Positions 1 to 27,436 of a DNA stretch of 27,436 nt are shown here, one piece after another. How positions within the stretch are numbered: the stretch's first letter is position 1; each line of letters starts with the position of its first letter. Origin of the DNA: Chloroflexota bacterium (GTDB lineage Bacteria; Chloroflexota; Limnocylindria; Limnocylindrales; CSP1-4); contig JAJYGO010000343.1 in assembly GCA_021785115.1 (NCBI GenBank), forward strand, positions 1 through 27,436, written 5' to 3'. The notes beneath the pieces are model-generated. The model did no database searches, was not told where the DNA came from, and saw nothing but the letters and a program-made list of their open reading frames with translations. The translations under genes were made by a program, and so were the position numbers.

Positions 1-393
1 GACCGGCTGAGCGCGCCGGCCGCGGACGTGGGCACTCGTCGCGCACCGGCACCCTCCGACCGTCCGCTCGGTGACCTGCTGGCACGCGGCGTCGGACGGA
101 CCATCACGGCGGACGGCCTCGAGTGGCTGCTCCATCGGAACGACATGAGCGAGCTGGCGCCATTGACCGTGGTCCAGCCCACCCTCGTCCCCGTCCTCGT
201 TGCCCCGGCCGTCGATCCGGTTGCCCCGGCCATCGATCTGGTCGCCCTGGCTGTCGATCCCGTTGGCCCGGACCTCGTGAGCGGCGGCACGTCGACGGCA
301 GTCACCCCGACCGACCGCGAGAGCTCTGGCAAGGGACGGCGCCGCCGCTCGGCCGGGTACGCCGCAGGCTCGCTGCAGACGCGTCCCGGCTGA
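1..393 (+). CDS. C-terminal part of an unidentified protein (5' end outside window)
   Basis: Frame 1 is open from the first base to a TGA at 391-393 and has strongly GC-biased third positions, so it is probably the 3' end of a real gene that begins upstream. The visible 130 residues have no domain I recognise. They include a globular-looking stretch around EWLLHRNDMSEL, then a low-complexity stretch of 7-residue repeats (VAPAVDP, VAPAIDL, VALAVDP, VGPDL) encoded by a 21-bp DNA repeat at 199-276, then a basic tail with GKGRRRR. The repeats and basic end suggest a disordered C-terminal tail. A hairpin repeat follows 11 bp after the stop. A spurious open frame remains possible because long open frames are common in DNA this GC-rich. 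Confidence 0.45.
   Translation, partial: DRLSAPAADVGTRRAPAPSDRPLGDLLARGVGRTITADGLEWLLHRNDMSELAPLTVVQPTLVPVLVAPAVDPVAPAIDLVALAVDPVGPDLVSGGTSTAVTPTDRESSGKGRRRRSAGYAAGSLQTRPG
199..276 (+). repeat. 21-bp tandem repeat, about 3.7 copies, inside the partial first gene
   Basis: Units at 199-219, 220-240, 241-261 and a partial unit at 262-276 each begin GTTG or GTCG. They encode VAPAVDP / VAPAIDL / VALAVDP / VGPDL. Divergence lies mostly at synonymous or conservative positions, which supports translation of this frame. Confidence 0.7.
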
Positions 394-404
394 GGTCGAC
401 CCCC

Positions 405-447
405 GGCGCGCGTGCGGCTCCGCCGCCAGGCGGACACGCGCGCCCCG
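405..447. repeat. 43-bp hairpin repeat, copy 1 (exact match to 20597-20639)
   Basis: Outer arms GGCGCGCGTG (405-414) and CACGCGCGCC (435-444) are perfect 10-bp complements. An inner CCGCC / GGCGG stem with a GCCA loop lies between them. The identical 43 bp recurs at 20597-20639 in the same orientation. Copy 1 lies 11 bp after the stop of the first gene, so it could act as a transcription terminator or mRNA stabiliser, but no T-tract follows. It looks like a REP/BIME-type dispersed palindrome. Confidence 0.8.
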
Positions 448-492
448 GCATCGAAGCGACACGGCCGGTCAACTGCCCATCGCCCGGGCTCC

Positions 493-498
493 TACACT
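493..498 (+). promoter_or_regulatory. Candidate -10 box (TACACT) for the vanZ-like gene
   Basis: TACACT matches TANNNT and is also seen before the small ORF at 21731. It would give a leader of roughly 55 nt before the ATG at 561. A GCCCGGGC palindrome at 482-489 lies just upstream. No good -35 is visible. Confidence 0.35.
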
Positions 499-560
499 GA
501 ATCGCGCGAGGGAGAGCGACAGCTCCGGAGGGTGGCGGCCGTGCGGCGGGACAAGGTGCC

Positions 561-1133
561 ATGAACTCGCTTCCGGGATTCCTGCCGGGCGTCGGCGCCT
601 CTGTCGTCGTCGGTGCGCTGTCGAGCGGACGCGTGGCCCGCACGCTCGGAGGGCCCCGGGCACTGTCCTTCGCGCTCGTGCTGTTCGCGGGGATCATCGC
701 GTCGGCGACGTTGACGCCCTACACGGGAGGAGCGTTGGGGGCGGAGCACCCGGGCACCTGTGACCTGAGCCGGATGGACCTCGCCCCGCTCCGGGATCTC
801 CTGCGGCCGGGCGATGTCAGCGGCAATGTCCTGCTGTTCGTCCCCCTGGGGGTGTGCCTGGCGCTCCTCCCGCGGTCCCGCTCGAAGGCGATCCTGATCG
901 CCGCTGCGGTCGCGTCGCCGTTCGTGATCGAGGGAACCCAGCTGCTCCTGCCGGCGCTCCACCGCGCCTGTGAGTCGGCGGACATCGTCGACAACCTGAC
1001 CGGCCTGGTCGCAGGCCTCGCTGCAGGCGGTATGGTGGCGTCCAGCGTCCGCGTGTGGCCTCGCCAGGAGTCACGCGCCGCGAAGCCGCTCGTTCATCAC
1101 GACTGGGACGGAACGCGACAATCCAGGCGCTAG
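561..1133 (+). CDS. VanZ-like family membrane protein
   Basis: This 190-residue protein has about four hydrophobic segments (residues about 8-22, 33-52, 95-120 and 148-165). It carries the VanZ-family signature: SGNVLLFVPLG near residue 88 (family N-x-x-LF-x-P-x-G), then IEGTQL near 123, and a polar RACESADIVDNLTG stretch near 134-147 matching the family's R-x-x-D-x-x-D-x-x-x-N-x-x-G. VanZ proteins are integral membrane proteins; the founding member gives low-level teicoplanin resistance, but most homologues lie in cell-envelope or polysaccharide clusters with unknown function. AAGG lies 4 nt before the ATG. The last 25 residues are polar and basic. Its place at the edge of the cluster suggests an envelope role rather than resistance. 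Confidence 0.85.
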   Translation: MNSLPGFLPGVGASVVVGALSSGRVARTLGGPRALSFALVLFAGIIASATLTPYTGGALGAEHPGTCDLSRMDLAPLRDLLRPGDVSGNVLLFVPLGVCLALLPRSRSKAILIAAAVASPFVIEGTQLLLPALHRACESADIVDNLTGLVAGLAAGGMVASSVRVWPRQESRAAKPLVHHDWDGTRQSRR

Positions 1134-1272
1134 AACAGGCCGAACCGCGAGGGTGTCCCAGGCTATCAGTCCCCCGACCTGATCTCGATGCCCTGGTCGG
1201 CCCATCGCGCGAGGTCTCCCGTTCCGAGCGAGGCTCTGGGGGCGGGCGGCATGCCAGATCCCGCCGACCCCC

Positions 1273-2589
1273 TCAGCGACCGTGCGCGGCGGGGAGAGTC
1301 CCGCGGGGAACGGCACTCGCCACCACATCGGCGAATCTCTCGCCGAGCCGGGCCATGTCGTGCTCCTGTGCGACGAAGTTGCGTCCGGCCAGCGCCATTG
1401 CCGTTCGTTCATCGGCTGGGGCGGCGGCCAGCTCCAGCATCGCTCTGGCAAGCTCCGCAGGATCGTCCGGCTGCACCACGATCCCCGCCTTTGCCACGGC
1501 CACTGGATCGTACGCGCTCTGGCACGCAAAGAGGACTGGACGACCTGCGGCCATGTACTCGAACAGTTTGTTGAAGCTGATGCCGTAGCGGTAGACGGGG
1601 GTCCGGGTGGCGTGCACGACCGTCGCATCGACCCGGTGAAGGAGCGCGGGGATGACCGTCTTCGGGACCGCCGGCATGACTGCGACCGAGGGCTCAGCCC
1701 GGGCAAGCTGTTCCAGCTCGGCTCGCTCGGGTCCATCTCCAACAAGGATCAGGCCGATCCTGCCGGGACGAGCCTGGTCGGCGATCGCTGCTGCACGGAT
1801 AACCGTGTCGAGTCTGTTGACCCTCCCGAACGTTCCTGCATAGGCGAACACGAAACGGCCTGCAGCACGCATCCGCCGTATCTCTCCGAGGCAGCGACAG
1901 GCGGCCGGCGTCCCGTCGATGGCCTCCTCCATCCTGGCGTCGAACTCTGCGAGGTCGACGCCATTTGGGATGTAGACGACGTGGTCGGCGGGCAGATGGT
2001 GCTCGACCAGGTAGTCGCGAATCCCCGGGATCAGCGTGATCACGACGGTTGCGCGCCGAACGAGGAATGCCTCGAGGCCGCGCAGGAGACGTTCTCCCGG
2101 GGAGCCAGGCTGCAGGGCGCCGAGATCCACGAGCGTCTGCGGCCAGAGATCGCGGATCTCGAACGCGAAGGTTGCGCCGCGGAGCCGCGCCGCGAGCCAA
2201 CCGCCGAACGCCGCGAATGGGTGCACCGTCGAGCCGATGACGACACCGGGCCGGCGACTCCGTGTCTGAACGACGAGGAATGCCACCAGATAGGAGAGCA
2301 TGTTCACCTGTCGTCGCCAGGTGTTGCCGTGGTAGGGGAAGGTCCTCAGCCAGACGAAGCGAACTCCGTCGAACACCTGGCTCCGACATAGCCCGGCACC
2401 GCGGAGGCGTTCCTCGCGACCGGTCATGTGGCTCACGCCCGCGGCGAAGACGGTCACGTCCCAGCCGCGCTGGACCAGCGCCCGTGCGAGATCGTAGTGT
2501 CGAGTCCCGGCGGCGCGATCCGGCGCGCTCGCGTACTGGTTGACGATCCACACGCCGTGCGCGGAGCCAGCCTCGTGCCCCTCGCGCAT
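1273..2589 (-). CDS. Glycosyltransferase family 4 (WbuB-like)
   Basis: This 438-residue predicted GT-B enzyme transfers a sugar from a nucleotide donor to a lipid-linked glycan on the cytoplasmic membrane face. The N-terminal acceptor lobe begins WIVNQYASAPDRAAGTRHYDL, the glycine-containing start typical of WbuB-type GT4s. It continues with VIGSTVHPFAAFGGWLAARL and FEIRDLWPQTL, both characteristic of that subfamily. The donor lobe has FVFAYAGTFGRVNRL, LILVGDGPERAEL and SFNKLFEYMAAGRPVLF with the conserved Glu of the EX7E region. The frame is open much further upstream, but that part has no family similarity. I chose the ATG at 2589, just before the family homology; a GGGGAG lies immediately upstream but is too close for an ideal SD. 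The gene converges on vanZ-like with 139 bp between stops. Confidence 0.88.
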   Translation of the reverse strand: MREGHEAGSAHGVWIVNQYASAPDRAAGTRHYDLARALVQRGWDVTVFAAGVSHMTGREERLRGAGLCRSQVFDGVRFVWLRTFPYHGNTWRRQVNMLSYLVAFLVVQTRSRRPGVVIGSTVHPFAAFGGWLAARLRGATFAFEIRDLWPQTLVDLGALQPGSPGERLLRGLEAFLVRRATVVITLIPGIRDYLVEHHLPADHVVYIPNGVDLAEFDARMEEAIDGTPAACRCLGEIRRMRAAGRFVFAYAGTFGRVNRLDTVIRAAAIADQARPGRIGLILVGDGPERAELEQLARAEPSVAVMPAVPKTVIPALLHRVDATVVHATRTPVYRYGISFNKLFEYMAAGRPVLFACQSAYDPVAVAKAGIVVQPDDPAELARAMLELAAAPADERTAMALAGRNFVAQEHDMARLGERFADVVASAVPRGTLPAAHGR

Positions 2590-2938
2590 CTCCCCGCCCG
2601 TGCAACATCGGCTGCGCACCCGGGACCGCAGATCCGGTTGCCTGCCGCCGCGCAGCATAGTACAGAGGATCTCCCCGCGACCGGGCACCGGTGTGGAAAC
2701 GGGCTTCAATGCCTCGCACAGCGGTACATCTGGCGTCTCGTCGACGCAGCGAGAAGCGATCCAGAATCCGTTGACAAGGGTGAAGATGCCGCCGCCCGGG
2801 TTGGCCGGCAGGCGGCTGGGAGGGTCACCTGTGGCGACTCGCGGCGGGACCCGGCGTCCGGCGGTCTTCATTCGCCGCGCAGACACCGTCCGTGAAGTTG
2901 TCCTGCTGGGTGGCCTCCTGTGTCTGGCGCCGACAGCG
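2590..2938. other. Intergenic region between GT4 and flippase genes
   Basis: About 350 bp between two minus-strand genes. The GT4 frame stays open through it, but the translation is Arg/Pro-rich and lacks domain similarity. It contains a plausible -10 box (2657-2662, minus). I see no RNA gene or terminator. The length suggests the GT4 has its own promoter rather than read-through alone. Confidence 0.5.
2657..2662 (-). promoter_or_regulatory. Candidate -10 box (TACTAT) for the GT4 at 2589
   Basis: On the minus strand TACTAT fits TANNNT and is the closest to consensus in the gap. Transcription would start near 2650, giving a leader of about 60 nt. The -35 region is not recognisable. Confidence 0.4.
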
Positions 2939-4318
2939 TCAGGTGCCCCCGTAGTGGAATCCGGCCCGTGCCGCCATCGCCGCCACCGAGGCCGCGGCAA
3001 GGCGCGCATCCGCGACACGCGGTATCCAGAATTCGAGCCGCGACGCGCCCGCGAGGCGTCCGACGATCACCGTGAACGCGATGGACGTGGCGCTGTACGA
3101 GAGGAGGCTGGCGGAGGCCGCGCCGACGATTCCGAAGTGCGGAATGAGGAGCACGTTGGCGATCACGTTCAGGGCGACACCAGAGGCGTTGACGGTGGAG
3201 GTGAGGCCGGTCATGCCCAGGCCGGACAGGTACCCGGACAGCACTTTCGCGACGCTCAGCGCCACCACCCCGGGCAGGAGCACATAGAGAGCCGACAGCG
3301 AGGGCACGAACGCTGGCAGGAGCACGACGACAAGAATGGCGGCGGCGGGCACGAGCGCGAGGCCTGCGGCGGCGGTGAGTTCGAGGGTCACTCTGGTCAT
3401 CGCGGCGACTTCCCGGTCCGACGTGGCCCGAGACGACCCGGCCACGCGCGGGAAGTACAGGGCGGCGACGGCATTGGAGACGAAGAACACCATCTCTGCC
3501 AGGCTGACCGCAAGGCTGTAGTAGCCGAGCTGCACCGACGGGCTTGCGAGGAGCCAGGCGAGCAGGTAGACGTCGGCACGGTAACTGAAGAACTGCGCCA
3601 GGCTGCCCGGATAGAGGGGGAGGCCGAACCGGAACAGATCGCAACAGGTGACTCCGGTCGGCTGAGGGACACGGCGAGTCACGCGGATAGCCGCGAGGAG
3701 GAAGCCGCCAGCCTGGATAGCCGACGCCAGCAGAAATGCCGCGACCGCGCCCGAGACGCTGATTCCCAGAACCCCGACGAGGAGCACCACCAGTATCAGG
3801 GAGCACAGCGAGTAGGAGATCTGGACCAGGGCATACGACCGCACTGCCTGGCGTCCGATCACGATGTCAGTGGTCATTGTCGCGTTGAGGGTCAGCGGGA
3901 TAGCCAGGAGGCCGAGGCCGATCAGCGCTGGTGGCGGGCCGCGGACCACGGTCTGGCTCAACGTCGGCAGTGCGACCAGCGTGGCGCCGAACGCGATCAG
4001 CGAAAGCCCAACGGTGGTCGTCAGGGACGCGGCTATCGCGCCTCGAACCTGGCCGCGAGCAGCGTAGAAGGAGAACGCCTGGGGCAACCCAAGCTGGATG
4101 AGGACCATGATCGTGGTAGGCAGGAGCACGATCAGGTAGTACTCGCCCTTTCCGCTCGGGCCGAGCAGCCGGGCGAGAAGGAACCCGGTCACGGTCCCGA
4201 TTGCCGCGGAGAAGACCTGGGTTCCGAAGACGTATGCAACTCGCGCGGAGAAGCCATCCGCGCCGCTCGTCTCCGGCCCGTCTGCGCCGTGCGGTCGCGG
4301 GGCCGTCTGCTCGCGCAT
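2939..4318 (-). CDS. Wzx-type lipid-linked oligosaccharide flippase
   Basis: This 459-residue polytopic membrane protein has about 12-14 hydrophobic segments, the size and pattern of the MOP-superfamily polysaccharide transporters. The first segment starts VAYVFGTQVFSAAIGTVTGF, followed by LLARLLGPSGKGEYYLIVL, the typical opening (R-x-LGP-x-x-x-G) of Wzx/RfbX proteins. These move undecaprenyl-PP-linked repeat units from the inner to the outer membrane face for the polymerase. The frame is open to 4507, but the ATG at 4318 puts the first membrane segment about 25 residues in, as usual, and leaves room for a divergent promoter. An ATG at 4462 is the alternative. The gene is divergent from the GT2-Wzy-GT4 operon, its likely functional partner. 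Confidence 0.88.
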   Translation of the reverse strand: MREQTAPRPHGADGPETSGADGFSARVAYVFGTQVFSAAIGTVTGFLLARLLGPSGKGEYYLIVLLPTTIMVLIQLGLPQAFSFYAARGQVRGAIAASLTTTVGLSLIAFGATLVALPTLSQTVVRGPPPALIGLGLLAIPLTLNATMTTDIVIGRQAVRSYALVQISYSLCSLILVVLLVGVLGISVSGAVAAFLLASAIQAGGFLLAAIRVTRRVPQPTGVTCCDLFRFGLPLYPGSLAQFFSYRADVYLLAWLLASPSVQLGYYSLAVSLAEMVFFVSNAVAALYFPRVAGSSRATSDREVAAMTRVTLELTAAAGLALVPAAAILVVVLLPAFVPSLSALYVLLPGVVALSVAKVLSGYLSGLGMTGLTSTVNASGVALNVIANVLLIPHFGIVGAASASLLSYSATSIAFTVIVGRLAGASRLEFWIPRVADARLAAASVAAMAARAGFHYGGT

Positions 4319-4521
4319 CACCGGGCCGACAGCAAGAGGAGCGCGCTCTCCGGCCTTGACGGTCCCTCCGCGCCCGGGTTCAGAGGGCGGCTCGCGGCGC
4401 CCTGGACGCCGGGGCCCGACCGAAGCGGCGTTGGTGAAGCGCCCTGGCGAGGCCTTGGACATCTCCGGTTGCGCTCCCTGTGCGTGCGTGCCCGGTCGGT
4501 CTGCCACGAGGAGACACTCTG

Positions 4522-5616
4522 ATGGGCGAGCTCCTCGGACCGCTGGTCACGGTTATCACGCCAACGTTCAACCATCGCGAGTACATCGGGAAGTGCCTCT
4601 TGTCCGTCCTTGCGCAGACAGAGCCGCGATGGGAACAACTCGTGATCGATGACGGCTCGACGGATGGCACCGACGCTGTCGTCAAGACCTTCGGGGATCC
4701 CCGGATCAGCCTCGTCCGACGGAACCACCGGGGGATCATGCACCTCGCGGACTCGTACAACGACGCGCTGGCGATGGCACGCGGGGAGTTCGTGGCCGTG
4801 CTCGAAGGAGACGACTTCTGGCCGCCATGGAAGCTCACGCGCCAACTGCGTTCGTTCCACGATCCTGCAGTGGTCCTCAGCTGGGGTCGCGCTGCGGAGA
4901 CGGACACGGACGGCCGGGTGATGCGGTTGATACCGCGCCGGCGTGCGGTGGCTCGGATGGCGCGAGCGTCCCGCGGTGCGACCATGCGAGCCCTCCTCGA
5001 GGGGAACGTGATCCCGTCATGCACGGTGGTGTGTCGACGCTCTGCCCTTGAGCGCATCGGCGGGTTCCGTCAGCCGGACGGCATCCCGACCGTCGACCTA
5101 CCGACGTGGCTGGAACTGGGACGGATCGGCGCCATGGCGCCGAGCGAGACGGTCCTTGGCTACTACCGCCGCCACCCCGCTCAGGTCACCGAGCAGATGA
5201 AGACGGAGATGCTGCGGACAGTCGCGTGGGGGACCCGGTTCGTAGAGGCCCTCCCGGCCGACGAGCGCATCTCGCTCGCCATGTCAGTCGCCTCGGCTCG
5301 TCGAATTGAGCGACGCAACTGCGCGGCCACCGATCTGCTTGCCGGTCGCAGAGTTGCGTGCAGCGGGGCCCGGTCCGAAGCCGTGGCTCTGCTCTGGCGG
5401 GCCGCCTGCCACGGGAACGCGCGCACACGGCTGTGCGCCATCGCCGCCCTTGCCTGTACCTGCTCGCCGCTGGGAATGGAGCGGTGCGAGATCTGGCTGG
5501 AGGCGGGTCGTTCCCTCGTCCATGCCCGTCGTGGGCAGAGCAAACGGCGGCGTGCGGGAGGCGCAGCGGGCGCCGGTACGACGCAAGCCGGTTCGTCGGG
5601 GAGGGCAGCCATATGA
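4522..5616 (+). CDS. Glycosyltransferase family 2
   Basis: This 364-residue protein opens with a GT-A domain: VTVITPTFNHREYIGKCLLSV, then VIDDGSTDGT, where the DDGS binds the nucleotide. EGDDFW near residue 95 is the DXD-like metal site, and FVAVLEGDD is the typical context. The C-terminal part (about 230-364) is Ala/Arg-rich and not clearly part of the family. A good SD (GAGGAG, 4508-4513) lies 8 nt before the ATG at 4522, which rules out the upstream in-frame ATG at 4480. The stop overlaps the next start as ATGA (5613-5616), so translation is probably coupled to the polymerase gene. The enzyme should add one sugar of the repeat unit at the inner membrane. Confidence 0.88.
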   Translation: MGELLGPLVTVITPTFNHREYIGKCLLSVLAQTEPRWEQLVIDDGSTDGTDAVVKTFGDPRISLVRRNHRGIMHLADSYNDALAMARGEFVAVLEGDDFWPPWKLTRQLRSFHDPAVVLSWGRAAETDTDGRVMRLIPRRRAVARMARASRGATMRALLEGNVIPSCTVVCRRSALERIGGFRQPDGIPTVDLPTWLELGRIGAMAPSETVLGYYRRHPAQVTEQMKTEMLRTVAWGTRFVEALPADERISLAMSVASARRIERRNCAATDLLAGRRVACSGARSEAVALLWRAACHGNARTRLCAIAALACTCSPLGMERCEIWLEAGRSLVHARRGQSKRRRAGGAAGAGTTQAGSSGRAAI

Positions 5617-7040
5617 GCGCGATCGTCCCGGTTCTGCGGGCTGACGCGCGACCATGTCTGACGCGCGCCTTTGCAGCTCTGGCTGGCACCGCCGCCGTCG
5701 TCGCCGTCGCCACGTTCACCGACCAACTCGTCCTCGCTGCCATGCTTGCGACGGTGGGCGTGCTCGCCGCCGTTAGTGTCCGCTGGCCGTTGTTCCCGCT
5801 GTTCCTGTTTGCCGCCGTCATCCCGCTCGACGAGATCGCTCGCATCGGTCCGCTCGGTTCCCCCGGCCGGATCGTGGCCATTGCCTTCGTGCTTGTGTAC
5901 GCCGTCCCGCGCCTCCAGTCGATCCGTCTCGATCCCATGCCGCTCGCAACGTGGGGGTATCTTGGCTGGGCGGCGCTGAGCGCCGGGTGGGCGCTTGATC
6001 CCGGACGCACTGTCGCTGAGTTCGGCACGCTTCTCCAGATGGTCGCCCTGGCCGTCCTGGTCGCCGACGCGGTCATCGAGCACCCCGCAATCGTTCGGCC
6101 GCTGCTGTGGGTGTACAGCGCGGCCGCGGCAGCTACGGCCCTGTTCGGGGTGATTGCGAGCCTTGCGAGCGGCGGCAGCGTGATGGGACGCGCCAGCGCA
6201 TTCTCGGGGCAGGATCCTGCGCAGTTCGCCGCGATCCTGCTGCCCGCGTTCGCGGTGGCTCTCTACGAGATACTGCGGGGCCCGATGCGGCTTCCCGGGA
6301 CAGCTCTTGCCGTCGCCAGTGCGGCAGGCATCGTACTCTCGGGGGCACGCGGCGCGTGGGTGGCTGCCGTGGTCGTTGCCGCGGGTCTCATTCTCGCGAC
6401 ATTCCGCTTGCGGAAGGCGTCCACCGTCGCAGTGACGCTCGCCGGCATAGGCGCGGCCGCACTTGCGCTGCTCTCGGTTCCCGGCCTGCCAGCGTTCGTC
6501 GCAAGTCGGATCGATCTCGCGTTGGTGACGGGGGGCGCGGGCCGCACGAGCATCTGGACGGTGGGGGCGTCCATCTTCGGTGCCTCGCCACTCATTGGCG
6601 TCGGCTTCGACAACTTCCCCATCGCGTTCACATCAGAACGCATCCGGCTGGCCGGTGTGCCGGACCTGACCCTGGTGGGCTCGGGTCCGCACGACATCAT
6701 CGTGGGCACCGCGGCGGAACTCGGTCTCGTGGGTCTCGTTCTGCTGGCGCTGCTCATCGCGCCACTCTTCGCAAGGGCACCCGGGCGTCGGGAGCTGGTC
6801 GTCGTTCAGGCTGCGCTGGTGTCGCTGCTGGTCGATGCGCTCTTCCTCGACATCTTCAGCAACCGCAAGCAGGTCTGGTTGCTCGTCGGGATTGCGGCGG
6901 GTCTGTTGTGGAGCCATCGCCACGCGATCGCACCAGCGCCGAGGCGTTGGCCGGTCCCCGAGCAGCGCTTGCGCCCGGCGTGGCCCCAGCGGCCTGCGCT
7001 CTCCAACGGGGGAGCTTCGGGGGCGAGACGGGTGCCATGA
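5613..7040 (+). CDS. O-antigen ligase / Wzy-type polymerase family membrane protein
   Basis: This 475-residue integral membrane protein has roughly ten to twelve hydrophobic segments. It carries the Wzy_C / O-antigen ligase core: LSGARGAWVA near the middle, then a large external loop with GRTSIWTVGASIFGASPLIG and GVGFDNFP, followed by GPHDIIVGTAAELGLVGL. Arg, the G-x-G-x-x-x-F motif and the His in PHD are the usual conserved positions. In the Wzy route these proteins polymerise flipped repeat units; WaaL-like members ligate chains to a lipid acceptor. Next to a Wzx and a Wzz, polymerase is more likely. The start overlaps the GT2 stop, and the stop overlaps the next ATG (ATGA at 7037-7040). 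Confidence 0.88.
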   Translation: MSAIVPVLRADARPCLTRAFAALAGTAAVVAVATFTDQLVLAAMLATVGVLAAVSVRWPLFPLFLFAAVIPLDEIARIGPLGSPGRIVAIAFVLVYAVPRLQSIRLDPMPLATWGYLGWAALSAGWALDPGRTVAEFGTLLQMVALAVLVADAVIEHPAIVRPLLWVYSAAAAATALFGVIASLASGGSVMGRASAFSGQDPAQFAAILLPAFAVALYEILRGPMRLPGTALAVASAAGIVLSGARGAWVAAVVVAAGLILATFRLRKASTVAVTLAGIGAAALALLSVPGLPAFVASRIDLALVTGGAGRTSIWTVGASIFGASPLIGVGFDNFPIAFTSERIRLAGVPDLTLVGSGPHDIIVGTAAELGLVGLVLLALLIAPLFARAPGRRELVVVQAALVSLLVDALFLDIFSNRKQVWLLVGIAAGLLWSHRHAIAPAPRRWPVPEQRLRPAWPQRPALSNGGASGARRVP

Positions 7041-8227
7041 CAGACGTCCTGTGGGTCACGTCCGTGTACCCGTGGATAGGAAACAGCGTGGCCGGCGTTT
7101 TCTTCGGGACCCAGGCGCGCGCGCTCGCCCGTCTTGGACTCGCCGTGACGGTGGCGGCCCCCCTGCCGCTGACGCCATGGCCGGCGCCCCGGTTGAGAGA
7201 CCGCTGGCGCGAGTACGCGTCCTCGCCTCGCAGGGGCGAGGACCATGGCGTCAGGGTCCTCCGGCCGCGCTTCGTCAACGTGCCCGGGCAGCCGGATTGG
7301 GCACGGCCCGATCGCAGCATCGCGGGGTCCATATGGCGTGCGCGCGGGGAGTGGGCAGGTGCCCGTGTGATCCATGGGCACTATGCAGTCAGCGGGCTTG
7401 CAGCCTGGCGCCTCGGTCGGCGAGCGCGCCTGCCACACGTGCTGACCTTCCACGGCGATGACCTGAACGTATGGCCGGAAGAACACCCTCGCCGGGTTGA
7501 CGATCTGCGCGCGGCGGCCCGCGACGCCGGCGCCGTGGTGACCGTGAGTCAGGCCCTGGGCGAGTTGCTGGTGGATCTTACGGGCGTCGCTGCGGTGCAC
7601 ATCCCGCTCGGGATCGACCACGCTGCGATCGCTGCCACTGCGCTTCCGCGTGCCGAGGCGCGTCGGCGGCTCGGCCTGCCGCAGGATCGCATCGTGGTCC
7701 TGATGGTGGGCTACCTGCTCGAGTACAAGGGTGCTCGTCTGCTCGCCGACGCGGTCATGGCGCTCGGCGAGCCGTATCTGGCCCTCTTCGTGGGCGATGG
7801 GCCGCTGCTGGGGTACGGCGCAGACCGGCCAGGAGCGACGGGGCTGCTCGACTACCGTGGCCAGCAACCCCATGATCGTGTCGGGCTTTTCCTCTCGGCG
7901 GCCGATGCGCTCGTGCTGCCCTCCACCCGCGAGGGACTACCGACCGTGCTCGTCGAGGCAGGCTCGCTCGCGGTGCCTGTGATCGCCAGCGGGGTGGGGG
8001 GTATACCCGCCCTGCTGGCGGATGGCCGCGGAACCCTCCTGCCGGCGCTCTCGACCGAAGCGCTCATCGCGGAGCTCGAGCGCCTCGCGGCCGAACCCGA
8101 CACAGCCGCCGAGCAGGGGCGACGCCTGATGGAGCACGTTCGAGTGCACTACGACGTCGACCGGAACGCCAGCCGCCTTCTGGAGTGCTATCGAACGGTG
8201 GTGCCGGACTTGGGGGCGTCGAGGTGA
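7037..8227 (+). CDS. Glycosyltransferase family 4
   Basis: This 396-residue GT-B enzyme starts VLWVTSVYPWIGNSVAGVFF, the N-terminal Gly-rich turn of GT4s. It continues with HGHYAVSGLAAWRL and LTFHGDDLNVW, where HGDD is the typical acceptor-lobe motif. The donor lobe has VGYLLEYKGARLL, LFVGDGPLL and a full EX7E motif in STREGLPTVLVEAG. It is the third gene of the coupled operon 4522-8227, joined to the polymerase gene by an ATGA overlap. Its 3' end runs 40 bp into the convergent deacetylase gene. Sugar specificity cannot be read from the sequence. Confidence 0.9.
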   Translation: MTDVLWVTSVYPWIGNSVAGVFFGTQARALARLGLAVTVAAPLPLTPWPAPRLRDRWREYASSPRRGEDHGVRVLRPRFVNVPGQPDWARPDRSIAGSIWRARGEWAGARVIHGHYAVSGLAAWRLGRRARLPHVLTFHGDDLNVWPEEHPRRVDDLRAAARDAGAVVTVSQALGELLVDLTGVAAVHIPLGIDHAAIAATALPRAEARRRLGLPQDRIVVLMVGYLLEYKGARLLADAVMALGEPYLALFVGDGPLLGYGADRPGATGLLDYRGQQPHDRVGLFLSAADALVLPSTREGLPTVLVEAGSLAVPVIASGVGGIPALLADGRGTLLPALSTEALIAELERLAAEPDTAAEQGRRLMEHVRVHYDVDRNASRLLECYRTVVPDLGASR

Positions 8228-9171
8228 TCAGCGGGCTCGCGTTCGACCGCGGGATGGGGCAGAGGGTGGAGCAGAGGTCGCGCTGGTCGCGCGGCACGAG
8301 ATGGCACCCGCCACTGGTATGCCACGCCTTCGCACACACGGCGAAGATCGTCGACGGCATTGGCCCCGCGCGCTGCGTGCCAGTGACGAGGGTGTACGAG
8401 GAGGTACACGACGGGCTCTCCGCGAGCCAGCGCGGGGAGCGGGTCGCTTGGCGCCCAGTACCGGGGTGGCGCCATGTCGGAGTGGCGACTGGTGACGTGC
8501 TGCATGAAGGCGCGGTCGTAGACCTCGAGATCGATCCCCACGTCCCGGCGGAACACAGGGTCAGCCAGGATCTCGCAGTTGGTGACACCGAGCAGGCGGT
8601 TGGCGAAGTCGCCGTGCGCGGCCACGATGCGCATCGGGAGGCCGGTCCGTGCGCGCAGGTCGCGGATGTGGTTCCGGAACAACTCGCGGGCCTCAGGCAG
8701 GTGCATCCGCGCCTGGGCGGGCGTACGCAGGCGATGGCGCTTGGCGACCGCGGCGAGTTCCTCGAAGTGATAGCCGACCTCCCCGCCCTGCGCCACGATC
8801 GCACGCATCAGATCGATATCGGCGGTCGCGAGGCGGAAGTAGTACGAGGACGAGGAGATGCCGATCGCCTGTTCGATCTCGAACATCCGACGGGCCGTCC
8901 CCGGGTCAGTGTCAACGTCGTGCCGAAGCACGAGGTACCTCCGCTGCGCGTCAACGGAGCCGGATGTGATGGACTGCCAGAAGTGCTCGATGGACACAAC
9001 GGCGTATCGCTGAGCTGCTGCGGCGCCAAGCAGCTGCGCATACAACGGGAGCCGCGATGGCATCAGGAAATCGCTGCGGATGCGTCGCCAGGCACTCGCT
9101 ACGCTGCCGGCCACCGATTGCACCCCCGACGTTGGTCGCCCGCGCACGGGCGCCCAGCAGCCACGATACAC
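8188..9171 (-). CDS. Polysaccharide deacetylase-like protein (NodB fold, WbmS-like)
   Basis: This 327-residue protein has the divergent NodB-type layout of WbmS-like deacetylases: LVLRHDVDTDP at about 81-90 (metal-binding Asp-Val-Asp with the preceding Arg-His), SSSYYFRLATADIDLM, GYHFEEL, IVAAHGDFANRLL and a late HPRHW His. These enzymes remove N- or O-acetyl groups from sugars. The start chosen is GTG at 9171 because GGGAG lies 7 nt upstream. An ATG at 9063 (before PSRLPLYAQ) has no SD. The last 40 bp overlap the convergent GT4 gene. It diverges from the GT4 at 9252 with an 80-bp gap that must hold both promoters. It probably trims an acetamido sugar of the same polymer; no signal peptide is seen, so action is likely cytoplasmic. 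Confidence 0.8.
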   Translation of the reverse strand: MYRGCWAPVRGRPTSGVQSVAGSVASAWRRIRSDFLMPSRLPLYAQLLGAAAAQRYAVVSIEHFWQSITSGSVDAQRRYLVLRHDVDTDPGTARRMFEIEQAIGISSSSYYFRLATADIDLMRAIVAQGGEVGYHFEELAAVAKRHRLRTPAQARMHLPEARELFRNHIRDLRARTGLPMRIVAAHGDFANRLLGVTNCEILADPVFRRDVGIDLEVYDRAFMQHVTSRHSDMAPPRYWAPSDPLPALARGEPVVYLLVHPRHWHAARGANAVDDLRRVCEGVAYQWRVPSRAARPARPLLHPLPHPAVEREPADHLDAPKSGTTVR

Positions 9172-9251
9172 CCGACTTCTCCCGCGAACGATCCTCCCAT
9201 GGTGGGTATGCGCAAGGGGGGAAGATCGGTGCGCCGCGCACTGGGTAAGGC

Positions 9252-10655
9252 ATGAGCACGATCCCGAAGATCGGGCCGGGCAACTTCGGGGCGCCGGGCG
9301 GGGTCAGGGTCGCCATGGTCGTGTACGGCGACATCACGCACGACAGCCGTGTTCAGAAGGAGGCCAGTGCGCTGGCAGAAGCCGGCCATGTCGTCACGCT
9401 CTTCTGCCTCGCCGGGCGACCCGAGGCGATGCCGGGGCTGGACCGCCGCGTCTCCGTCGTCGCGCGTCGGCCTTCTGTGACCAGGATCCTGCCAAGGTCG
9501 CCTAGTCCGTTCTTTGCGGCCACGCCCGGTCACTTGGTGAGCCGTGCCGTGCAACGGGCCTCGTGGGTGTGGCAGTACATTCGCAACCTTCGGGCATGGG
9601 GCGCGTCGATCGCTGAGGAGGTCGGTCGTCCCGACGTCCTGCACCTCCACGACTTTGCCGCGCTGGTGGCCATGGACCGGCACCTGGCGCCTCGGCCCCT
9701 GCTTGTGTACGACGTGCACGATCTCTTCCTCGACACGGGAAGCGGCGCGAGGTTGCCCTGGCCCGCGCGCTGGGCGGTGCGTCAGTACGAGGGCCACCTT
9801 GTGCGTCGTGCGGCGGCCGTCGTCACGGTGAACGCGGGACTGGCTCAGGAGTTGCGGCGGCACTACCGTCCCCGTGCGGTCGTCGTGGTGCACAACTGCC
9901 CACCTCGATGGACTCCACCGCCTGTGCGGCCGACCCGTCTTCGTGATGCCGCCGGGATTCCAGACGGTGCGCCCATCGTCCTGTTTCATGGGGCCCTTGG
10001 CCCGGACCGGGGCCTGGATACCCTGTGCGACGCGATGTTGGAACCATCGCTGCGCGACGCCCACGTCGTCCTCATGGGCTATGGCGTGTTGCGCGAGCAC
10101 TTCGTCAACCTGGCCGGCGATGCCCGCTTCGGGGGGCGACTCCATGTGCTCGATCCGACCGTGCCCACGGATCTCCTGTGGTGGGTCGCATCCGCGGATG
10201 TTGGCGTCCTGGCTCGCCCTGCCACGAACTTGGATCTTGTTCTGTCGACACCGAACAAGCTGTTTGAGTGCCTTGCCGCCGGTACTCCGGCGGTAGTCAG
10301 CGATTTCCCGGCCGTGCGGCGAATCGTGATCGAGGATGAATTGGGACCGCTCGGCGTCACCTGTCGTCCGGACGATGCAGCCGATCTCGCGCGGGCAGTC
10401 CAATCGATCATCCGGTTGCCGCACCCGCAGATGGAGGATCTCCGGCGACGCTGCGCGACCGCCGCGCGGCTGCGCTGGAACTGGGAGAACGAAGTGATTC
10501 CCCTGCTCCGTTTGTACGCCGCCCTGGCCGCGCGCCATCGTGCGGCCGGTGGTTCCGTCGGACCGAGTGGCGCGTCGCGAAGCCCGGGAGACGAGTCAAG
10601 CCGCACTGGCTCCACCGGGGTGACGCGGACGGCCGCCGACGCGGCCCGGGACTGA
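9252..10655 (+). CDS. Glycosyltransferase family 4
   Basis: This 467-residue GT-B enzyme starts its acceptor lobe with VAMVVYGDITHDSRVQKEASA, a version of the D-x-R-V-x-x-E-A motif seen in many EPS GT4s. DVLHLHDFAAL and YDVHDLFLDTG follow. The donor lobe has IVLFHGALGPDRGLDTL, VVLMGYGVLREHF and STPNKLFECLAAGTPAVV with the conserved second Glu of EX7E; the first Glu is not kept. The last 50 residues are a Ser/Gly/Arg-rich tail. The ATG at 9252 has only a close AAGG upstream, so the start is less certain. One base separates its stop from the asparagine-synthase ATG, which indicates an operon. Confidence 0.88.
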   Translation: MSTIPKIGPGNFGAPGGVRVAMVVYGDITHDSRVQKEASALAEAGHVVTLFCLAGRPEAMPGLDRRVSVVARRPSVTRILPRSPSPFFAATPGHLVSRAVQRASWVWQYIRNLRAWGASIAEEVGRPDVLHLHDFAALVAMDRHLAPRPLLVYDVHDLFLDTGSGARLPWPARWAVRQYEGHLVRRAAAVVTVNAGLAQELRRHYRPRAVVVVHNCPPRWTPPPVRPTRLRDAAGIPDGAPIVLFHGALGPDRGLDTLCDAMLEPSLRDAHVVLMGYGVLREHFVNLAGDARFGGRLHVLDPTVPTDLLWWVASADVGVLARPATNLDLVLSTPNKLFECLAAGTPAVVSDFPAVRRIVIEDELGPLGVTCRPDDAADLARAVQSIIRLPHPQMEDLRRRCATAARLRWNWENEVIPLLRLYAALAARHRAAGGSVGPSGASRSPGDESSRTGSTGVTRTAADAARD

Positions 10656-10656
10656 C

Positions 10657-12654
10657 ATGTGCGGTATTGCCGGCGCTATCAGCCGGGACGGCACTCCCAT
10701 CGCAGCCGCGCGCGTCCACGCGATGCTGGACGCTATGGCTCATCGCGGTCCCGACGGTCGTGGAGTGCACGTCGAGGATGAGCTCGCTCTCGGCCACGTC
10801 CGGCTGAGCATCCTCGATCCGACCCCGGCGGGCGCGCAGCCCATGAACAGGGACGGCATGCTCCTAGTGCACAATGGCGAGGTCTACAACTACGTTGAAC
10901 TCGCCGCTCAGCTGCGCGCCATGGGAGAACGCTTCCGGACGAGCACGGACACCGAGGTGATCCTCGCGGCGTACCGTGTCTGGGGTCTGGACGCGGTTGC
11001 GCGGTTCAACGGGATGTATGCGTTTGCGCTGTGGGACCCGTACCTCCGCCGGCTCGTCCTCGCCCGCGACAGGTTCGGCATCAAGCCGCTCTACGTCCGT
11101 AGGACCGCCCACGCAGTCGTCTTTGCGAGCGAGGTGGCGGCCTTCTTCGTGGGGCGCCCCGTGCACGACGGCGACGACTGGACGCCGGGGCCAAACCCCG
11201 CTGCGGTCCGCGACTTCCTCGTCCGCCACCGCACGGATCATTCCCGAGAGACGTTCGTGAGGGGGGTGACCTCGATTCCGCCGGCCCATCTCCTTGTCAT
11301 CGAGGGTGGATCGGAACGTCTGGTGCACTACTGGGGCCCTCCCGAGCTTGCCGACGACGATCGACCCGCGACATCCTGGGCAGATCGTCGGCGCGACGAT
11401 GCACTGGTCGAGGAGTTTCGCCAGCGCTTCGACGACGCCGTTCGCATCAGGCTCCGCGCCGACGTCCCGATCGGAACCTGTCTATCCGGTGGCATCGACT
11501 CGTCGTCCATCGTCACAACCGTCGCCCAACTGGTCGAGGGCACGTCGTCTGCGCGCGGAACGAACCAGCAGATTCCCGGGCTGGGGTTCCACGCGCGGTT
11601 TCCCGACAACGGGATCGACGAATCCGGGTACGCGGAGATGGTCGCGCGGCGCGCAGGCATCAGGCTCATCTGCCGCACCCCGGTGCCGCGCACGCTCACC
11701 AGCGCCGTGCTCCCGGTCCTCCGCGCACAGGCCGAGCCGTACGGCTCGGGCTCCATCGACGCGCAGTACGCGGTCATGGACGCGGCACATGCCGAAGGGC
11801 TCAAGGTGCTGCTGGATGGCCAGGGCGCGGACGAGCTGCTCGGAGGCTATCTCTCGTACCTGGGGGTGCGCAGCGCCGGCCTTCTCGCCGGGGGGGCGTG
11901 GCGCGCGGCCCTGCGCGAGCTGCGCGCCCAGGTGGCGGCGGGCACTGCGACCTCGGCGGGCGCGCTTGCGTGGATGCTTCGAGCGATGGCGACCCAGCGC
12001 GAGATCGAGTGGATCCGCGACGCATCAGGAGGTCGTTACGGCATGCGGTGTGGTCCGGAGCTGGCACGCGAGCCGCCACTATCGGACCCTGCCGGCGGAG
12101 GTGGCCAGCGGGGCACGAAGCTGGCAATCCAGCTGTGGCTCTCGATGTCCACCAATGGGCTGCCGGCCCTCCTCCGCTACGAAGACCGGAACAGCATGGC
12201 CTTCGGCATCGAGGCACGCGTGCCGTTCCTGGATTTCAGGTTGGTGGAGCTTGCGACACGCCTGCCCGACCGGCTCCGGGTGGACCACGGAGTAACGAAG
12301 GTCATCCTGAGACGGGCGATGCGGCGGCGCGTACCGGATGCCGTCCTTGCTCGGCGTGACAAGATGGGGTTCCTCGCCCCGGAGGACGCCTGGCTCAGGT
12401 CCTCCCACGCGGCGGTGGCCGCCGTACTGAGAGGAGGCCAGGTCGCCGAGCGTGGCTGGGTCGAACGCCGTGAACTCGAGCGCGTCCTGGCGTCGGGGCT
12501 GACGTCTGGGCGCGGAGCGGCGCAATTGTGGCGACTCTTCGTCGTCGAGGCATGGCTGCGACTGTTTTGGCCTCAGGGGGTCGCCGTGAGCCAACTCGTC
12601 GCCGCATCTGCCTCCGCTGCCGAGCTTGCGGAACTGGCGCAAACGAACTGCTGA
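10657..12654 (+). CDS. asnB: Asparagine synthase-like glutamine amidotransferase
   Basis: This 665-residue protein has two domains. The N-terminal class-II glutaminase (about 1-230) starts MCGIAGAI, with Cys2 as the nucleophile, and has AHRGPDGRG near 28-36 and HNGEVYNY near 72. The synthetase domain (about 250-640) has the PP-loop SGGIDSSS at 277-284, LDGQGADELLGGY near 386 and EARVPFLDFRLVELA near 525. The family forms Asn from Asp, ATP and Gln. In polysaccharide clusters homologues are thought to amidate uronic acids. One base separates it from the GT4 upstream, and the gene lies inside the cluster, so sugar amidation is an attractive alternative to free Asn synthesis. Sequence alone cannot decide between them. 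Confidence 0.9.
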   Translation: MCGIAGAISRDGTPIAAARVHAMLDAMAHRGPDGRGVHVEDELALGHVRLSILDPTPAGAQPMNRDGMLLVHNGEVYNYVELAAQLRAMGERFRTSTDTEVILAAYRVWGLDAVARFNGMYAFALWDPYLRRLVLARDRFGIKPLYVRRTAHAVVFASEVAAFFVGRPVHDGDDWTPGPNPAAVRDFLVRHRTDHSRETFVRGVTSIPPAHLLVIEGGSERLVHYWGPPELADDDRPATSWADRRRDDALVEEFRQRFDDAVRIRLRADVPIGTCLSGGIDSSSIVTTVAQLVEGTSSARGTNQQIPGLGFHARFPDNGIDESGYAEMVARRAGIRLICRTPVPRTLTSAVLPVLRAQAEPYGSGSIDAQYAVMDAAHAEGLKVLLDGQGADELLGGYLSYLGVRSAGLLAGGAWRAALRELRAQVAAGTATSAGALAWMLRAMATQREIEWIRDASGGRYGMRCGPELAREPPLSDPAGGGGQRGTKLAIQLWLSMSTNGLPALLRYEDRNSMAFGIEARVPFLDFRLVELATRLPDRLRVDHGVTKVILRRAMRRRVPDAVLARRDKMGFLAPEDAWLRSSHAAVAAVLRGGQVAERGWVERRELERVLASGLTSGRGAAQLWRLFVVEAWLRLFWPQGVAVSQLVAASASAAELAELAQTNC

Positions 12655-12699
12655 ACAGCGTTGGCGCGAGTGAGAGCCAGTGGCATCCTGGGAGGGACG

Positions 12700-13314
12700 C
12701 TACGTGGTCCGGGCCAAGCGCCCCTGTCGTCTTAGCGTTTCAGTCACGAAAGCAAGGAGCACAACGAGCGCAAGGCCGATACCCGCTCCGAGCGCTGCTC
12801 CCTGAACGACCCTATCCTCCCTGGTGCTCCCGGTCGCCACTGCCGGATCAACCACGGTCACTGCCATCGCGGGCGTAGCCACAGAGCTGCTTCCCGCACT
12901 GTACGTTGCGAGTTCATTGGCGATGGCGTTGGCGAGCGCCGCAGATTGAGACGGATCACGGTACGCCACGACAATGTCCACCAGGCCCGTGTTCGTGGTG
13001 GCGCGCGCCGAAACTGCCGACGCGAGGCTCTCGACTGAGACAGCCACACCCGCGGAGCTGATCGCGCGCGCGAGGATCGGACGAGTGGTCGCGAGTTCTG
13101 CATACGTCGGCGCCAGCGCCTGACCCACGAGCACGTCATTGAGGCTGACGTTCGATGCGCCGGGCGGCGGGCCCACCAGGAGGCTTGCTCGACTCGAATA
13201 GAGCGTCGGCGCCTGAGAGGCAAGCAGGTACGCGATCACCCCGCCCAAGATGGCACAGCCAAATGCCGCAGGAAGCCAGCCCCGACCCACCGAGGCGATA
13301 CGCGACAATGTCAC
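12700..13314 (-). CDS. Wzz-type chain-length / co-polymerase protein (no kinase domain)
   Basis: This 204-residue protein has the polysaccharide co-polymerase layout. An N-terminal membrane segment (about 12-35) is followed by YSSRASLLVGPPP, typical after TM1. A periplasmic or external alpha/beta domain runs to about residue 165 and includes VDIVVAYRDPSQSAALANAIANEL, the usual D-P-x-x-A-A-x-x-A-N motif. A second membrane segment lies at about 168-192. GTG at 13314 was chosen because GGGGGAG lies exactly 6 nt upstream; the frame is open to a GTG at 13347. There is no Walker motif or Tyr-rich tail, so a partner BY-kinase, if used, is encoded elsewhere. It converges on asnB with a 45-bp gap. Confidence 0.88.
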   Translation of the reverse strand: MTLSRIASVGRGWLPAAFGCAILGGVIAYLLASQAPTLYSSRASLLVGPPPGASNVSLNDVLVGQALAPTYAELATTRPILARAISSAGVAVSVESLASAVSARATTNTGLVDIVVAYRDPSQSAALANAIANELATYSAGSSSVATPAMAVTVVDPAVATGSTREDRVVQGAALGAGIGLALVVLLAFVTETLRRQGRLARTT

Positions 13315-13345
13315 GACTTGCTCCCCCGAACCGCCTAGGGCCGGC

Positions 13346-13373
13346 ACTGTACGCGTCTCTTGCCAGTAGACAA
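13346..13373 (-). promoter_or_regulatory. Candidate promoter of the Wzz-type gene (TTGTCT-16-TACAGT)
   Basis: On the minus strand TTGTCT (13373-13368) and TACAGT (13351-13346) are 16 bp apart. Predicted transcription start is near 13339, about 25 nt before the GTG at 13314. This is one of the two most complete sigma-70-like promoters in the window. Confidence 0.5.
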
Positions 13374-13379
13374 GCGTCC

Positions 13380-13431
13380 GGGCGGCTCGTTTGCGGCGAG
13401 CCGATGGGCCCGATGTCTCAGCGAGCCGCCC
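13380..13431. terminator. Nested inverted repeats after the beta-helix gene
   Basis: GGGCGGCTCG (13380-13389) pairs with CGAGCCGCCC (13422-13431) across a 32-nt interval. The same left arm can instead pair its CGGCTCG with CGAGCCG at 13397-13403. The element lies 32 bp after the beta-helix stop on the minus strand and upstream of the Wzz promoter. No T-tract follows, so it is only a possible terminator. Confidence 0.35.
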
Positions 13432-13462
13432 GAATCAACTGTGGTAAGCGATGGTCAGTGTC

Positions 13463-14938
13463 TCAGTTGATGGTGTTGTTCGACACGACTAGTCCAGTGC
13501 TGAGGCCCTCAAAGTCCTCGAAGAACTCCGGCCAGCCTGTCGCCGTGTTGCCCGTGACAGACGAATTGACGGTGTCGAACGTTGTGACGGCCAACAGGTT
13601 GTACGTCACGGGCGCGGGCGAATCGAGCTGGTTGCCCTGGACGACGACCGCCGTCGCGCGATTGCCGATGCCGTCTGTGGTGACGAAGACGCCACGGGAG
13701 GCGCGCATGATCGTGTTGTCCAGGAACGAGATGTGCTGACCCCCGTGCGTGTCGAGGGCATGCCATGTCGGAACGTCCTCGACCGTGTTGCCGCTCACGG
13801 TGATGTATGCCGAGGCCGGTGCCTCTGTGTCCGTGAGCCCGATGCCGTAGCTGTTGTTGGCGTCCAGGATTCCGCCAGAACCGCCGGTCGCCCAGCCCTC
13901 ACCGATTCGTTCCACCAGATTGCCCGAGATCGTGCCACCCTGCCCCGAGAGCACCATGATGCCGGCGTAGAAGGTGTCGTGGACCGTATTGTTCTCGATC
14001 AGGACGTTGCTGACGTGCACGAGCCACATGCCACCCTGCCCGAAACGGCCGACGTCGCTGTTGCGAACCACCAGGTTCTGGATCGGCGAGGCGGCCGTAC
14101 CCTGCGCGTAGATGCCGTTCTCCGAGGGATTGAAGTTCAGTGACTGGCCACCGAGGATGTGCAGTCCGTCGAGGGTGACGTTGCTGGAGGTCACGAGCAG
14201 CGCGCGCGATCCGGTGCCCACCGTGATCGCTGCCCCCTCGAGCGTGAGCGGCTTGCTGATCGTGGCTCCGGTCGTATACGAGCAGCCTGTGAGATTCAGC
14301 ACTGACCCCGACGGCGCGGCGTCGACGGCCGACTGCAGTGAGGCTGGGCACGTCAGTGCCGTGGGTGCAGGTGTCGACGTCGGTGCCGGGGTGGACGTCG
14401 CCGTCGGTGTCGACGTCGGCGTGACGGTGGGTGCTGCTGTGGATCCTGGGGTCGGTGTTGGCGTCGCGGTCGCCGCGACCACCGTCACGGTGACCGATGC
14501 CACGACCTTCGATGTCGGCGATACGGACGCTCGCACCTTACCTCCCGGCCGAGCGCCGACGTACTCTGCCGCGATGGTGTGTGTGCCCTGAGTGGCCGTT
14601 GACGGGATCCTGAGCGTCGTGCTGAAAGCTCCTCTGCTCGTTGTCTGGGCAACCGTGCTGGTGAGCTTCCTATCCCACAGCAGCACAACCCCGCGGCGCG
14701 GAGTAAACCCGCGTCCCGAGACGGCCAGCCATCCCCCTGCGACGGGCGAGCCGCTGACCGAAAGCGTCGGTGCGGCAGCAAACGTCTGCAGTGGGGGAGT
14801 GAGCAGGGCTCCCACGAGGATCAGGAGCGCCACGGCCGCGAGGCGCGGCCGGGCGAGCGAGTGAGACGAGCGAGGAACGCGACTGATATCGTCGCCGCGG
14901 CGTTGGGAGAATGCGCGGGGAATGCGAATCCAAGACAT
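13463..14938 (-). CDS. Secreted right-handed beta-helix repeat protein with Pro/Thr linker
   Basis: This 491-residue protein has a basic N-terminus and signal peptide (hydrophobic about 31-52, with a likely cut after QTFAAA near 56). A small Ig/IPT-like domain (about 57-150) carries SVSGSPVAGGWLAVSGRGFTP. A Pro/Thr/Ser linker at about 158-194 follows, then a C-terminal parallel beta-helix (about 197-491). Its repeating Asn-rich turns (VIENN-like, GNTVED, DNTIMR, GNQLDS, SNNTIN) resemble the PbH1/NosD/CASH repeats of carbohydrate-active proteins. An AAGGA SD lies 8 nt before the ATG. Beta-helix proteins include lyases, epimerases and binding proteins; I cannot assign a catalytic type. A secreted polysaccharide-modifying or matrix protein acting on the cluster's polymer is plausible. 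Confidence 0.82.
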   Translation of the reverse strand: MSWIRIPRAFSQRRGDDISRVPRSSHSLARPRLAAVALLILVGALLTPPLQTFAAAPTLSVSGSPVAGGWLAVSGRGFTPRRGVVLLWDRKLTSTVAQTTSRGAFSTTLRIPSTATQGTHTIAAEYVGARPGGKVRASVSPTSKVVASVTVTVVAATATPTPTPGSTAAPTVTPTSTPTATSTPAPTSTPAPTALTCPASLQSAVDAAPSGSVLNLTGCSYTTGATISKPLTLEGAAITVGTGSRALLVTSSNVTLDGLHILGGQSLNFNPSENGIYAQGTAASPIQNLVVRNSDVGRFGQGGMWLVHVSNVLIENNTVHDTFYAGIMVLSGQGGTISGNLVERIGEGWATGGSGGILDANNSYGIGLTDTEAPASAYITVSGNTVEDVPTWHALDTHGGQHISFLDNTIMRASRGVFVTTDGIGNRATAVVVQGNQLDSPAPVTYNLLAVTTFDTVNSSVTGNTATGWPEFFEDFEGLSTGLVVSNNTIN

Positions 14939-14942
14939 AGCG

Positions 14943-14990
14943 TGGTTCCTTTCGGCAACCCGGCTGGCTTCGAGAGTCCCGTGGTTTTGC
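14943..14990 (-). promoter_or_regulatory. Possible structured leader sequestering the SD of the beta-helix gene
   Basis: The minus strand holds GGTTGCC-GAAA-GGAACC (14960-14944), a hairpin with a GNRA loop and one bulged G. It contains the SD AAGGA. An upstream GCAAAACC (14990-14983) can pair with GGTTGC instead, so two exclusive structures are possible. The blocks GCAAAACC, GGGAC, AAGCC and GCCGGGTTGCC recall the class-I c-di-GMP riboswitch core, but its internal stems are missing here. RNA-based control is inference. Confidence 0.3.
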
Positions 14991-15114
14991 GGCCCCGTCT
15001 CACGGCGGGTGTGCTCTATCGAGGAGCCGCGTCTGTGGGCGCGAACCCCAGCCCCTGATGGGCCGAATGCTCGCGGAGGCTATCGCCCCGAACTTGACTC
15101 GCCTAGCCTGCCAT

Positions 15115-15162
15115 TCGTACCGGCACCCGGTCGTACCGGCGATCAGTCGTACCGGCGACCGG
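15115..15162 (+). repeat. Three 16-bp direct repeats (TCGTACCGGCRMYCRG)
   Basis: Units at 15115-15130 (TCGTACCGGCACCCGG), 15131-15146 (TCGTACCGGCGATCAG) and 15147-15162 (TCGTACCGGCGACCGG) abut exactly. The first 10 bases are identical in all three. The array sits about 130 bp upstream of the -35 of the phosphoglycosyl transferase promoter. It resembles an array of transcription-factor sites. Confidence 0.75.
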
Positions 15163-15291
15163 CAGAATGGCCTATGGCGGTTGCGGGGCGCATGGTATGG
15201 GCTGGCACTGGATCACGCTGAAAAACGGGCCTTCCACCCGGCCGTCGCTGCAGCAGAGGTGCCCGGAAGACGAAGGCGCATGCTCGGCGTA

Positions 15292-15320
15292 TTGCCTGTG
15301 CCCGGTCCCGGGCCTAGGAT
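15292..15320 (+). promoter_or_regulatory. Candidate promoter TTGCCT-17-TAGGAT with palindromic spacer
   Basis: TTGCCT (15292-15297) and TAGGAT (15315-15320) have the ideal 17-bp spacing. The spacer contains a 14-bp palindrome, GCCCGGTCCCGGGC (15300-15313), placed where a repressor would block RNA polymerase. Expected transcription start is near 15327, giving a leader of about 75 nt. Confidence 0.5.
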
Positions 15321-15402
15321 GTGTTTCCTGGGGCCCGACGGATCGTGACCTGGCCCAGTTCTGATAGGTACGCCGCCGGCCACCAGCGTCGCTGAGTAGG
15401 TC

Positions 15403-17091
15403 ATGCTGCGAACCGGCGACCTTGTCGAGGTTCTCTCCGGATCCGAGATCCGCGCGACGCTCGATGCCGATGGGTGCCTCGAGGGGCTTCCGTTCATGCC
15501 GGAGATGACCGCCGAGTGTGGTCGCCTCCACCGCGTCGCGACGCGAGCCGAACGAGTATGCGTCTTCCCGCCTCAGGTTCCCTTTCGCCGGCTCGAGCAC
15601 GCGGTCGTGCTCGACGGCCTGCGCTGTGACGGCTCGGCACACGGTGGGTGCGGACTCGGCTGCATGCTCCTGTGGAGGGAGGCGTGGCTCCGAAAGGCAC
15701 CGCCGACGGCCGCACGCCTGGACGGGTCGGCCGGTCCCCCGGGGCTGCCCGCAGTTGATCCAGACGCGACGTTCACATGCGCGCCGGTCCGGCGCACGGG
15801 TACCGACCGCTATGTGTGTCAGGCAACCGAGCTTCCGGTCGCCACGTACGAGGGGCAGTCGATCTGGGCGCCCTGGCAATACGTGCAACTCATGCGGTCG
15901 GGGGTCATGACGCCGCGCGTTCTGGCCAGCCTTATCACACGGATGGCACGGCGGCGGCTGAGCCGCGTGCTCGAGCGCCCTAACGCCAGATCGTCGACCG
16001 CTGCCGGAGACGTGGTGCCCCTGGCGCCGGGGGAACGCGTGAGGATCAGGAGCCGCCGCGAGATCCGTGCCATGCTCGACCGTCATGGCAGGCACCGGGG
16101 ACTGCCGTTCGGGGGCGACATGGTCGACGAGTGCGGGCGCACGTACACGGTTGCCCGTCGTCTGGAGACAATCGTCAAGGAGGACACAGGGGAGCTCCGC
16201 TCTCTACGCGACACGGTGATCCTAGATGGCGCAGCGTGCGACGGGTATCTGGGCTGCGCACGCAGAATGCCGTTCCTGTGGCGCGAGCAGTGGCTTGAAC
16301 GTGTTCCCGACACCGCGTCGTTGGCAGATGCCAGGCCTTCCTCCCCTCGCTCCGGATCCGGCATCCTGGCTGACGGTGCCCTGCCCGTGGCGAGTGCGCT
16401 GCGCGTGAAGCGGGGCATCGATGTGGTCGGCGCGATCGCAGGTCTGACCCTGCTGGGGCCGCTGATGGCGTGGACCGCGCTGGCGCTGCTGCTGACGCAA
16501 GGTCGCCCGATCCTCTTCCGGCACGTGCGCCCAGGCCTTCACGAGCAGCCCTTCACGCTGCTGAAGTTCCGCACGATGCGGTCGCCCAGGGCCGACGAGG
16601 TCTGGTACCTGACGGACGAGCAGCGCCTCACGCGTCTCGGGCGCGTCCTGAGGTCGACGAGCATCGACGAACTGCCGGAGCTCTGGAATGTCCTTCGAGG
16701 GGAGATGAGTCTGGTTGGGCCCAGGCCCCTCCTGATGGAATACCTGAGCACGTACACGTTTGCCGAGCGCCGTCGTCACAACATGCGGCCGGGGATCACC
16801 AGTTGGGCTGCCGTCAACGGACGGCATACGCTCAAGTACCGGGAGCGCCTCGCTCTGGACATCTGGTACGTGGATCACTGGAGTCTGTGGCTGGACCTGC
16901 AGATCGTCGTTCGGACTGCCTGGCAGGTGCTCCTCCGTCGAGACGTGGCGGCAACCCAGGACTCGCTGCATCTCGGTTTCCCTCTGCCCGAGTTGGCTGG
17001 CGGCACCCATGCCGATGGGATCCAACAGACTGCCGACCTATCACTTGAAGATGGCCTGTGCGAACTGGGGCACCGCGGGGCCGTGCGATGA
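15403..17091 (+). CDS. Cys-rich two-lobed module fused to a phosphoglycosyl transferase
   Basis: This 562-residue protein has two parts. Residues about 330-545 are a bacterial sugar transferase (WcaJ/RfbP/PglC class) that moves sugar-1-phosphate from a nucleotide sugar to undecaprenyl phosphate, the first step of repeat-unit synthesis. It shows VKRGIDVVGAIAGLTLLGP (re-entrant membrane helix), LLKFRTMRS, STSIDELPELWNVLRGEM with the catalytic Asp-Glu, and LVGPRPLL. Residues about 1-305 are two related lobes (about 1-100 and 208-302), each with a G-[DE]-x-V-x-[VI]-x-S/R-x-x-EIRA-x-LD opening, GLPF, ECGR, CDG and WRE-x-WL. Lobe 1 keeps CDGSAHGGCGLGC. Similar lobes form a conserved, uncharacterised stand-alone family near glycosyltransferases; that is from memory. 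The stop overlaps the next ATG (17088-17091). Confidence 0.85.
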   Translation: MLRTGDLVEVLSGSEIRATLDADGCLEGLPFMPEMTAECGRLHRVATRAERVCVFPPQVPFRRLEHAVVLDGLRCDGSAHGGCGLGCMLLWREAWLRKAPPTAARLDGSAGPPGLPAVDPDATFTCAPVRRTGTDRYVCQATELPVATYEGQSIWAPWQYVQLMRSGVMTPRVLASLITRMARRRLSRVLERPNARSSTAAGDVVPLAPGERVRIRSRREIRAMLDRHGRHRGLPFGGDMVDECGRTYTVARRLETIVKEDTGELRSLRDTVILDGAACDGYLGCARRMPFLWREQWLERVPDTASLADARPSSPRSGSGILADGALPVASALRVKRGIDVVGAIAGLTLLGPLMAWTALALLLTQGRPILFRHVRPGLHEQPFTLLKFRTMRSPRADEVWYLTDEQRLTRLGRVLRSTSIDELPELWNVLRGEMSLVGPRPLLMEYLSTYTFAERRRHNMRPGITSWAAVNGRHTLKYRERLALDIWYVDHWSLWLDLQIVVRTAWQVLLRRDVAATQDSLHLGFPLPELAGGTHADGIQQTADLSLEDGLCELGHRGAVR

Positions 17092-18146
17092 GCGGACGCG
17101 GGCATTGGGAGCACGGGTCGGAGTTCCACTGGCAACCCATTGATCTGGGCATGCCGGAAGCAGTGCCCTGGGAGGATGGGTTGCTCCTGTCGTGTGGTCG
17201 CGACGCCCTCCTCCTTCTCCTTGCCCACGGTTACCGGGAGCGCGGGTGGCGTCGGCTGTGGCTGCCCGACTACTTCAGCCAAGGTGTGGTTGCCGCTCTG
17301 ACGCGGTCCGAGGTCGAGTTGTTGGCGTTTCCCGACAACCCTCTCCTGCCAATGCCGGCCCCGCCGGCCGCGACACCGGGCGACGCTGTTCTCGTCATGA
17401 ACTACTTTGGCATTCGGGCCCCCGGCTCCCTGGAGCTGCGTGAGGGGGTCGACGTGATCGAGGATCATTCGCACGACCCGACATCCGAATGGGCGCGCTC
17501 GAGTTCGGCCGATTTCTGCATGGCGTCCTTCCGGAAGGCACTGCCGTTGCCGGACGGTGGTGCGCTGTGGTCGCCACGTCGCCATTCGTTGCCCTTGGCG
17601 CCGCCTGAGACAGCGCAACGTCGTCTCGCCTCGGCCGATCGAGTCGCCGCGATGCTCCTGAAGGCGATGTATCTCGACGGCCAGCCGATCGACCCGGCGA
17701 GCTACCGGCTGCTCGAACAGGAGTCGGAACAGGAATTCGGCGTAGGGGTGCCGTCGTCGATGACCCAGTTCGCGCGGACCGTGCTCTCGGCGTTCCCGTT
17801 CGAAGGCTGGAGGCGCGCCCGTATGGACAACTGGGAGGCGTTGCGCGCACGTCTGGCGGACGTCGAGTGGATCAGCCTCCTGGCCCCGACGGCTCCGAAC
17901 CAGGCGCCCTTCTCGGCGCTCCTCGTGTTCGACAGCGCGGAACGACGCGACCGCGTGCGGCGCGAACTCATCGGCGTCCGCGTGTACCCTGCGGTTCTCT
18001 GGTCGCTCGAGGAACCGGTGCTGACCGCCGGCCGCGACGTGCTCGAACTGAGCCGACGCGTGCTCTCGATCCCTTGCGATGGCCGGTACGGTCGCGAGGA
18101 CATGGAACGCGTCGGCTCCCTCATCGAGGCTGCAGGGTCCGCCTGA
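17088..18146 (+). CDS. Divergent DegT/DnrJ-fold PLP-dependent protein
   Basis: This 352-residue protein resembles the DegT/DnrJ/EryC1 sugar aminotransferase fold but is distant from the DegT at 19334. Visible landmarks are SCGRDALLLLL (35-45, the usual small-domain/cofactor-loop position), VLVMNYFG (101-108), VIEDHSHD (123-130; Asp126 is the expected partner of the PLP pyridine nitrogen) and ASFRKALPLPDGG (146-158; Lys150 fits the Schiff-base lysine). It is shorter than typical members (about 370-400). ATGA coupling to the phosphoglycosyl transferase suggests that it makes or modifies the initiating sugar or its donor. A true aminotransferase, a dehydratase-type member or an inactive relative are all possible. 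Confidence 0.65.
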   Translation: MSGRGHWEHGSEFHWQPIDLGMPEAVPWEDGLLLSCGRDALLLLLAHGYRERGWRRLWLPDYFSQGVVAALTRSEVELLAFPDNPLLPMPAPPAATPGDAVLVMNYFGIRAPGSLELREGVDVIEDHSHDPTSEWARSSSADFCMASFRKALPLPDGGALWSPRRHSLPLAPPETAQRRLASADRVAAMLLKAMYLDGQPIDPASYRLLEQESEQEFGVGVPSSMTQFARTVLSAFPFEGWRRARMDNWEALRARLADVEWISLLAPTAPNQAPFSALLVFDSAERRDRVRRELIGVRVYPAVLWSLEEPVLTAGRDVLELSRRVLSIPCDGRYGREDMERVGSLIEAAGSA

Positions 18147-18248
18147 CCACCCGGCCGCTGCCCGGGAATCGACGGTCACCAGGGGCGCGCGACCGACCAG
18201 CTCCGCCCCGTGGTCGTCGACCCGGTGAGGCCGACGTCGGCGCCGGGG

Positions 18249-19334
18249 TCAGATTGCTGCCGAGCGGTAACGAGGGAAGAACGTGTCGGGCGTGTCTCCT
18301 CCCGTTGCCCGCACGTGCTGGGCCACGAGCTCGGCGTACCGCGGCCGGTCCAGGACCCACCGACCCGTGGAGAACACGTGTCGGCGTCCCGAGAACTCGC
18401 GCTTGAAGAAGAAGAGGCTGTCCTCCCGTGCTCCGCGTCCGCCGCCCAGGTGCAGGACGCGCTCCCCTCGCGCGCGAGCCCACCGCCGGGCGTCGTCGAG
18501 GAGCAGCTTGGCCGGGGACAGGTGACGGAACGCGTCGTTCGACGCGAGCAGGTGCGCCTGAACAATCCCGGTCCACTCCAAGAACAGGCCGGCTGCCGCA
18601 ACGTCCGCGCCGCACCTCACGACCAGAAGGTGCACATGGCCCGGAAGCGCAGCACGCAGCTGCCAGAAATCCTGCTCCGCCATGAGGTAGTAGTCGGCTG
18701 CCGCGTTCCTCTCCATGGTCGCGCCATAGAGCCGCGCGAATGTTTCGATCTCCGCCCACTCCCTATCCTCGGTGGTCGTCAGGCCCGCGCGGCGGGCTGC
18801 GGCGATGTGCTGGCGAAGCGGCCGCGCGTAGGCACTCGACGCGGCATCGTCGTCGATGGTGCAATCGACCGAGACCGTCGGCCCCTCCGCCACCACGCCC
18901 AGGCTGTGGTCGTCGAGCGCTGAATCAACGGAGAACGTCGCGGCGAGCTCTGCGTTTCCGAGCAGGGGATTGAATCGCGTGAAGACGGCAACCGCGCGCT
19001 CCGAGCGCCACACGTCAACCGCGGCGGACCAGGCCTGTTCGAGGAAGGGGTCGGAGGCGTGGCAGTCCCAGGCCACCGGTCCGGGATAGCCGTACACAGA
19101 GGTGACCTCCGTGTCGTCGGCACCTGCAAACTCCGGCAGGTCGCCGATCTTTCGAAGCAGGTACGGCCACGCAAGGCCGCACGAACCGTCCTGAACCAGC
19201 AGCAGACGCGGGCTGCCTTCCCCACGCCCCTGCGCGAAGCGGTGGTATCCCGCCGAGTGGTAGACGTCACGTTCGGCGCCGCTCAGGGCCTCGTCCCATG
19301 CCGGTGCGTCCGAGCCGAGCACGTCCACGCGCAT
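18249..19334 (-). CDS. FemAB/GNAT-like acyltransferase (Acetyltransf_6 type)
   Basis: This 361-residue protein has the double-GNAT layout of FemAB-like proteins: an N-terminal half with VYHSAGYHRFAQG and VYGYPGPVAW, and a C-terminal half with RPLRQHIAAARRAGL, LYGATMERNAAADYY, LLVVRCGADVAAAGLFLEW, HLLASNDAFRHLSPAKLLLDDA and LHLGGGRGAREDSLFFFKREFS. The LGGG and the final FKREFS-x-RR are characteristic of this group. Members transfer amino-acyl or acyl groups. Its ATG shares one base with the stop of the DegT aminotransferase upstream (19334), so the two are co-translated. A reasonable inference is N-acylation of the amino sugar that the partner makes. It converges with 17088-18146; the 102-bp gap shows no clear terminator. 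Confidence 0.8.
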   Translation of the reverse strand: MRVDVLGSDAPAWDEALSGAERDVYHSAGYHRFAQGRGEGSPRLLLVQDGSCGLAWPYLLRKIGDLPEFAGADDTEVTSVYGYPGPVAWDCHASDPFLEQAWSAAVDVWRSERAVAVFTRFNPLLGNAELAATFSVDSALDDHSLGVVAEGPTVSVDCTIDDDAASSAYARPLRQHIAAARRAGLTTTEDREWAEIETFARLYGATMERNAAADYYLMAEQDFWQLRAALPGHVHLLVVRCGADVAAAGLFLEWTGIVQAHLLASNDAFRHLSPAKLLLDDARRWARARGERVLHLGGGRGAREDSLFFFKREFSGRRHVFSTGRWVLDRPRYAELVAQHVRATGGDTPDTFFPRYRSAAI

Positions 19335-20494
19335 CAGGATGCCCTCGTGGCCTGTTCCATCGGCCGCTCCACTTCCTCCGTCAGCGCCTGCGCGACCACC
19401 TGCACGTCGTCGTCGCTCAGTCGGCTCGAGAACGGCAGGGCGATGGTCGACGCCGCCACCCGCTCGGTCACTGGAAAGTCACCCGGAGCGAATCCGAAGC
19501 GCTCCCGATAGAAGGGCTGGAGGTGGATGGGCGCGAAGTAGGGGCGCGACGAGATCCCCAGCGCCGTGAGCCGCCTGATGACGAGGTCCCGATCGATGGC
19601 CGGGTCCAGCCGGACCACGTAGACGAACCAGTCGACCTGCTCGTCCGGGCCGATGTGGGGCAGCGTCACCCAGTCGTGCCCCCCCAGCGCACGCTCGTAG
19701 GCCGCAACCACCCGGGCGCGCTCCCGCTGCAGCTCCTGGCGGCGCTCGAGCTGGGCCACGCCGAGCGCGGCGGAGAGCTCATCGAGCCGGTAGTTGTACC
19801 CCAGTCGTACGTGGCGGAGCCACCCCCCGTCCTGATCACGACCCTGGTTGCGCAGGCTCCGCATCGTCTCTGCCAGCGCGTGGTCGTCGGTGACCACCAT
19901 GCCGCCCTCGCCGGTGGTGATCTGCTTGTTGGGGTAGAAGGCAAAGACGGCCGCGTCGCCGAACTTGCCGAGCGGGCGGCCGCCGACGCCCGAGCCCAGG
20001 CCCTCGCACGCATCCTCGATGATCGCCCAGCCGCGACGGCGCGCGATCGAGGCGATCGCATCGATCCGGCACGGCCTGCCGAAGACGTGGACGGGCAGCA
20101 CCGCCCGCGTCCGGTCCGACGCGGCCTGCTCCAGCAGCGCGGGGTCGATCCCGAGGCTGTCCTCCTCGATGTCCACGAAGCGCGGCACCGCCCGCTCGTA
20201 GAGGAGGCAGTTCGCGGAGGCCACGAAGCTGAACGGGGTGGTGATCACCTCGTCGCCCTCGCCGATGCCGAGTGCTCGCACGGCCAGGTGCAGCCCCGCC
20301 GTGCCGCTCGAGCACGCCACGCCCTCCGCGCGGCCCGCCAACGCCGCGATCCCTTCCTCGAAGCGGCGCGCGAAGTCCCCCAGGGCGAGGACATCGCTGG
20401 TGAGCACCTCGGTCACGAGCTCCAGCTCGCGACTGCCGATGTTGGGCCTGGCCAGCGGGATGTGTCGATCGGCGACGCGGGTCGTCGCGGACAT
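19334..20494 (-). CDS. DegT/DnrJ/EryC1/StrS sugar aminotransferase
   Basis: This 386-residue PLP enzyme converts a keto group of a nucleotide sugar into an amine, with Glu or Gln as donor. It begins IPLARPNIGSRELELV and has ACSSGTAGLHLA (60-71), EVITTPFSFVASAN (82-95), VLPVHVFGRP (132-141), IIEDACEGLGS (158-168, Asp161) and FAFYPNKQITTGEGG (185-199, Lys190 as Schiff base), all standard for the family. ATG at 20494 was chosen because GGAGGA lies 6 nt upstream; an upstream in-frame start at 20521 overlaps the predicted -10. It heads a two-gene operon with the FemAB/GNAT-like gene, and likely supplies an amino sugar for the polymer. Confidence 0.92.
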   Translation of the reverse strand: MSATTRVADRHIPLARPNIGSRELELVTEVLTSDVLALGDFARRFEEGIAALAGRAEGVACSSGTAGLHLAVRALGIGEGDEVITTPFSFVASANCLLYERAVPRFVDIEEDSLGIDPALLEQAASDRTRAVLPVHVFGRPCRIDAIASIARRRGWAIIEDACEGLGSGVGGRPLGKFGDAAVFAFYPNKQITTGEGGMVVTDDHALAETMRSLRNQGRDQDGGWLRHVRLGYNYRLDELSAALGVAQLERRQELQRERARVVAAYERALGGHDWVTLPHIGPDEQVDWFVYVVRLDPAIDRDLVIRRLTALGISSRPYFAPIHLQPFYRERFGFAPGDFPVTERVAASTIALPFSSRLSDDDVQVVAQALTEEVERPMEQATRAS

Positions 20495-20523
20495 CGGGCG
20501 TCCTCCGCGGATCACGACCATTC

Positions 20524-20529
20524 AGCCTA
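20524..20529 (-). promoter_or_regulatory. Candidate -10 box (TAGGCT) of the DegT-GNAT operon
   Basis: On the minus strand TAGGCT preceded by TG gives a predicted transcription start near 20517, about 23 nt before the ATG at 20494. No clear -35. Confidence 0.35.
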
Positions 20530-20596
20530 CAGCGCCGCCTGGCTCCGGGATCGTGCTGGTTGGCCTGCCCGTACAGGACGGTGCGACCCCCCCCAA

Positions 20597-20639
20597 GGCG
20601 CGCGTGCGGCTCCGCCGCCAGGCGGACACGCGCGCCCCG
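20597..20639. repeat. 43-bp hairpin repeat, copy 2 (exact match to 405-447)
   Basis: All 43 bases equal copy 1, including the asymmetric CGGCT side of the loop, and the orientation is the same. It lies between the DegT start and the stop of the MBL-fold gene (20762, minus). Both copies are therefore 3' of a gene and intergenic. Confidence 0.8.
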
Positions 20640-20761
20640 TCGCATGCGCGGCAGGGTTCGGGAGCGGGGGCGTTCCGCGCGAGGGGGCGTCTGGAGCGAA
20701 AGGAGTGTTGCGCGCGACCGGGCGATCGGCCGAGGGAGGGCGACGCGTTGCCCCTGTCCGG

Positions 20762-21493
20762 TTACTCCGCCACGCCCCCCGGCGCCGGAGCATGCACCGA
20801 GACGTTGCCCAGGCCGCGCTTCGAGAGCTCGTCGCGCAGCTGGTCGGGGGTGCCGGCCAGGATCGGGAACGTGCCGTAGTGGATCGGCATGACGTCGGTC
20901 ACGCCCAGCATCTCGACCGCCAGCGCCGCGCCGCGGGGATCCATGGTGTAGTGCCCGCCGATCGGCAGGAGGGCCAGGTCGGGGTGCCACAGCTCGCCGA
21001 TCAGCCGCATGTCGCCGAAGACGTCGGTGTCGCCGGCGTGGTAGATGCGGTACCCGTTCTCCAGCTCCAGCACGAAGCCGGCGGGATCGCCCAGGTACAT
21101 GGGCGCCTCGAGGCCGGCGTTCCAGTCGCCCGCGGAGTGGACCGCGCTGACCATGGTCGCCTTCAGGCCGCGCGCTTCGAACGTACCGCCCTTGTTCATT
21201 CCCATGACGGCGTCGGCCCCGCCGGGGAGGCGCCGGGAGAGCCAGAGGCTCATCTCGTGGATGCACGGCCAGACCGGCCGGGTGCGGCTCGCGATCGCGA
21301 CGGCGTCGCCCATGTGGTCGCTGTGGCCGTGGGTGACCAGCATGAGGTCACAGCGGTCGACCGACTCGGCGGGCCGGGTCGACTTCGGGTTCCCGAACCA
21401 GGGGTCGAAGAGGACGCGCTTCCCGCCTGGCGTCTCCACCTCGACGCACGCGTGCCCGTGCCAGCGGATCGTCGTCTCGCGATCGAGCGCCAT
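20762..21493 (-). CDS. UPF0173-like metallo-beta-lactamase-fold metal-dependent hydrolase
   Basis: This 243-residue cytoplasmic protein has a UPF0173-type MBL fold. It begins TTIRWHGHACVEVE, followed by VLFDPWFGNP and the metal motif VTHGHSDHMGD (H-x-H-x-DH). Later metal-ligand regions are VSAVHSAGDW, YHAGDTDVFGDM and PIHYGTFP. Length fits the family (about 225-245). The ATG at 21493 has GGAGGT 6 nt upstream; a longer open frame to 21703 lacks family similarity. Substrate is unknown for most members. It is read divergently from the moaX region, and its promoter may use TACGAT at 21589-21594. No functional tie to neighbours is evident. Confidence 0.9.
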   Translation of the reverse strand: MALDRETTIRWHGHACVEVETPGGKRVLFDPWFGNPKSTRPAESVDRCDLMLVTHGHSDHMGDAVAIASRTRPVWPCIHEMSLWLSRRLPGGADAVMGMNKGGTFEARGLKATMVSAVHSAGDWNAGLEAPMYLGDPAGFVLELENGYRIYHAGDTDVFGDMRLIGELWHPDLALLPIGGHYTMDPRGAALAVEMLGVTDVMPIHYGTFPILAGTPDQLRDELSKRGLGNVSVHAPAPGGVAE

Positions 21494-21588
21494 CGCGTCA
21501 CCTCCAGCGTGTCGCCGGGCGCCACGTCCGTGCGGCCGGCGCGGGGTGTGCCGGCGTGCGGCGGACGCGCCGCCGAACCGTGGCCGCC

Positions 21589-21594
21589 ATCGTA
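21589..21594 (-). promoter_or_regulatory. Candidate -10 box (TACGAT) for the MBL-fold gene
   Basis: Minus-strand TACGAT fits TANNNT and is identical to the box before the GGDEF gene. It implies a leader of about 90 nt before the ATG at 21493. Confidence 0.35.
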
Positions 21595-21717
21595 GCGGCT
21601 CATGGCGGATGGAGCCCGCGGGACACCGTGTGCGTGGCGGCGCCTGCGGCAGCCGTGCATGCCCCGGCGATGGAACCTGCCGGCAACCGCCCCATGCCCT
21701 CACCCGCAGCGCACCGG

Positions 21718-21723
21718 TACACT
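21718..21723 (+). promoter_or_regulatory. Candidate -10 box (TACACT) for a leaderless transcript of the moaX operon
   Basis: TACACT ends 7 nt before the GTG at 21731, the spacing expected when transcription starts on the first base of the start codon. The same hexamer precedes the vanZ-like gene. Confidence 0.45.
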
Positions 21724-21730
21724 GCCGGTC

Positions 21731-21931
21731 GTGGCAGGAGTGGCGGCCGACGAGAGCCTCGATCCCACGGGCGGGACCATGCCGACGGCCCCGGCGGTGG
21801 GTTCCGGCGCAGCCTGGAGGATCGTGGCAGTCCCGGCCGGGACGGGCCTGTCCGCCGCGGAGATGGGCGCCTTCCGGGTCGGGACGAGCCCGGCCCCGAG
21901 GCGCCGCCTCGACGGGGGGTTGCTGGCATGA
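21731..21931 (+). CDS. Putative 66-residue small protein, coupled to moaX
   Basis: The frame starts at a GTG placed for leaderless translation from TACACT at 21718-21723. It ends in a TGA that overlaps the moaX ATG as ATGA (21928-21931), the same coupling seen elsewhere in this window. The product is Ala/Gly/Pro-rich with a short hydrophobic AAWRIVAVPAG stretch and a basic SPAPRRRLDGG end. I recognise no family. The overlap and promoter spacing are the only evidence; it may be merely the leader cistron that delivers ribosomes to moaX, or not translated at all. Confidence 0.4.
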   Translation: MAGVAADESLDPTGGTMPTAPAVGSGAAWRIVAVPAGTGLSAAEMGAFRVGTSPAPRRRLDGGLLA

Positions 21932-22773
21932 TCGTCCGGGTGCGCCTCTTCGCGCGGCAGCGTGAGCTCGCCGGCGCTTCTCGCCTGGAGCTGGAGCTGC
22001 CAGACGGCACCTCGGTGGCCCAGGCCTGGACGGCGCTGGCGGCGACGTACCCGGCGCTCGGACCCGGGCGGCCCTACGTGCGCTTCGCGCGGAACGGCGC
22101 GTACGCGGACGAGACGGACGAACTGGCCGATGGCGACGAGCTGGCCTTCATCCCACCGGTGGCGGGTGGCGACGCGCCCACCTCGCGGGTCCGCTGGATC
22201 GCCATGACCGGCGATCCCATCGACGACGTGGCGCTGGGACGGCTGCGGGCGACGGTGGCCACCAGCCAGGACGGGGCGGTGGTCACGTTCGAGGGACGCA
22301 CGCGGGAAAGCCCGGGTACGCCCGCCCCGGGAGAGGAGGCGGAGGCCGCGCGCCATGCCGGCGCCGGGGTGCTGGCGCTCGAGTACGAGGCGTACGAGGA
22401 GATGGCGCTGGAGGTCCTGGGCGCGATCGCGGACGAGATCGAGGCGCGCTTCGACGTGCACCGGATCGCGATCCTTCACCGGACGGGGCGCGTCCCGCTG
22501 GAGGAGACGAGCGTGGCGGTCGTGGTGGCCGCGCCGCACCGGGGCGCGGCGTTCGAGGCCTGCCGCTACGCGATCGACGAGCTGAAGGGACGGGCCCCGA
22601 TCTGGAAGTCCGAGCAGTTCCTGGACGGCTCGGTCTGGATCGGGCAGCCTGCCCGCCTCGGCGCGGCCGCCGGACCCGCGGAGCCGGGGACGCCCCGGCG
22701 CGAAGCCGCAGAGCCGGGGATACCCCGGCGCGAAGCCGTGGACCCCGACCTGGACGGCGCCGGAGATCGCTGA
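21928..22773 (+). CDS. moaX: MoaD-MoaE fusion (MoaX-type molybdopterin synthase)
   Basis: This 281-residue protein joins both molybdopterin synthase subunits. Residues 1-81 are MoaD (beta-grasp; begins MIVRVRLFARQRELAG) and end at VAGG with the diglycine at 80-81 that MoaD needs as a free, thiocarboxylated C-terminus. Residues about 86-230 are MoaE, with GAVVTFEGRTR, LEYEAYEEMALEVL, VHRIAILHRTGRVPLEETSVAVVVAAPHR and LKGRAPIWKSEQ, whose lysines fit the active site. The enzyme adds two sulfurs to precursor Z in molybdenum-cofactor synthesis. Mycobacterial MoaX is a known fusion that must be cut after the diglycine. The tail (about 248-281) contains two AEPG[TI]PRREA decapeptides. ATGA overlap with the upstream small frame. 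Confidence 0.9.
   Translation: MIVRVRLFARQRELAGASRLELELPDGTSVAQAWTALAATYPALGPGRPYVRFARNGAYADETDELADGDELAFIPPVAGGDAPTSRVRWIAMTGDPIDDVALGRLRATVATSQDGAVVTFEGRTRESPGTPAPGEEAEAARHAGAGVLALEYEAYEEMALEVLGAIADEIEARFDVHRIAILHRTGRVPLEETSVAVVVAAPHRGAAFEACRYAIDELKGRAPIWKSEQFLDGSVWIGQPARLGAAAGPAEPGTPRREAAEPGIPRREAVDPDLDGAGDR
22681..22737 (+). repeat. 30-bp tandem repeat in the 3' end of moaX
   Basis: Units start at 22681 and 22711 (GAGCCGGGGAYRCCCCGGCG, then CGAAGCC) and differ at only a few bases. They encode the two decapeptides AEPGTPRREA / AEPGIPRREA. Each unit contains a CCGGGG..CCCCGG palindrome. Confidence 0.8.
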
Positions 22774-22861
22774 AGCGCGGCGATCGGCCACCGATCGCCC
22801 CTGGCCGCCGCGGGGGGGACCGGCCGCCCGCGGGATCGCAGAAGCGCGGCGATCGGCCACC
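22765..22861. repeat. Direct repeat pair around the moaX stop codon
   Basis: A 28-bp segment at 22765-22792 recurs at 22834-22861 with one mismatch (69-bp period). Its last 21 bases are identical. The first copy includes the moaX TGA (22771-22773). Each copy begins a hairpin. Confidence 0.75.
22779..22799 (+). terminator. Hairpin immediately after moaX
   Basis: GGCGATCGG (22779-22787) and CCGATCGCC (22791-22799) form a perfect 9-bp stem with a CCA loop, 6 nt after the moaX stop. A second hairpin (GGCCAC-CA-GTGGCC) follows at about 22855-22868. No T-run, so termination would be non-canonical. Confidence 0.45.
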
Positions 22862-22977
22862 AGTGGCCACTGATCTGCGGTGGGCGTGCGGCCGCCCCAG
22901 GGATCCCGGCCCCAGCGCGGTTTCGACCCGACCTTGTGCGAGGGCCCATACTAGGCACCGCCTGCGCGACAGCAGAG

Positions 22978-23667
22978 GTGACCGGACCTGTCCAGACCAG
23001 ATTTCCGCGGGATGGCCTCCCGCCGGTGTCCGAGGAGCGTGACCTCGCGTCCGTCTTCGCCCGCCTGGTCGCGAACGAGCCGCGCCCGGTGGGGCCCGGC
23101 CGCCATCACGGGACCCACGGCGCGGACGATCCGGAGCCCCTGCCCGCTGCCGCGACGATCGCGGCGGCGGCGGAGGCCGGGCGCCGGCGATTGACCGGGA
23201 GGCGCCTGCGACGTCGGATGGTGCGTCTCCTGCGCGCCCAGCTCGACGCGCAGCAGGTCTGGCTGGGGATCGCCGCGTACTTCGACCGAGACGGGCTCGG
23301 AGGGCTCGCCGGTCTCTTCCGGGAAGGATCCGGCGAGCATGGTCGCCGGGCTGCCGAGACGATGCGGTACCTCGCCGCCCGCGACGTGGCCTTCGACCTG
23401 CCGGCCGTCGGGGCGGCGCCGACCCACTATCGGTCGGCCGCGCTCGCCGTCGGCGTGGCCCTCGAGCGGGCGATGCAGACCGCGAGGCGCGCGGACGCGG
23501 CTGCGGGCTCCGCGCTGTCCCGACGGGACGTGCGCACGCTGCAGTTCCTGGAGCGATTCGGGGAGCCCGAGGCCGAGCAGGAGCGGCGACTCCGGAAGCT
23601 CATCGCCGTGCTGGCGAGCGGGCTCAACATCTACCAGGCCGAGGCGCTCCTGCGCGAGCCGGCGTAA
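22978..23667 (+). CDS. Ferritin-like protein with an apparently degenerate ferroxidase centre
   Basis: This protein of about 229 residues has a C-terminal four-helix ferritin-like domain (about residues 85-220). AQLDAQQVWLGIAAYFDRDGLGGLAGLFREGS aligns with helix A/B of bacterial non-haem ferritins (family pattern LE-x-x-x-x-LY-x-x-x-x-x-[FW]-x-x-x-GL-x-G), and YLAARDVAFDLPAVGAAP with the B-C loop. The ligands do not hold: family EE-x-x-H is EHGRR here, the helix-A Glu aligns with Gln, and the helix-C Glu with Ala. Only a Glu-rich GEPEAEQE remains in helix D. An Arg-rich N-terminal extension of about 80 residues is unusual. Start is uncertain: GTG at 22978 was chosen over GTGs at 22936 and 23026. 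Role in iron storage is doubtful. Confidence 0.72.
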   Translation: MTGPVQTRFPRDGLPPVSEERDLASVFARLVANEPRPVGPGRHHGTHGADDPEPLPAAATIAAAAEAGRRRLTGRRLRRRMVRLLRAQLDAQQVWLGIAAYFDRDGLGGLAGLFREGSGEHGRRAAETMRYLAARDVAFDLPAVGAAPTHYRSAALAVGVALERAMQTARRADAAAGSALSRRDVRTLQFLERFGEPEAEQERRLRKLIAVLASGLNIYQAEALLREPA

Positions 23668-23671
23668 CGTC

Positions 23672-24790
23672 TCAGCGGCGGATCCGCTCCATGTTGGGCG
23701 GGTGCACCAGCACGTCGACCGCCTCCCGGTCGCCCAGCCCGGCGACCACGACGCGGTTCCGGCCGGTGGCCTTGGCCCGGTAGAGCGCGGCGTCGGCGGC
23801 ATGGAGGAGCACGTCTCCGCTGGCTCCGTGGTCGGGGTACGCGGCCACGCCGAACGACATCGTGACCGGCGGCAGCAGCGCTCCCAGCGGCTCCAGTCGC
23901 TGGGTCTGCAGGCCCTGGCGCAGCGACTCCGCGCGGCGGCGCGTGTCCTCCAGCGTGGCCTTGGGCAGGATGGCGACGAACTCCTCGCCCCCGAACCGGC
24001 ACGCGATGTCCTCGCCCCGGACCGCCCCCTGGAGGAAGCGGCCGACCTGCTGCAGGGCCACGTCGCCCGCGGCGTGCCCGTAGGTGTCGTTGAACTCCTT
24101 CAGGTGGTCGAGGTCGGCCATGATCAGGCCCAGGCTGTAGCCGTCGCGCCTGGCGCGCCGCAGCTCGCGGTCCAGCGACTCCTCCATGTAGCGCCGGTTG
24201 TAGAGCCCGGTGAGCGAATCGCGCGAGGACTGCTCCATCAGGATGCCGCGCACGCGGATGTTCGCCAGGGCGAGCGCCAGCTGCTCGCCCAGGTCGGTCG
24301 CCAGCGCCTCCCGGCGCGCCATGAGGTCGCGGAGGCGACGCTGCTTCACGCGGCGACGCACCTGCAGGTGCAGCACGCCGTAGATGTCGCCCTGGGCCGC
24401 CAGCGGCACGCAGATCAGGCCGGTCTCCACGGGTTCGTCCACGTGCCGGCAGCGGGGCTGGCCGTCGGATGCGTCGATGCGGTGGACCCGCCCCCGGCGC
24501 AGTCCCCAGCAGTCCGAGGGGGCAAAGACCCGCTGCGTGGGCGCCGGGTCGCCCCAGGAGGCGATGGCGACGGCCGCGCTTCGCGTGGTAGTCAGCTCGT
24601 AGAGCGCCCCGGCGTCGCCGTCGAAGAGCGACGGCACGATCCGCCCGACCACGGCGCACACTTCGTCGGGGGTCTGGCTGGCGTGGAGCATCGCGGCGGC
24701 TTCTGCGAGGAGGGACGTCTCGCGAATCTCGCGACGAAGGGCCTTCGCGCGACGGCGGAGCCGCGCGAGGTCCCGCCGCCCGTTGCGCAA
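23672..24790 (-). CDS. GAF-GGDEF diguanylate cyclase
   Basis: This 372-residue soluble protein makes c-di-GMP from two GTP. After a basic helix, a GAF domain spans about 28-180 and could sense a small ligand. A GGDEF domain follows (about 190-360), beginning RDSLTGLYNRRYM, with ADLDHLKEFNDTYGH, the active-site loop RFGGEEF (GGEEF at 267-271) and an I-site RGED five residues before it, implying product inhibition. MSFGVAAYP and ADAALYRAKATGRNRV are standard. Start: TTG at 24790 has a strong SD, GGAGGGAGG, 6 nt upstream and lies about 30 nt after the predicted transcription start; longer in-frame ATG/GTG starts (24823-24838) overlap the -10 box. It converges on the ferritin-like gene with 4 bp between stops. 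Confidence 0.9.
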   Translation of the reverse strand: MRNGRRDLARLRRRAKALRREIRETSLLAEAAAMLHASQTPDEVCAVVGRIVPSLFDGDAGALYELTTTRSAAVAIASWGDPAPTQRVFAPSDCWGLRRGRVHRIDASDGQPRCRHVDEPVETGLICVPLAAQGDIYGVLHLQVRRRVKQRRLRDLMARREALATDLGEQLALALANIRVRGILMEQSSRDSLTGLYNRRYMEESLDRELRRARRDGYSLGLIMADLDHLKEFNDTYGHAAGDVALQQVGRFLQGAVRGEDIACRFGGEEFVAILPKATLEDTRRRAESLRQGLQTQRLEPLGALLPPVTMSFGVAAYPDHGASGDVLLHAADAALYRAKATGRNRVVVAGLGDREAVDVLVHPPNMERIRR

Positions 24791-24825
24791 CGCCTGCCTC
24801 CCTCCACGAAGCCGATGCGGCATGG

Positions 24826-24831
24826 ATCGTA
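24826..24831 (-). promoter_or_regulatory. Candidate -10 box (TACGAT) for the GGDEF gene
   Basis: Minus-strand TACGAT is placed so that transcription would begin near 24819, about 29 nt before the TTG start. It is the same hexamer as before the MBL-fold gene. Confidence 0.4.
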
Positions 24832-24866
24832 GCATCACGCGCAGGCGTGCTCAGCGTCGTTCCGGG

Positions 24867-24892
24867 GTTCCGGTGCGCTGACGCACCGGAAC
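24867..24892. promoter_or_regulatory. 11-bp perfect inverted repeat between divergent genes (possible operator)
   Basis: GTTCCGGTGCG (24867-24877) and CGCACCGGAAC (24882-24892) flank a CTGA centre. It lies between the -10 boxes of the GGDEF gene and the KamD-like gene, within the region that a dimeric regulator could use to control both. Confidence 0.45.
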
Positions 24893-24948
24893 GCGCGGTG
24901 GCCAGCGCCCGTGGTTCCGGGTCGCCGCGTGGTGGTGGTCGGCGCCCG

Positions 24949-24954
24949 TATCAT
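24949..24954 (+). promoter_or_regulatory. Candidate -10 box (TATCAT) for leaderless KamD-like gene
   Basis: TATCAT is followed by 6 nt and then the GTG at 24961, which fits transcription starting at the start codon. There is no SD before that GTG. Confidence 0.5.
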
Positions 24955-24960
24955 GCCGGC

Positions 24961-26538
24961 GTGATCGCACGGTCCGACGGCGACCTCGCCTCCCTCGCGG
25001 ACGACGTGCTGGCGGTGGCGGACGAGCTGGCCGGGAGGCTGGCGCAGACCGCACGGGCCCGCACCAGCCTCGCCTGCCAGCGGGCGATGCTCCGCGCCGT
25101 GGGCGTGACGGGCCTGGCGCCGAATGGACGGCCGCTCGCCATGGAGGTCGTCCAGCGGTTCGCCGGTGGTGCCGGCCGGAGGCTGCAGTCCGGGGTTGCG
25201 CTCCCGTTCGCGCTCGCCGCCCACGAGTACGACCTGGACCCGCAGGACCTGGCGCTCGAGGTGGCGGCGGGTCACGTCGATCTCGCCGCCGAGGCCGAGC
25301 TGCTCCGCGGCAGGTCGCGCTCGGAGCCCGCGCGCGTGCTGCTGGGCGCATGGCTGGCGGCCGCGGATGAGCGGTTCGAGGCCAACCGCGTGGCACGGGC
25401 GGAGCTCGGCAGCCTGCTCGGAAGCCCGCCCACGCCGGGCGTCGCCGTCGAGGTTCGTTCGTTCGATGCGCGCGAGGCGTCAGCGGAAGCAGCCGCACTG
25501 GTGGCGGCAGGCGCGGACCTGGTGCGCGTGCGGGTGCCGCGCGACGGCGAGCTGCGCGACGATCTCGGGGCGGTCGCCGCCGAGGACGACTGGCCGGTGG
25601 GGATCGAGGCGCCGCCGCCCGCGGGGAGCCAGCGGGGGCTCGCGCTCCTGCGGACCGCGCTCGACGAGGCAGGCGCCCGGAACGGACGCTACGCCCGACT
25701 CGCCACCCGGCGCGTGGGCCTCGCCGCACCCGAGCTGGCGGTGGTGGCCGGCTTCGAGCGCGTGGACGCGATCTTCACCGACCCGATGGACGCCATCGCC
25801 GAGTTCGGCGTGGATCCTGACCGTGCCCTGGTGGATCATGCCGCCACGCACGCGCTCCTCCGTCGGACCGGTGCCCGGCTCGTCCTCGGCCCCGGCCCGC
25901 GCGTCCCGGTCGATCGACGGCCGCCGTCCGACGGCGTCGACCCGGCCCGGCCGGACGCGGCGATCGAGTCGGGCTGGGCGCTGGCGCTGCAGGCCCTCAG
26001 CCGTGCCTTCGCGCTGCGGACGGGGATCGCCGAGGATCAGCTCGAGCTGGGTGCGCTGCCGGCGTTCGCGGTGGCCCGCGACCCGGGGATCCGGCCGCTG
26101 GTGGAGGTCGCCCTGCGCGCGCTCCTGTTCCCGGGGCAGCGACTGCTGGTGGACGACCACGTGGCGGCCGCCTGCGGGCCTGCGCTCTCGTCCCGGCTGA
26201 CCTCCTGGTGCGCCGGCGGGGCACCGATCGCCACCGTGGTGGTGGGGGAGGGGGCCGACCGGCTGGCCCGGACGCGCGACCAGCTTCGGGCGGCGACGGC
26301 GGCGGCGGGTGCGCTCGCGACGGCACGTGAGGTGGGCCCGCTGCGGGGCGCCGCGTTCGAGCTCGCGCAGGCGATCCTGGGGGCCGCCCGGGATCTGCTC
26401 GTGCGGATCGACCGGTCGTCGCTGGCCGAGGCGATCGGCCGCTCCGAGTGGCTGGGCACGGGCGGGATCGAGCCGCTGGGTTCGGGCGATCCGGCGAGCG
26501 CCTGGGCCTGGAGCGACGTCGAGCGGGTGGCCGGCTGA
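24961..26538 (+). CDS. Lysine 5,6-aminomutase alpha-subunit (KamD) homologue, active site apparently lost
   Basis: This 525-residue protein is colinear with KamD, the TIM-barrel PLP/B12 subunit of D-lysine 5,6-aminomutase. Landmarks include RAVGVTGL, LDPQDLALEVAAGHVDL, LRTALDEAGARNGRYARL, VGLAAPELAVVAGFERVDAIFTD, DRALVDHAATH and a helical region after IESGWALALQALSRAFALRTGI. Length matches the family (about 515-525). The motifs that contact PLP in the clostridial enzyme are replaced: RTTGQS by VPRDGE, NYCSG by TRRVG, and DALYGILFR by DPMDAIAEF. No B12-binding beta-subunit gene (kamE) follows; the next gene is on the other strand. GTG at 24961 is chosen for its leaderless spacing. It may be a pseudoenzyme or have a new function. 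Confidence 0.78.
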   Translation: MIARSDGDLASLADDVLAVADELAGRLAQTARARTSLACQRAMLRAVGVTGLAPNGRPLAMEVVQRFAGGAGRRLQSGVALPFALAAHEYDLDPQDLALEVAAGHVDLAAEAELLRGRSRSEPARVLLGAWLAAADERFEANRVARAELGSLLGSPPTPGVAVEVRSFDAREASAEAAALVAAGADLVRVRVPRDGELRDDLGAVAAEDDWPVGIEAPPPAGSQRGLALLRTALDEAGARNGRYARLATRRVGLAAPELAVVAGFERVDAIFTDPMDAIAEFGVDPDRALVDHAATHALLRRTGARLVLGPGPRVPVDRRPPSDGVDPARPDAAIESGWALALQALSRAFALRTGIAEDQLELGALPAFAVARDPGIRPLVEVALRALLFPGQRLLVDDHVAAACGPALSSRLTSWCAGGAPIATVVVGEGADRLARTRDQLRAATAAAGALATAREVGPLRGAAFELAQAILGAARDLLVRIDRSSLAEAIGRSEWLGTGGIEPLGSGDPASAWAWSDVERVAG

Positions 26539-26584
26539 GCGACCCCGTCGGCCCGGCGGCCGAGTCCAGGCCGGGGCCAGGCCG

Positions 26585-26673
26585 CGTCAGGCAGCGGCTG
26601 CAGCCTCGATCACGCCGGCCGATCTCGCGGCCCGCCGCGGACCCCGTCAGGCCGTGGCCGCCGCCTCGATCGC
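26585..26673. repeat. 60-bp-offset degenerate repeat of the aminotransferase 3' end
   Basis: CGTCAGGC...GCCTCGATC at 26585-26609 recurs at 26645-26669 with several mismatches. On the minus strand both copies read ATC-GAG-GCN-GCN-GCC ... TGA, so the last codons and stop of the class-III aminotransferase appear duplicated just downstream of it. Confidence 0.45.
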
Positions 26674-27436
26674 GGTGTCAGCCGCCGCCCGCATCACCTC
26701 GGCGATCTCGTCGAGCTGCGCCTCGGTCGTGACGAACGGCGGCCCCACCATGACGATGTCGCCGTCGACGCCGTTGGCGTTGCCGGTGCCCGAGTAGAAC
26801 AGCACGCCCCGGTCGCGGCCGGCCGCGAGCACGCGCTCGGTGACCTGCATCGAGCGCGGGAACGGCTCCCGCGTCTCCCGGTCGGCAACCAGCTCGATGG
26901 CGGCCATCAGGCCCGCCCCGCGGACCTCGCCCACGTGCGGATGTCCGGCGAACGCCCGTTGCATGACGTCGAGCAGCAGGTCGCCCTTGTGGGCGCTCGC
27001 CGCCACCAGGTCCTCTGCGCGCAGGATCCGGAGCACCTCGCGCGCCACGGCCGCACCCACCACCGAGTGCGAGTAGGTGAACCCGTGCACGAAGACGCCC
27101 CGGCGCTGGATCACCTCGTAGACGGATCGGTCGGCCGCGGCGAATCCGAACGGCCAGTACCCCCCGGTGGCGCCCTTGGCGGCGACCAGGATGTCGGGAC
27201 GGACGCCGAAGCGCTCCATGGCGAACCAGTGGCCGGTACGCCCGAAGCCCGTCATCACCTCGTCGGCGATGAGCAGCACCCCGTGCCGGCGGCACACCTC
27301 GGCGATGGCCGGCCAGTACCCCGGCGGTGGCGCCACCACGCCGAGCGTGGCGCCCACGATCGGCTCCGCGACGAACGCGCAGACGCTGCCGGGGCCGGCC
27401 GACTCGATCACGCGGTCAAGTTCGGCGGCCGCATCC
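26647..27436 (-). CDS. Class-III (omega/ornithine-type) aminotransferase, 5' end outside window
   Basis: This C-terminal part of about 263 residues remains in frame to the window edge. It has the fold-type I class-III core: AFVAEPIVGATLGVV, then LIADEVMTGFGRTG (the Asp that binds PLP nitrogen), AAKGATGGYWPFG (Schiff-base Lys), VHGFTYSHSVVGAAVA and GEVRGAGLMAAIEL. The family transfers amino groups of omega-amines, beta-alanine, GABA or pyruvate partners; the FTYSHS pattern suits the omega-amino acid / pyruvate transaminase group. It converges with the KamD-like gene (108-bp gap). A diamine or lysine catabolic link is tempting but unsupported. Confidence 0.9.
   Translation of the reverse strand, partial: DAAAELDRVIESAGPGSVCAFVAEPIVGATLGVVAPPPGYWPAIAEVCRRHGVLLIADEVMTGFGRTGHWFAMERFGVRPDILVAAKGATGGYWPFGFAAADRSVYEVIQRRGVFVHGFTYSHSVVGAAVAREVLRILRAEDLVAASAHKGDLLLDVMQRAFAGHPHVGEVRGAGLMAAIELVADRETREPFPRSMQVTERVLAAGRDRGVLFYSGTGNANGVDGDIVMVGPPFVTTEAQLDEIAEVMRAAADTAIEAAATA

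What the first reader, a model, noticed from the sequence alone, without database searches (positions are those of the whole stretch)
15403..17091. Cys-rich two-lobed module fused to the chain-initiating phosphoglycosyl transferase
Residues about 1-305 are a duplicated lobe with conserved GLPF, ECGR, CDG and WRE-x-WL motifs and a possible metal site (CDGSAHGGCGLGC). I recall this two-lobed protein as a stand-alone uncharacterised family near glycosyltransferases. Here it is joined to the membrane enzyme that starts repeat-unit synthesis. A fusion often marks partners in one step: the module may bind a donor or carrier, act on the first sugar, or sense metal or redox state. Lobe 2 has lost part of the Cys cluster (CDGYLGC), so the two lobes may have diverged in role.
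Basis: partly seen in the sequence, partly recalled or inferred. Interest (0 to 1): 0.75.

Follow-up and report, generated by a model that had tools for sequence, protein, structure and literature searches.

The report
Cysteine-rich hub fused to polysaccharide starter
A bacterial enzyme that likely starts a surface polysaccharide carries a two-lobed, cysteine-rich part that also occurs alone or attached to four other kinds of enzyme, most of them of kinds used in sugar-coat building, and that is predicted to dock such enzymes together, which would show how early building steps are kept in one place.

Summary
Confirmed. ORF 15403-17091 (+, 562 aa) joins an N-terminal duplicated Cys-rich module (residues 1-305) to a PglC-type phosphoglycosyl transferase (PGT, residues 336-510). 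The module matches no Pfam, NCBIfam, PADLOC or PHROGs family but has 2697 relatives. Twelve further clusters show the same join, so it is no frameshift. It is not PGT-specific: of 120 long relatives listed, 41 are fused, to PGT (13), GT4 (18), FemAB/GNAT (6), FAD oxidoreductase (3) or deacetylase (1). Glycan genes flank it in 51 of 80 loci against 0 of 20 control stretches; 29 loci show none. Predicted fold: two SH3-like barrels. C75, H80, C83, C87 and C139 are almost invariant; C53 tracks C279, C285 and C289, suggesting a site shared between lobes. Best reading (0.4): a metal-stabilised docking hub that would couple amino-sugar tailoring (DegT, FemAB) to the PGT. Rivals: an enzyme on the sugar (0.3), a metal or redox switch (0.15). 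Function is untested. New variant of a known kind: a PGT with a new accessory domain.

The parts
15403..17091 (+). fused ORF: two-lobed Cys-rich module + PglC-type monotopic PGT, 562 aa
   Evidence: relatives P0002, P0003, P0005, P0027 and P0089 begin at the same place
15403..15708 (+). lobe 1 (residues 1-102), predicted SH3-like barrel
   Evidence: fold matches mainly cover lobe 2
15559..15561 (+). C53, missing in 27 of 305 distinct relatives, only where C289 is present or C279 is lost
15625..15663 (+). Cys/His cluster C75-x4-H80-x2-C83-x3-C87
   Evidence: C75 308, H80 306, C83 309, C87 309 of 309 rows
15817..15822 (+). C139-Q140 in the segment between lobes, both in 309 of 309 rows
   Evidence: sequence coupling places 141 near lobe 1 (52, 54, 85, 90) and near 289/291 of lobe 2 (exploratory)
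16015..16317 (+). lobe 2 (residues 205-305), predicted SH3-like barrel
16237..16257 (+). lobe 2 pair C279-x5-C285, lost together in 13 of 305 rows, C279 alone in 4
16318..16407 (+). linker, residues 306-335; 306-325 with pLDDT under 50
   Evidence: linker 12-31 residues in the 13 PGT fusions
16408..16932 (+). monotopic phosphoglycosyl transferase domain (PF02397), residues 336-510
16666..16671 (+). Asp-Glu dyad D422-E423, aligned with the same letters in PglC
17088..18146 (+). downstream gene, start overlapping the PGT stop (ATGA); looks like a divergent DegT-type PLP enzyme by eye, no family match
   Evidence: 52% identical to the gene after the fusion in L001
18249..19334 (-). FemAB/GNAT-type acyltransferase (PF13480)
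   Evidence: 61% identical in L001, 37% identical to the FemAB half of one module fusion (P0153/L004), no match at E <= 1e-5 to the other five
19334..20521 (-). DegT aminotransferase, best models PseC and LegC family, below their cut-offs
   Evidence: 71-73% identical in L001
9252..10655 (+). GT4 glycosyltransferase of the same cluster
5358..7040 (+). Wzy/O-antigen-ligase-like polymerase (PF04932)
2939..4507 (-). Wzx-type flippase (PF01943)
12700..13347 (-). Wzz-like chain-length protein, weak match below cut-offs

Best explanation
The protein joins a two-lobed, cysteine-rich module of an unnamed family to a PglC-type phosphoglycosyl transferase domain, and the module is predicted to be a metal-stabilised docking hub that would hold the transferase together with the enzymes that make and acylate its sugar. 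Shown: the fusion, the duplication, the near-invariant Cys/His set, fusions of the same module to five enzyme classes, and separate genes of three of these classes (PGT, FemAB, deacetylase) directly beside a module gene. Predicted: two SH3-like barrels facing each other, with one site on lobe 1 (C75, H80, C83, C87, perhaps C139) and a second shared by the lobes (C53, C279, C285). Inferred: DegT makes a UDP-4-amino sugar, the FemAB-type enzyme acylates it, and the PGT, tethered by a flexible linker of about 24 residues, moves sugar-1-phosphate to undecaprenyl phosphate. The module would keep these steps in one place; where it is unfused it would bind the same partners in trans.
For: Of 120 long relatives listed, 41 carry a partner domain of five classes, with the module at the N end (PGT, deacetylase), the C end (GT4, FAD oxidoreductase) or either end (FemAB). 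Separate genes repeat the fusions: module then PGT 199 bp apart in L002; PGT 12 and 4 bp upstream in L036 and L042; a deacetylase just upstream in L078 that is 42% identical to the deacetylase half of fusion P0173; FemAB directly upstream of the module-PGT gene in L001. The window's FemAB is 37% identical to the FemAB half of module fusion P0153/L004. The set DegT, FemAB, module-PGT, next gene recurs in L001 at 52-71% identity, and L002 has module, PGT, DegT in a row. Glycan bait genes: 51 of 80 loci against 0 of 20 control stretches. The PGT aligns with PglC without gaps and is the only PGT found in the window. AF2 model of the module: pLDDT 87.8, pTM 0.86, SH3-like matches. Linker 306-325 has pLDDT under 50. 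Precedent for a PGT fused to the enzyme that tailors its sugar: Neisseria PglB and PglB2 (passages of PMC11130364).
Confidence: 0.4

Rival explanations
1. The module is itself an enzyme of the pathway: the invariant C139-Q140 and a metal site at the lobe interface would form an active centre that modifies the sugar or its lipid-linked form; the fusions would then join successive steps.
For: Very high conservation: F31, M35, G77, C83, C87, W95, C139, Q140, W297 in 309 of 309 rows, and 96-100% of conserved positions kept in fused classes. One copy per genome in 10 of 10. Stands beside sugar-nucleotide genes: DUF4910 in 12 of 100 close same-strand neighbours, a family already proposed to take part in modified surface sugars (PMC4000134, passages and section 10). 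Neisseria PglB is the precedent for enzyme-PGT fusions.
Against: The predicted SH3-like barrels are more typical of binding domains (general knowledge). Fused to five unrelated enzyme classes, at either end. No family in Pfam or NCBIfam matched.
Confidence: 0.3
2. The module is a metal- or redox-responsive switch: loss or oxidation of the Cys-bound metal would change the fit of the lobes and so turn the PGT (or another fused enzyme) off.
For: Near-invariant Cys/His in two sets; coupling between the two Cys loops across the lobes (exploratory). Regulation of a PGT by a partner protein is known (EpsW-EpsZ, PMC12802240, abstract and passages). Hemerythrin/ScdA-type genes among 2 of 100 close neighbours.
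Against: Fusion to five enzyme classes would need one signal to control all. C279 of the second set is lost in 17 of 305 relatives. A flexible linker argues against tight allostery.
Confidence: 0.15
3. The module has a housekeeping or stress job unrelated to glycans, and fusions and neighbourhood reflect only frequent rearrangement in glycan islands.
For: 29 of 80 loci without a glycan bait gene. Some immediate neighbours are photolyase, APS kinase, FolD-type or semialdehyde-dehydrogenase genes. Patchy: 1 of 61 genomes, L001's own and 60 relatives.
Against: 0 of 20 control stretches from six of the same genomes carry any bait gene; four of the five fusion classes are of kinds used in surface-glycan synthesis (general knowledge); related gene sets in Chloroflexota, Myxococcota and Planctomycetota loci.
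Confidence: 0.1

Closest known systems
PglC (Campylobacter) and EpsL (Bacillus subtilis), small monotopic PGTs
   Same: PF02397 domain, Asp-Glu dyad and PRP motif, gap-free alignment of residues 10-191 of the C-terminal fragment with PglC; DegT and acyltransferase genes nearby, as in the EpsN/EpsM/EpsL set (PMC10653937, passages)
   Different: Carries a 305-residue N-terminal module; the acyltransferase nearby is FemAB/GNAT-type, not PglD/EpsM-type; sugar unknown
Neisseria PglB and PglB2 (PGT fused to an acetyltransferase or an ATP-grasp enzyme)
   Same: PGT fused to a second domain tied to the first sugar (PMC11130364, passages)
   Different: There the PGT is N-terminal and the second domain is a known enzyme; here the module is N-terminal and unnamed
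Large monotopic PGTs (WbaP, WcaJ, EpsZ)
   Same: PGT catalytic core at the C end
   Different: No PF13727 domain in this protein; a separate module gene sits beside such a large PGT in L036 and L042
Mind bomb MZM-REP / Mib repeats, nitrile hydratase beta, KOW/L21e proteins
   Same: SH3-like proteins among the best fold matches
DUF4910 operons for modified surface carbohydrate (CA_C2195)
   Same: Separate module genes often sit in such operons: DUF4910 bait in 19 of 80 loci, L031, the bait's source, included; operon type described in PMC4000134
   Different: The passages and section read name no such module; the window genes scanned gave no DUF4910 match, but not every window ORF was scanned

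Membership tests
monotopic PGT superfamily (PF02397) | PF02397 domain above its cut-off | tested here: met
   205.5 bits against cut-off 27
monotopic PGT superfamily (PF02397) | catalytic Asp-Glu dyad and PRP motif | tested here: met
   D422-E423, GPRP at 439
monotopic PGT superfamily (PF02397) | re-entrant membrane helix | tested here: inconclusive
   predicted helix 327-366, block pLDDT 76-86 from 331 on; no membrane topology test
monotopic PGT superfamily (PF02397) | transfer of sugar-1-phosphate to Und-P | not testable with these tools
   needs an assay
large monotopic PGT | N-terminal PF13727 domain and four-helix bundle | tested here: not met
   no PF13727 at E <= 1 in the window protein
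bifunctional PGT (Bi-PGT, definition from PMC10942596 passages) | functional domain fused to either end of a monotopic PGT core | tested here: inconclusive
   an extra conserved domain is present; its function is unknown
SH3-like barrel proteins | SH3-like fold | tested here: inconclusive
nitrile hydratase beta family | match to the sequence family in Pfam | tested here: not met
   no Pfam family at E <= 1 for residues 1-305
zinc or Fe-S protein | bound metal | not testable with these tools
   only conservation of Cys/His is shown

The most novel reading that the evidence does not exclude
An unnamed two-lobed, cross-lobe metal protein family is the plug-in hub of surface-glycan assembly in about a dozen bacterial phyla: it gathers sugar-tailoring enzymes and the first or next transferase into one complex, alone in trans or fused in cis, and so channels the first sugar to the lipid carrier.
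Probability: 0.3. Interest if true: 0.82.

Novelty: new variant of a known kind. Interest (0 to 1): 0.6.

Why it matters
How the cytoplasmic steps of surface-polysaccharide synthesis are held together and controlled at the shared carrier lipid is an open question. A widely spread, unnamed protein, single-copy in the ten genomes searched, that is fused in turn to the starter PGT, a GT4, a FemAB acyltransferase, a deacetylase and an FAD enzyme is a direct handle on it: the fusions name the candidate partners, and the stand-alone copies can be deleted and used as bait. The family also deserves a Pfam entry; the copy searched has none for it.

Tried and rejected
Sequencing or frameshift artefact: rejected, because the fusion recurs in 12 further clusters, the ten of them listed at 45-83% identity over the module, and in two PGT types.

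One single fusion event: on a quick tree of 40 chosen rows (13 PGT fusions, 27 others) the data reject one clade of all 13 PGT-fused modules (p-AU 0.012) and, weakly, of the 11 with type A PGT (p-AU 0.046). On a tree of 61 rows the label needs 8 changes, of which starred branches force only 2. Some 'alone' rows may be proteins cut by contig ends, so the number of gains and losses is open.

Single-lobe relatives: 154 short proteins match lobe 1, 120 listed. I read 14: two run on into the C139 motif and most end in unlike tails, so many are probably cut or frameshifted two-lobed proteins; true single-lobe proteins are not excluded.

Membrane-binding amphipathic helix (residues 160-196): mean moment only 0.82 SD above shuffles over 309 rows; not supported.

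Coupling analysis: 309 rows, about 244 effective; exploratory.

Cys rule: 27 of 27 against 0 of 278, but only 4 changes on the tree and 4 independent pairs (1 on starred branches). A strong pattern with few independent events.

Limits of my counts: three GT4 fusions (P0145, P0147, P0179) were left labelled as stand-alone, so nothing is quoted from it. In one search one of the 101 chosen neighbours (L015:2694-9917) was left out for its length. In one search two of the 80 loci (L031, L051) supplied baits and so count by construction; without them it is 49 of 78. The 309 rows are 229 listed proteins and 80 loci, 305 of them distinct; they are the best-scoring relatives, not a sample of all 2697. 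Gene calls in loci are my own crude ORF picks.

Absences: fold lists covered mainly residues 178-309, so lobe 1 was barely tested. For the module in print: listings of word searches named nothing like it in title or abstract (only two of those papers were opened), and six motif strings are in 0 papers, in a library of open-licence PMC papers only. The PNAS paper on PGT fusions cited was not held, so fusions listed there could not be checked.

Full report
What is there. The ORF at 15403-17091 (+) starts with ATG and encodes 562 residues without interruption. Pfam finds only PF02397 at residues 336-510 (E 5.9e-61); residues 1-305 match nothing in Pfam or NCBIfam at E <= 1, and residues 1-325 nothing in PADLOC or PHROGs. 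The two lobes, residues 1-102 and 205-305, are 44% identical over 99 columns (E 2e-22), and their profiles align at probability 100. No whole genome is held for the window.

The C-terminal half is a PglC-type enzyme. It aligns without gaps with a solved chain named N,N'-diacetylbacillosaminyl-1-phosphate transferase, that is PglC, over residues 10-191 of the C-terminal fragment (E 1e-46), better than with WbaP. The Asp-Glu dyad (D422-E423) and GPRP are present. PF13727, the mark of large PGTs, is absent. It is the only PGT found in the window, inside a cluster with three GT4s, a GT2, a Wzx-type flippase and a Wzy-type polymerase, a weak Wzz match and an asparagine-synthase-type gene. It is therefore the likely starter of this polymer; that it works is not shown.

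The N-terminal half is a large, unnamed family. A search with residues 1-325 gave 2697 proteins at E <= 1e-3 among 7997 scored; of the 120 listed, 11 (the window's own included) have PF02397 and 109 do not. In genome contigs, 352 stretches encode relatives; the best 80 were kept. By record titles they cover 12 named phyla, chiefly Actinomycetota (30 of 80), Acidobacteriota (19) and Planctomycetota (9); two loci had no phylum. In ten of these genomes the module is present once in 10 of 10, while PGT matches number 1 to 5 per genome, one of them a sub-threshold fragment. Around the Chloroflexota genome of L001 only that genome of 61 has it, so it is patchy. Six records of the plasmid collection have it, one of them of chromosome size, and no phage record does.

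It is a mobile fusion partner. To see fusions I searched with a longer frame and limited scoring to the module: 439 hits at E <= 1e-3 among 7989 scored, 120 listed. Of these 120, 41 carry a recognised partner: PGT 13, GT4 18, FemAB/GNAT (PF13480) 6, FAD-dependent oxidoreductase 3 (one by its given name only), polysaccharide deacetylase with DUF3473 1. The other 79 have none. The module is N-terminal to PGT and deacetylase, C-terminal to GT4 and FAD enzymes, and at either end of FemAB enzymes.

Neighbours repeat the fusions. In L002 (Anaeromyxobacter oryzae) the module gene is followed 199 bp on by a small PGT, 69% identical to the PGT half of fusion P0064, then by a DegT aminotransferase. In L036 and L042 a large PGT ends 12 and 4 bp before the module. 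In L078 a PGT and a deacetylase precede the module, the deacetylase being 42% identical to that half of fusion P0173. In L013 a FemAB-type gene, a PGT (the nearest unfused relative of the window's PGT in the set, 51%) and a PglD-like gene lie together, about 8 kb from the module. In L004 a GT4 gene lies just upstream of a module-FemAB fusion; it is only 25-32% identical to the GT4 halves of fusions, so this pair is weaker. In all, 21 of 80 loci hold a PGT, L001's fused one included.

The immediate unit. In L001 the genes DegT, FemAB, module-PGT and the next gene follow each other on one strand at 71, 61, 57 and 52% identity to the window's; in the window the first two are turned round. The window's next gene begins inside the PGT stop (ATGA, 17088-17091). 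Window FemAB is 37% identical to the FemAB half of module fusion P0153/L004, but does not match the FemAB halves of the other five fusions at E <= 1e-5. So the module is joined to the PGT in one lineage and to a relative of this FemAB enzyme in another, and the two enzymes are close neighbours here. In the L001 genome two more PGTs exist, one about 10 kb from the fused one.

How general is the glycan link? With 18 bait proteins from the window and from L031 and L051, 51 of 80 loci had at least one hit outside the module ORF and 35 had three or more; L031 and L051 count by construction (49 of 78 without them). Of 20 control stretches of 20 kb from six of the same genomes, none had a hit. The other 29 loci had none; some are short, but 13 of the 46 loci of 18 kb or more also had none. 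Of 100 close same-strand neighbours, 12 match DUF4910, 10 GT2, 9 a flippase family and 3 PGT. A Mesorhizobium ciceri plasmid shows an annotated setting: PIG-L, nucleotidyltransferase, methyltransferase, rfbC, DUF4910, SDR, a DUF4214 protein, the module ('hypothetical protein'), LPS biosynthesis protein, glycosyltransferases. PMC4000134 (passages and section 10) proposed that DUF4910 operons make a modified surface sugar.

Fused modules are not worn down. Of 43 positions conserved in at least 95% of 266 modules without a recognised partner, fused classes keep 96-100% on average. A part that served only to reach the enzyme it is now fused to should have lost binding residues; the module therefore probably still does something more. 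That fits a hub with further partners or an enzyme, and speaks against a mere PGT anchor.

Evolution. PGT domains of the fusions fall in two types, A (11) and B (2), with different unfused nearest relatives. One clade for all 13 modules is rejected on a quick tree of 40 chosen rows (p-AU 0.012). So PGT and module have probably been joined, or parted, more than once.

Mechanism. PglC and EpsL use UDP-diNAcBac, made in B. subtilis by a dehydratase, a PLP aminotransferase and an acetyltransferase (PMC10653937, passages). The window has a DegT aminotransferase and a FemAB/GNAT-type acyltransferase near the fused PGT, which suggests, without showing, an acylated amino sugar as the first unit. Neisseria PglB and PglB2 show that PGTs do fuse with the enzyme that finishes this sugar (PMC11130364, passages). 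I commit to the module as a metal-stabilised docking hub (0.4), with an enzyme role close behind (0.3). The full-length model does not settle it: pTM 0.60, linker 306-325 with pLDDT under 50.

Novelty. PGTs with extra domains are known (Bi-PGT, PMC10942596, passages). This extra domain has no entry in the four libraries searched, and its motif strings are in none of the papers held; the main survey of PGT fusions could not be read.

Noticed in passing
window 17088-18146 (+): Gene overlapping the PGT stop by ATGA; looks like a divergent DegT-type PLP enzyme by eye but matches no Pfam (E <= 1), NCBIfam or PHROGs family; 52% identical to the gene after the fusion in L001.
   Followed up: partly
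P0125, P0128, P0132, P0157, P0159, P0174, P0177, P0182, P0194, P0202, P0204, P0219, P0222, P0223, P0224: Fifteen of the 17 modules that have lost C53 and C279 (13 of the 17 also C285) carry an N-terminal extension of 93-139 residues; all 17 keep C139 and C75, H80, C83, C87.
   Followed up: partly
neighbours of the module in 2 of 100 cases: Hemerythrin and ScdA N-terminal domains (PF01814, PF04405) beside the module; which loci was not checked. Possibly of interest for the Fe-S or redox rival.
   Followed up: no
Mesorhizobium and Bosea plasmids (H2-H6): Stand-alone modules on large plasmids; in M. ciceri pMc1284 within a sugar-nucleotide and DUF4910 cluster.
   Followed up: partly
window 13463-14938 (-): Protein with a right-handed beta-helix region (PF13229, PF05048) next to the Wzz-like gene; perhaps a polymer-active or surface protein.
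   Followed up: no
window 21556-22773 (+): Reading frame that looks like a MoaD-MoaE-type fusion by eye (recalled motifs, no search run).
   Followed up: no
L001:6767-7018: Acyl-carrier-protein-like gene (NCBIfam E 2e-15, below cut-off) upstream of the DegT, FemAB, module-PGT set; might supply the acyl group for the FemAB-type enzyme.
   Followed up: partly
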